NCBI RefSeq assembly: GCF_032854445.1
Contig: NC_088295.1
Coordinates: forward strand, 10,403,385-10,467,384
Direction: 5' to 3'
Source: Liolophura sinensis
Taxonomy: Eukaryota > Mollusca > Polyplacophora > Chitonida > Chitonidae
DNA: 64,000 nucleotides
Shown here: positions 1 through 64,000 of the stretch, piece by piece
How positions within the stretch are numbered: position 1 is the first letter of the stretch
Layout of the letters: every line of letters starts with the position of its first letter
Translations under genes and position numbers: made by a program
Notes under the pieces: generated by a model
Database searches by the model: none
The model's input: the letters and a program-made list of their open reading frames with translations, nothing else
What the model was told of the DNA's origin: nothing

Positions 1-2260
1 CTCGTCATTTTCGAACTGCATCTAATACCGCTTAAACTGGGCCTAGGGGCCGTAAAGGCAGCCATGCTCATTACATCTGCATGATGTCTTTATGAACAGT
101 TGCAATCAAAGCGCGACTGAGATACCTTGTTTAATTGTTATTTGGCCTGGAACTCATTCATGGACTACGAAGTTGAACTTCATGATATGGAATTCATGCC
201 TGGAATATCAACCGTCTGCCCGGCATCATTGAAAACTGATGACCGCTTCACTCTTGTGTGCTACCGGCTTTATTTCCTATTTGTATAATTTCTTGCATAC
301 CTTTGTATTTGGAAGCTAGTGTTAAATGTTGTTTTGGAAGTGGATCTTCCGATTATCCACTTGGAACGCCCTTTACGGACTACGAATGGGACACGAATGT
401 CGGACTTGACGCTTATATAAATATAATTATTATTCTTCACATATATGTTTATGACTAATTCAATTTTCTCAATCTTAACTTCAAATTATTCTATATTTCC
501 ACTTTGGAAGTCATATTTCGTGCTGAGAATTCAACCATCATTTCGTCCTTGGCTGCAAAAATTATCTAGTACCTTAACCTAGATGAAGGTTAGATAAATA
601 ACCAGGAAGAATCGTCAGTATTACCATTACTAATTAAAGGCAATATCACATCAGTACAACTAAGATCTGGTTAATCTCTAAAATCAACGGAAAACTACTG
701 AATTTCGCTATATATAACTTGTGCACACTGAATTTACGTTTTGCCTGTTGCTTCTACGACGCATAATAAAGACAATTATTTTCAGAAAGCATCCACTTCA
801 TTTTAGTCCAATCATATTCCACCATTTTTAATCTTCCCACGAGTTCCAGTTGGCCATATCCTGTTTTGACCATTTGAACAGACTTGGTCTAATTACCACC
901 ATAGGTACGGAAAAATTCCTGTTCAGTGAAAACAACCCGAAAAGAGAGGCCTTCTCCGGGCGGTTCATTCTGTTGGGTCATGGAGTACGTAGTTGGAGCT
1001 ATTCGATACACGTACACATGAAATCAAGGACGGATGTCAAACTTCAGGTCCTAAAGACAACCTATAGAGGTTTAATACAAAACACAATAAAAAAGTTATC
1101 TCGGTTAACCTTAACTGGATGCTTATATTGCCTCTTCTGTGTGCTACACCAAACGTTCTGCCCATATCTACCAACAGGAAAGGTGTTTGCCGCTTGTATG
1201 ATTGAAGACTTGGAACGAAAGCGCTGTAATTTTGTGCTTTTTTTTTTCGTGAAACTTTTGAAATTAAATGAGTGCAGTTAAAACTAACTATATTCTATTT
1301 CCTTTGTTGCCACGAGATGGCTGAAATACTCTCCATGCATGTGACGTTAAGCCCTAACCATTCATTTATTTTCTTTCATTAGTGTATGCTCGTGTAAGAA
1401 CAAGACTACTGCAAACATCTCTAAACTTCACATAGACGATGGATTATAACTGTAAACGTGTTTGGCTAAACATCTTGCTAAATCTGGTTGGCCTATGACA
1501 CAGTAACACAGACCTGCTTAAATCTCTGTGCTACTTCTATAAGGAAATCCTCACTTAACCTCGACCCGGCCGGGAGATGGATTTGGGTTCCCATGAAGGA
1601 GGGGAAACTGTGTTGTTATCATGTGGTACTACACGACTCCCACCACTGACTATGAACAATGCATGGGACATGAAGACGTATACATAGTTAGCATTGTTTC
1701 CCAGCTTAATGCAGACAGTTTTCACAATACCGCCAAACGAAGCATGCCATAAAAGCATAGCGCGATGTCTATTGCGAATGTTTCAAATCGGACCAATATT
1801 ATGTTGGTTATGTACAGTTTAAAATTCTATCTTAGAATTTTCTATGTATTACCCGCACGCCGTCACATCCTCACTCTGTCCTGTAACAACTTACCTTATC
1901 TGGAAAAGGAGCTCCTAACCCCAACACGGCAAAACTCCATATCATCCAACTGACGTGTGTAAAATCCAAACACTGTACCTTCATTTTTGCTCTTTAATCA
2001 GCAATGTACACAATAGATGTTGTTAAACATAGATCTATTCCATGTACTACAAAAGCACTTGTATGGCGTTCGTTTGACACAGTTAGTGACGAATGACCGG
2101 GCGACTATCGCTGACCTCGTGTTCCAGTTTGATGCAGTGGAAGACGATAGCTTTTCCAACCATTACGCCAATCGACCAGGATCCGGTGCCGGCTACGTCA
2201 CGCGGAAAATATCGATGACAAATCGCTTATACTGTGCATGAAAATAATGACTGCTGACAA
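1..2260. other. No recognised gene (gene-poor flank)
   Basis: I see no supported gene here. The longest open frame (850-1281, plus, 143 codons) has no recognisable domain, no clear splice sites and a biased composition, so I treat it as chance. AT-rich stretches alternate with unremarkable sequence. An exon of a distant gene could be missed. Confidence 0.5.
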
Positions 2261-2267
2261 CCTTTGA

Positions 2268-2452
2268 CAGAAATTCAAGAAAAGCCGTCTTCTTAAGAAC
2301 TATTAAGGAATAAAATCTGTCCTTCTTCAATAGCTATTTCAACATCAACAGGCTAATTTGCAGAAATTCAAGAAAAGCCGTCTTCTTAAGAACTATTAAG
2401 GAATAAAATCTGTCCTTCTTCAATAGCTATTTCAACATCAACAGGCTAATTC
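2268..2452. repeat. 93-bp tandem duplication, two copies
   Basis: A 93-bp segment beginning CAGAAATTCAAGAAAAGCCG is repeated head to tail, with the second copy starting at 2361. The copies are virtually identical over their length, so the duplication is recent. No coding potential or known element is evident. Confidence 0.9.
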
Positions 2453-2698
2453 TAAACATTCTTCACTGTAGCAATAAAATGCTTCAAATCAGACTACCTT
2501 GAAGGTGGGGGAAATTATCTTTGAAACAATTGACCCACATCAGAGCACAAATGTCATTTATGTCCACACTGACTTTGCTCAAAAAAGACTATTTTGGGCT
2601 GTATTTCCTTGTTATTAATTCTAAAGTTGACGAAAGTCAAAATTTAACGCATGTTTGTGATCTTTAGGAGTTGAAATGGGGTACTAAGAATTTATAAT

Positions 2699-3516
2699 CC
2701 ATTTCTTTTTAGAGAGTCGCCTATATTCATCTGTCTGTAAATTCAGTCATACTTACTACTAAAATTGCCTGTAGCTAGTGACACGTAACAATCCAAGCTC
2801 TACACATTGACATGTTGAACGTCCATATTATTACAAGGAAAATGCAGTTAGAATACTTTTTTTAATTCATAATGTCAAACTCCAAAAGTTTAGTTTCGAT
2901 ACCAAGAGCCAAATGCCTCGGGTAATGTCATAGTTATTCAAAAGCAAGTTGCATGCTGGACAACGGGCGTGTGGAGTAATTTGTTTTACAATGGCTGAAC
3001 CAACAAGCGGTTAGAACAAACTCCACGCAGTGACACAGCCTACACTACTGTCTCTGAGAATCGACTATATGGCTTTAATTTCCTAATGTCCATCTTTAAA
3101 TCCACACCGCCTTGGAATCATATACTACAAGAGTTAAAATAACATTCATTTACTTAGGTTATATCATATTAAAACGTGTAAACAATTTAAAACATGGTTG
3201 TGTATGTAACAGGGTTTACAGTTACGTCGATAGCAGTTTAGGTAACTGGTGTCGCCCTCCATCAAAACAGGTTGAACTCCGCCATATATCCAGCATGCCA
3301 CTGCTTTTTGAATAATTGTGACGTCGAAACCGAGCTTATGGACTTTAACATTACGAATTAGAAAAAGTGCTCTAGCTTCATTTTCCGGCGAGACAGACTT
3401 GCAACATATCCATGTGTAGAGCTTGTGTTGTTACGTGTCACTGATTAAAGGCAATTTTGGTAGCGAGTATGACTGATTTTACAGGGAAGCTGAATACAGA
3501 CGACTATCTAAAGGAA
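2699..3516. mobile_element. Foldback / long-TIR DNA element
   Basis: The left arm (about 2699-2975) matches the reverse complement of the right arm (about 3255-3516) over roughly 250 bp at about 75-80 percent identity by eye. Landmarks are TCAGTCATACT, AAAATTGCCT, GTGACACGTAACA, AGCTCTACACAT and TTATTCAAAA, in the same order in both arms. About 280 bp separate them. The arms carry no transposase. This is the architecture of a foldback or long-terminal-inverted-repeat MITE. The outer ends and any target-site duplication are not sharp, which fits an old insertion. Confidence 0.7.
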
Positions 3517-3749
3517 ATAAACTTTCGTTAAAACAAAACAGTAGATTGGGTCATACGCAACGTAATATACTGAGCATTAAAATTTTAACTTAAGTAAAAT
3601 ATCGCATCGTGGAATCGATCCCATTACCAGGGCCCTTCATAACCGGACAGATAAAGTGAAACCTATAAGCTAATGACTAAACTGTAGTAATTCGTGGCCC
3701 TGTAAGCATGAACCAAATGAACAACCTATGTACACACTGTTATGGTCCA

Positions 3750-4121
3750 GAGAGAGTGAGTGAGTGAGTGAGTGAGTGCTTGGGGTTTAACGTCGTACTC
3801 AACAATTTTTCAGTCATATGACGACGAAGGAATCCTTAGGGTGCATGCACGTGTAATGTGCCTCCTTGTTGCAGGACGGATTTCCACCGCTCTTTTATTT
3901 AGTGCTGCTTCACTGAGACGCCTTACCGAAGGCAAGTAAGCCGCCCCGCCCGAGCCATTATACTGATACGGGTCAACCAGTCGTTGCACTATCCCCTTCA
4001 TGCTGAACGCCAAGCGAGGAAGTTACAACTTCCTCTTTTCAAGTCTTAGGTGTGACTCGATCAAGGATTGATCCTGGATCTACCGGTTAAGAAACGGACG
4101 CTCTACCAACTGTGGGTCCAG
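3750..4121 (-). mobile_element. tRNA-derived SINE, copy 1
   Basis: Read on the minus strand, the element begins near 4121 with a tRNA-like head: a TTGGTAGAGCG A-box-like block followed by GGATCAATCC resembling a B box. It continues through a conserved body and ends in a GTTAAACCCCAAGCACTCAC tail with a short (CACT)n run. A second copy lies at about 26606-26940 on the same strand. The shared core includes CATATGACGACG, AGTGCTGCTTCACTGAGAC and GGGTCAACCAGTCGTTGCAC. Similar sequences are, as I recall, widespread in mollusc genomes. Confidence 0.75.
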
Positions 4122-4133
4122 AGAGAAGCCATA

Positions 4134-4375
4134 CACACATTGTGATGATTCACATAGAAACCATGCATGCACTCACAAGATTCACAAAGAAACCATGCTC
4201 CCATTGTCAAGGTTCACAAAGAAACCATTAACACATTGTCATGGTTCAACAAAAAAGCATGCATGCGTTGTCATAATTTGTAAAGAAACCATGAACACTT
4301 TGTGCTGGTTCATATGGCAGCCCTTCACGCACCCTCACAGTCTACACAGAAACAATACCCATATTGCCATGGTAT
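4134..4375. repeat. Degenerate minisatellite, ~32-bp unit
   Basis: A roughly 32-bp unit (GGTTCACAAAGAAACCATG plus a variable CACATTGTCA segment) recurs about seven times with many substitutions. It abuts the SINE at 3750-4121. The short plus-strand ORF inside it is a repeat artefact. Confidence 0.75.
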
Positions 4376-4498
4376 ACGTTTCCTATGTCCCGCTATTCCT
4401 GATCTCATAGTTCAAAGGCTATGAATCACGACCCACGCAAGATGCATGTTCAGTTCTAGCCTTGGATCCCCTGACCCCTTCCTCTCAATACCGGTGGC

Positions 4499-4684
4499 CC
4501 CAGGATCATCAAGCTGTGTGACACTTACGTCAGACTTAGTCCTAACGTGTGGTGTCATTCCTGAACTTATAGTTTAATATGAACGCTAATGCTCAGAGAA
4601 TATCATGAAATTCTAAGACAACACTTAAACTGTTTTGATGTTAACACTAAGTCTGACGTACGTCTAAGGCAGCTTCGTGATCCC
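4499..4684. mobile_element. Short MITE-like hairpin
   Basis: The left end (about 4501-4540, AGGATCATCAAGCTGTG...ACGTCAGACTTAGT) is inverted at the right end (about 4646-4684, ACTAAGTCTGACGTACG...GCAGCTTCGTGATCC). This gives imperfect terminal inverted repeats of about 40 bp around a core of about 105 bp. No coding sequence is present. The element family is not identified. Confidence 0.6.
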
Positions 4685-5044
4685 TTTTCCTTAATCTTAC
4701 AGCCTCCCTTCAAAGAGTCTTAACACTGTTTTCACTGTTATGAATCTTGCTTTCATTTGAAGTTAGCTTTATTTTAGACTTTACAAATGCTGTCTTAAAT
4801 GCACCATCATTCTACTGCAGTGAATTCTGAATAAAGCATCATGTTCGAAAACATTTCTGACCAACCGTTAAAGAGAAGTGGTGTCTTTGAATCAGACTTG
4901 ATAAGATCGAATGTTTGCTCTATCTTCAGATTTTACAGATCTATAATATGGTTAGGCTTGTAAATACAACTTATTTCCGTTTTTTCAGCTTTCATTTGTA
5001 TGCATCCTTCGAATGAAGTGGCGTTCCACACAGAGACTTAATGT

Positions 5045-6262
5045 CTAAAACAAAACCGCTACGATCTCTCCTTTTTTCCTTCTGTGTATTTTGCTCCATT
5101 TGGATTTCGGTTTTGTGATGACGGTACTATTTTCGCAGCCAGATACCACGCTAGAGTTTTGTGAAGAGGGTTGACATTCACTCATGTTGTCCACAGTGTC
5201 TGTCCCAGTCTGATTTCTAGAAGGATCCTCTTGTTGATCAGATCTACCTATGTAAGATCTGTAGATGTAATGGCAGAAAGGCAGATTGTCTGGAATCGCC
5301 AATGGCTCTTCATCTACTCTGCCCTTGTGTACAACTGAGGACTTCATGAGTGGAATGTTAACGTTGTCTAACCACTTCCAAGTGTGGTAGTCGGGAATTC
5401 CGGGTAAGAACACCGGCGAGACCTTATCACAACCTTCTATTCCAGACCAGAGGTTCGCCTCACCATAGCCTAACAGGATAGGTAAGGTGAATTCACGGAA
5501 ATTCGTCGTCCCCAAGAAGTCAAGCAGCCTCTGTTGTAGTGAACATTTGCTACTCTTCCTTGGCACAGGCACTTGGCAAATCTTGCCGAGGATAATGAAA
5601 CGCGATTCTGTAGTTATTTTGTCCAAAGATTCTGTCCAAATAAACTGAGCCTGTCGAGTGGTTGACATTTTGAAAACCGGGTGTGACTTGAGCTCCCCAG
5701 AAAACACGATGCGATAAGTCCCCTCTTCAATGTAAGGTACTTCCATCATAACCATGTTACCGTTGTTGTCGTATGTTACTGTGACGTCAGTGGTATCAAG
5801 TCGACAACCATGTTTGGGGTGATGTCTGGATGACGTCACCACGGTCAAGACCTGAGCGGTGTACACTGAGCTCGATAACAGTCTGCCAGCGGACTGGTTG
5901 GATATGTGTAAGACCAAAGAAAGCTTCACCAAGCAACATTTCCCATCTCTCATAGAAACGATCTTTCGGCTGTTTGTCTGAAGTGAGTTGCAGTCCTTGT
6001 CTGACATTAATGACTGCCCTTCTGTGCTCACAATGTCAGCTTCCATTGGTGCCTTTGCGTTTGAAACTGTACCAAGACTATCCTCTATCTGCGTGACTAC
6101 CGCCTCGCTTCGATCACTCTTGTCTCCTTCGGGCATCATAAACACAAACTTTTTCGAGTTTTCTGGGTCAGTGAATGAATTTTTAACCATTATTTTAGCA
6201 TAATTCGGATGAACGTTCCACAGCTTACAAGTTACATTAACGTCGTCACTAATATTAGACAT
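5045..6262 (-). CDS. Hypothetical protein, 405 aa, single exon
   Basis: An uninterrupted 405-codon frame, far longer than chance in this AT-rich region. The start AACAAATGTCT has an acceptable eukaryotic context, and a TATA-like TTTTTATATAAT lies about 30 bp upstream. I do not recognise the family. The middle (about residues 110-300) looks globular, with alternating hydrophobic stretches that suggest beta structure and a block reading RLLDFLGTTNFREFTLPILL. Residues 340-385 are Ser/Asn/Gln-rich and likely disordered, and the C-terminus is basic (KPKSKWSKIHRRKKG). No signal peptide or membrane segment is obvious. It may be a single-exon gene, a retrogene, or the last exon of a longer gene: a weak acceptor-like CATCAG lies 5 nt before the ATG. 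That it is coding is fairly sure; its function is unknown. Confidence 0.65.
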   Translation of the reverse strand: MSNISDDVNVTCKLWNVHPNYAKIMVKNSFTDPENSKKFVFMMPEGDKSDRSEAVVTQIEDSLGTVSNAKAPMEADIVSTEGQSLMSDKDCNSLQTNSRKIVSMRDGKCCLVKLSLVLHISNQSAGRLLSSSVYTAQVLTVVTSSRHHPKHGCRLDTTDVTVTYDNNGNMVMMEVPYIEEGTYRIVFSGELKSHPVFKMSTTRQAQFIWTESLDKITTESRFIILGKICQVPVPRKSSKCSLQQRLLDFLGTTNFREFTLPILLGYGEANLWSGIEGCDKVSPVFLPGIPDYHTWKWLDNVNIPLMKSSVVHKGRVDEEPLAIPDNLPFCHYIYRSYIGRSDQQEDPSRNQTGTDTVDNMSECQPSSQNSSVVSGCENSTVITKPKSKWSKIHRRKKGEIVAVLF

Positions 6263-7480
6263 TTGTTCTGATGCATGTATTATATAAAAAGGATGTCACG
6301 AGCACCGCTTTGATTGCTCACCATGCCGGGTGTAAACAGCAGGAACACGTCGTGGCCGAATATACTGGGTGCGAAATCCACCTGCAAAAGTACAACATAA
6401 AACTGAATAAAAACAATACGCGGAAAAGCAATTATACAGTGTATGCGATTAAAGGCTTTATTTATTTATTTGTTTTTTCATTTATGTCAACAGTGGACAG
6501 CATTGCTCTAGTTTAATTCGTTTATCTGATAGATTTCACAGAAACGGTAAATATCACACGTCTATTACTGTCTTGTATATTGAAGGGCAATAAAATACAT
6601 GCCTCATCCTATATCGTATGTGGTATCAAGACGTATCGTATTTCCACAATACATACAAAATAAAGTACTTTTGTTTTTGTAACTTTATAGATAAATCCAG
6701 TTGGAAGCAATCTTAAACGACCACAGCTATTTTGTTCTGACGTTTTTGGTAACTGTATAAATCAGCTTTTAAAGTGGAATATTACCCTCTGTGAGGGAGA
6801 CCAAGAAATACGATCGCATTGTCTATACAATTTGTGTAATGCTGACTTCAAGTACAATAAACTAGTTTTTGTCTTTTGTGTGCTGGACATCTTTTATATA
6901 GACGAAGGAGATGTAGACGGAAATTTCAACAATTTCTATGACATAAAAGACTGCATGCCACAGCAAACTGTTCCATCCAGAAAATACTCGGCGTTGTGTG
7001 ATAATGATCTTAAGACTCCACTGAAAGAAAAGAGCGTGCACACGGAATGCTCAAGTCCACAAATAGGCCATCCGACTATGACATTTTTAAAAAGTCAAGA
7101 AAACTCTTTAAAGGCTCGAAAAAACAAAACTACGCACAGTATGTTGAGTCCACTGAACACCCTGTGTCTTCCAAAGAGGTTTTTGGACATTAGTAAGATC
7201 ATGTTCTAGTACAAGGAGTATACATTCGTGTGTTCATCTTGATAACGAAACGGTGGACAAGAATAATTAAACCGCTGAACAGTTCATTTTGTACTTTAAA
7301 TATGTCTTTAATACAGGTAATTCAACTTCTTTGTCAGTTTTTGACGACTTGCAAGTGTTGGTACCTAACAATGTGCATATTAAATCTATAACTGGCATGA
7401 TATATCTGGTCGTTTTATCACAGAATGTGCTCAACAATGGTGCATTCCATTAAGAAAGTTTGTTGTTCATTATTTTTCTT
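6263..7480. other. AT-rich flank with one weak exon candidate
   Basis: No clear gene. An open stretch on the plus strand to 7209, after a possible acceptor ATATAG near 6900, encodes about 100 residues (KDCMPQQTVPSRKYSALC and onwards). It could be a terminal exon, but no upstream partner or homology was seen. The rest is AT-rich with short homopolymers. Confidence 0.3.
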
Positions 7481-7489
7481 TTTCAGGGT

Positions 7490-8870
7490 ATTTATCCTCA
7501 TGTATTCAAAAAGTACATGCTGTATCTATTTTGAGTGAAAACAGAAACGAAGACAAAAAACTACCGAGATGTTTCTGTTTTACCGTTATTTAGCAAGCTT
7601 TTGAAAAGGCAGTTTTTAATACATTGTGTAAACATGAGGAAAATTCAGTTAACGTTCAGCAACATGGATTTGTAGGAAACTGAAAGGTTGAATATAATTT
7701 AGTAACATACATAGATGAAAAATCTAAAGCTCTCGACAGTGCATGGTCATCAAATCGATGTAGTATATTTAGATTTCTCCAAGGCATTTGATTCGGTACC
7801 ACTTTGATTCAAGTGTTTCTCTATCTGTATTTTCCCGCTTGTATTCAAAAGGCACATGCTGCTCCGATTTTTAAAAGAGGAAACAGAAACGATGACATGA
7901 CTTGTTAGTACAGAAGTCAATGTATTATGGCCTCACTGATCCGTGAAATCTTATCTCATCCAATGTATTGCTGCAAACGAAGGCACCTCTAGTGGAGTAG
8001 TGTTATATCTGGTGTGAACCAGGAGTCCATAACTGCACCATTGCTTTTTGTCCTCTGTGTAACCGATTTACCTAAATATATTACTTATTCCAAACTTTCA
8101 ACGTATGCTAACGTATGCCAAGGTTTTTAAACAAACTGACTCTGTGCAGCATAGCTCAGGCTTTCAAAATGATTTGAAAGAATTTCAAAAATTTTGCAAA
8201 AACTTGGCCGCTGTCGCTTAATGTCAACAAGGCTTGTGCACTCCTTTGCCAATAAGCGTAAACAAATTATCACTGACTATTTTGTGAACATTTTCAAGCT
8301 TGTACCTCTTGTAAAAGACCTTGGGGTGTTTCTTTCCCTTAACTTGCCATTTAAATTTTCTCGCACATGCAACTGTGAGCAAGGTGCGGAGACTTTTTTT
8401 TTAAACGAACGTTTAATGTTTTTATAGGTTTTAAGGGGCTAAAAACATTATACTTGTCAATTCTACGATGCACATGAAAATTTACGTCCGCTGTGTGGAG
8501 CCCCCCAAAATACTTATGTGATAAAATAGAAAACGTTCAAAGTAGTTCGTAAAATTTCCATGTTTTTAATCAAATGTTGTATATATATTAGAGAAATACA
8601 CAGAAACAATTTGGTGTACAGCCACTGTATATTCGGTATATACTGTATATAATCTTTTCAATATTATACGAGGTCGCTTAAATCTAAGAAAAGCGTACTT
8701 TTCCCCACAAGACAGGACCTACTTAACCAGCTTACTGACATGGACAACTCATCAGACATTTTACCTCTAAAGATTGTTTTAAACGATCTGTCAAGAAAGT
8801 GCTATGGAAGTGACTTTAATAATCTTCATGCTCCCTCTAATTTTAGCTAGGGTAGGCCGAGGCCTATTTA
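7490..8870 (+). pseudogene. Decayed non-LTR retrotransposon reverse transcriptase
   Basis: Frameshifted fragments carry reverse-transcriptase landmarks in order. These are a HGFVGN block near 7664, VVYLDFSKAFDSVP at about 7759-7803 (the RT palm motif of LINE elements), APLLFVLCVTDLPKYI at about 8036-8083 (equivalent to GPLLFxxYINDLP), and a PPKYLCDKIENVQ-like block near 8503-8540, typical of the RT C-terminal side. The YADD catalytic box is degraded (STYANV at about 8098). Stops and frame changes are numerous, and no endonuclease domain is recognisable upstream. The element is most like CR1/jockey-class LINEs by memory and is dead. Confidence 0.8.
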
Positions 8871-9770
8871 CTCATTATTTAAGTATTTATTTATTTTATG
8901 TATTTATTCCTTGAACTATTACTACTTATAGGCCTATATATGTAAATTTCGAGCAAGTAAATGTCTGTTGGCTCTCGAAAACATAAATAAACATTTCCAA
9001 TATGGCAATGGGATACGCCCAGCTCTGAGATCGGATGGTCATGTTCCCAGTTTAGCTTCCACATTAACTATTTCTGAAAACTAAGCTGGGAAGAAGTTAA
9101 CAGACTTCAGATCTAGGGTACACCACGTTAGAAAGCCCGAAACACCATGTCTCGTCATTCGATACCCACGCCCATATAGCTACAGGACAAAACATGGCCA
9201 AGGTGACGTCAGCGGAAACAGCTGCTTTTCGGATCACAACAATAACCCGCGCCTGGTTGGATAAAACTGATAGGCCTAACATGGCTGCGCTTCGATTTTC
9301 TCAATGTGTGCGAATTGGCTTATACCTTGAACTGTGATATCTCGGTTAGGCAACATCACAAAAATATAAAGTCATGCTTTTTAAAACTTTATGTGGGATG
9401 CCTACTTCATCGATCAATATATATATAGACTAGTTTTAACTTTTCTCTTGACATTAAATATTCTGCCTTTTTGCCGATTTTATATAGGCCCCTAGTATTG
9501 AGTCAAAACGAAAAAAAAAACCTTTCTGCATTTCCTTCAAAAGATTTTCCTTACCTCATGATTTGTAGCATCATAAAGTTACGTTGACGTTGACATTTAA
9601 ACGGCGCTTACATTGGCGAACATATTTACGTCATTGACGTCACAATGGATACTTAATCCATTCACGTGTATAATGCAACAATGTGTAGTTAAATTAAAAA
9701 CTAAAAAAGTCAGTGCCGTAGGCCTAAGTGCATCAACGAGACATAATATATGAAAACATCTCCCGACTAA
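8871..9770. other. No recognised gene
   Basis: AT-rich sequence with several TATTTATTTA runs, possibly the 3' tail of the LINE fragment. The short minus-strand ORFs here show no family resemblance. Confidence 0.5.
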
Positions 9771-9962
9771 TGCCAAGAAGGTCGAATTCAAGACCAGCTC
9801 ATGATGGCTTGAATTTCCCTCCTATTGTACATGTACGTGGGAAAGCCTTTCAGCAACCTGCGGGTGGTTCTGGGTTTCCCTCGGCTCTGTCCGGTTCTTC
9901 CCCGGTTTCCATAAAGGCCTATACCCCTATGGTACGGCGTAAAACACCAACCAAATAAATAA
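9771..9962 (+). mobile_element. tRNA-derived SINE, 5'-truncated
   Basis: This copy starts near a B-box-like GGTCGAATTCAAGACC and continues through AGCTCATGATGG, GGGTTTCCCTCGG...CCGGTTT and GGCGTAAAACACCAACC. It ends in (AAAT)n. It matches the full copy at 59401-59664 but lacks the A-box head. The ORFs spanning it on both strands are artefacts of the repeat. Confidence 0.75.
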
Positions 9963-10550
9963 ATACGAAGAAGGATATAACTCATGACAGTAGGCCTATA
10001 TCTTTCATAAGATGTCCGTGTTTACTGTCTGTACAACACTATACTTTTAATTATTCATTCATTTACTCAACATGTCTGTACCATGATTGCATAGTTGCTA
10101 GGCCTATAAAAAGGAGAACAGTTCGTGATATGCATCACTGCATCAGTATTCTGCATATACAGACTATCTATTTAAATATTTATTTCTTTATTTATTTAGA
10201 TTATCATACCTTTTATCTTCATTTATATGTCTTATACTCAAGAATGTTTTAGTGTAGGCCTATTATATACGACACATTTCAAGTCGTTTCACCAGAAGTC
10301 TATTAACCTCTCGGGTTAATAGACCTCTGATTTCGCTTTATAACTCCCGTGCACGCGAGGCACTTGAATTAGGCTCAACTTGGTCTATATTTTAGGCTAT
10401 ATGCCCAATATTGATCGATCCATGCTCCAACATTGCTCCATGTTTGTGTTTGACGTGCTTGAAAACAGCTTGTATTCTTTGGTTTTCAGTTGATATGATT
10501 CCAGTTACACTGCCAGTTTAAGAGTAGCGTTTACGCAAAGAAGGGAGGTA

Positions 10551-10775
10551 ATGTCGATAGATGTCGCTCTATTTAATCAACAGAATGCCGGCAAGATGTT
10601 GATAAAATATGTTGGTAGGCCGAGTCCATGGAAAGGCAAAACACTTTACAATATTGCGTGCAATTTGAAAAATAGAGGCGAAGGGAGAGTGGTGATAAGA
10701 TGGTCTTTTGCAAACCGCTATCCGGAGAAGTGTTTTTACAGATTAACTAAAGTAGAGCCGGATACAACAGACCCG
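10551..10775 (+). CDS. MRPS34: MRPS34 exon 1
   Basis: 75 codons ending EPDTTDP at donor CCG|GTAAAT. Two in-frame ATGs (10551 and 10596) compete. The second gives an N-terminus that starts directly with the conserved IKYVGRP-type segment. The open frame that runs on past the donor to 10850 is intron. Confidence 0.85.
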
Positions 10776-13255
10776 GTAAATTATCAAAATAGCATTAGAT
10801 TATACCAGATTGCGTCCAGTTTTCGTTATTACATATCGTGCCAGATATAACAATGAGTTGGCTGTTAATTGTTATTGGTCTTATGCCTTTTAGCTTGAGG
10901 AATTTCAAACTCTTTATCCCTGACTCTTTTAGCAAGATACCATGTAAAATACCGTACAAAATACAACTCTTCTTGGCAGAAGTAATGTAAAGTATCCTGT
11001 GACACGTTTGACCTCGTTTCGCGTTGTACTAAATTCTCAACTGTTGGTTGAGGAATATTTGGATACGCCATATTCATGGCTGCTCAACCTAACAAGGTGC
11101 ACTCGGACTATAAATTCTCATGGCTGCTCCACTCGAGTCAGAGTTACATGTTTGTCTCTGTTTTCTCAGCAGTTTAAACAGTTTTCTCCATGGTGTAGGC
11201 TAGTTGCAGAATGTAACTCAGAAATTGATCAACATGAAATGTTGTGAGAGTTACAGAGAATAACTGCTTCTTATGTGTCAGATCGATGGTAAGCCACATT
11301 TACCACATCTTCACGTGAGCGTTAAATCTTCCCTAGCATAAATGGATGTCAACTGATTGGTCCCCATAATCAACTAACCTGTTCTCAGTCTTGCTGAACC
11401 TAAAATGGTCCCTGACCACCACACAAATTCAGAAAACAAATACATTTTTAGATGCTACAACCAGTGTGGCTGTAAACCGTCTGTCACCATTTTGATCACT
11501 TTGGATCACGAATGAAGCTGAACCGATTAGCGCCATCTGACGACAGGGGGAGTTTATCACTTCATAGATAGAAGCACATCTAGCTGCATGTCTGTGGCTC
11601 AACTGATATGACGATACACTAACATATCAGGCAGTACAGACCTGCTCAGAATGTTAGTACATTGTTAAATCAGGTGAGAGCTTCACTTGTAATTCAACAA
11701 CGTTAAATGTACGTACTACCTCCATGTCTGATATTTTTGACATTCAAATGTCAGTATGTTAAATAAGGAGGGAGATCATTTAGCTAGCTGAATTACTTCA
11801 CTCGTGGAGCTATAGCCCATGGAGATGTGCTATACTAACGTAATATGAGCAGCCCTTCTCTTGGCCATATTTCAGCCAGCAAGAAAATTTCACAAACCTT
11901 TATAACTCGAGTCCATCCTAATGTTTAGGGTACACTGATTCAACAAGTTATCCACGTTTAAGACGTCAGAACGTGCACCAGTAAACCTAGTTTCGGAATG
12001 GGTGACTCTTAGCGAGCAACGTAGTTACAGAGAGAAACGGCCCTAAATGTGTTTGATTTGCGGTAAGGAACATTTACTGCTGTTCACACGTGCATTAAGT
12101 ATTCCCTAGTATAAACTGATGTCAAGGGAAGATTCGTTGAGCATGTGAACAGCGGTAAATGTTCCTTACCATCAGTCAGAGTTACCCCGCTCTTCAAATA
12201 TATTTTTTTCATCTTTTAACAATAATCCAGCTGTTGAGAATTTTGAATCAAAAAGTGCAACTGACAACTGCCACGTGTCATGCTCGAACCTGAGACAAGA
12301 TACGTGCTGACTGCTTGAAGGATAAACTGTTGACAAGGAAATCCAATAACTAGAATAACCTTACTTTGGAAGGTTCAAAAACAGTTAACAAATTATTCCC
12401 AAGGAAAAGTATTGACAAAATTTTTTTTGAGCTGACGTGCTTTGACGTGTTTACATTTCGGATGTTTTAGGGAATCGGTGCTGTGCATATCAAATGTAAG
12501 GTAGCTGGGATTCAAGCTGTGATGCAAGTGAAATTTTCCGACCCAAGCTGGGCATTACATAAGTATGTCTAGCTAGCTTTTATTAATAAATAGCACTTAA
12601 GTGTCACAGGGGAAATCTTTTCACCAGGCTAAAATCATAATAGCACAGATACAAGTAGAAAACCTTTTCACATGGGAAAAAAATTATTTCCACCGAGTAG
12701 AAAACATTTACATCACAGGGAAAAACTTTCCACCATGGAGAAAACTATTTACACTGCAGTATAAACATGTTCACTGTGGGAAAACCTTTGCACTGCATAG
12801 GAAACTGTTCCACCATGAAAAAACCTTTGCCTTGCATTGGAAACCGTTCAACCATGGAGAAAAGCTTTGCCCCGCAGGGGAGGATACTGCACTGCAAGTG
12901 GTTATTTTAATGCCCATTGTGAATTCTGTGCTTGTAGGAATTCATGAGAGGATCAGCCTGGGGGTTACGAGTGTTTCGTGGCAAGGTCTATCCTAAAGAG
13001 ACAAAGATTGAGACGGGAAACCGGGCGGACTGGAGACTTATCCCTAGAGAGGAGGAAGAGGAGTTCTGTAAACTGACTGAAAAGGATGTGTATAAAAGGC
13101 CAGAGCCCCCACCCAGGGAAATGACTCTGCCACCATTATTGGGTGCTCTCTATAAACAACATCTGGAAAATAAAGGAGAGTCTGTGGAAGGTCCAATCAC
13201 AGTCAGCTTGAGACTACGAAGAACAAAAGAACGAAATTCTGCAACGGACCTGTGA
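10551..13255 (+). CDS. MRPS34: Mitochondrial ribosomal protein S34 (mS34), 2 exons
   Basis: Joined exons 10551-10775 and 12938-13255 encode about 180 aa, or 165 if translation starts at the second in-frame ATG (10596, MLIKYVGRP), which I think more likely from the insect-type N-terminus. The product is a subunit of the mitochondrial small ribosomal subunit. Conserved blocks recalled from human MRPS34 are present: the NLKNRGEGRVV region (human LGRLV), CFYRLTKVEPD (human CYWRLTRVRPD), SAWGLRVFRGK (human KAWGILTFKGK), DWRLIPREEEEEF (human DWRLVPKHEEEAF) and LPPLLGALYKQ (human YPPLLRAMI). The donor is CCG|GTAAAT and the acceptor CTTGTAG|GAA, both phase 0, so the join restores the family order. 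The intron (2.16 kb) holds a MITE pair and a periodic repeat. Confidence 0.9.
11287..11366. mobile_element. Half copy of a small hairpin MITE
   Basis: GGTAAGCCACATTTACC...CACGTGAGCGTTAA...TTCCCTAG...GATGTCAA parallels the left part of the hairpin at 12061-12170, with similar spacing. The right arm is not clear here. It lies in the MRPS34 intron. Confidence 0.45.
12061..12171. mobile_element. Small hairpin MITE in MRPS34 intron
   Basis: GGTAAGGAACATTTACTGCT followed by GTTCACACGTG is inverted as CATGTGAACAGCGGTAAATG followed by TTCCTTACC. This gives about 29-bp arms around a core of about 45 bp (TTCCCTAGTATAAACTGATGTCAA). It is non-coding. A diverged half copy lies about 0.8 kb upstream. Confidence 0.65.
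12601..12885. repeat. ~21/42-bp periodic repeat next to MRPS34 exon 2
   Basis: Alternating half-units of about 20-21 bp (GGAAAACCTTTGCACTGCA and GGAAACTGTTCCACCATGA) recur to about 12880, just before the exon 2 acceptor. The frame stays open and reads superficially like zinc-finger linkers (HxEKTFALHWK), but there are no CxxC pairs, so it is not a C2H2 array. Confidence 0.65.
12938..13255 (+). CDS. MRPS34: MRPS34 exon 2 (terminal)
   Basis: 106 codons including TGA, after acceptor CTTGTAG. It carries the most conserved C-terminal half of the protein: AWGLRVFRGK, DWRLIPREEEEEF and LPPLLGALYKQ. A candidate polyadenylation hexamer AATAAA lies at 13626-13631. Confidence 0.9.
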   Translation, partial: EFMRGSAWGLRVFRGKVYPKETKIETGNRADWRLIPREEEEEFCKLTEKDVYKRPEPPPREMTLPPLLGALYKQHLENKGESVEGPITVSLRLRRTKERNSATDL

Positions 13256-16200
13256 GTCACTTCATGGTGAAGTGTGACTGGATAGTGAAATGTTTGTTTT
13301 TTTTCATTGTCATTAGATAGTGCTGAATGATAAAAAATCATTTTTGACTGAGAAGATATGTACATTATGTAAGAAATATGATAAACCCATTTATAGAAGA
13401 GTGTGATGCACGGAGATGAAAATGATGGGATGTTGGATTTTTGGAGATAGCAGAAGATTCTGTAATAGTATTCAGCACTCTGCTACATAGGTGTGGCATG
13501 TCAATGTTTTTACATGATCAACCCTTTAGCCAGCACTATTCACAGTTGGCGGAGAAAACTGGATTGTTTCTTACTGTGTGTAACCTTTTATCTCACATCC
13601 AGGACATACTTTTTCTTTTTCTTAAAATAAACCACAAGCAAAATAATAGTGGTTTACTATCCAAGATTTTCTTTTTGCCCTTGCGCTCTGTGACTCTCAC
13701 GCACTTGGTGACAAAAAAAATCCACAACACTGGCCAATTGGATGAGGGTAATACAGCTAGTGCTGCTCCTTAAGGTCATCACTGATGTGCTTGGGCCTGA
13801 AATCAGGTTGATCAGGTGTCTTCATTGAACCAGGATTGAGCAACAGGTGGTTCCTCTTGAAAAAGAAGGTTTTCTGTTGTGAAAGTGAATATTCTGAGAT
13901 GGTATAACACCACAACAACAAATGGTTTTACATTACAGGCTTTGTAAAGGATGTGTGGATGTCATTGACATAATATAATATATCTTTGTCTTTTCTTTCG
14001 AAATTTAAGGTTTGTTGGAAAATTCTCGTCCATTTCTAATGTCCAAGCATGCATAGATTTACGGAACTGGGGACAACTGAATGCTTTGAGTCGCAGAAAA
14101 GTAGCACATGTTCAACTCTGAGCAACTGCTGAGTCTGCAGTTGTCGATGATCGCAAGTGCACGTAGATTGACTAAAACGAGTGTCCGATCCTATGCTCCC
14201 AGTTGCTCCTAGTTACTTCCACTTGCCAAAAACCCAGTTGCTCCCAGTTGTAAGGTCGATATACATCCAGTTTTAAGATAAAGCTGCAATAATCTAAAAT
14301 GTCATGATCACATTGGGGAATAATCGACAGACCAAGCAGTAAAATCCTCGACATCTCTCTATATACAAAGTGATGAATTGTGTTTTCAACATTTGGAGCT
14401 CTTAAGTCAGTTGACTTTCCAGGCATTTCGGTCCTTGTATTATAAAGTAATACAACTTCTTACAGTTCATCTCTAAGATTTACAAGAATCTAAGGCCATG
14501 TTGTAGATATATAATGACACTAAAAGGCTTGTTTTACAAGATAACTTTTATTTGAATAAACTGCATGATTGGTCAATGTGAGTAATTATGAACACCAAAG
14601 ACAACACTTAGAGATTTTGTCAAATGGTCAGGTGACTTAGCAGAAGCACCACAAGCTTTCTAGCATTTGCGAACTTGAAGACAATCTGTACTTCTAGTCA
14701 TACCCTGCAGTCAGGAGGACTAGCACTGACAAAAACAGAACTACTTACATGTACAACTACACACATTCAGATTCACTCCAGAAAACAAAATTACAAAATC
14801 CCTTAAAACTGCATCTCACAAAAAGGAAAGTGCTTCATCAAATCTGGAGGAAGTTGTGGATAAATCAAGGCAAGTGATATAGGCGGACATCCTGGATTTC
14901 AATATGTCGTGCTTCCTGATGGTGAACTAGAAACAAAATATTACTAGTCTGAATTTCAACAGATACATGTAGTTCAGGATTTCTTGTGCAATGGCTTCGA
15001 CACGGGTCTCTGCTTGATCACAAGGCTTTGATCTTGTAATCATGCCTGGGTACTCTGGTACAGCATGTCAACATTACGTTATGATCAACCACACAAATTC
15101 ATGGTATTTGGCAAAAAAATGCTGTGTGAAAACTCTTTACAAAAAAATTGACATTAAATATATATTTGCTGTAGTTTGAAAAAGTGGATCAAAGTAAAGA
15201 TGCACATATACTGATCATTTCTCTGCTGTAAACCTGGTCGTCTATCTATATGATGGTCCAGGTGATCACAGATTAGACTTTTCCTCCAGCCACATGCCAT
15301 GTACTAGTACCAGTTACGGTCTGTTGATACCCCCAGCTTATGCAGTATGCCCAGGTCACATGATCATGGATTTCTCACCTCATACAATAGCACCTTTCTT
15401 TCAGATTTGACAATGATGATAATATAGTCAATAACAAACCATAATTCTTTATATTTTCATGTGGTATATTTCTGATATATTTAAATGGTTTGCACACATT
15501 TCACACTATGTTCATATCTCATGCACACTGAGTAAGATCTCCCAGTCAGTTTTAAATCCATGCTGGTGTGCTTCACACTAAAGTAAAGTGCTGTCTGAAT
15601 ATTAAAACTGTTAGTGGGAATTGACTAGAATTTCACTACAAGACTCTTAGTTAAAGAGCAAACTGTGTGACACCTTAATCTTGATAATCACATACCTATC
15701 ATCTATCAGTTGAGGAAAGTGGGAACTTTATTAATTTAACTTGCACAAATGGACATCAGATCTGTTACTATGCACAACATCCATCTTGGACAGTGGCAAG
15801 TTCTAGATACAGAGGCAGTGAGACAGCTAATGCTAACACAGGATACAAGAATGGCTGAACATGGCCACACAGGAAGAACATGGCGATTGTTAACAACATG
15901 AATTATACACTGTAAATGCATCTACCTACTAAAAGTTACTTTAATTACATGTAAGTTGTTTGATTAGTGTAATAAAATAATGACATACAAATGTAAACTA
16001 CATGTGGGGTCCATCAAACCAGGGCTGAAAATATGCCTGATGACTTCAAATCCTCAATGGATGTGCACGTGGACACGTAACCCTGTGATATTTTCCCTTG
16101 CAAATATTTTCTGTAGCTTTTCTCCTAATGGTGCCATATAGCTTCATAAAGTAGACGATGTCAATTTTGAGTTAAAAGTTGAGAAAATAGATGTGAAGTG

Positions 16201-17749
16201 TTGTGACAGCTGTTTCAAAAGTTACAGATATTTGTGACATCTTAGAACCAAACATTCTCCTTAAACCAAATCAGACTGTGTCAAACACGTTTGCATAAAA
16301 CATGGAAAATGTACTCCAAATTATCACCTTGTAGGACACTTGTACTCGCTTGTAGGGTCAAATCCCATACGTTTTGTACTCCTTTGGCAATGTGTCCTTA
16401 TCTTAAATACATGTACATTCCCTACACAAGTACACGTCATTATGTTTGGTGTCTTTAAAAGTTTCTCCAGCTAAGGCTGTACTCATCTTCAATATCATTC
16501 ATATACACATGGTCTATCTTAGTTATTCACTTTACTATCTACTGTCAGTTAAGAGCAAAACTGGATATTAGTACCCATGCATGTGTACCTTCCTGGTTCT
16601 TTGCGTATAAAGTGTGAAGTGCCTGTGACCTGTGCTGCTGAACACAAACTTAGCAGTCCATATGGAATAATCAAAATGTTCACCTTCAATAAGTGTAAGA
16701 TAATACGGCACATATATATATATACAGTTAAGATAAGGAATCTAGGAGTCCAACTAGAAGGACTACACAATGGTTAAAAAAGTAATGGTTTGGAAAAGAA
16801 AAAACATGTTGCCCTCTGTTAAACCATATAAGCCATTTGCACATCCGCTTTTGATTATTGGCGCAAAATACAGCTGATTACAAGGGAAGATACATGTACA
16901 ATACAAAATATACAAGAGCAATCTGTTATACAAAGGGAGATAACCCATCAATCTCTTCAGTCAATTTGTTCCCCGTAGCCTTTACAATGCCATGAGGGGC
17001 TTTAATACAGAGTACTACAGCAAACATGCATAAGGAGTCTTATTATTTCTGTTTGACCTCAACATAATCTCAATGTCATGGTAAGAAGAACCATTCTCAT
17101 GTTTAAAACTGCCATGAATGAAAAGTGTAAAATGCTCAAAACACAACATTCCTTGTACAATAATAAAAAGTATTTGGCCAAAGAAAAACGTAAAATACAT
17201 GTATGTAAAAAAAGATAAAAGCACTCTGCACATTACATTCTGGTCTGGCATAATGACAAATCATGTATAGTTACACAATATGTAACCATTTTTAAGAATT
17301 GCACAAACTGGACGTCTTCTAAATATTATGCTTAAACTTACACAATATAAATGTAAACTAAATTTAAAGAAAAATGTGAAAATACAAACAACCTAATTTC
17401 TGGCACATTTACTGTACAGAGTTTGTTCAAGCATCAAACAGATCGAAAAACAGAAAAGTGGGAAAACATAGCTGACCAAAACAGTGGGTAGCTCTTGTTA
17501 CTCTAGTCCATCTTACACAAAGCAATTGGAGCGTTACATGCAGTAACTACCATGGTAACGCTATGACTTTAGCATTGGTTGCTATGGTAGTTTTGTGGAC
17601 ACTCTACATCCGCTTTGTGTGAGTAGGCCCAGTCTCTCTTACACAGGATGCACATGGGCAGGGACAAGTTCTCCAGCCATAAGTGCCAATATTTGTACAA
17701 GGATAAAAAATGGACAGATATGGCTGTTCCTGCTCGGGGTGGAGAAATC
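13256..17749. other. Convergent 3' region of MRPS34 and tetraspanin
   Basis: No additional gene recognised. The left part should hold the MRPS34 3' UTR. The right part should hold the tetraspanin 3' UTR, whose length I cannot fix. TTTATT (AATAAA on the minus strand) occurs at 15727 and 14547 as candidate poly(A) signals. Many short ORFs are chance. Confidence 0.4.
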
Positions 17750-17830
17750 TCAGAAGTTCCCGACACGGTACCACACTATCATCTCCTCAACGCGACGGAT
17801 GAAGAAGTAGGCCAGGAGAATGCCAAATAT
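17750..17830 (-). CDS. TSPAN15: Tetraspanin exon 8 (TM4 end and tail)
   Basis: 26 codons plus TGA after acceptor CATTGCAG. It finishes TM4 (IFGILLAYFFI) and a short cytoplasmic tail with RRVEEMIVWY. The tail is shorter than in human TSPAN15. Confidence 0.88.
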   Translation of the reverse strand: MFGILLAYFFIRRVEEMIVWYRVGNF

Positions 17831-20800
17831 CTGCAATGTCAATAATAATTATTTACATATATTTAGTGAAAATGAACCTGAAGATTAACACTTAAATTTG
17901 ACACAGGTTTGCATTTCAGTTTGTTCATTGCCTCTTTGGTTTCATTTGAACTTTGCTTCCGTACCTACAGGCCATGCAGCATGCTGATCTAGCCAACAAA
18001 CACTTATTTTGCATGGTACTTTTGTTACCTGCAAGTATCAAATTGTCATCATACAATATACAATATGTAACCACTGCCCAAGGACTGTGAAATGGGTCTA
18101 TTGTTTTTCTTATATTTTTATTTTTCTTGTCTAATACAATTCATTGGTCTTCTCCAACCACAAAGGGGCTATCAGTTACTCTGTCTGTAATGGAGGACCT
18201 CGCCCCACCTCATTACGATATGACTTTAAAGAGAATGCAATGAAACAGAACGTCAAATGATGATATACTGTAAGATTGTAGACATTTTCCCGAAATTTCT
18301 TGGCAACTAAGTCGTTACCATTTCTATTTGTTTGGTTAGTGTCAGCATGACAATCTTCATTATTTGTACCACCGTCATATCTTGAAACAGATCAAGGCAA
18401 CATATCGGATACGTGTTTTGGTCCTTACATAGCATAGTTGCATTTCAACAGTACAAATATGGCAAGGACACATAAAATACATGTACAATTTGTCAACCTT
18501 TTTTTTTTCACCTTTTCAGAATTACATCCAACTGTTCATCACATATAGAAATCGTAATTAACAGATCATTCCACAATTTAACAGATAACTTCTTCAACAG
18601 ACCAAAGTTTGTTGGCATTCATGCAATTAGGAAGATCAACTACTGTGCAGTAACCCAAGGGGTCAAGCAGTGCTACAGATAAATTTCAGAGGTAGTGCGG
18701 TCCTTCTTACTTTTCCAAGAAAAGGAGTACTGGGTAAGCCTACCGCAGTACACATTTTTGGAAAATACTCAACACTTGACTTTTCTGGGTCCCTTGCAAC
18801 ACACCTGGAAAGCGTTAAGTTGACTGAGTGAAGGGGGTTGATAAAATCAAGAGACATACATGTATAGGCCTAAATAGATCTACCTGTACAGAGATTCTTG
18901 TAGTTACATATAGGACTACAGGTAAATGTACGTACATGTCGACTGCCCAGAATTACGACTTTACGAATGTCATAACATTCTAGAATAAATTAATTATTTC
19001 AGCCCTTCCTCACAAGGAATGAACATGAATGGTGCTCATAGGTCTACATTTATTTATTACACGTCAATTTGTAGGCCAACTGGGTTTATTGCAATAACTC
19101 ACTCACTGACAACTTTACCTTTTCATTTTGTTTTCATAGCAGGGGTTGCAATGTTATTTGATTCTATGGTAACCTGCCTGATGTGACTGGTAATTTCCTT
19201 TTACCTGTTGAAACATTTCAATATTAAGGACTAAGAGCCAATTTGGGACCAAAACATGATACGCTTCTTATGCTAAATCCAAATGTAGAAGACATTAGAT
19301 GACAAAAATTGATTATTTGCTGTATTTATTTATTGGCAGTATACAGTATAAATCTAAAGTGTATCTGAACACAAGCTGTTCTCGTGATTGCTGTATTTCA
19401 TTGCATTTGCTTCTTTCCTCCGAAATCACTGATACATGTTCACGTTCGAAACTGGACCCTTACAACAGCACAAATTACTGATTATCTATGTTTCTGAACA
19501 CTAGCTGTTCTCACGATCGTATTTCATTCCTCTCCTCGCAAATCACTGATACACAAAGACTTTGGAGACAGGACCCTCGATGACACTTTAACATAGCACA
19601 AATAACTGAGGATCGGTGTAGAAAGAAAACCATACATCGGGAGCGATACTAGGAATATTTAACGCAGTATAGTAGAGAACTGGCTGTATAGTAACTCAAA
19701 TGACCATTTTTTTAACCCTTGCTACATCTTCTTCAACACTAGAGAATGTCACAATTACAAATGTGACAAATACAAATATCACAGTAGTCGTGTAGTAGTG
19801 GTACATGAGCCTTTGCTGTAACCTTCAGTTTCTGAAAACTAACATGTCGTTGAGAGTGTCGTGCAGATGAACTTCTTTGGAGACCTACTTTCGATCTTGA
19901 CTCTTTGCTTTAAAGGAGAAGAAAATTTCAATATCAATCAAATACCACTGAAATTAGTATGCATTTCCTTGCAGGTGCATGCCATAAAAAAAATTCTAAT
20001 ATGTATCTCAAGTTGATAAATTATTAATAAAGTCAACGCCAAAATCCGCTGTGGGGGGACTCCATTCTGCCTAAGAATTAGTCCTGAAGTCTTCTGTGTT
20101 AGGAGTAGAATTTCCGTAGGAAACCACCAAAGTGCAATTCATACATTTCCGGTAGAACTCTTCTACCCAGAAGGTAGCGAAAAGTACAGCTTGTTTTCGG
20201 CTTGACAATCGGTAACAAAGAATGTTGGACATAGGTTCCGAATTTACATCAACACGACTCTCATTGGCTGAGAGGCAACACACTTCCAGCATAAATTACA
20301 AGGGTGTTAAAGATGTAGGACGCCATGGACTCAGGCATTTATGCCAGCTTTGCCGTTTTCAGGCTTTATGAGTATGGCAAGGAAAAATCGCAAAATTATC
20401 CTGCTGGCACCACCAGACAGAAAAAACATGCTCTTTTCAGCCTATAACGTCATTTTTTTAAAGTTTTCTTTTCCTTTAAATCTTGCATGTTAGCTATAGT
20501 TTTCAGGAATTTAGGCGTACACACAAATTATCATGCATATTCAGTATGCTCTGTTTTAATTTTAGAAGCATATCATCTAATTTTTACGCTCATTTACAAC
20601 TGCACACCCTTAGCTGTAGCACTGAGGTCGAGGTTAAATGGCATACCCGCCATCTGATAACTTCCACATTCTTTATTCTCACCATTTTGGAGACTAACAA
20701 AACACTTGATTGCCTTAAGGTAGGCTTAAATATTACTAGAAGCTGTTAAATACATGAATGTAGGCTGCCTTACATAGTGTAAATAAATGAACAGTCCACC

Positions 20801-23800
20801 CTACATGGTGTAAATCTTTTCGCTATATACGCTATCAAAGGCAATCAAGGTACCAACTGGTATGAGGCATTTACCGTCACGATCTTCCAAATAGTGCAAG
20901 CGCAATCGATAACCATTCTTGACAAAAAACAAATCCCAACAAAACAACAAAGTAAACGTCACGAAAGGAAGCTAATACTAGTATTTGCAAAATAACACAC
21001 GGTCTATGTTATTAAGCGTACTGACACTTCGTACTTGGGTGAAACTACTTCTGGCAATTTCTTGACAATTTTTCATGCCTCTATAATGAGACTCTGGCAA
21101 TTCTCACCAAAGATCCATAAAACGTACAGGTACATTACAGAGATAAGATATACACTATGAGATCACCATTCCCGTCCCTCAATCTGACTTTATATCAAAC
21201 ATACTTACTAAAATCTGACATGACTGCACAACTTTCAGTGCCACACTCAATATACATGAACTGCACACCTGCAGTGAAAAAAACTGGTCTACCTCTACTT
21301 GTACACACCTGAGGGATGGCAAATCCCAGAGCCACGGCCCCAACCACATCCAGGTGTTCCACAATCCAGGTCTTGAAGGTGGAAATACAGCCCCGGTAGA
21401 AGATCCGTTCTTCAATCTTCACACTCTTCAATAAATCACCCAATAATATGCATTTTGCATCAGAAAAGATGAAAGTTTATTCCAAGATCAATGAGTCTAG
21501 AAATTTTTTGCATAAACCAGGCCTGTCTACCACCTAGTGAATGTAAGATGACTCCTGCTTATGCGTACAAATCAAATTTTATGTACACGAAATCGCGACA
21601 ACCACTGATGCCAGTCTGTTACATTTATATTTTCAACCCCTCTTTAAAATTAATTCAAAAAGAAGCAACAATACAAAATAAAGTTTTAATTAACTTGTGT
21701 CAATAAAACTGAGATGTCAGAAATTTCCAAAAATGAGAGTGAGGTGCCCTAGAGAGAAACAAAAGACATGTTTGGTGTCATAGTTTGGATTATTGAGAGA
21801 AAAATTTTGTATGTTCTAGTCCATGCCATTGTATTTTCTACATAATGAGACAAGATTAGCTGGTGTTACTCTTCATTGTGTTCAGTATATTTTCTGAGGC
21901 TTATTTTAACTGGTTGCTTTCTGTGATGTTAAAAATTTTTCAGGCTTGCACAAATGTCACTCTTCAATAATCCTGATAGTTTGAATCTTGAGTTTGTTGA
22001 CAGTTAATTAAGTTGCACTTGAAGTAACTTGAACGGCATTTGAAGACCGGCAGAAAACTTTTCAGGGCCATACACAGATCATGTTATGGTCTGGATTTGT
22101 CCTGCTGTGACACTTTAATTCTGAGAATTAAAGTGTATTTGTTCAAGAATTTCTGATTGTAAGTGGCTGTGTGTTCTTTTACATCTGCTTTCTTTGGGCA
22201 CCTCACTGCTAGCAGCCATTTTGTCAGGAAAAGCTAGCTCAATGACAAGGGTTGACATAAAAAGACGGATTAACCAGGTCACCGTTCAGAAACCCTTGAT
22301 GCCCTAAATTTAAACCATATTAATTCACAAGTTTTCCTACTGTATCTTCGGTGTAATAGGTAATACTAAAACAGTGGATCAGATACCAAAAATGGATCTG
22401 TATATATAACAATAAAAATGAAACTGGACTTGATTTTATTTTCTTCCATGTATGGCGTTTAAGCAAATTTTCTAATTTTTGGCGCACAATTGTATTTTCT
22501 ACATCTATGGCAAACAAACTATGCCAAATTTGAAAAGAAGGCAGGTCTGATGATTTCATCAATATGAGTAGATTTGAAAACCATAAACTGTTTACAAGAT
22601 CTAATTCTTTCACAATTTCATAAAAAATGTCATAATCTTCCACATGAACTTTCCATTACAAAAAAAATTAAACAAACGATTACTATCGCTACGAGTGTTT
22701 AAGCAATTTAAATGTATACAGAGATGGGTATGCCTTATATTGTATCTAGTTCAAAAATAATACTTAACTTTTAGACTAAAACATTCATGCAGAATTATAT
22801 ACTTACCGAAACATTGTACCGGATAGCCACGCCACAGTTCACATCCCGGGTCCCATCCTACCATAAACATCACATGTTTTAAACACAACCAAATTTCTAA
22901 TTTTCTTGTAATATCAGATGTCAAGCTGGTCTTGGGAGTCAACAAGAGCTCATTTAATTTATTTGCGTAAAGAGATGAAATAACTCAAACCAGTGAGAGT
23001 TTTGATGAGTTCTTTTTTTAACCATATGGGGTAACAATTTAAATATTTTAGCTTCACAGCTTTTCACTAGTTTACAACAAAGCACAGCTGACAAAAGACA
23101 CAGATGCCAATGTGCTTCACAAGTTACTCACTTCTGCAGGTCTGCAACAGGACTGGGGCACACTGCAGGCTTCCGGCTTGCCAGAGCCACATGCAAAGTC
23201 AGCGTTCTCTTCATAGTCCTTGTACGATTCGAGCCCACAGCATTCCAACTGAAAGTGATAATTTCCATGAAATATGTCAGGCTCCTTACATCACTCTCCA
23301 GGTCTATATTATAGCATTGTCGCAGAACTGTGCCCAGTTTCACAAAAATGTTGTACATGCACGATAATCACACATATAGGACAATACGACAAATGTATGA
23401 TAAAAAAATGCTGTATGCCGTTTTGAAGAAATGGGCCCAAAACTTACAAAAACCTTTATTCATGATGCTTTCTCCTCCTAAAACATTCCAATATGTCTCC
23501 ATCGTGAAGGCAGATAAAATCCTCCAAAAGGTCTCTACACACTATACTCAGCTAGCAAAGTTAACAAAGTATAGTGAAAAGGAACATCTATAGTGTCTGT
23601 AATTCTATAACAAATTAAAGGCAATGATCTATTAGCCCCTTAACCGGATGGACTGAAACTTGAATGATTAAAGTTAGCTAACAGGGGTTTGACAACAAAA
23701 CAGTGTACACTTAATGGAGGCTCTTCATCAAAAGTATGGAGTGATATTGACAATAAATTGAAAATCAGACTACAACTTCCACAAACAAAAGGCCAACATC

Positions 23801-26800
23801 ACAATTTATGCCACAAACGTTCTAGTATCCATTCACCTGCCAGGTGCAGATAACTTTTGGCGTCACGTGTATAAACACATATATTGTTATAGGAAGTTTG
23901 ATGCATCAGTGAACAAACATTTTCTACATTTCCAAATTTATGTACATCAGAAATGTATGCCTAAGGGGCAAACATCAAGAGTTAGTCAGGCAAATAAAGG
24001 TACAGGCAACAGTCTGGAATCTGAATTCCCTATTCCAGATTTTAAACCATGGCAATGTGGTAATTTATCATATATATATCATTTGTGATATCATTTGTAC
24101 ATATTATGATTGTGGTGATTTATCATTTGAACATGTTACAACTGTGGTGATTTATCATTTTGCACATGTTACGACTGTGGTGATTTATCATTTGTACAAG
24201 TTATGATGGTGGCGATTTATGATTTGTACATGTTACAACTGTGGTGATTTATTATTTTGTACATGTTACAACTGTGGTGATTTACCATTTTGTACATGTT
24301 ACGACTTTGGTGATTTATCATTTTGTACATGTTACGCCTGTGGTGATTTATCATTTCTTCATGTTACGACTGTGGTGATTTATCATTTGCACATGTTACG
24401 ATTATTATCATATGTACTCACCCCCATTTGCAGCCGGTCCACAGACAGCCGTATATTATCACTACTGGTATAATCCTCAATGGCAAACAGGAAACCATGC
24501 TTTGTCAAAGCAGGAATCTGCAAAATATGGAATAATGTTTATTAGTTATCAGTATAACTAGTATACTTGTTAGTCCAACTAACAATTGTGCCAGGTAGCA
24601 ACTTCATAGTAAAATGGCACCAGTAGATGAAGTTCAAGCAATAAGTTGAAAACTAGTACAGATATTTCCCCTAATGTCTCTGGTAGTCCTCTGGATGGAT
24701 TAATTGTAGCAATCATACAATTCACTGAATATCTCAAGAGACGGAAAATAACAGTAATTGTTGCTTTGAAGGCTGAAACTTGACGAAAGAAGGAGTCTGC
24801 AAAAGATGGTATAAACAGGACTTGTTCACAAGCTCTGAAGAGAAAATGCCCTCTTCAGGGAAAAAAAGCTCACTTGAAAGCGGGACTACAGTATACTTGG
24901 ATGAGAGTCAAAGGAATAATTATGGCTTAATGCCTCACTGGAGATCTGAATTGGCTGTTAAGAAATTGTAGAAGTTTAAATATATGTCTCACTCTTGCAG
25001 TGCAAATGGTGATTATGAACGGTACTGCTCTGATGAATTTCTTTCATATTTAAAGGAATTCTAACAAATTTCTTCTTTCTTCCTAATTTTCTTCTCTGTG
25101 TAGTAGTAGGAATCATCCAAACTGATTTACTTTTGAATCAGAAAGTGCTTTTGAATCTGTTGAGAGCAAGACAGGTAGACAACCATGGGGACATATATGT
25201 TTTTTTCAAAACTTAAAATGAATGCTGTCTAGCTTAAAATAAATTAAGATAGCATTGTTTCGTTCCCTCATAAATCTCCTTATCATTAAACAGTTTTCAA
25301 TTAAGCACTCTTCACTATGAAACCAGACAATCCACTTCCTGCCTTATTGAATGAAAATTTACCTACACCTCTAGTACACATACATGTATATGTAGGTTTA
25401 TTTCAGAACATTTTTTGGGGGGGGGGGGTGGGGGGGGGGTGTAAAAGTAATTGGGTTGATTCTGAACTATGTAATGCTGCTTTTAACAATGCTTGAGTAT
25501 CAGTTACAATCTAAAAGCTGGTCAGTAACAAAGTCCATGCATTATCACCCTACAATGGGTAAAATAAAGAACACTGCGTGGATTTTATCATGGTGCCTGC
25601 TGAAGTTCATTGTGCACATAGGCACAAGTGGCTATATTCAGGTCAAGATAACAACCCAAATGTCAACACAGGGAAAACACAGGCTTACTCTCTCCTGTTT
25701 CTTTCAAGTAAAGCTGAAATATGGCGAAGTGCTGATATAAATATGCATAAACACCTTTAAGTCTGAAGAATAAATTAAATCTGCAGTACCCGAAAATGTC
25801 ACAAATCTGTTTTTAAACCAAAGACATAGTATGATGCATAAAGTTGACTGATTTATCCAGAAAATAATACAGCAACGGTTAAATGGTATAAAGACATAAC
25901 CACTGTGTAGCTTTATTAAAGGCCAAGCTATGTTATTATTCACATCCCTGCATGATATTTTGATCACTTGATTTTCTACACATCAATGTAATAATACCAC
26001 AATAAAACATATACACTCATGCTGGAATATGCAAAAGTTTACAATCATTGTTATATTATCATGAAACCATACTCAAAAGTAGATACCTTTTTCCATAAAA
26101 TACTGAACTTTGGTACACAGTTAAGCTCGAGCTGATAGCAAAAAAGAAAAGAAATATGCAACTAACATGGGATGCTTGTTGTTTAGGGGTGATATCACTA
26201 CAGCTGAGTATGCTTACTTCAAAATGTATTTGAATAAAGGAAAAAAAAAGTTCTACTCCACGATGGTTTACTGCACCCTACAGGCAAAAAAAATGTGAAA
26301 GGGAACTCGTATAACTCCTTCCCATCTGTATCAAGATGGTCCACTCATTAAATGAACTCATTAATTCTTACCTTCACAACTGTTGGTGTATGTGTGTTTA
26401 TAAAACATGTATGAAATACACAGGCACTGCAACGTCACAGAGGGAAAGGTTGTGTTCTACTGTCATTTGGACATTCTGTGTAGCTCATCCTCGAGTCTCC
26501 CATTGACACTGATAAAGTGTATGTTAGCTTTATGCACGAGTCCATAACTAAATTTTCATCTCCATCAGACATACAAGTAGTCATCGAAATAAATACTAAA
26601 ATCGATTAACTGAGCGAGCGAGTGCCTAGGGTTTAACGTCATACTTAATTTTTCAGTCATATGACGACGTCTGCATGTGTGTGTAATGTGCCTCTTTGCA
26701 GCAGGACCTATTTCCTCTGCACTTTTATCTAGTGCTGCTTCACTGAGACAACTTACCAAAGGCAAGCACCAAAGCCATTATACTGATATGGGTCAACCAG

Positions 26801-29800
26801 TCGTTGCACCACCCCCTTAATGCTGAATGCCAAGCAAGGGAGCTACAAATTTCTCTTTTAAGGTCTTTAGTATGACCCAATCCAGGAGTGACCCTTAATC
26901 TTCCGCCCCCAAAACGGACGCTTTGATCAATGGTATGCATTTTTAATATACAAATGATTTAATTTAATTTTTTAATTACAACATGAGTATATGTGCTTTT
27001 TATGAGTGAACTGCATTTCCCGAGCAGCATATGGAATCCTGACACTTGTTAATGAGTTCAATTTAAGCCAAAATACACCTGTGATATCAATAAACTTGCA
27101 TGGGGCAGTGGCGTGTAAGCCGCTAGATAACTGGATAAGCTGTGTGCTTCAGTCGTACAGCTCATCCAGTTTGCCATGACTCACCCCACACAGGATGTCA
27201 TCAAATCACATGACTGCATCTAATGCGCCAGCTTCACTGACAAGCTCTCCTCATAGATCTATAGAGTCTGACAGCCCATTATGTACCCTTGATGCAGCCA
27301 CTTCCTCACTGGCCTTACAGGGACATTGTGAAGTGAGATGGTGGGTGGGCAGCTAAGGCACATTGCAACCACTCCACAGGACAGATGCTTGTCACCTCTA
27401 TGTGGCAGGCCTCTAATTTCAGTCTTTGTTCTGCACATCCCCCAGGCACAATTACATCCATTAGTAAAATGCTATCAGCCAAGACAAGCCACTTGCCACA
27501 TCTGTTGCAGAGGGCAGAAGTTACCTCATGTTGTACACAGTCTGGATCCCACAACATGCACTGACTCCATAAACCATGCATCCCTTTGTGTGTACTTAAG
27601 CATGACCAGGTACAACTATAACTGACTTTCCACTCAATATCACCCCAGCTACATGTACATACTTTTAAATATCCCATTACATAAATATAACAAGGTATCA
27701 CTATCTTGTCAATACTGATATCATCCCATTATCTTGCCAATTTCAACCCAACTACATGTACATACTTTTAAATATCCCATTACATAATATAAGAAGGTAT
27801 CACTATCTTGTCAATACTGATATCATCCCATTAGCTTGTCAATATCACCCGAGCTACATATCCTTGTACACTTCTAATATCCCATTATATGTAAATCAAT
27901 AGGCACTAGCTTGCCAATATAACCATACTGCACTTTTACGTACTTCTAAATATCCATTTTACAAATAAATGTATCCCCTACACTGAGTAGTCTCCAAATA
28001 AGTGGAGCTTTTGAAGAAGACCTGTGGATGTTATTCGATTTTGTGTAATTATCTCTACTGATGACATGGCAAACTACACCATCTACAACCACCACGGAGA
28101 AGTAAACGCCAGCCTTACCAAAGTAGCTGACCATGAAGTTAACACAAAACAGCATGCACAATCATGATGTAAGAAGAAACTGTGTCAAAGATTACAAACA
28201 TCCACTTGTGAGAAATATGACTTCACAAACAATCAGGAGAACCTGCAGTCAACGATGTATATTAGTTCCAAAACACATCCAATCTGACGGAAGATGACTA
28301 TGAACATTAAAGTGCAAATTAATTACTCTTATTAACAGCTTCACTATTTTCCCTATAACTATCAAGAGAAATGCCCATATACATGTATGTATCAAAGCAT
28401 CATTCAATTTTCTTCACAATCGGCATGCTCTGACCTAGCTACCCTAATTTTTTCTAACCTTTTGAACTGCCTCTTCAAAAAATATTTTGAAACATTCTGA
28501 GAGAACTATGGGGTGTGAGAGAAATAATATGCAGTCTTATAAAGATTGTGTCATCTTTAATGACACAAACAAATGATTTTTAACACAATAATTGTATGCA
28601 TAACTGCCAATGAAGAAAGTGCTTTAGTGGTTGAAAAGGGACTTTTACAGTACATTATCCTCACAGATATGGAAATAATATCCCTAATAGGCGGTAATGT
28701 AGAGTAAAATGGAAAAGATGGCATAATCAACCACTATAGCATAGCTAGGCTGTTATCTTTGCCTTCTTTCTAAATGTATATTTACTCAGCACTTCAATGA
28801 TATGTACAGTTACTCAAGCAGCTCTCCATGTAATAGCAGAGGTTTTGTATGTTGAGTTGAGCCAACCACATGATTCATATCGGAGTTTATCCTAAGACAA
28901 AAAAATGTAAGAATAATGAGGGAAAATAATGTACTGTTTGTGGAAGACCTCACATTACCTATGATACAAAACATATTATATATGGGTGTCAACACAGCTT
29001 ATAGTGAAGAAATGGACAGACATAGGCAAGTAAATATAGAATTATTGATCCATTGCATCTTAGCAGACAACTTATATAGCTACATGCAGACACACAATAA
29101 CAACAGCTCAATAATTTATGGTTTACACTAATAAGGTTGGCTAACTGACAGAGGGGCCTATCTTGACCTGAATTCCTCTCTTACAATTTCCTCTCTCCTC
29201 TGTGCTGCTAGTGGACGGATATCTCTGTCCAATTTGGGAAGGTATTGATTTTAGTGGAGAGCTGGTGTGAAGTAGCCGCATTGGTTTGGTTAGAAGAGAC
29301 CAGCTGTCAAGTAGCCGCATCTTATAGACCATAACAATCAGGATAGTCAGAATCCCCCACCCAGATCATCCCAAGCTTCATCCCCTGATCAGCTTACAGC
29401 CTTAGCAAGCAAAAGTAATAACCCGCCTTTAGATCAAGTCCCATCATTGTCATTGCTATAAACAGTTCTGTAAACTTACAAATTAATTTCCATTCATTAA
29501 TATATTATCTTTAATATAAAAATGGCAAACTGTTGCAGATATATAGTGATGGCACCTGCCTGTTACAGCAAAATACGAACAATAATCAAACATGGCCTGA
29601 CAAAAGAAACTTTTGAAAGCCATCTGTAGTTTAGCAGAACTTACTTTGAAAGATTATGTCCTTCAGCAGCAATAATATATGTGTCTAGATAAAACCCATA
29701 AACTGCCATCAACCATGACTTACAGGAAAAACAAGACAAAACAAAAACGTCTGTAGCATGCTTGTTTCACAGAAGTGTTGATCGTTCTTTTGAATTCAAT

Positions 29801-32800
29801 TATACATGATAATGACACCTGATAATGGCAAGGTCCACCACATTTTCAGATTAAAATTTGAAGACTATACTTTAATATAAAACCTTGTGTTCCACTCATA
29901 AATCTGACACGATACACTAGTGGGACAAATATAAGTTCGAAAATGGCGACTTATTATGACAAAATCTTTTGGCACTCTATTTTGCTATCATCAGAAAAGC
30001 GGAAATATCCAACTCTTCTTCAGTTTATTGACGACTCATGTATCAAGTTCTAATGGGAGATCCAAAATGCGGCTAATGTCCAGTGAAAACTTCTGCCTTC
30101 CTGACAGGTCTAAACCTACACTTTCTACACAGAGTCAGGTTCATGCAGGTTACACAGAGCTATACCAACAGAAGGTTCTTCTTAGGTTATACATCCCTAC
30201 AACCTGTGACCAGAGCTTTTTAACACAGCAGCAGTCTACGAGGGTGGTCCCACTAACAGCACCTTAGGGAAATAAACCTGGGGTTAACAGGGACTACTCA
30301 GGGGAATGGTCAAGAACAAGTATACATATTAACAGACAACAGCCAATCTCCTGTAAAATGTGGCTCTATCTGACCATTGGTCAGTAATGGATTAACTGGA
30401 TCAAACTGGATTTAGCTCATTGGGAAGACTCGTTGATTAATGTCATGTACTTCGCGACCAGTTCGAACTAAATACATGCATGTGGATTGAAAATGGTCTT
30501 GCAGCACAGCATAATGCGAGTGCTTCCAGTCTATGTTCAACTTTATTCCAAGAACATAGTAACAGATTGATCTAGACCAACCCAAGCAAGGTAGTAAATG
30601 CCATACTAGAGAATATTTCACTTCTACAATGCCTACTATGCCGAGACTGTGCTACTGCAACTTATATCAGGAAGTTTACCTGTAACCATGGCTACCATAC
30701 CCAACCGGCCTTGACAAGATATTTTCTTAGTCTGCTAACCACAGTTGTGATAGAAAAATAGCCTAGACAAGATTTAACTACAAGTCACTGGTGAGGTTTA
30801 GGATTTCATTTGGCGGCCATTAGTAATTTACTGTACAGAGATATGGCCCAGCCAAGATTCTATCCCACTGTGTATAGGCTGATAAATACAGCTGTCACTC
30901 AAGTTAGACATTTACACCACTAACTGAACCTAAGTATTGCCAAGAGAGGACTGTCTACAGACCGAGAAAGCTATCACAAGTCTATGAACGGCCACATGAT
31001 AAACATTTCATTCAGAGAAATGTACACATTTGTATGTATATGTGTTTCTAGTTACATCATGCTCTGCAGATCAGGTTAAATTGAAACCATTACGTGTCAT
31101 GGTTTATTCTCACTTATCTCTCTACACCACAAAATTGCAAGGTTAGATATTAAGTTGATAGGTGTGCTCTAACAGTAAGACAGCTGTAATGGCACTGCGC
31201 TGCAATTATGGTGTCAAATCTAGTACTGTCTGCGCCAGAAGTGACTAAATGTAGTCAGTCTAAACAAGTGGGGCTTATTATCCCATCAGGAGCATGTTTC
31301 ACTCTCATCAGGTTTATATAGATAAATAAAGCTCCACTATGCCTATACACCAGCCAGGCTTTGGTAGTCAGCTGAGGAGTCTGAGGCTGACATTTGACTG
31401 ACTGCCTTATTCCCTTCATCATAATCATGTCAGAGAATAATGGGCAATAAAACTAACTGGTCTCCCCTGACAAATCCAATTACAACCACTGCCTGAGCTG
31501 TGAGTTAGAGGCTCCACGTATAAATGCATGCTTGGCACACACATGTTTAAAGTCAGCCACAAGTCATTTACATGTGCATAACAACAAGCTGTAATTTGCA
31601 GAGCACAAAAAAGAACAGCCTATAGAAATACATGTAATTACTTGTCTTCAGAGTACAAAAAGAAATTAATCCTGGATGACTAATGTGAGTCATTACTGCA
31701 TGAAAACCTGAATATCAGTAACCGAATGCTCTATTTCAAAAACTTGGTGGCCAGTGTAGACTACATCTACTTACATGTACATGCATTTAAAAATACTGAT
31801 CCTTAAATTGTTAACAAAAAAGAATCACACATTTTACTACAACCAGTTTTTGATCATACATGTACAACCTGTCAGTTTTAAAATACCTGTGCACATAAAT
31901 CTTACAGTATGAATTTTCTGACTGGCATAAAATTTTGCGTGCAGGTTCACAGCGCAGAACCCGACATCTTTGAAAACCAACTCAATCTATGCATACGTTT
32001 TGCAAATTTTATGAATTTCATAATAGTGAGGTTTGCATAATCAATTACTTCAATGATTCAGAGACAGATGGACAGCACAGTGGCCAGACAGACACACTGA
32101 TGGACAGACTGACAAACCAAAATTAACATCCATCACTTTCACTACACTGTGGAATAAAACTAGTATTAACATTCAGTCTGTTTTTTAAAGCCACTTTTTC
32201 TCCACCAAACCCAATTTGGCAATCAAGTTCCCACAGCCCGAATTATTACTACTGAATTTTCAGAAGTTAGTAAGGAAACTCAATATTTTCCAATCTAACT
32301 TCATGTTTTTTCCACATGGATAAAACTCAATTTCAAATTTCTTTAGAACTCAGTTTGAAGTACTTTTTTATCATGTTCCTTGGGTGGTAAAATACGTCCT
32401 TTTTGTGCAGTCATGTGAAAACCAATTTCCACACTGGTTCTACCTCTACGATGACAATCAGGTGGATGAGAAAACACATACATGTATGCATGACTTCAGC
32501 AATGTAGATTCATGAATAGTCTGGCACACAACATACATGCAGTCAAATAATGTTTGCACAAAATGTAGAGAAATTGATCCGTTCTGCCACATCTGATAAA
32601 TCAATACACAGTTATGTCGACTGAATTTACTGGAACTGATAAAGCAGCCAAAAGGTTATTCATGGTACACAGGTGTTAATGCAGTGCAAGTCAGATACAC
32701 ATTTGATCTTTTCAGTGAGCCTTAAACAGAACATCATAGAGCATTTTGCTGATATTACAGCCAAGGTTTTCAAATTGTTCCAGCCTTTTTTTTAAAATTC

Positions 32801-35800
32801 AGAATGTGCTGGGGAAAGAAAAAGGCAAATTTGAATTCCTCACCCCAGAAAAAGTGTTGATTACAAATATTGGCAAAAGCCTGTCTACATGCTGCAAGCC
32901 TGTGTTTTTTTCTCTTTTCCAGGTTAGAACATTATTAATATGATAGTGCCTGAGGCTATTCAGAATTTGTCCATGATCAGACGAGTCTGAGGCATGTATC
33001 TGCCTGGGTTAGCCCTTAGTAAATATACTCCCTACTCCGGACCCAGGCCTGGTTACAGTCATCCTCAGTCAATCAGTGATCACGCTACTGGCAAAGCACC
33101 GATCTCTCTCCAAGTCAGTTTATCAAGGCTCCACAGTGACATGATTCCATTCTAACTGTTCAAACAGGACACAAGGATCACTCCAGTTGATAACATCCCC
33201 GAGGCATCCTGACATTTTCATCCAATTTTTTTTTTGCCTTGGGTCCCAAAAGTCTCTCTCATATGGATATATTTATATAATGACCGTAGTATGAACATTA
33301 ACAGATGAAAAAGTAACAATACAGGTTCATATAGAAACAGGACATTCAACAGCCCAACCAAATGGGTCCTGAGAAATGACTTTCATTGACTATCATTGAT
33401 CAGGACGGAAATTTGAATTAACTGAATATTAGGGCATATTATTTTTAGCCAAGAAGTGGAGCAAGCAAATAAGTGAACATATGTAATTTTTTCAAAAGTT
33501 CATTTTAAAATAAATTAGAAGCACAATTTTCATAATCTACTGTTAAGGGCAACCTGAAAATTCTGAACATGGAAGGTGCATTAGGCCAGAGGATGCTGTG
33601 ATAGCACTGCTGTCCCCAACTGAAATGTTAAAGACTCATTCTTGCAGCAACCATGAGGATCAAGGCAGAGTCCCTAGCTCACATCAATGTTGACACGAGC
33701 TGATTTTGAGGTAGTTCTCTGATCTACCTTTTGCTGGAAATTACAACTAAAAAAAACTAGGTAACTTCTTCAAAGAAACATGTTATCACCATGATATGGC
33801 CGCAATACTGCAGATATGGCCGCAATACTGCAGATATGGCCGCAATACTGCAGATATGGCCGCAATACTGCAGATATGGCCGCAATACTGCAGAAGTGGA
33901 ATTAGGTCATAATCATTCATTCCTTGTGAATACATGTACTAATAAATGATCAAAAATTCTGCCCAACGAAGTGCACCATGAGAGGCAAATAAATGTCATC
34001 AAATATTACATTTGTTCCTATATTTTCCAGGTGGAAATCATCCTACATGCTGAACAAACCTCAAAACACCTAAGGTCAAACAAACTCTCAGAATCTGTCA
34101 AATTGTGCACCTTAATCACAAGCCAAATTTGAAGTCTTCTATAGATAGTAAATACTCACCCTCTCTCTGAAGACAAAGCCTAAAATACCAATAACCACCT
34201 GAGCCAGGAATGCCAAGACTGTTAGAACCAGGAACTGCAAAAAGGAACAAAACTAATATGTTAACATCAACCACTGACTTTGATTGTTTACTTACACTTG
34301 AAAAGCATATTTAATGTACCCCAGTAGCCACATCTGAAGTGCTTCCATTCTTGAAACACCATGTCAAAAAAGATCACACCTGAAGCCCCACCAAGAGGCA
34401 GGATACACACACCAAGGTGACTGGTAATGGGCTTAATAGTTTATCACCACAACATACTCTTAAAGGATGAACTCTTGTACTGGGATAAGAATCTGACGAA
34501 GAGGATGACAGATTCAAAGTACATGTAGTAAGTATGTATAAAGGCATTTACAGAGGATACGATACGTTCATGATAGCAAACAGCACCTGCTGTATTGGTA
34601 AACTTCAGCACTTAATAAAGTCTGCCAGTTTATTTATCTATTTTCATCCATTTATCATTGTTGTTTTATAATGCCATACTGAAGAATTTTTACTTAGGCA
34701 ATGGAGGTCAGTATTATGGCTGGGGGAAACCAGAGTTCCTGGGGAAAAACCACTGACCTTTGCAAGTTACTGACTTTCTCCTGTGTAATGATGTATGCAC
34801 ATCATAATGATGAAAGACCATGCAGTGGTCTGCAAGAAATGTTTGACTCTGCAAACTGCCACAAAAACATTGTTGATTACTTATAAGAGGGGGGAAATCA
34901 ACAAATTCCCTCCCCATAGCTGCAATGGGAAATTCGTAAATCTCCCTCCTGCTTGTAAAAAAAGTCCAAAGTTGTGAACTTTTTTGTTCTTTTCTTTATT
35001 ACATCGCACCAATCAGTATATAGGTGCTCATAAAACACATGCAAAGTACACAAGCACTGGAACTTCACAAAAGAAAACGACATGTTCTACAGCGATTAAG
35101 AACTCCTGGGTAGCTCATCCTCAAGTCTCCCATTGTACCCCCACTTTAAGAGTCCTCACAAGCATCTTAGTCCCAGGCTGTGTTTTGTCTAAACAGAAAA
35201 CATATGCAAACGTCTAAATCTCCTTCATCAAGGCACATATAAAATACTGTATTTTTTAATACCCACCAATTTAAGGAGCGTAACATTTTCCTTCAGCGTT
35301 CCCAGGACTCCAAATAGTGAGTTTACCGCGATGAATAGTCCAACAAATATCAGTAGGGCAACAGGAGCAGATAACTGGTTGTTGAGGTAACGGTACTGGC
35401 GGCGTTCTGTTTCTGCCCAGATCCCAACCACCAACAGTATCAATCCGATTATCTGCCAAAAGAAAAAAAGTCAGGTCATGAAAATGATGCATGGTGAACA
35501 CATTTCTAGTTCAAAATATACATGTATGAGTAAAAAGTACAGGTTTAAAAAATTAAAACTTTGGATCATAAATTTTGTCTTCTGACAGATCATCAGTTTG
35601 ACATGTCGATTTCAAGTTCAATTATCTATTCAAATACATACATTACATGTACCGGTACCATTGTGCGTTATTGACAAAACTTATATAGACTGCTAGTCTT
35701 TCCTAAGGTCATTGAAAAGTTGAATTTTAGATGAGTATATCTGCAATACATGAGGGGGTGTGAAAACATGCTATTCATTTACATTGTATTGATGTCATTT

Positions 35801-38800
35801 AAACATCACATAAAACGCCTGCAGTATGACAGACAATGAATAATGGAACATGGAAGTGCAAATAAATGAACAGAGAGATTGTAGAATTGCTGCTGTATGG
35901 TGACCTGTGCTGACATACACCCGTATTTATATGCACCTGTATCTTTGTGAGTGACTATTTATGACACTAGGTCACATTGCAGTCCGCCTTAAATCTCTGT
36001 TATTCACCCAGCTCCCTCCGGGAAGAGATCAATCCATACCTTCCATACAGACATTGTGGATATACATGTACCTCCACTAAGCTATATTTATATAGAACCC
36101 AGACATCACATATGATAATCTACACATACATCTTTCTTCTCAATAAACCACTGGCAGTGGAGTATGTTCCTGCCTACTGAAATTAGGTACAAACATATCT
36201 ATATACAATGTAGTGGGAAAGCATGAAAATCTACAACAGACTCATTTTTACCAACCTGACCTCAATGTGACTGGGAGAATGGGAACTCTTAACAAAATTT
36301 ACATTTGTTTCTACTGGATGAGTTACAGAGTACTAATCACTGTTTCCATACATTTCACTGAATCTGTATTATTGTTACTGGTGTTATGTTTTTTCAAAAC
36401 ATTTTTTGACTGCTAATTTCACTGGTGTTGAGCAAAACGTACTGCTCTTGTCACTGTCATTCACAATCTGACTAGCCCCATTGGTCTGCTGTGCCACTAT
36501 TGGTATCACTTGCATACGGCTTGACCTGGATATTCAGCTTTTGTGGATTGCAAAACCATGCCAAATTCTCCACTGGCACTACCATCATTCCATGGATGTC
36601 TGATTCGTGAGAGAAAAACCAGAGCCAAAATCAGTTGTAGTATTGCCCAGTCGCTTTCGGCACACCGGGTACAATTACAAGGATCCATTGCAACTCTCTT
36701 CCCTTCCACAATATTTGCTGTAAAACTGTTAAACTTATATAATTTCAGGGTTCCAACTAAGAGCTGAACAAATGACATGTAGGGATTATTACAGATTAAG
36801 TCCACATCATGGCTTCTGCAAAAGCACACAGTGTGTGTAGTTGTGATTTGTCCACAGGCCTGTGCTTTACAGGGCTTCTGAATACCTAATCCCGACAGAG
36901 CTTCATAGCATGACATTGCCCGCCCAGGCTCTGTGCTAGACGATATAGGCAGTTCAACAGGGTTTGTTCTGTTATTTATTTATTTCCATTGGTGTTTTAC
37001 GCCGACACTCAAGAATACTCCACTTATACGACGGCCGCCAGCATTATGATGGAGGCCTTCCTGCTTACAACCGGAAAGGAAGCTGGGCTTGGACTCACAG
37101 CGATCGCATTGGTGAGAGGCTCCTGGGTCATTGTGTCGTGCTGGCGTGATAATCGCCTCTGCCAGAGAACCCCTTGTGTTTTTTTAAAGTGGAACTGGTT
37201 AACATTTTATTTTTTGGACAATTAAGCCCACTATAATCCATGTAGTTGATAATATGAAGTTTTGTTTTTCTACATGTACATGGGAATGCTTCAAATGAGT
37301 TCGCATAATACCGGTTAACTAGTTATGCTCAAAGAATGAATACATCCACATTCTGAATAACAAATTACTTTGTTACCAGAGACTGACTGAACAAGCACGT
37401 CATGTTCACTTATATTGTAACAGAGCAAGGCAGAAGCCAGAATACAAGAGGTGTCTTTTGTAGCCTATTATCACAGAAACACCCCGTTACATTCACTTAC
37501 TCTTCAAACCATGCCTGCATGATAAGGGTAGTAAACCACCCACTCAGTTGGATGGTGAGATGGGGTAGCATAAGTGCAGCCTTTGGTTTCAATTGAAAAA
37601 CAGGGTGAATGTATAAATAGGGTGCTTTGTACAGGGTACAGTTTAGAATCCAAAACAAAAACAGCACCATCACTTTCAGCTTTTCAGTCAAGATATTTGA
37701 AAAAGTATTTCAATCAGCAAATTGGAACTCTTGAATATTTATTTATAATTTCAGCTGGTGTATATAGTGATGTATTAATGAGTGTTTTCATGTTTCAAAA
37801 AAAATGGAATAGCATTTACTGTTTCTAACTGTTTATGTATTGCCATAAAGGCCCTGTGTAAAGAGCAAACCGCATAATTTGACGGACTTCCTCCACCATA
37901 AGCCCAAGGCTTGTTCACCCTGCATATGTCTTAAATTCCTATTTTCAATAACTAACACTTTTATGCTCAAATGACATGATAAAATATTAAAAGAAATTTT
38001 GTTTCCATTCAGGTATTTTTTGACAAAAAGAGGGAAAATTTGAAAGAAATGAGATGGGAGATACTTAAGTGATTAAAACAAAACAGATCTGCACCAACAC
38101 CCAAAAAAAGCCCCAAAAACCTTCAGCCTATGGGCTGTGAAATCTGTCTATTGCTCTTCTATTTTTATTTTTCTTATGACTAATGACCAATTATCTTCTA
38201 ATACAATTCATTGGTCTTCTCCACCTGCAAAGGGCCTATCAGTTATTTTGTCTGTAAAGAACGACCTGACCCAGCCTCATTATGACATGACATTAAAGAG
38301 AACACATTGCACCAGAATATCATATTATGATATACTGTAAGATTGTAGACATTTTCTCAAATTGTTTTTCTCAACTAAGTCATCACCATTTCTATTTGTT
38401 CGGTTAGGGTGAGCATGAAAACCTTCATTATTTGCACTACTGCCATACGTGGCAACAGATCAAGGCATATCTAGGCCTACATAGACCTACCTGTACAGAG
38501 ATTCCTGTAGCTAACATATAGGACTACAAGTATATGCATGTACAGGTCCATTGCCAACAATTACGACTTGTCCTAACATTCTAGAATAAATTAATTATTT
38601 TAGCTCTCCCTCACGAGGAATGAATCTGAATGATGTTCATAGGCCTACATTTATTCATTACACATCAACCTGTAGGCCTACTACTTTTATTTCAATAACT
38701 CACTCACTGACAAATTTACCTTCTCATTTTGTTTTGATAGCAGGGGTTGCAGTATTATTTTATTTTATGGTAACTTGCCTAATGCGATTGGTAATTTTTT

Positions 38801-40358
38801 TTTTCACCTGTCAAAACATTTCTGTATGCATGAACAACAGCCGATTCAAGATCAAAACATGATACACTTGTTATGCTAGATCCAAATGTAGAAGATATTA
38901 GACGACAAAATTTATTATTTGCACTTTAGTTACTGGCAGTATACAGTATAAATCTAAAGTGTATCTGAACACAAGCCGTTCTCGTGATTGTTGTAATTCA
39001 TCGCATTAGCTTCTTTCCTCAGAAATCACTGATACATGTACACGTTCGAAACTGGACCCTCGATGACACTTTACAACAGCACAAAATAAATGATCATCGG
39101 TGTAAAACTAAAACCATACATCCAGAGCGATAATAGGAAGATTTAATACAGTACAGTAACCTTCAGTTTCTGAAAACCAACATGTCGTGGAGAGCGCCGC
39201 GCACGTAAATTACTTTGGATATCTACTTTCAATTTTGACATGATTGTTTGCTTTAAATCTCATATGTATGCTTTAGCTTTCAGGAATTTAGGAGTACATA
39301 CAAATTGTCCTGAATATTCAGTACGCTGTTTTAATTTTAGATGCGTATCATCTACTTTTTAAGCACATTTACAGCTGCACGCCCTTAGCTGTAGCACTGG
39401 GGTCAAGGTCAAATGGCATACCTGCCGTCTAATAACTTTCACATTCTTTATTTTCACCATTTTGGTGACTAACAAAACGCTCGGCTGCCGCAAGGTAGGC
39501 CTAAATATTATTAAGAACTGTTAAACAGATGAACTTAGGGTACCTTACAAGCTGTAAATCTTTTTGCTAGATATACTATCACAGGCAATCAAGGTACATG
39601 TACCAACTGGTAAATGACATCTACCGCCACTATCCTCAAAATAGTACAAGCTTATTCAATATCCTTTCGTAACATAAAACTAAATGAATAATAAATGAAA
39701 GCACGACTCCAAACATAATTAATTTTTGTTCAATGCTCAATCATAACATATAAATCCCAAGAAAACAATGAAGAAAACATCACGAAAAGCTGATATTTGA
39801 CCATAACACACAGTCTACATCATTAAGCGTACTGAGTGAAACTACTTCTGGAAATTTCTTTACAATTTTTCATGCCTCTACAATGGGCCTCTGGCGATTC
39901 TCACCAATGAATTCATCAAAAAAAAATCCCCCACCACAAAAACCACCATGCCAAGGTTCACCCTCCTTTCGCTTTCTGGCAAAGAAATATGTCAGCTTCC
40001 CAGTCTGCAAAAGTCGCTAATTTCCAACTGAGCGAAATTACAAACACTGTTTCATCTGATGCTATCTCATTTAAGTGTGTTACATTTCAGACAACATTAT
40101 CACACTGCTTGCTCACAAACACGGCATGCTGTGGTTGACCTCAACATCAGCAGCTGCATGCAAGTCAAGATGAGGCGCCTGCAGCCGGCTACATCTTACA
40201 CACTATATACTCACCAAAAACAAAAATGCGTAGATGAAGAGAAACAATTTGTTCAGACTGTAAGTTGTGCATGCACACAGCGGTTTTCGCGGGTGCGAGC
40301 GTGGTTTGCTGTCGCTGTTTGGAAGCATCTTCTTCCCATCTTCGTTTTCTGCCGCCAT
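17750..40358 (-). CDS. TSPAN15: TspanC8 tetraspanin, TSPAN15-like, 8 exons, 288 aa
   Basis: Coding exons: 40358-40215, 35452-35267, 34234-34160, 24517-24422, 23248-23132, 22857-22807, 21425-21309 and 17830-17750. All junctions are phase 0 with GT-AG ends, giving 288 codons plus TGA. Four membrane segments lie at about residues 36-59, 77-98, 109-131 and 248-273. The large extracellular loop has the CCG motif (170-172) and eight cysteines (170, 171, 187, 195, 201, 202, 214, 236), the signature of the TspanC8 subgroup, whose members escort ADAM10 out of the ER and set its substrates. WAETERRQY, FAIPQIFGILL and RRVEEMI resemble TSPAN15 by memory (AEVERQKY, LLPQFLGVLL, TRVEDII). One N-glycosylation sequon (NVS, 221) sits in the loop. 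The gene is divergent from the prosaposin gene. TSPAN15 orthology over another TspanC8 member is inference. Confidence 0.92.
18090..21120. repeat. Intronic duplicated segment, copy A (intron 7)
   Basis: This segment matches 38128-39915 collinearly and in direct orientation, at high but imperfect identity. Shared landmarks include ATATACTGTAAGATTGTAGA, CATTCTAGAATAAATTAATT, GTATACAGTATAAATCTAAA and ATTTAGG(C/A)GTACA. Copy A is longer because of about 460 bp near 18401-18865 and a 562-bp insertion at 19914-20475 that copy B lacks. No ORF is shared. It is either a segmental duplication between introns 1 and 7 of one gene or two copies of an unknown element. Confidence 0.8.
19914..20475. mobile_element. 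TTAA-flanked MITE with empty-site evidence
   Basis: The element begins AGGAGAAGAAAATTTC and ends with the complement-related AAAGTTTTCTTTTCCT (13 of 16 matching), and is flanked by TTAA on both sides (19910-19913 and 20476-20479). The paralogous segment at about 39250 has the uninterrupted empty site GCTTTAAATCTC with a single TTAA. That comparison makes insertion with a TTAA target duplication very likely. Internal sequence is non-coding. piggyBac-type transposases use TTAA, but the termini are not CCC-type, so the family is unassigned. Confidence 0.8.
21309..21425 (-). CDS. TSPAN15: Tetraspanin exon 7 (loop end, TM4 start)
   Basis: 39 codons from SVKIEERIFYRGC to FAIPQ. It holds the eighth loop cysteine (RGC, 236) and most of TM4. 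The acceptor TTATTGAAG has a weak pyrimidine tract; the donor CAG|GTGTGT is acceptable. Confidence 0.88.
22110..22136. repeat. Perfect 27-nt palindrome
   Basis: ACACTTTAATTCT, one G, then its exact reverse complement AGAATTAAAGTGT. It sits in tetraspanin intron 6. No known function. Confidence 0.85.
22807..22857 (-). CDS. TSPAN15: Tetraspanin exon 6 (51-bp micro-exon)
   Basis: 17 codons, DGTRDVNCGVAIRYNVS, between acceptor TATGGTAG and donor TCG|GTAAGT. It provides the seventh cysteine (NCG) and the NVS glycosylation sequon. It is too short for ORF calling but is needed for the eight-cysteine pattern, and both ends are phase 0. Confidence 0.85.
23132..23248 (-). CDS. TSPAN15: Tetraspanin exon 5 (CCG motif exon)
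   Basis: 39 codons opening LECCGLESYKDYEE. It contains the family-defining CCG, then FAC, EAC and SCC, which are six of the eight loop cysteines. Acceptor CACTTTCAG, donor GAA|GTGAGT. Confidence 0.93.
24080..24418. repeat. ~33-36-bp minisatellite against exon 4 donor
   Basis: About nine copies of a unit like TGTTACGACTGTGGTGATTT plus ATCATTTTGTACA. The last degraded unit (TGTTACGATTATTATCATATG) ends a few bases from the exon 4 donor at 24421, so the array occupies the first ~340 bp of intron 4. The plus-strand ORFs here are repeat artefacts. Confidence 0.85.
24422..24517 (-). CDS. TSPAN15: Tetraspanin exon 4 (loop start)
   Basis: 32 codons, IPALTKHGFLFAIEDYTSSD and onward to RLQMG, covering helix A/B of the large extracellular loop. 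FAIEDY corresponds to the family GIENYYDD segment. Acceptor TTTTGCAG, donor GGG|GTGAGT. The spacing from TM3 to CCG equals that of human TSPAN15, so no exon is missing in the 9.6-kb intron 3. Confidence 0.87.
25417..25441. repeat. Poly-G tract
   Basis: A 12-13-base G run, one T, then a second G run of about ten bases. It could fold as a G-quadruplex on the plus strand; in the tetraspanin pre-mRNA it is C-rich. Confidence 0.85.
26380..26520. repeat. Dispersed repeat family 2, copy 1
   Basis: Shares ACACA(G/A)GCACTG(C/G)AAC(G/T)TCACA, TGT(G)TTCTAC and GTAGCTCATCCTC(G/A)AGTCTCCCATTG with 34980-35140, and more weakly with 61600-61760. It is non-coding and probably a SINE-like element. Confidence 0.55.
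26606..26940 (-). mobile_element. tRNA-derived SINE, copy 2
   Basis: Diverged copy of the element at 3750-4121 in the same orientation. It has the TTTAACGTCATA tail, CATATGACGACG, GTGCTGCTTCACTGAGAC, GGGTCAACCAGTCGTTGCAC, and an eroded tRNA-like head near 26940. It lies in tetraspanin intron 3. Confidence 0.7.
27649..27900. repeat. ~103-bp tandem repeat, about 2.5 copies
   Basis: CTACATGTACATACTTTTAA through ATCACTATCTTGTCAATACT and ATCATCCCATTA repeats at 27649 and 27752, with a third, diverged partial unit to about 27900. Intronic and non-coding. Confidence 0.75.
28437..28670. repeat. Dispersed repeat family 1, copy 1
   Basis: Shares AAAATATTTTGAA, TCTGAGAGAACTATGGGG, AGAGAAATAAT, ATAATTGTATGCATAA and AAAGTGCTTTAGTGGT with copies at 44530-44735 and 52990-53175. 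All three are on the same strand. It is non-coding and unclassified. Confidence 0.7.
33793..33892. repeat. 20-bp tandem repeat, five perfect copies
   Basis: GATATGGCCGCAATACTGCA is repeated five times without change. Perfect identity implies very recent expansion. It lies in tetraspanin intron 3. Confidence 0.95.
34160..34234 (-). CDS. TSPAN15: Tetraspanin exon 3 (TM3)
   Basis: 25 codons, FLVLTVLAFLAQVVIGILGF then VFRER: the third membrane segment. Acceptor CCTTTTTGCAG, donor AGG|GTGAGT. Both ends phase 0. Confidence 0.9.
34970..35140. repeat. Dispersed repeat family 2, copy 2
   Basis: Related to 26380-26520 and 61600-61760: a TTCTTTATTA start, CATAAAACACATG, ACAAGCACTGGAACTTCACA and GTAGCTCATCCTCAAGTCTC. 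In tetraspanin intron 2. Confidence 0.55.
35267..35452 (-). CDS. TSPAN15: Tetraspanin exon 2 (TM1 end, small loop, TM2)
   Basis: 62 codons beginning IIGLILLVVGIWAETERRQY. It completes TM1, encodes the small extracellular loop and TM2 (VALLIFVGLFIAVNSLFG), and ends LKENVTLLKL at donor TTG|GTGGGT. Acceptor TTTTGGCAG. Confidence 0.93.
36973..37165 (-). mobile_element. tRNA-derived SINE, minus strand
   Basis: Reverse copy of the element at 59401-59664. The (TTTA)n tail complement sits at 36973, followed by GGTGTTTTACGCC, GGCCGCCAGCATTATGATGG, and the head complement ATTGGTGAGAGGCTCCTGGG near 37107. The central part is shortened. In tetraspanin intron 1. Confidence 0.75.
38128..39915. repeat. Intronic duplicated segment, copy B (intron 1)
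   Basis: Collinear partner of 18090-21120. It is about 1.8 kb because it lacks the 562-bp MITE and the ~460-bp block of copy A. Both copies are in introns of the same tetraspanin gene and in the same orientation. Confidence 0.8.
40215..40358 (-). CDS. TSPAN15: Tetraspanin exon 1 (start, N-tail, TM1 start)
   Basis: 48 codons from ATGGCGGCAG (context GACGCGATGG, good) to FIYAFLFL at donor TTG|GTGAGT. It encodes a hydrophilic N-tail with a CAC pair before TM1 that may be palmitoylated. It joins exon 2 as FLFL-IIGL inside TM1, as in TSPAN15. Confidence 0.9.
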
Positions 40359-40885
40359 CGCGTCAAGTTTTCGGACTAATCTGCAGAAACGTCATTCCAA
40401 ATGAGGTTAAGGATTATTCAGAATGTAAATGCTTAACCAGAAAAAAGGCCGAAATGAGAGATTACAATGATTTCCAACTCCACCACCAACTGCATGCTTC
40501 GTTTTGACGGCTTCAAATTTTTGGAAAGCATAATGCAATTTAAATTATCACGTGCTGTGTCGTTTGTCGAATTTCAGCCTAGGACTGGTACTTAGCTTAG
40601 AAAATAAAAGAATTTAAGTCTGTGCTTTGTCACTCATATACTAAGTTTTTCATTGTTTTATGATTTTCCGGATTGCATAACTCTATGTAACGAATAAATA
40701 TTTTTCTAGTATCAAAAAAAGGCAAAAAAAAAGCAGAGAAAATATGTTTTAATAAGTCAAGAGAAATAATGATTTGAACTGTATTGGTCCGTTTTTCGAT
40801 TTAAACTGACATTTTGTATTTTTAAGTTAAGATTTTTAAGCCGTCACATGACTTATCACATGACTGCGTCTGCTGGCCAGCCAAC
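40359..40885. promoter_or_regulatory. Bidirectional promoter, tetraspanin / prosaposin
   Basis: Only 527 bp separate the two divergent start codons. The interval holds TCACGTG at 40548-40554 and a tandem pair, GTCACATGAC (40843-40852) and ATCACATGAC (40855-40864). The pair differs by one and two bases from the CLEAR element GTCACGTGAC bound by TFEB/MITF factors that drive lysosomal genes. No canonical TATA box is evident on either side. The motif match is seen; TFEB control is inference. Confidence 0.6.
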
Positions 40886-40958
40886 ATGATGGAGAAAAAC
40901 ACGTTCACGATTTTGCTGGTAGTTTTGTTTTACGGAGTTTACCTCTGTCATGCCCTGG
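40886..40958 (+). CDS. PSAP: Prosaposin exon 1: signal peptide
   Basis: Starts at the first of two adjacent ATGs (CCAACATGATGG). MMEKNTFTILLVVLFYGVYL then CHALG forms a hydrophobic secretion signal. Donor CTGG|GTAATA, phase 1. Confidence 0.8.
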
Positions 40959-43900
40959 GTAATATACGTTTACTTACATTTAGTTCGAATTCAGTTTTAT
41001 GTTTATTTTACTTATGTTTTTCTTGACAACTGTGATAAACGTACAAACATCTTCCAGACATTGTCACTGAATGTGCCTTGGGGGCCTAGATAGTACAGGC
41101 ACTTTAAAAAACTCCGTTGGTATCCGTTGGTAAGAACATGGCGCGGCTTTCAAACTCAGACCTATTTTGCACTTACATCCATAGAACAGTCTTCTGTAGC
41201 TCTGGGCTGGTATTTATCAAGCAGCTGAAGACTTAAAGTGATAGACAGCACCTGATTAATGTTTGTGCCCACTGGAAGACTACCATTCAAAAGTGTCTTA
41301 AACTGGCATTAAATATTTTTTAGAATTTTTTTCAACTCAGTGAAACTTGAGTGAGACTTCATCTTGACACAGCCTCAGCAGGTCCCCATTAGAGAAAGCA
41401 AAGTTATGTCACTTTACTCTAGCTCTTTGAGTCTAATCAGTAGTCTGTAGTGGATAAAAGTTTGTGGCAATGAGGGCCCTGTGTGATAAATATAGTTTTC
41501 TCAGAAAGTGGACATACTGGAAGAATGTTTCTTCCACTGCTGGCACGGTTGATGCAGAAAGCCTACTATATCATTTCCAGGGAACTACAGCAACCCTGTT
41601 TAAATAACCTGTTCAAATAACCTTTGACCTTTTGCAGATGCACGGCCCGGGTACTCCTGGCTTAGGTTGTAGCCTCAGGAGAGGTTGTGCTGGTGATTTT
41701 GACCCCTATTAAATGTTTACAAAATTACAATAGGATTGGTGTACAACTAGATTCATGCTCAATTCTGAAACAGATGAAAATAAATGTAAGCACCACTGAG
41801 GCTGATCTAAGCAATCAACTGTCGCTAAATTTTATGCTTCAGTTTTATTGCAGTGGCTTCTAAGGTGAAAGCAGTGCTGACCTAGTTACCGTACACATCA
41901 GAGAAAGCACCTTGGCTGGAACATGGCATTTCAATAATATTTCTGTATTTTTTAAAAGAAAATAGTGCTTTAATCAATCAAATCTGCATAATTCGATATA
42001 AATACTGTTTTTTGTAGCAATCCCTGATTCTGCTGATGAGAGGTTTTCAACATGTTCATTGTGTCATCAGATAGTGGACAAAACATCCTCTACTATACTC
42101 AAGTCAAATGGACGGGTATGTGTTCATAGAAATTATATATTCCTGTGTAATCGTTGACAGCCAGTCAAAACACTGATATAAACATTCACATATACACACA
42201 GGTTCTGTTTCTTAGCTATAGTTGAGAGGTGACTTTCTGTGTGCTCACATTTTTTAAGGTCATGTCTTATGAAAAAAATATTATACAAATTCTTTGAAAA
42301 AAATATGATATGCTGTACATGTGTGACAGCTACGGTGTTGATTAGATGGAGAGGGTAGATCTGAAGTAGAATACACACTTCCGGTTTTGTGGTTATCTGT
42401 TTTTCTTGCTTATAGGAAGAAGTAGGTGTTCAAGCTATGGTACAATTCTGCCAGTTATTGACAAGGCCTTCAGAATTGCAGTCTTGTTCTGAGTTTGTGG
42501 AAAATTTTGGGCTGACAGTGGTAGATTATGTTCTGTCAGGACAGGCAAGTACACGTATATAAATGATAATGACATAGAATCTTTAAAAATACAAAGTAAA
42601 CTGTTTATTGAAATTGTCATGGCGATGTTGAGGATGACCAACTAAATATATAGCAAATATAATAAAATTATATTAAGATAATGATAGAGTAAATATAAAA
42701 TCATATCCTACATGTAGTTTGCATATATTCCAGCTGTGAACTTGTAGCTGTGTTAACATTTTATTGATTGAGGTACTTTTGTTATACACAGGGAACTAAA
42801 CAAGTCTGTGCTAATATTCAAGCCTGCTATGCTGAAAACTTTGTCGCAGAACCACATGTCATAAATGAGGTTGGCATTGAATCAGAGATGCAGCAAAACC
42901 TTCCAGAGACGCAGCAAAATCTCTCAGAGACAGGTGGCTTCAAGGTAGGGGGGGGTTCATTCAATGAGGTTTATCCCTCTTTGATTGTTAAGTGTGATGG
43001 CTGACAATAGTTTGTTCAGTTTTATTATTATGGCATATACTGATAAAAATGCTGAACATGGCGCTCATTTATCACGTAAATATATCTTCAGTGGTGTAGA
43101 CGATGAATTCAACACAAATGGCTGTTGGGATCTTGTATGCTGATATCTGGCTTTAATATACCATCATTCATAACCATACATAGATAGTTTTCTGTACTAT
43201 CACACAAAGATGGGTCAGAATGTTCACCCTGGCATACAGGCTGGTAATCAGTTGCAATTAGTTGTGCTCAGTTGTTACCAGATGTTATCGGTAGTTATCA
43301 GTAGTTATCAGGTCCAAGCTGGAGTGAAAACAAACCTTGGATTACCTTACTATTTATGAAGTATCAGACAATACGCAAATTTACGGTAATTTACCAAAAT
43401 CAAAGTTTTATATCAGGAAGCATTTTTCCACGTAATTCTGCTACATATGCACTAAACACTACTCTTATTTCTTAAACAACAAACTACAGATACAGTATAG
43501 AACATAAAACAATGAAAAAGTACATATTTATTCACATTCCTGCTGCTTAACATAAACATTATGTTGTTGTTATTACATCCAATATGCCACATGTACTCAT
43601 AAACTCAAAAAAGTCCACAAAAGTCCACTTCACACCTACATCAGGTAATTAACTTCACAGTTCTTCTGACAAGTATTGCTTTACAACACGACATCACTGA
43701 TGCTACTTTATTCAGTTACATCGCCTCAACAAATTCAAAGACTCATGAAGTAAACTTGTCCGAACTACATGTCAACGATTATTTTTTGCCTCTCTCCCGT
43801 TGCATTCAAAACCTTAACTGTCTATTACCAAAAATGCGGAGCGGGACTATCCGCCATCAACAAATGGGAAATTGATATGATACTGCACATTTTTCACAAT

Positions 43901-46900
43901 CTAGGTGATTTTCAAGTTCAGTTATTTTTATATCCTCCTCCAACATTGGAAAGAGATCTATTCTCTGATCTACAGATCAGCAACAGTTGGTTTGGCATGA
44001 TGTACCCATTGCGTCAGATTGACAACGACTTTCAGCTGTGTAACTGTTTTGATCAGCTAAACACATGTATCCTTTAAAGTGTCCCATTATTATTTCAGGC
44101 TGATGCCCGCTGTGAGCTGTGCAATTGTTTTGATCAGATAACATGTTTCCTGTGAAGTATTGCTTAATTGTTTTAGGCTGGCACCCACTCTCAGCTTTTT
44201 TTGATCAGCTAATACATGTACATGAGTCCTGTGAAGTATCCGTTATTTAAATATACCTTGTAACACGTAATTGTTTCAGGCTGATGCCCGCTGTGAGCTG
44301 TGCAAGTTTTTTGTCCAGCTTCTAGACAGTAGCCTGGCTGAGGAGAAGACCCTGGCTACCATCAATGGCACCCTCATGGCCATATGCAACTCCCTCACTC
44401 AGCCTCTTCTCAAGTCTGTTGTAAGAAACAAATTATCGCATGTATTATTGTTGTCAGTGAAAAACATATTGGTGCTTGAAAATTTTTGAAATACCTGTCT
44501 GCCCAGGTAATTCTTTGACCTTCAGTCACCACTGCAAAAAATATTTTGAATTATTCTCTGAGAACTATGGGGCGTAGAGAAATAATTTGCACAGTTTTAT
44601 GAATCTTACATCTTGAAAAGTGAAACAACTAAGTCATTTTTCACATCATTTTCATAATAATTGTATGCATAAATTCCACTGAAAAAACTGCTTTAGAGGT
44701 CAAAAAGGTTGAAGATTTACAGTAACACCAAATCTTACTTTCTAAACAGTGATGTTTATATTATAAAACATATTACATAGCCTTTTTTGCGTCACAGTCA
44801 TGACAATGGTTTATGTTCTACATTCTTGGCATTTCATTTATTGCTATTTACAGGTAGATAATTCCATTGCTTCAAAACCTATCGATTTTTATTGTATAAT
44901 TTTGTTTAGATGTTATTTACTGATTATTTCTTGTTGGTAGTGTCTTGCCCTGGACTCACAAGTGATTACACTTTTTGAACAAGGCCTGGATCCCTCAACG
45001 TCTTGTCAGAAGACTAATTTTTGTCCAGGTAAGTATAAAACATACATATAACAAGATTTTCAAACTTTTTATTAAGGATGCTATATGAGAGACTTTGGAC
45101 AAAAAATTCATATTTGCCAATCAATTCGAATTTTTCTTCACTCAGCAAGAATAGCTCAAATCATTGCTTTTCAGTAATTATCAAACTTAAAAAATAATCA
45201 AATTTTTAAAGCAACCATCATTGAATATAAATTTTAGGAACTTTATAATTCATTTTGAACAGTAACAGGGGCAAAAACAAGGCTGATAGTTTGTGAAAGG
45301 TAAGACTGATGTCCACATTCTTTTGCAGCATCCATTCCGGCAGATATCAATGTCTCTGGCATAGAGGGTTTAACATGTGATATGTGTAATATCCTGATTG
45401 AAGACATTGCCATACATGCAAATGTCATGTCAGAGGTGAGTGGATGGAGTGTAGCTGAATGCCACACATGCAAATGTCATGTCAGAGGTGAATGGATGGA
45501 GTGTAGCTGAATGCCACACATGCAAATGTCATGTCAGAGGTGAATGGATGGAGTGTAGTTGAATGCCATGGATGCAAATGTCATGTCAGAGGTGAGTGGA
45601 TGGAGTGTAGCTGAATGCCATGGATGCAAATGTTATGTCAGAGGTGAGTGGATGGAGTGTAGCTGAATGCCATGGATGCAAATGTCATGTCAGAGGTGAG
45701 TGGATGGAGTGTAGCTGAATGCCACACATGCAAATGTCATGTCAGAGGTGAATGGATGGAGTGTAGTTGAATTCCATGGATGCAAATGTCATGTCAGAGG
45801 TGAGTGGATGGAGTGTAGCTGAATGCCATGGATGCAAATGTTATGTCAGAGGTGAGTGGATGGAGTGTAGCTGAATGCCATGGATGCAAATGTCATGTCA
45901 GAGGTGAGTGGATGGAGTGTAGCTGAATGCCACACATGCAAATGTCATGTCAGAGGTGAATGGATGGAGTGTAGTTGAATGCCATGGATGCAAATGTCAT
46001 GTCAGAGGTGAGTGGATGGAGTGTAGCTGAATGCCATGGATGCAAATGTTATGTCAGAGGTGAGTGGATGGAGTGTAGCTGAATGCCATGGATGCAAATG
46101 TCATGTCAGAGGTGAGTGGATGGAGTGTAGCTGAATGCCATGGATGCAAATGTCATTTCAGAGGTGAGTGGATGGAGTGTAGCTGAATGTCATGGATGCA
46201 AATGTCATGTCAGAGTAGACCACACATGCAAATGTCATGTCAGAAGTGAGTGGATGGAGTGTAGCTGAATGCCATGGATGCAAATGTCATGTCAGAGGTG
46301 AGTGGATGGAGTGTAGCTGAATGCTATGGATGCAGATTTCATGCCAGAGGTGAATGGATGGAGTGTAGCTGAATGCCACACATGCAGATTTCATGTCAGA
46401 GGTGAGTGGATGGAGTGTAGTTGAATGCCATTGATGCAAATGTCATGTCAGATGTGCGTGGATGGAGTGTAGCTGATTGCCATGGATGCAAATGTCATGT
46501 CAGAGGTGAGTGGATGGAGTGTAGCTGAATGCCACACATGCAAATGTCATGTCAGAGGTGAGTGGATGGAGTGTAGCTGAATGCCATGGATGCAGATGTC
46601 ATGTCAGAGGTGAGTGGATGGAGTGTAGCTGAATGCCATTGATGCAAATGTCATGTCAGAGGTGAGTGGATGGAGTGTAGCTGAATGCCATGGATGCAGA
46701 TGTCATGTCAGAGGTGAGTTTATGGAGTGTAGCTGAATGCCATGGATGCAGATGTCATGTCAGAGGTGAGTGGATGGAGTGTAGCTGAATGCCATGGATG
46801 CAGATGTCATGTCAGAGGTGAGTGGATGGAGTGTAGCTGAATGCCATGGATGCAAATGTCATGTCAGAGGTGAGTGGATGGAGTGTAGCTGAATGCCATG

Positions 46901-49900
46901 GATGCAAATGCCATGTCAGAGGTGAGTGGATGGAGTGTAGCTGAATGCCACACATGCAGATGTCATGTCAGAGGTGAGTGGATGGAGTGTAGCTGATTGC
47001 CATGGATGCAGATGTCATGTCAGAGGTGAGTGGATGGAGTGTAGCTGAATGCCACACATGCAAATGTCATGTCAGAGGTGAGTGGATGGAGTGTAGCTGA
47101 ATGCCATGGATGCAGATTTCATGCCAGAGGTGAATGGATGGAGTGTAGCTGAATGCCACACATGCAGATTTCATGTCAGAGGTGAGTGGATGGAGTGTAG
47201 TTGAATGCCATGGATGCAAATGTCATGTCAGATGTGCGTGGATGGAGTGTAGCTGAATGCCATGGATGCAAATGTCATGTCAGATGTGCGTGGATGGAGT
47301 GTAGCTGAATGCCATTGATGCAGATGTCATGTCAGAGGTGAGTGGATGGAGTGTAGCTGAATGCCATGGATGCAAATGTCATGTCAGAGGTGAGTGTTGT
47401 GGCTTACTGTGTCATGTAAGTGTGGAATGTGTTTTGTTATGAAGTCCTTTTGAATATTTATGTTGTTTTGGACCTAATGACACTTTGTTTTCTTTTAACA
47501 GGAATTGTCCGAGTTTTGCTTAGCTTTTCAGGTGTGTGACAGTGGTACTGGACAAATGGCAGCTGACACATTTAATACCTTCCATCACAATCCTGGGGTA
47601 TGCGAGCTCAGTATTTAGTAACAATATATATATTTGCATATGCATGTATGTGATAGTTTTGGCATAATATGTGAGGCTACAACAGGTAATCATATTTTAA
47701 GTGCAAGTTTCATTGCCTTCGTGAATGGGGATGTATGTGGAGCCCATTATACACGGGAGCCTGATTCTAAGTGATTGAGTATGCAAAATAATGATGCAAC
47801 TCAACTCAAGTTGCATGCTAGTTGTTACGTGTATGGCAGTTTCATCCAGAGTCATATGTACCTACAACTGGGACAAACTCCACACAACCAGTCGAACTGA
47901 GTTGTGTCTCTTGTGTGTGCTGAGATTTAAACTCAAATTAACCTATATATGTACACACGTGTGGATCTGTCTGTGTTATATGGACATATCTCCCAGACCA
48001 TGGTGTACAGTAGATGTATCATGTTTCTTTGTCTCTGAAGGACTCGCTGGGCTGTGAAATCTGTGAGTTCCTCATCAACATGTTGGACCAGTACATAGCA
48101 AACAACAAGAGTGAAGCTGCCATTAATGCCACCGTCTTCAAGCTGTGCAATGATTTACCTGCAACATTCCAGCCAGTGGTGCGTTGACATTTCATGTTAT
48201 CATACCTGATGGAGTGATTCTTGGATATATGGTGTATAGTATGTTTACATGCCTGTGTATGTGTATCAGATTATCAAACATTGTGTATGAACTGAAATTA
48301 AGGAGAGAGTAAATTTGCAATGTGTACTTCATCAAGAGAGTAAACTTACTATGTGTGCTTCATCAAAAAATGTAAAATTTTTAAAATTATGATGAAATTA
48401 GCTATTAGTAATGTCAAGAATGTAGTAGTGGATGAAGTCACATGTCTGTTTCTTTATTCAAACCCTCAACTGTCAATACCTTTGCAAATTCAATCCCCTT
48501 CCTCCGACTTCAAGTGGCTATGTTGAAGTTACACTCTCTCCTGTAGATGCTGCTGTAGCTATACATCTCCGTGAAGAAGTTGCAGAAACACAATAAGATT
48601 TGGGAACTAGTTATCCATGTACATATACTAGCCTGCAACTGAATGTGGAACAGCGATGTTGTTGTTGTCCAGGAGAGGATGTATGATGTGTGTGTCGTGT
48701 AATAGCTGGAGTTGCCTGTCTATTTGGATGTGGGACTAGAATGTTGTTCTTGTTGTCCATTGTATAGTGCAGTTCAGGAGAGGGTGTATATGTGTGTGTC
48801 CTGTAATTGCTGGAGTTATCTGTCTAACTGGATGTAGGACTAGAATGTTGTTCTTGTTGTCCATTGTATAGTGCAGTTCAGGAGAGGGTGTATATGTGTG
48901 TGTCCTGTAATAGCTGGAGTTATCTGTCTACCTGGATGTGAGACTACAATGTTGTTCTTGTTGTCCATTGTATAGTGCAGTTCAGGAGAGGGTGTATATG
49001 TATGTGTCCTGTAATTGCTGGGGTTATCTGTCTACCTAGATGTGGGACTAGAATGTTGTTCTTGTTTTCCATTGTATAGTGCAGTTCAGAAGAGGGTGTA
49101 TATGTGTGTGTCCTGTAATAGCTGGAGTTATCTGTCTACCTGGATGTGGGACTAGAATGTTGTTCTTGTTGTCCATTGCATAGTGCAGTTCAGGAGAGGG
49201 TGTATATGTGTGTGTCCTGTATTAGCTGGAGTTATCTGTCTACCTGGATGTGGGACTAGAATGTTGTTCTTGTTGTCCATTGTATAGTGCAGTTCAAGAG
49301 AGGGTGTATATGTATGTGTCCTGTAATTGCTGGGGCTATCTGTCTACCTAGATGTGGGACTAGAATGTTGTTCTTGTTGTGCATTGTATAGTGCAGTTCA
49401 GGAGAGGGTGTATATGTGTGTGTCCTGTAATAGCTGGAGTTATCTGTCTACCTGGATGTGGGACTAGAATGTTGTTCTTGTTGTCCATTGTATAGTGCAG
49501 TTCAGGAGAGGGTGTATATGTATGTGTCCTGTAATTGCTGGGGTTATCTGTCTACCTAGATGTGGGACTAGAATGTTGTTCTTGTTGTCCATTGTATAGT
49601 GCAGTTCAGGAGAGGGTGTATATGTGTGTGTCCTGTAATTGCTGGGGTTATCTGTCTACCTGGATGTGGGACTAGAATGTTGTTCTTGTTGTCCATTGTA
49701 TAGTGCAGTTCAGGAGAGGATGTATATGTATGTGTCCTGTAATAGCTGGAGTTATCTGTCTACCTGGATGTGGGACTAGAATGTTGTTCTTGTTGTCCAT
49801 TGTATAGTGCAGTTCAGGAGAGGGTGTATATGTATGTGTCCTGTAATAGCTGGAGTTATCTGTCTACCTGGATGTGGGACTAGAATGTTGTTTTTTGTCC

Positions 49901-52900
49901 ATTGTATAGTGCAATTCAGGAGAGGGTGTATATGTGTGTGTCCTGTAATAGCTGGAGTTATCTGTCTACCTGGATGTGAGACTAGAATGTTGTTCTTGTT
50001 GTCCATTGTATAGTGCAGTTTAGGAGAGGGTGTATATGTATGTGTCCTGTAATAGCTGGAGTTATCTACCTGGATGTGGGACTAGAATGTTGTTCTTGTT
50101 GTCCATTGTATAGTGCAGTTCAAGAGAGGGTGTATATGTATGTGTCCTGTAATAGCTGGGGCTATCTGTCTACCTGGATGTGGGACTAGAATGTTGTTCT
50201 TGTCCATTGTATAGTGCAATTCAGGAGAGGGTGTATATGTATGTGTCCTGTAATAGCTGGAGTTATCTGTCTACCTGGATGTGAGACTAGAATGTTGTTC
50301 TTGTTGTCCATTGTATAGTGCAGTTTAGGAGAGGGTGTATATGTATGTGTCCTGTAATAGCTGGAGTTATCTGTCTACCTGGATGTGGGACTAGAATGTT
50401 GTTCTTGTTGTCCATTGTATAGTGCAGTTCAAGAGAGGGTGTATATGTATGTGTCCTGTAATTGCTGGGGCTATCTGTCTACCTAGATGTGGGACTAGAA
50501 TGTTGTTCTTGTTGTGCATTGTATAGTGCAGTTCAGGAGAGGGTGTATATGTGTGTGTCCTGTAATAGCTGGAGTTATCTGTCTACCTGGATGTGGGACT
50601 AGAATGTTGTTCTTGTTGTCCATTGTATAGTGCAGTTCAAGAGAGGGTGTATATGTATGTGTCCTGTAATAGCTGGGGTTATCTGTCTACCTAGATGTGG
50701 GACTAGAATGTTGTTCTTGTTGTCCATTGTATAGTGCAGTTCAGGAGAGGATGTATATGTGTATGTCCTGTAATTGCTGGAGTTATCTGTCTACCTGGAT
50801 GTGGGACTAGAATGTTGTTCTTGTTGTCCATTGTATAGTGCAGTTCAGGAGAGGGTGTATATGTGTGTGTCCTGTAATAGCTGGAGTTATCTGTCTACCT
50901 GGATGTGGGACTAGAATGTTGTTCTTGTTGTCCATTGTATAGTGCAGTTCAGGAGAGGGTGTATATGTGTGTGTCCTGTAATAGCTGGAGTTATCTGTCT
51001 ACCTGGATGTGGGACTAGAATGTTGTTCTTGTCCATTGTATAGTGCAGTTCAGGAGAGGGTGTATATGTGTGTGTCCTGTAATAGCTGGAGTTATCTGTC
51101 TACCTGGATGTGGGACTAGAATGTTGTTCTTGTTGTCCATTGTATAGTGCAGTTCAAGAGAGGGTGTATATGTGTGTGTCCTGTAATAGCTGGAGTTATC
51201 TGTCTACCTGGATGTGAGACTACAATGTTGTTCTTGTTGTCCATTGTATAGTGCATTTCAAGAGAGGGTGTATATGTGTGTGTCCTGTAATAGCTGGAGT
51301 TATCTGTCTACCTGGATGTGGGACTAGAATGTTGTTCTTGTTGTCCATGGTATAGTGCATTTCAAGAGAGGGTGTATATGTGTGTGTCCTGTAATAGCTG
51401 GAGTTATCTGTCTACCTGGATGTGGGACTAGAATGTTGTTCTTGTTGTCCATTGTATAGTGCATTTCAAGAGAGGGTGTATATGTGTGTGCCCTGTAATA
51501 GCTGGAGTTATCTGTCTACCTGGATGTGGGACTACAATGTTGTTCTTGTTGTCCATTGTATAGTGCAGTTCAAGAGAGTGTATATGTGTGTGTCCTGTAA
51601 TAGCTGGAGTTATCTGTCTACCTAGATGTGGAACTACAATGTTGTTCTTGTCTGTTGTAGTGTTTCAGTCTTGCTCCAGCTGTAGTCTCTGCTTTGGCCC
51701 GAGGCTTGGACCCTGCCACAGCGTGTACTGATATCAAACTATGTACAGGTCAGATGCAACAATGTTATAAAGCCAAAGGTTACCATGTCAATGTGCTCTC
51801 TCTTATCTCAATACAGTTGTATGTTGACCTTTATCAGTATAGTGAAGTAGGCCTATACTATTCATGTTTTTGCTATGCAGTAGCTAGGACTGTCTATTAC
51901 TTTTAATGAAATTGTCCCATAAAACTTCTCTGTTTATTTAAATGACTATGATAGTAACTTTAATGCACCTGTATTGCTGTTGAAAAAGAAAGTAATAACT
52001 TCTACATATCAAACAAAAATCTCTGTAATTAAATTAGCGGAACAATTTTCAAGTACTTTTTTCACAAAATTTATTTCCATTTTATTTCATTGGATATATT
52101 TTGCGCGCTGCCAGGCCAGTCAGAACTGAACCAGCTGATTCCTCAAACTCGGCCACAGCATGATGAAATTGAGGTAAGGCTGCTACATGTAACTCGTCTG
52201 CACAAAACACATGTACAAGTGTAGCTTACATCACACCCCATGCGTGTATGCATCAGGTAACAGGGAGAGCAGTGTTAAGTAAATATTGGGGTGCTACTAC
52301 ATGCATTGAGCTCAGGTTTTGCATGCATGTAGAGCATAAGGACACAAGGGGGATGTTCCTTTGTTGATGCAGTGTGTACATATGAAGTACAGTAACATAC
52401 AAAATTCATGACAGTGTATTGTCTGTTAGAATCCATGTCATGACAGTGTATTGTCTGTTAGAATCCATGTCATGACAGTGTATTGTCTGTTAGAATCCAT
52501 GTCATGACAGTGTATTGTCTGTTAGAATCAATGTCATGACATTGTATTTTATCCTGAAAATCTGGTCATCATATATCAAGAAAATAACCATTTACTTCCT
52601 TTCCATTGTTTATTTTGGATAAACATTGTCTTTTCTTCATTCAGGCTTCTTTGGGCTGTGAGATTTGTGAGTTTCTCATTGACACAGCTGACCAGTATTT
52701 ACAGAACAACAAGAGTGAGGCAGCCATCAATGCAACCCTCTACAAGCTGTGCAATGATCTGCCAGATACATTTCAGTCCTTCGTAAGTCTGCAGTTGTCA
52801 ATCTGAGGATTAAATCTGAGTGTTAAATATGTAGCCCTTGATAAAGCATGCTTCTGGCAGCAGGCAATGGTTGTGACAGATAATGCCACAGTATGGAGGG

Positions 52901-55900
52901 AGGTGCGCACAGTATCTGGCAAAGGAGCTTACTCCACGCTCTCCAGTTTCCTCCACCCTGAAATCTGATCCTCTGATCCTTCAACATCCTCTGTAATCAG
53001 TATGTTGAAACATTCTGAGAGACCTGTGGAGTGCAGAGAAATAATTTGCATAGTTTTATGAAGCATACATCTTTACTGACAAATCATTTTTAGCATCATT
53101 TTTCTAATACTTGCGTGCATAACTTCCACTGAAAAAGTGCTTTGGTGGTGGAAAAGGTTGAGGATTTACAGTAAGTTCCAATCAAAATCATCGTACTCAG
53201 CAAAGACATTTTCTTTTTAAGTACAATATCAATACTATATATACAGTGTACACTGTCACAGTTTTCTACAATTATGCACCTTCCATTATAGATTTTCCTT
53301 TAATAAATGGACAGGCAAGGAAAAAAAAAATAGTTCATTTTGAATCTGAAAGCTAGGGTATTTCGAATTCCAAACATGGCAGAAATCTCAATAATTATGT
53401 TGGATATTTTATATTTCTAGTGTTTTTCCTACGCACCAATGATAGTAAGCCTTCTGTCAAAGGGCTTTGACCCACAGAAAGTCTGTACAGAAATCAAGCT
53501 GTGCACAGGTATGTTTATGTTTATGCCAAATTTATTTTTAACTGTTACATGGAGTGTCAGTTTGAAGAAAACCAACAGTGAGAATCACAACATTCCAAAT
53601 AATTATACCAGTTGAAAGCATCTCATTACGCGTACAGTGTGCCCTGCTGTGATAAAAAAACTTGGTTTACAAGTAATCTCAGGTAACTAGTTTGTTAAAG
53701 GCCTGTGGGCTTGTTGAGTCATAATGGAATTTGTGGGAGAAGTGAACTCCAAATTTGGCATCATGAACTGCCGTAGTGCAGCCTTTATTGTTTGTTCACC
53801 TTCAGCAATATGTTAGCCCCTTATCTCCTGAATGGCTGATGGGTTGATTGCATAATATATCTCTTAATTTATAGCATTCACTTAACCTCTCAGGGGGATG
53901 TAGTTATTTGTTTCAATGTTGCGTTGTAAACAGGAAGTGACGAATCAGCTGAGCACACCGTAAGTCCAGAGCATCAAAGCCAAAAAGATCATGATCAGGT
54001 GAGTAGTTGTCTCCCTTTACTGGTAACAGGTTGTAAGACATGCAGATTATATCTTACATTTATATATGTATATATGTTATATTTGTTTGTTTCTTTTATT
54101 CACATTGGGGCTTGTTTCATACTGGATTATTTTAATTCAACTCATGACTCACAGTTAATAAAATTACTGCTGTAACAACCTTCAAGTTTTCATGTACTAC
54201 TCATCGTCATTTTTTACAGATCTCCTTGGGCTGTGAGATTTGTGAGTTTCTCATTGACACAGCTGACCAGTATTTACAGAACAACAAGAGTGAGGCAGCC
54301 ATCAATGCAACCCTCTACAAGCTGTGCAATGATCTGCCCTCAACATTTCAGCCACTGGTAAGACCAGCCTTCACTGTCATTGTGGTTGGAATGTCAGTAT
54401 AAATCAGGGGTTCAAACCTGCACAATGAACCCCGTGTTTTTATCCAGTCTGCAAAAGTTTCCTGTGTCCTGTATCCACTTAACTTTGCACAAATTATATA
54501 TTACCAATTGTCAGATAATATGTAAATATGATGATTGCTGTCATTATTTGTAATTGATTGATTGGAAAGATGTTGATTACATGTATAACTGAATTCATTC
54601 ATTATTGTTTATTCCTCAGTGCATAGCCTATGTTCCTCAGATAGTGGCAGCTCTGGCTCAAGGCTTAGACCCTCAGAAAGTCTGCACAGAAGTCAAGCTC
54701 TGCACAGGTACAGAAAACAATTAACAGTTGTGTTAATCTGCCAACAAAGTTGAAGTCAGTAACATGGCAAGTCATTTCTTCACATTCCATATATCTTATT
54801 TTATACTTTTACATCATTAAATGCTGTTAGTCATTAAATGTTTCAGTCATCAAATGATAGAGTTAACTAACTTTTCTTTTGTTTCAGGCAATAGTACCTC
54901 CAGCAGTCACAGTCACAACAAGCCTCAGGCTACAGCACAGATCAAGGTAGGTTCAGCTTGTACGTCTTAGTAACTAATTAAGTACCGTGGACTTATAAGA
55001 CAAGAAAAGTCTATGTATATCAAGGTGTATCAGTAACCATGTAGCTAAAGTCCAAAAAAACGAGAAAGGACAGGTACATGGTCAACTGGAAACCCTCTTC
55101 AAATTTGACAGAAAACTGTAGGAACTGTTGTGTTTCAGCTCACTTGTTTTGTCTTGTTTATCATCATGTTGATTAATGATCTCATTTGCCCAATCACATC
55201 AGGGCAACTTTGCTGTGATAATTTTATAAGTAGAAATAAGCTTTTCTGTTTGTATTTATCTGAGAATTCTCTAGACAAATTTTAATTGAGCAACTTTGTA
55301 TGGATTGGCTGTTAAACTGAAGACATTGGTATGTTCAGGAGAATCAGTGCCAGACTAAGACACGTATACAATGTATGTTGCTAGGAATCCTAATTGGATA
55401 AAATCTGTTGGTATGGATCCAAACCATCGCATAAACTACGGTATTTCACCGAAAGTTTAGCATTTTTCAAGTGACACAGTCTAATGAATTCATCCACACT
55501 ATAGTGCCATTTAAGGATATTTTATGGATATTCTATCAAACTTTTTAGGTTATTCTGTGTTTTTGATTTGATCAGGCTTCCTTGGGCTGTGAGATTTGTG
55601 AGTTTCTCATTGACACAGCTGACCAGTATTTACAGAACAACAAGAGTGAGGCAGCCATTAATGCAACCCTCTACAAGCTGTGCAATGATCTGCCCTCAAC
55701 ATTTCAGCCACTGGTAAGACCAGCCTTCACTACCACTATGGTTTGGTTTCATTGGTCAGTGGGATAGTCTGCTTAGTGCTTTAAGTTGTTTATGTTTGAG
55801 TTGCTAGGCTATGGATTCAAACGTGGCCTTGGACAGAGAAATTGTTCATTTCCCCTCTCACTGTTTTGGATGCTCAAGACACAGTCTAACGATCATTGAA

Positions 55901-58900
55901 GAGCACTTGCATTCCACCAGCATGGCACGCATATCTGTACATCAAATGTGGACAAGTTTGTCTGTAGCTTGCCAAAGGCCAGTGGTTTACCCCTGAACTC
56001 GAGGAAAAAAAAGAGTTGGGCATGAATCAGTCAATCAATCAAATATATGCAGTCAGTGAAATTGGAAGTTCAGATCTGCATGTTGAGAAGTTTGTCTTTC
56101 TGCCAGATAATGTGTCAGTCTTGTGCTAATTATAAAATGTCATAAGTCATGAGTGAATATAGTGATTGGTGTTGTTATCCGTTGTTGATTGAAAAAGTAT
56201 TGACGCTACACAAATTCCTAAAGTACTTTTTTTTTTATTCCTCAGTGTATAGCCTATGTTCCTCAGATAGTGGCAGCTCTGGCTAAAGGCTTAGACCCTC
56301 AGAAAGTCTGCACAGAAGTCAAGCTCTGCACAGGTACAGAAAACAGTTAACAGTTAAATCTGATGAACAACAGATCACTCCTTTATTCCTTATTGAAAGT
56401 TTGAAATGCAACAGACTTCCATCACACTACATTTATTATTGCAGATTTAACATGAAGTTAAAGTAAAGGCAAAGAAAACACTAACATAAAGTATATGTCA
56501 GATAAAAGATCAAACGTGCTGTTCATAAAAATTGATTGATTTATTTTTGGGGGAATTTTTTTCAACCTCCGGGTCACTACAGAACTCCTGGACAGTGGTC
56601 TTTTGATGGTCTTTCATCACTGTATGCAGGGTCCAAAATAGTCTTAGACAATCTGTAGCCAATACTGAACTTGAACCACCCTGCTGAAGTTACAACATGA
56701 TAAGTTATGATAAGTTGATACACTTTTTATGTGTACTTTTTTGTCATAGTAGCTAGAAAATAGTATTATGTCATGTTTTGTGTTTCAGGGAATGGTACTT
56801 CTACCAGCAGAACTCAGAACAAACTTCAGTCCAAAGTGCAGATCAAGGTATGTCTTTTTAGTGAAGAACCAGGCTATTAAGGCTGAGAAAGTCATAAAAA
56901 AAATAACAAAAATGCTCAGTGGCATGTTAGCAGTAGATTGTGTACTCAGTGGCATGTTAGCAATAGTTTGTATACTCAGTGGCATGTTAGCAGTAGTTTG
57001 TGTACTCAGTGGCATGTTAGCAGTAGTTTGTGTACTCAGTGGCATGTTAGCAGTAGTTTGTGTACTCGGTGGCATGTTAGCAGTAGTTTGTGAACACAGT
57101 GGCATGTTAGCAGTAGTTTGTGTATTTGTACAATTAATGTAAGGTAATGTGTGTTAACGTGTAAGGTGTTAAATCATTATTGGAATAAATCTGTGAAATT
57201 CTTAGTACTCACATTAATATTCAGATATATGTCATAATCGATGATGAAGTGGAGCCCTTGCTGTCTCGGACAGTGAAAGCACTAGCTCAGTGTGATTGTC
57301 CAGCCCTTGCTGTCTCGGACAGTGAAAGCACTAGCTCAGTGTGATTGTCCGGCCCTTGCTGTCTCAGACAGTGAAAGCACTAGCTCACTGTGATTGTCCA
57401 GCCCTTGCTGTCTCAGACAGTGAAAACACTAGCTCAGTCTGATTGCCCGGCCCTTGCTGTCTCAGACAGTGAAAGCACTAGCTCAGTGTGATTGTCCAGC
57501 CCTTGACCATTGAGGTCAGTTGTTCATATCCAGTTTTCGTTGCTTTGCCTGTGGTTTTAGATTGGAAGGTTCGTCAGGTAGCTGACAAAAGGCAGTGGTT
57601 TACTCTGTTTATTCTGGTTTTCTCCACTCTGAATCTTGACTGTGTCATATAGGTGAAAACTTCTTTTTCATCAAAACATCAATTAATAGAATAAATAAAA
57701 TGTAGCTGCTAAAGCAGCGATGCTGGGGTTCAAGCCAGTATTGCCGGCCTATGCGGCGTCACTTTGGGTTACCCTAATGATGCCCATATATAGATACATA
57801 ACCAACTTAATTAGAAAGCCTACATTCTTCGTAGTCTTTAGTGCATTGTAAGTACACTGTATATCATTTGTATGTAGATGTACCAAACTAAGTAAATTGA
57901 CCTTTGGGCCATATTTGAGGTAGTGCATGTCCTCTCTTTTTTTTTTAACACAGCTCTGTGATTTTCAGCATACATATATAGCGCTTTTCAGTGATTTTCA
58001 GCTATACGGCTGTAACAGTTTTCTGTCACGTGACCTCTAAATGGTGGAAATTGTGCTTTTTCACAGTTTGATCACAACGTTGCAACTCCCGCATTTATTA
58101 AGACACTTCAACAATTTTCCGCTCACATATGATACACATACATCCCTTTGCACTCAGCCATTTTCAGCTTTACAACTGTAGTTTTGTTTCGCGCGACCTC
58201 AAAATGTAGGGGGAAAATTGCACTTTTTCATACTTAAATTGTTTAAATTCAAAAAACTGACAAATTCGGTAAGCTGGAATCGAACCCTGACATGACTGAC
58301 TGGCGTGAGCGATATAAGCCCGGTGCGATCTGCCAAAATGTCAATTTTCTAACGTCAATCATCATGGGGCATTGTTAGCGTACAGTAAAGAAAACATGGT
58401 TTGCGCAAAACAAAGCTAACTTTACACACATGCACAACATACACTGACTGGCCATGCAAAAAGTTTAGGTGTACATGTATATTTCCATGTGTGTTAAAAA
58501 TAGAGAACTTGTAATCTTGTCTATCTTGTATTCAAAATTTTCATCTAACAAAGTGTCTGTTTGCATTTTAAAATCTTATCATTTGATCTTATCCTTGTTG
58601 CCTTATTTTAACTTTATTACGCAGATCATTCAGGATTGACTCGTGTACATAACTCTATCCAGTTTATCTATAAGCACATTTCACCACTAGCTTGGCAGTA
58701 AACACAGTTTTGAAGATGATGTAAATAAAACACCAATGAGATAACAACAAATATTTCTTCTTTTGCCTTTCAGGTTACCAGTTTTGAATGTGACATGTGT
58801 GAATTCGTTGTTGCCAATGCTGATGCTTACCTGAAGAACAAGAATTTTACACCTGCTGAAGCCAATAATACTCTTTATGCCCTCTGTGACAATATTCCTG

Positions 58901-61900
58901 CCTCATTCAGGAGTTACGTAAGTGTAGTTTAAAACACCTGTCACTGTATCTGAGCTGAATAATATCCAATTAAGAATGCTAGAAATGAAACTCTTTGATT
59001 TTATGATCAGATGTGATCAGTGTTCTCTTTCATGAAATGAATGACTTCTGGCATTATTTCGAGTATAACATTGATAACATTGATCACATAAATTACCCTA
59101 ATGAAATTGTACACATCATATTTGCATGATTTACTAAGTGTAGTTTACATGTTAATTAAAATACTAATTTTAATAATTCTTATTTAATGCATGTATGTAC
59201 ATGTACTCAGTTAGACACAACTATATGGTGTTTCCTCGAGGCTCTGCCTGGTTTCCTCCGACCATAATGCTGGCCGCCGTCATACAAGCTGGAAGTAAAG
59301 TATTAGTCCCAGATATAAGTGAGACAATCTTGAGTATGGCCTGAAACACCAATCAAATAAATAAATAAATAAATAAATATGATGAGCGACGATAAATATA
59401 AAGAGGAGACCTCCGTGGCTCCGTTGGTTAGCACAGCGTAATGAGCCAGGAGCCTCTCACCAATGTGGTTGCTGTGAGTTCAAGTCCAGCTCATGATGGC
59501 TTCCTTTCTCGTATGTGGGAAGGTCTACCAGCAAGCTGCAGATGGTCGTGGGTTTCCCCGGGCTCTGCCCGGTTTCCTCCTACCATAATGCTGGCGGCTG
59601 TCATATAAGTGAAATATTTTTCAGTATGGCGTAAAACACCAATCAAATAAATAAATAAATAAATATAAAGGGTAAAGTCAGTTGTGAGGATCGAGGTGTT
59701 TTAATACTTTGTGCTAGTTTCACAGGTGTAATGCTATGCCTGGTGTAACTACATGTACATGCACCTTAATGGCAGTGTAGCTACATATAAACATCACTAC
59801 ACTTCATTACAGTGCTATTCCATTGTTCCTAAGCTGGTGACAGTGCTGGTCAATGGAGTGGATCCAGTCAAGGCGTGTGAAGAAATCAAGTTGTGCTCAG
59901 GTAAATTCCCTTTACTTCAGGAATGTGGTCAAGCCATTTTATACTGTCCAACATGTTTTGACGATACCAAAGATCTGGGAAAGATCTCGTTGTGCCGATG
60001 TTATATGATCATATCGAATACACTGATGTTACAACGATGAGAAAGGATAGCCACTACTCTTGTTTTTTTTTTTTTATAACTACCTTCCGTGAACCAAAAT
60101 GTGGAAACCAACTTGCATTGTGATAGTCAGTTCTTGCTGTTTCTCAAGAATTGCGACATAACTTTAAAGAGGCTATACTGGAGATTTGGGGCAAAAAAAT
60201 CGATATTCCCTAATGAAATCAGTTTTTCTATATTACCTATATACCTGGAATAGCTCATTATCACCTTAATATAAAATATGATACATGTACCTGTACCATT
60301 TATAGTGCTACATTAATTGTAAAGTTTGAAAAATGCATTATAAATTTTGTTAACTTTATTACTGATTTTGAATGTTGAGATATGCACAGACAAGGTTGAA
60401 GTTATATAAAATGTAATTATTTTGACTATTCTGAAATAATAGCAAAAATTTGATATGATTTGTGCTTCTCTGTTTTTTGGCCAAAAATCTCTGGTATAGC
60501 CATTTTAGTGCATAAAACTTGTCATTGCAAATTATGACAGTTTCAAGTATATTTACCTGAAGATGATATGTGGGGTCAGTTTAGAGTTGATATGTCTCTG
60601 ATTGTGTGATCATGGGGTCTCCATTCTCTGCTCATTAGGAAACCTTCAAAAAAAAGTTCAGAGGAGGAAAATGTCAAGACGATTGCCTCTAAAACAACAG
60701 GTGGGAAAATCTACTGTAGGGTGTTCTGCATCAAACCAACTCATTGGAGGAATTATGCACTGTAAACATTATTTACTGAACTGCTTAAGCATAAAGATAT
60801 TATAAACTGTCTGTATACTTCTTGTTCAAACTATACAAAAACGATTTTATTCTCCTGATAAGTCATATCATTGCTGATTTGTTGTGATAACTGTGAAGTA
60901 CCTGAAGGTTAGAGGTGTCTCAACCTAGTTGTGCCTCCACAACATGGTGAGACAGGTGATTGATATATTAATGTCAACAAACATACGAAACATTTTTGAC
61001 AAGTTACATTATACAGTAGGACTTATTTTACTGTTCGTTATTGCACCTGTACTTAGCTGTCTGTACTCTACGTTAATTCTATAGCTGATCTTGTCTGTAC
61101 TTATATCCTATAGCTCTCCTCTCCTCTCCTATGTTTTTGCAGGCAGCAAGTCTGGAGTGCGAACTGTGCGAGTTTGTGGTAATGGAGGTTGATACTTACC
61201 TGAAGAACAGAAACTCAACACCTGCAGAAGTAAACAACACTGTCTATCAGCTCTGTCAGGATCTACCCACAACATTCCAGAGTTTTGTGAGTATAATGAC
61301 AAGCAACCAGTATTTAGTTCTCTTTGACATGGGCTCTTTACATGTCTTCCACTAGGCTCTTCCTGAAGACAGTTTAGATGTCTATCCCTTGACCAGTGAG
61401 CTCGCACTTATCAGTCTAGCTTAAATTGTTAGTTTTTGGCCAGGATTAGTAGGTGCCTAATAGGACAGGAATTTTAGCTAATCTGTGGACATTTCTCTCT
61501 CCCCATTAAGCTGACACCTGTTAGTGAAAGAGTTTTGAATATGGCATAAAACACAAGTGGGAAACTCCTAAAACTCTCTCCCACCGGTAACAAAATGATC
61601 TGTACGCTTTTGTTCTTTCCTTTATTAGGTCAGAATAATAGTTATACATGTGGTTGTAAAGGGTATAGAGCACATGTGTATACAAGCACTGCAATGTCAC
61701 AGAAGAAAACAATGTGTTCCTACAATGAGTAGCACCGTCTGCCTCCAGTCCCCCAGTATTGGCAGTTTTTGAAATATGTTCAGTTTTGTTATGATATGCT
61801 CAACACAAAAGCATAGGTTGAGGAATGCTCTTTTGAATTACACTAAATACAGCATGTATTGCATATTAATGTACATGGGTAAAATCAGAAAAGAATGACG

Positions 61901-62304
61901 ATTATTTCCTCTGTGTTAAAATTTTTCTTAAATTTGCTGACATTCTTTCATTCCTGCAATTATCCTGTCACAATATAACATATATTTCCAGTGTTACTAT
62001 TATGCCCCAAACATCGTCAGTGTTGTGGTGAACGGAGTTGACCCCCAGCAAGCTTGTACTGAAATAAGACTCTGCTCAGGTAAGACTGTATGTACAAATC
62101 TATTGCAAATCTGGACAAATACATCTAATAATGTTGAACACTTTAGTCTTCTGAATCAATTGCGTTAATATATAAATATGTTAATAATATTAATTAAATA
62201 TATAATATGTACATAATGGCATTGTCATTGTAAAGTTTAGATGGAATATTAATCTTTTGTTCTCTTCTGCAGGGGCACAGGACAACAAAATCAAGAAAAT
62301 TCAG
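40886..62304 (+). CDS. PSAP: Giant prosaposin-like precursor, 26 exons in window, 3' incomplete
   Basis: Exons: 40886-40958, 42018-42115, 42416-42544, 42792-42944, 44280-44420, 44941-45028, 45329-45435, 47502-47597, 48041-48178, 51661-51748, 52115-52173, 52645-52782, 53421-53508, 53934-53998, 54220-54357, 54620-54707, 54888-54946, 55576-55713, 56246-56333, 56789-56847, 58774-58917, 59813-59900, 60639-60700, 61143-61286, 61992-62079, 62273-62304. They total 2589 nt, 863 codons, with phases agreeing throughout. A signal peptide (residues 1-23 or so) precedes nine saposin units joined by hydrophilic linkers; vertebrate prosaposin has four. Most units have the six-cysteine SapB pattern (CxxC, C; C, C, C). 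Saposins are lysosomal lipid-extracting cofactors released by proteolysis of the linkers. No N-terminal SapA domain is seen; the C-terminal end lies beyond the window. Exon 3 uses a GC donor. Confidence 0.9.
42018..42944 (+). CDS. PSAP: Prosaposin saposin unit 1 (exons 2-4)
   Basis: Exons 42018-42115, 42416-42544 and 42792-42944. The six cysteines are CSLC (exon 2), FC and SC (exon 3), and VC and AC (exon 4, VCANIQAC). Unlike later units, this domain is split in three: introns fall after CSLC...LKSNGR and five residues before the fifth cysteine (GTKQVC). Exon 4 continues into a Gln/Glu-rich linker with a near-repeat (LPETQQN, LSETGG). Exon 3 ends CAG|GCAAGT, a GC-AG intron donor. Confidence 0.88.
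44028..44300. repeat. Tandem ghost copies of exon 5 acceptor
   Basis: An ~80-100 bp unit recurs about three times: TTTTGATCAG(C/A)TAA, CCTGTGAAGTAT or a variant, a TTATTTCAG / TGTTTTAG / TGTTTCAG acceptor, then GCTGATGCCCGCTGTGAGCT. The ghost at 44099-44130 keeps the acceptor plus about 30 nt of exon 5 start; the one at about 44176 is eroded (GCTGGCACCCAC). The last unit is the real exon 5 start at 44280. Confidence 0.75.
44280..45028 (+). CDS. PSAP: Prosaposin saposin unit 2 (exons 5-6)
   Basis: Exons 44280-44420 (ADARCELCKFFVQLL, sequon NGT, third cysteine AIC) and 44941-45028 (CLALDSQVITLFEQGLDPST, then SC and FC). Standard two-exon SapB layout: first half phase 0-0, second half phase 0-1. 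Confidence 0.92.
44530..44735. repeat. Dispersed repeat family 1, copy 2
   Basis: Second member of the family at 28437-28670 and 52990-53175. It lies in prosaposin intron 5 in the same orientation. Confidence 0.7.
45093..45220. repeat. Degraded relative of the 60171-60501 MITE
   Basis: GCTATATGAGAGACTTTGGA then CAAAAAATTC and an AATAGCTCA landmark parallel the left half of the MITE at 60171-60501 (GCTATACTGGAGATTTGGGG, CAAAAAAATC, AATAGCTCA). The right terminus is not clear. Confidence 0.4.
45329..47597 (+). CDS. PSAP: Prosaposin saposin unit 3, internally deleted (exons 7-8)
   Basis: Exon 7 (45329-45435) encodes a linker then LTCDMCNILIEDIAIHANVMSE. Exon 8 (47502-47597) encodes ELSEFCLAFQVC and a linker. 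Splicing is phase 0 and open. Compared with unit 1, exon 7 ends where exon 2 ends (20 versus 21 residues from the first cysteine), and exon 8 starts where exon 4 starts (five residues before the fifth cysteine). The middle exon, with cysteines 3 and 4 and about 43 residues, is missing. Only four cysteines remain, so this unit cannot form the standard saposin fold. Intron 7 is almost wholly a 52-bp minisatellite. Confidence 0.8.
45436..47394. repeat. 52-bp minisatellite carrying exon 7 splice donor, ~38 copies
   Basis: The unit is GTGAGTGGATGGAGTGTAGC, TGAATGCCATGG (or CACACATG), then ATGCAAATGTCATGTCAGAG: the exon 7 donor and intron start followed by a copy of the last ~20 nt of exon 7. The array starts exactly at the real donor (45436), and its last GTGAGT is at 47390. 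One unit near 46215 is short (~30 bp). Markers such as TGTTATG at 45631, 45839 and 46047 are 208 bp apart, which shows a four-unit higher-order repeat. Confidence 0.95.
48041..51748 (+). CDS. PSAP: Prosaposin saposin unit 4 (exons 9-10)
   Basis: Exons 48041-48178 (DSLGCEICEFLINMLDQYIA, sequon NAT, KLCNDLP) and 51661-51748 (CFSLAPAVVSALARGLDPAT, AC, LC). Six cysteines. Exon 9 has a weak donor, GTG|GTGCGT. A 59-nt linker exon (52115-52173, GQSELNQLIPQTRPQHDEIE) follows. Confidence 0.93.
48655..51655. repeat. 104-bp minisatellite up to exon 10 acceptor, ~29 copies
   Basis: The unit is TGTGGGACTAGAATGTTGTT, CTTGTTGTCCATTGTATAG, TGCAGTTCAGGAGAGGGTGT, ATATGTGTGTGTCCTGTAAT, then AGCTGGAGTTATCTGTCTAC and CTGGA. 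The final partial unit runs into the real acceptor: ACTACAATGTTGTTCTTGTC, TGTTGTAG then TGTTTCAG. Each unit therefore carries a look-alike of the acceptor (TATAG|TGCAGTTCAG). Some units are shortened, and identity between units is very high. ORFs on both strands here are artefacts. Confidence 0.95.
52407..52545. repeat. 32-bp tandem repeat, four copies
   Basis: CATGACAGTGTATTGTCTGT plus TAGAATCCATGT repeats four times, the last copy diverged. It lies in the intron before exon 12. Confidence 0.9.
52645..53998 (+). CDS. PSAP: Prosaposin saposin unit 5 (exons 12-13) and linker exon 14
   Basis: Exons 52645-52782 (ASLGCEICEFLIDTADQYLQ, NAT sequon, KLCNDLP), 53421-53508 (CFSYAPMIVSLLSKGFDPQK, VC, LC) and linker 53934-53998 (His/Ser/Gln-rich). 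This is the oldest of three near-identical cassettes (units 5-7): its second half has diverged while the first half remains nearly identical to units 6 and 7. Confidence 0.94.
52990..53175. repeat. Dispersed repeat family 1, copy 3
   Basis: Third member of the family (see 28437-28670), in prosaposin intron 12. Shares TTGAAACATTCTGAGAGA, AGAGAAATAATTTGCATAG, AACTTCCACTGAAAAAGTGC and AGGATTTACAGTAA. Confidence 0.7.
54220..54946 (+). CDS. PSAP: Prosaposin saposin unit 6 (exons 15-16) and linker exon 17
   Basis: Exons 54220-54357, 54620-54707 and linker 54888-54946 (GNSTSSSHSHNKPQATAQIK). Exon 15 differs from exon 18 at about 4 of 138 bases, and exon 16 from exon 19 at about 2 of 88. The flanking intron starts (GTAAGACCAGCCTTCACT and GTACAGAAAACA) also match. 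The cassette was duplicated recently. Confidence 0.94.
55576..56847 (+). CDS. PSAP: Prosaposin saposin unit 7 (exons 18-19) and linker exon 20
   Basis: Exons 55576-55713, 56246-56333 and linker 56789-56847 (GNGTSTSRTQNKLQSKVQIK). Near-identical to unit 6. All cassettes are phase 0 at both outer borders, so gain or loss of one keeps the frame. Confidence 0.94.
56914..57125. repeat. 30-bp minisatellite, seven copies
   Basis: CTCAGTGGCATGTTAGCAGT plus AGTTTGTGTA repeats about seven times. A multiple of three, it keeps frames open on both strands; these are not genes. It begins about 65 bp after the exon 20 donor. Confidence 0.95.
57255..57505. repeat. 49-bp minisatellite, five copies
   Basis: CCCTTGCTGTCTCGGACAGT, GAAAGCACTAGCTCAGTGTG, ATTGTCCAG repeats at 57255, 57304, 57353 and onwards. 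Intronic, just downstream of the 30-bp array. Confidence 0.92.
57700..58770. other. Prosaposin intron 20, repeat-like
   Basis: Two diverged units about 170 bp apart share TTTCAGCT(A/T)TAC, a CTGT...GACCTC block, and ATTG(T/C)(G/A)CTTTTTCA (about 57995-58070 and 58165-58235). A B-box-like GGTTCGATTCC lies near 58281 (minus) and GGGGTTCAAGCC near 57726 (plus), suggesting old tRNA-derived elements. No exon seen. Confidence 0.4.
58774..59900 (+). CDS. PSAP: Prosaposin saposin unit 8 (exons 21-22)
   Basis: Exons 58774-58917 (VTSFECDMCEFVVANADAYL, sequon NNT, ALCDNIP) and 59813-59900 (CYSIVPKLVTVLVNGVDPVK, AC, LC). The first half is 144 nt, two codons longer than units 4-7, a feature shared with unit 9. 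Linker exon 23 (60639-60700) is strongly basic (QKKVQRRKMSRRLPLKQQ), a likely proteolytic site. Confidence 0.93.
59227..59380 (+). mobile_element. SINE 3' fragment
   Basis: Tail half of the SINE that follows: GGCTCTGCCTGGTTTCCTCC, ACCATAATGCTGGCCGCCGT, an eroded body, AACACCAATCAAATAAATAA. The head is absent. Two copies in tandem suggest nested or adjacent insertion. Confidence 0.8.
59401..59664 (+). mobile_element. Full-length tRNA-derived SINE
   Basis: A tRNA-like head (GTGGCTCCGTTGGTTAGCAC, A box; GAGTTCAAGTCC, B box) is followed by the body AGCTCATGATGG...GGGTTTCCCCGGGCTCTGCC and the tail GGCGTAAAACACCAATCAAA plus (TAAA)n. This is the best reference copy in the window; truncated relatives lie at 9771, 36973 and 59227. 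Intron 21 of the prosaposin gene. Confidence 0.88.
60171..60501. mobile_element. 331-bp MITE with ~29-bp terminal inverted repeats
   Basis: The left end GGCTATACTGGAGATTTGGG GCAAAAAAA matches the reverse complement of the right end (GGCTATACCAGAGATTTTTG GCCAAAAAA). The interior is AT-rich and non-coding. TA-rich flanks (CTTTAAAGA, ATTTTAG) make the exact target duplication unclear. Confidence 0.75.
61143..62304 (+). CDS. PSAP: Prosaposin saposin unit 9 (exons 24-25) and linker exon 26
   Basis: Exons 61143-61286 (AASLECELCEFVVMEVDTYL, sequon NNT, QLCQDLP), 61992-62079 (CYYYAPNIVSVVVNGVDPQQ, AC, LC) and a short 32-nt linker, 62273-62304 (GAQDNKIKKIQ), ending CAG|GTACAT in phase 0. The cassette pattern predicts another saposin unit after the window. 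Confidence 0.93.
61560..61765. repeat. Dispersed repeat family 2, copy 3
   Basis: Weaker relative of 26380-26520 and 34970-35140: TTGTTCTTTCCTTTATTA, TACAAGCACTGCAATGTCAC, AGAAGAAAAC, TGTTCCTAC, CCAGTCCCCCAGTAT. Prosaposin intron 24. Confidence 0.5.
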
Positions 62305-62695
62305 GTACATATCATAGATTTACATGTTAAGTGATATTTTCACAATAGAATTGTTGATCTCCGAAGTAGACACCTAATTGTGAGCATCACGTGTCTGTTG
62401 TCTAAAATTGTCAAGACACAATGGGAGTTCCCGGTACATTTGGTTGACTGGTTGATGTTACAGAGAACATGCATTATCCTGCATCAGACAAAATACTATG
62501 TGCTTTTCATTGGACAGCAGCGGTCACGTGGGGCGCAGATGTATTCTCGAATCCTGCAGACGATGTCAGATGTGTCTGCTGAGTAGGTTATCTCCGTTTG
62601 CTGGGTTGTGAAGACAGTGGTCACTTCGCCGAAGCAATTCGTCTATACATCGGTCTTCTGCACTGATTTGAAGGGTCTTTGCAGGAGAAATTCAT

Positions 62696-64000
62696 TACAT
62701 GGTTACTCAGTGATAGGATACACAAATATATGGTGTCAGTAATCCTCAGATTGGGTGAGGCGTCCCCTTATATGGTTACTCAGTGACAGAATACGCAAAT
62801 GTATGGTGTCAATAATCCTCAGATTGGGTGAGGCGTCCCCTTATATGGTTACTCAGTGACAGAATACGCAAATGTATGGTGTCAATAATCCTCAGATTGG
62901 GTGAGGCGTCCCCTTATATGGTCACTCAGTGATAGAATATGCAAACATATGGTGTCAATAATCCTCATATTGGGCGAAGCATCCCCTTATATGGTTACTG
63001 AATGATAGAATACGCAATTGTATGGTGTCAATAATCCTCATATTGGGCGAAGCATCACTATATATGGTTACTCAGTGACAGAATACGTAAATGTATGGTG
63101 TCAATAATCCTCAAATTGGGTGAGGCGTCCCCTTATATGGTTACTCAGTGACAGAATACGCAAATGTATGGTGTCAATAATCCTCATATTGGGCAAAGCA
63201 TCGCCATATATGGTCACTCAGTGACAGAATACGCAAATGTATGGTGTCAATAATCCTCAGATTGGGTGAGGCGTCCCCTTATATGGTCACTCAGTGATAG
63301 AATATGCAAACATATGGTGTCAATAATCCTCATATTGGGCGAAGCATCCCCTTATATGGTTACTGAATGATAGAATACGCAATTTTATGGTGTCAATAAT
63401 CCTCATATTGGGCGAAGCATCACTATATATGGTTACTCAGTGACAGAATACGTAAATGTATGGTGTCAATAATCCTCAGATTGGGTGAGGCGTCCCCTTA
63501 TATGGTCACTCAGTGATAGAATATGCAAACATATGGTGTCAATAATCCTCATATTGGGCAAGGCGTCCCCTTATATGTTTACTAAGCGATAGAATATGCA
63601 AACATATGGTGTCAATAATCCTCATATTGGGCAAGGCATCCCCTTATATGTTTACTAAGTGATAGAATATGCAAATATATGGTGTCAATATTCCTCATAT
63701 TGGGCGAGGCGTCCCCTTATATGGTTACTCAGTGACAGAATACGCAAATGTATGGTGTCAATAATCCTCAGATTGGGTGAGGCGTCCCCTTATATGGTTA
63801 CTCAGTGACAGAATACGCAAATGTATGGTGTCAATAATCCTCAGATTGGGTGAGGCGTCCCCTTATATGGTCACTCAGTGATAGAATATGCAAACATATG
63901 GTGTCAATAATCCTCATATTGGGCGAAGCATCCCCTTATATGGTTACTGAATGATAGAATACGCAATTTTATGGTGTCAATAATCCTCATATTGGGCGAA
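62696..64000. repeat. 73-bp satellite array running off the window
   Basis: The unit is TTATATGGTTACTCAGTGAC, AGAATACGCAAATGTATGGT, GTCAATAATCCTCAGATTGG, GTGAGGCGTCCCC. About 18 copies to position 64000, in two variant types (GATTGGGTGAGGCGTCCCC and CATATTGGGCGAAGCATC) that alternate in blocks, indicating higher-order duplication. It lies in the intron after exon 26 and its end is not seen. Confidence 0.95.

Follow-up and report, generated by a model that had tools for sequence, protein, structure and literature searches.

A prosaposin-like gene on the plus strand of the window (the whole 64,000-base stretch analysed here) carries a 52-bp minisatellite that begins inside a coding exon and runs across the 5' splice site into the intron. 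A 5' splice site stands in almost every one of its units. The locus raises two questions: (i) how a tandem array came to straddle the end of an exon and (ii) which of its many donors could give a productive mRNA.

The gene and its array

We modelled 15 exons of the gene by hand, 59-153 nt in length and lying between 40886 and 54357, with further saposin exons beyond. SapB_1 and/or SapB_2 scored above the Pfam cut-off in four of six test proteins; the two without a Pfam saposin match are those that contain exon 7 but lack a later saposin exon. The gene's proteins matched 13 solved chains, all of them named proactivator polypeptide, prosaposin or saposin. Its repeated saposin B domains place the gene among the prosaposin-like ones, and the predicted product of the array-bearing gene is a multi-saposin, prosaposin-like protein. 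Exon 7 has the same exon phases as the exon at 42018-42115 and a similar Cys pair. Paralogy of exons 7 and 8 with the gene's first domain was considered and set aside: the BLASTP E value of 0.15 is not significant, although the exon phases agree. Exon 8 also has an alternative version of 30 nt, ending at 47531 with CAG/GTGTGT, that is likewise in frame. The acceptor proposed for it in a preliminary description of this DNA, at 47502, is present and is preceded by a pyrimidine tract.

The array itself (TRF: period 52, 37.7 copies, score 2465) had been described as about 38 tandem 52-bp copies at 45410..47394. This description holds, with the limits refined to 45408-47396 and the count to 39 copies in register: 37 copies measure 52 nt, copy 16 measures 30 nt, and the final copy enters a different right flank. 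The array starts inside coding exon 7, 28 nt before the exon end. Exon 7 terminates in ATGTCAGAG/GTGAGT, and its 3' 28 nt form the first copy of the unit's exon-derived part, identical to the array at 27 of 28 positions. An exon-derived part had been recognised before, at a length of about 20 nt; its length is 28 nt.

The intron part of the unit includes 17 nt (GATGGAGTGTAGCTGAA) that are absent from both flanks. This spacer has 29 exact copies, all inside the array, and outside it the best matches in the window have four mismatches. Following GTGAGTG, the final copy gives way to the unique right flank TTGTGGCTTAC. Unique flank is kept at both edges of the array: exon sequence to its left, intron sequence to its right. 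A four-unit higher-order pattern runs through copies 3-14; of 34 pairs of units four apart (lag 4), 10 are identical.

We searched the whole genome (609 Mb in 632 contigs, with the window in contig 1, of 96.4 Mb) using 151 bases across the boundary. The array locus alone matched, with at least 36 matches and one candidate region scored. A protein search of the same genome with exons 7 and 8 gave two matches, both at the array locus. A second haplotype of the locus was not found by either search. The genome is very probably that of a mollusc: on contig 8 it carries eight tandem matches to PF14830, the haemocyanin beta-sandwich family, inside 12 kb, each above the curated cut-off, whereas 14 control genomes gave none; this family, in an eight-unit arrangement, is characteristic of molluscs. 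The animal is therefore different from the lancelet whose boundary arrays were given a name of their own.

Table 1. Positions of the gene features, array features and comparable arrays discussed in the text
Feature	Position	Strand	Remarks
Exon 7	45329..45435	+	hand model; phase 1 to 0; ends ...GLTCDMCNILIEDIAIHANVMSE; splice signals, frame open from preceding exons
52-bp minisatellite	45408..47396	+	39 copies in register; unit with 28 nt of exon tail and, starting at the donor, another 24 nt
First donor, GAG/GTGAGT	45436..45441	+	sole open-frame donor among 38
Second donor, GTGAAT	45488..45493	+	weaker predicted U1 pairing (-7.0 vs -11.9 kcal/mol); joined to 47502 gives frameshift and stop
In-frame TGA, second unit	45508..45510	+	lies within every exon 7 extension that reaches the third donor or beyond
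Short copy 16, donor lost	46196..46225	+	30 nt; cut by register
Last donor	47390..47395	+	unique flank soon after; intron to 47501 of 112 nt
Exon 8	47502..47597	+	96 nt; phase 0 to 0; ELSEFCLAFQVCDSGTGQMAADTFNTFHHNPG; ends GGG/GTATGC (weak donor)
Next saposin exon (SapB_1)	48041..48178	+	in-frame joining possible from exon 7 or exon 8
Array at end of NUBP-type P-loop ATPase exon	L023:2985-4309		Pfam PF10609, E 1.4e-19; 24-nt exon tail recurs unchanged
Array after 78-aa open frame	L009:4922-5811	-	frame without Pfam match; tail 34/38 identical, score 56 vs control maximum 28
Array at exon-like frame (less sure)	L018:4822-6868		tail 25/29 identical; no Pfam match

Donors and reading frames

GT is kept at the donor place in 38 of the 39 copies. 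The nine-mer GAG/GTGAGT (GAGGTGAGT) is identical to that of the first donor in 28 of the 39, the first and last included. The other forms are GAG/GTGAAT (GAGGTGAAT) in six copies, GAT/GTGCGT (GATGTGCGT) in three and GAA/GTGAGT (GAAGTGAGT) in one, and one copy has lost its donor. These counts bear out the dozens of near-identical donors noted earlier, and the donors look usable by their sequence. The first donor, like most of the others, is predicted to pair with the 5' end of U1 at -11.9 kcal/mol; the second and third reach -7.0 and the last -12.7.

Donors retained for use should be less variable than the unit's other bases, and they are not. Across 37 units (copies 16 and 39 excluded), the nine donor bases show 13 departures from consensus, and 33 of the 52 nine-base cyclic windows, the donor's own counted, vary as little or less. 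GT is invariant across these units, but long stretches of the unit's intron part are equally so. Conservation of the donor nine-mer is no higher than that of the remainder of the unit. The first 221 nt, with four donors, folded as RNA no more stably than their shuffles (z 0.92; 167/200 shuffles equally or more stable).

All 38 GT donors were joined, one at a time, to the acceptor at 47502 and, separately, to 48041. The frame stays open for one of 38 in both cases, that one being the first donor, and all 37 downstream GT donors yield a truncated reading frame. The preliminary description had anticipated truncated products from downstream donors, and the TGA that it read in the exon's frame within the second unit is there, at 45508-45510. 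Copies that restore the register are cut off by this TGA as well, so the frame result is stricter than had been proposed. The second donor shifts the frame and meets a stop in the following exon. Exon 7 measures 107 nt to the first donor, inside the range of the modelled exons, and 159 to 2061 nt to the later ones. Skipping of exon 7 would also change the frame, since it would join an exon that ends in phase 1 to one that starts in phase 0.

Minisatellites elsewhere in the contig

Minisatellites (defined as period 15 or more and at least 2.5 copies) occupy 47,558 of the 200,000 bases sampled as 20 stretches of this contig (24%) and 7,958 of the window's 64,000 bases. The contig sample holds 93 arrays and the window 15, for a total of 108. 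When the window's array map was rotated against the 29 modelled exon boundaries, a mean of 3.6 boundaries fell inside arrays, versus the one seen, and one or fewer did so in 44% of rotations (one gene, one window). With this null, the presence of one boundary within an array is unsurprising.

Counted by eye, in an incomplete screen, 4 of the 108 arrays begin in an exon, the prosaposin-like one included; the other three are listed in Table 1. For the NUBP-type case at L023:2985 and the L018 case, the maxima of the tail-score controls were 48 and 60 versus true scores of 48 and 37, and the random draws could themselves fall in arrays, so both cases are carried by the recurrence of the tail that is visible in the array and not by these controls. 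A 56-bp array that likewise follows an NUBP-type exon (L023:1209-1386) was not counted, its tail score being 15, whereas controls reached 18. The edges of the arrays hold 458 open frames. An automatic screen for arrays at boundaries gave 13 rows, two of which are the prosaposin-like array, and missed L018 and L023:2985. Most of the screen's frames other than those of the prosaposin-like array look like the product of chance, and Pfam found nothing at cut-off in the 6 of the 13 that were submitted to it. A literature search concerning the tail of a dispersed element found nothing.

These arrays bear on the earlier suggestion that the minisatellite was seeded on a splice donor. The suggestion stands insofar as the unit is built from an exon-intron boundary, but a preference for donors is unneeded, as boundary overlap in the gene does not exceed the rotation null. 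The broader reading, that splice donors are preferred seeding sites of minisatellites in this genome, seems to us distinctly unlikely. CAGGT does occur in 24 of the 108 units, versus 10.2 +/- 2.9 in non-array segments (0/200 draws as high), and CAGGTA ranks 10th of 2080 hexamers across 94 merged arrays. However, the merged units have a G+C content of 0.43, versus 0.35-0.40 in 28 of 32 two-kb window steps, and many other G+C-rich words rank equal or higher; CAGGT itself is 17th of 512 and GTAAG 307th. Strong donors occur in 6 of the 108 units, the present array included, versus 3.3 expected from mononucleotide shuffles of the units. We do not claim donor seeding genome-wide: the CAGGT excess is at least partly one of base composition, since the units favour G+C-rich words generally.

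Precedents, origin and fate of the array

Minisatellites of this kind have been described before, contrary to what the preliminary description supposed; the precedents are the 'mirages' of amphioxus (PMC3087553, PMC3902484) and human IFI6 (PMC4526556). Mirages, as reported for Adh3 and two globin genes, are minisatellite-like tandem repeats that run over exon-intron boundaries; many of their units carry AG/GT signals, their length is unstable, and Adh3 data and RT-PCR are reported to show undisturbed splicing (PMC3087553). Troponin C and PGBD5 are named as further mirage genes (PMC3902484). The mollusc array resembles mirages, as these reports describe them: its units span the boundary, many keep their splice signals intact, and the repeats turn over and evolve in concert. 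Its unit holds both exon and intron sequence of the gene boundary, and splice signals are retained in many, not all, units. Turnover appears as homogenised blocks with differing edge units, seen here in the four-unit pattern and in the unique flanks of the first and last copies. In amphioxus BflGb9 it is likewise the 3' exon boundary that is described as duplicated (PMC3087553). BflGb6, by contrast, is reported with units of 150-160 bp, six in one haplotype and three in another, versus 39 units of 52 bp here, and Adh3 with units of 10-72 bp versus 52 bp here. Splicing of the mirages was tested by RT-PCR; that of the mollusc saposin gene is predicted from sequence.

In IFI6, minisatellite units also bear the 5' splice site of an exon, and a 1995 paper is cited there for a minisatellite that provides multiple donor sites (PMC4526556). 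Two downstream repeat units of IFI6 are reported to act as donors, giving three mRNAs, whereas the downstream donors of the mollusc array all break the frame. Other human internal tandem repeats sit at exon-intron boundaries in segmental duplications, where they may change intron structure (PMC2812944). They resemble the present array in this position and differ in being described in recent paralogues with few copies (a mean of 4 of 30 bp, over all variable repeats). Among molluscs, the TSSK1-like gene of abalone has an intronic minisatellite whose repeat number varies among individuals; it is reported inside the intron, in an account that mentions no boundary overlap (PMC6905558). The C. elegans minisatellites near alternative exons are not, as reported, a matter of donor-bearing units (PMC4039745). 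No molluscan or saposin boundary array was named in the titles and abstract openings of the literature matches listed, which does not prove its absence from print.

Addressing the first question, the array probably originated when a segment spanning the exon 7 end and its 5' splice site was duplicated in tandem, and it grew by unequal exchange, with the first donor used and the other copies spliced out. The minisatellite would have been born in a minisatellite-crowded mollusc genome and then enlarged and reshuffled through unequal exchange, with the original exon copy staying intact at the 5' end of the array. Given the unique flanks at both ends, the simplest ancestor has the boundary once only and an intron some 112 nt long. 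The four-unit pattern and the identical lag-4 pairs are as repeated unequal exchange would leave them.

Addressing the second, productive mRNA would come from the first donor, which is closest to the upstream acceptor and earliest transcribed, and the remaining copies would be intron sequence removed by splicing. First-donor use with the array inert as intron is the most likely mechanism, judging by reading frame, the length of the exon and the known cases: of the 38 donors the first alone leaves the frame open, and a 107-nt exon 7 fits the modelled exons. Against first-donor use, 27 downstream donors are identical to the first over nine bases, and U1 pairing is predicted to be slightly better for the last. 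The intron before the array arose would also have been short, at 112 nt, and in a short intron the donor beside the acceptor could be preferred. The use of two downstream units in IFI6 (PMC4526556) points the same way.

The same evidence bears on a different reading, which we consider unlikely. Here the array is a decoy: a real share of transcripts would use downstream donors, meet a premature stop and be destroyed, and array length would lower the output of saposin precursor. The identical nine-mers, the stop from all 37 downstream donors and the IFI6 donors (PMC4526556) are consistent with this. In a reporter study, donor-like GTGAG and GTAAG elements altered the choice between competing acceptors (PMC1877881), so unused donors need not be neutral. 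However, the unit shows no sign of selection on its donor, and amphioxus mirages are reported to leave splicing undisturbed (PMC3087553, PMC3902484). The two units adjoining the first donor are moreover weak (GTGAAT, -7.0) and would reduce leakage, though this was noticed post hoc and has a chance probability of about 0.02 counting the 6 GTGAAT among 38 downstream copies, or 0.08 counting all 11 departures. Leakage into downstream donors, always unproductive, is possible. It is quite improbable that the array serves to meter donor choice, with dozens of identical donors competing, the first alone productive and inherited length setting the share of productive saposin-precursor mRNA. If so, minisatellites over exon ends would be a common, length-variable gene brake in this mollusc.

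Exons 7 and 8 could instead be a decaying saposin domain, in which the array is tolerated since mis-splicing there costs little. Together they have no Pfam saposin match, whereas four of six tested proteins, with the gene's other domains, do, and no convincing candidate for the exon of the last cysteine pair lies between exon 8 and 48040 among the frames listed. We find this account doubtful, as exon 7 cannot be skipped without a change of frame, and downstream donors would destroy the whole remaining protein rather than one domain. Assemblies easily mis-size long tandem arrays, and the copy number given by this one may be wrong. That the array as such is an assembly artefact is highly improbable: its unit variants, lost donor and higher-order pattern are ordered, and it lies with both flanks inside a 96-Mb contig.

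A minisatellite that spans an exon boundary is a known phenomenon, and the mollusc saposin case extends the lancelet and human examples. It brings this oddity to molluscs with a copy number larger than in the globin cases published, as these are reported. For gene annotation it is a warning that coding exons can contain the starts of tandem arrays. The locus is also an attractive natural test of donor choice, with 28 equal donors per transcript: as these share one nine-mer and are set apart mainly by their position, counts of junctions would reveal positional choice among equal donors. It could further show how cells tolerate an array that is able to ruin an mRNA.

Boundary-spanning arrays along the contig

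Among the 20 stretches sampled from this mollusc contig (L009-L028, 200 kb in all), L023 carries an array that starts 24 nt upstream of an exon's donor; this exon belongs to a gene for a NUBP-type ATPase. The donor, CAG/GTATGC, is repeated together with the exon tail, and its nine-mer is exact in 11 copies. This is a second boundary-spanning array on the contig of the main 52-bp array. Two further arrays seem to be of boundary type (L009 and, less surely, L018): their units copy the tail of an open frame that resembles an exon, along with a CAG/GTAAG donor; neither frame had a match in Pfam. Overall, minisatellites account for ~24% of the sampled 200 kb (47,558 bases in 93 arrays), which seems an unusually high load.

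Positions of arrays and other features (handles denote sampled stretches)
Feature	Location	Strand	Unit	Copies
Boundary-spanning array	L023:2985-4309		146 bp	
Boundary-type array	L009:4922-5811	minus	98 bp	
Boundary-type array	L018:4822-6868		61 bp	
Second and third donors, main array	window 45488-45545			
Array in saposin gene intron (48178 to 51661)	window 48670-51651		104 bp	28.8
Apparent dispersed element, two copies	window 59220-59380, 59400-59660			
Probable GC donor, third exon	window 42544-42545			
First-half saposin exons	window 52645-52782, 54220-54357, about 55576-55713			

Rival donors and repeats in the window

The second and third donors of the main array, the closest competitors of the first, both have the weakened form GTGAAT. 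The chance of two weakened neighbours beside the first donor is ~0.02 to 0.08, depending on which departures are counted, for a pattern spotted post hoc. The period of the array lying between two later exons is exactly twice that of the main array, and by eye the two units look unrelated. An apparent dispersed element, perhaps a SINE, ends in (AAAT)n and contains CACCAATCAAATAAATAAA.

Introns and domains of the saposin gene

Exon 3 of the gene model closes with CAG/GCAAGT, and judging from this sequence the intron that follows is probably of the GC-AG type. Exons 7 and 8 encode a third saposin-like domain in which the last cysteine pair cannot be recognised. No convincing exon for that pair was found in 47502-48040, and this domain may be in decay. 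Three saposin domains in a row have first-half exons that encode near-identical protein sequence, which points to groups of exons in this gene having been duplicated in tandem recently.
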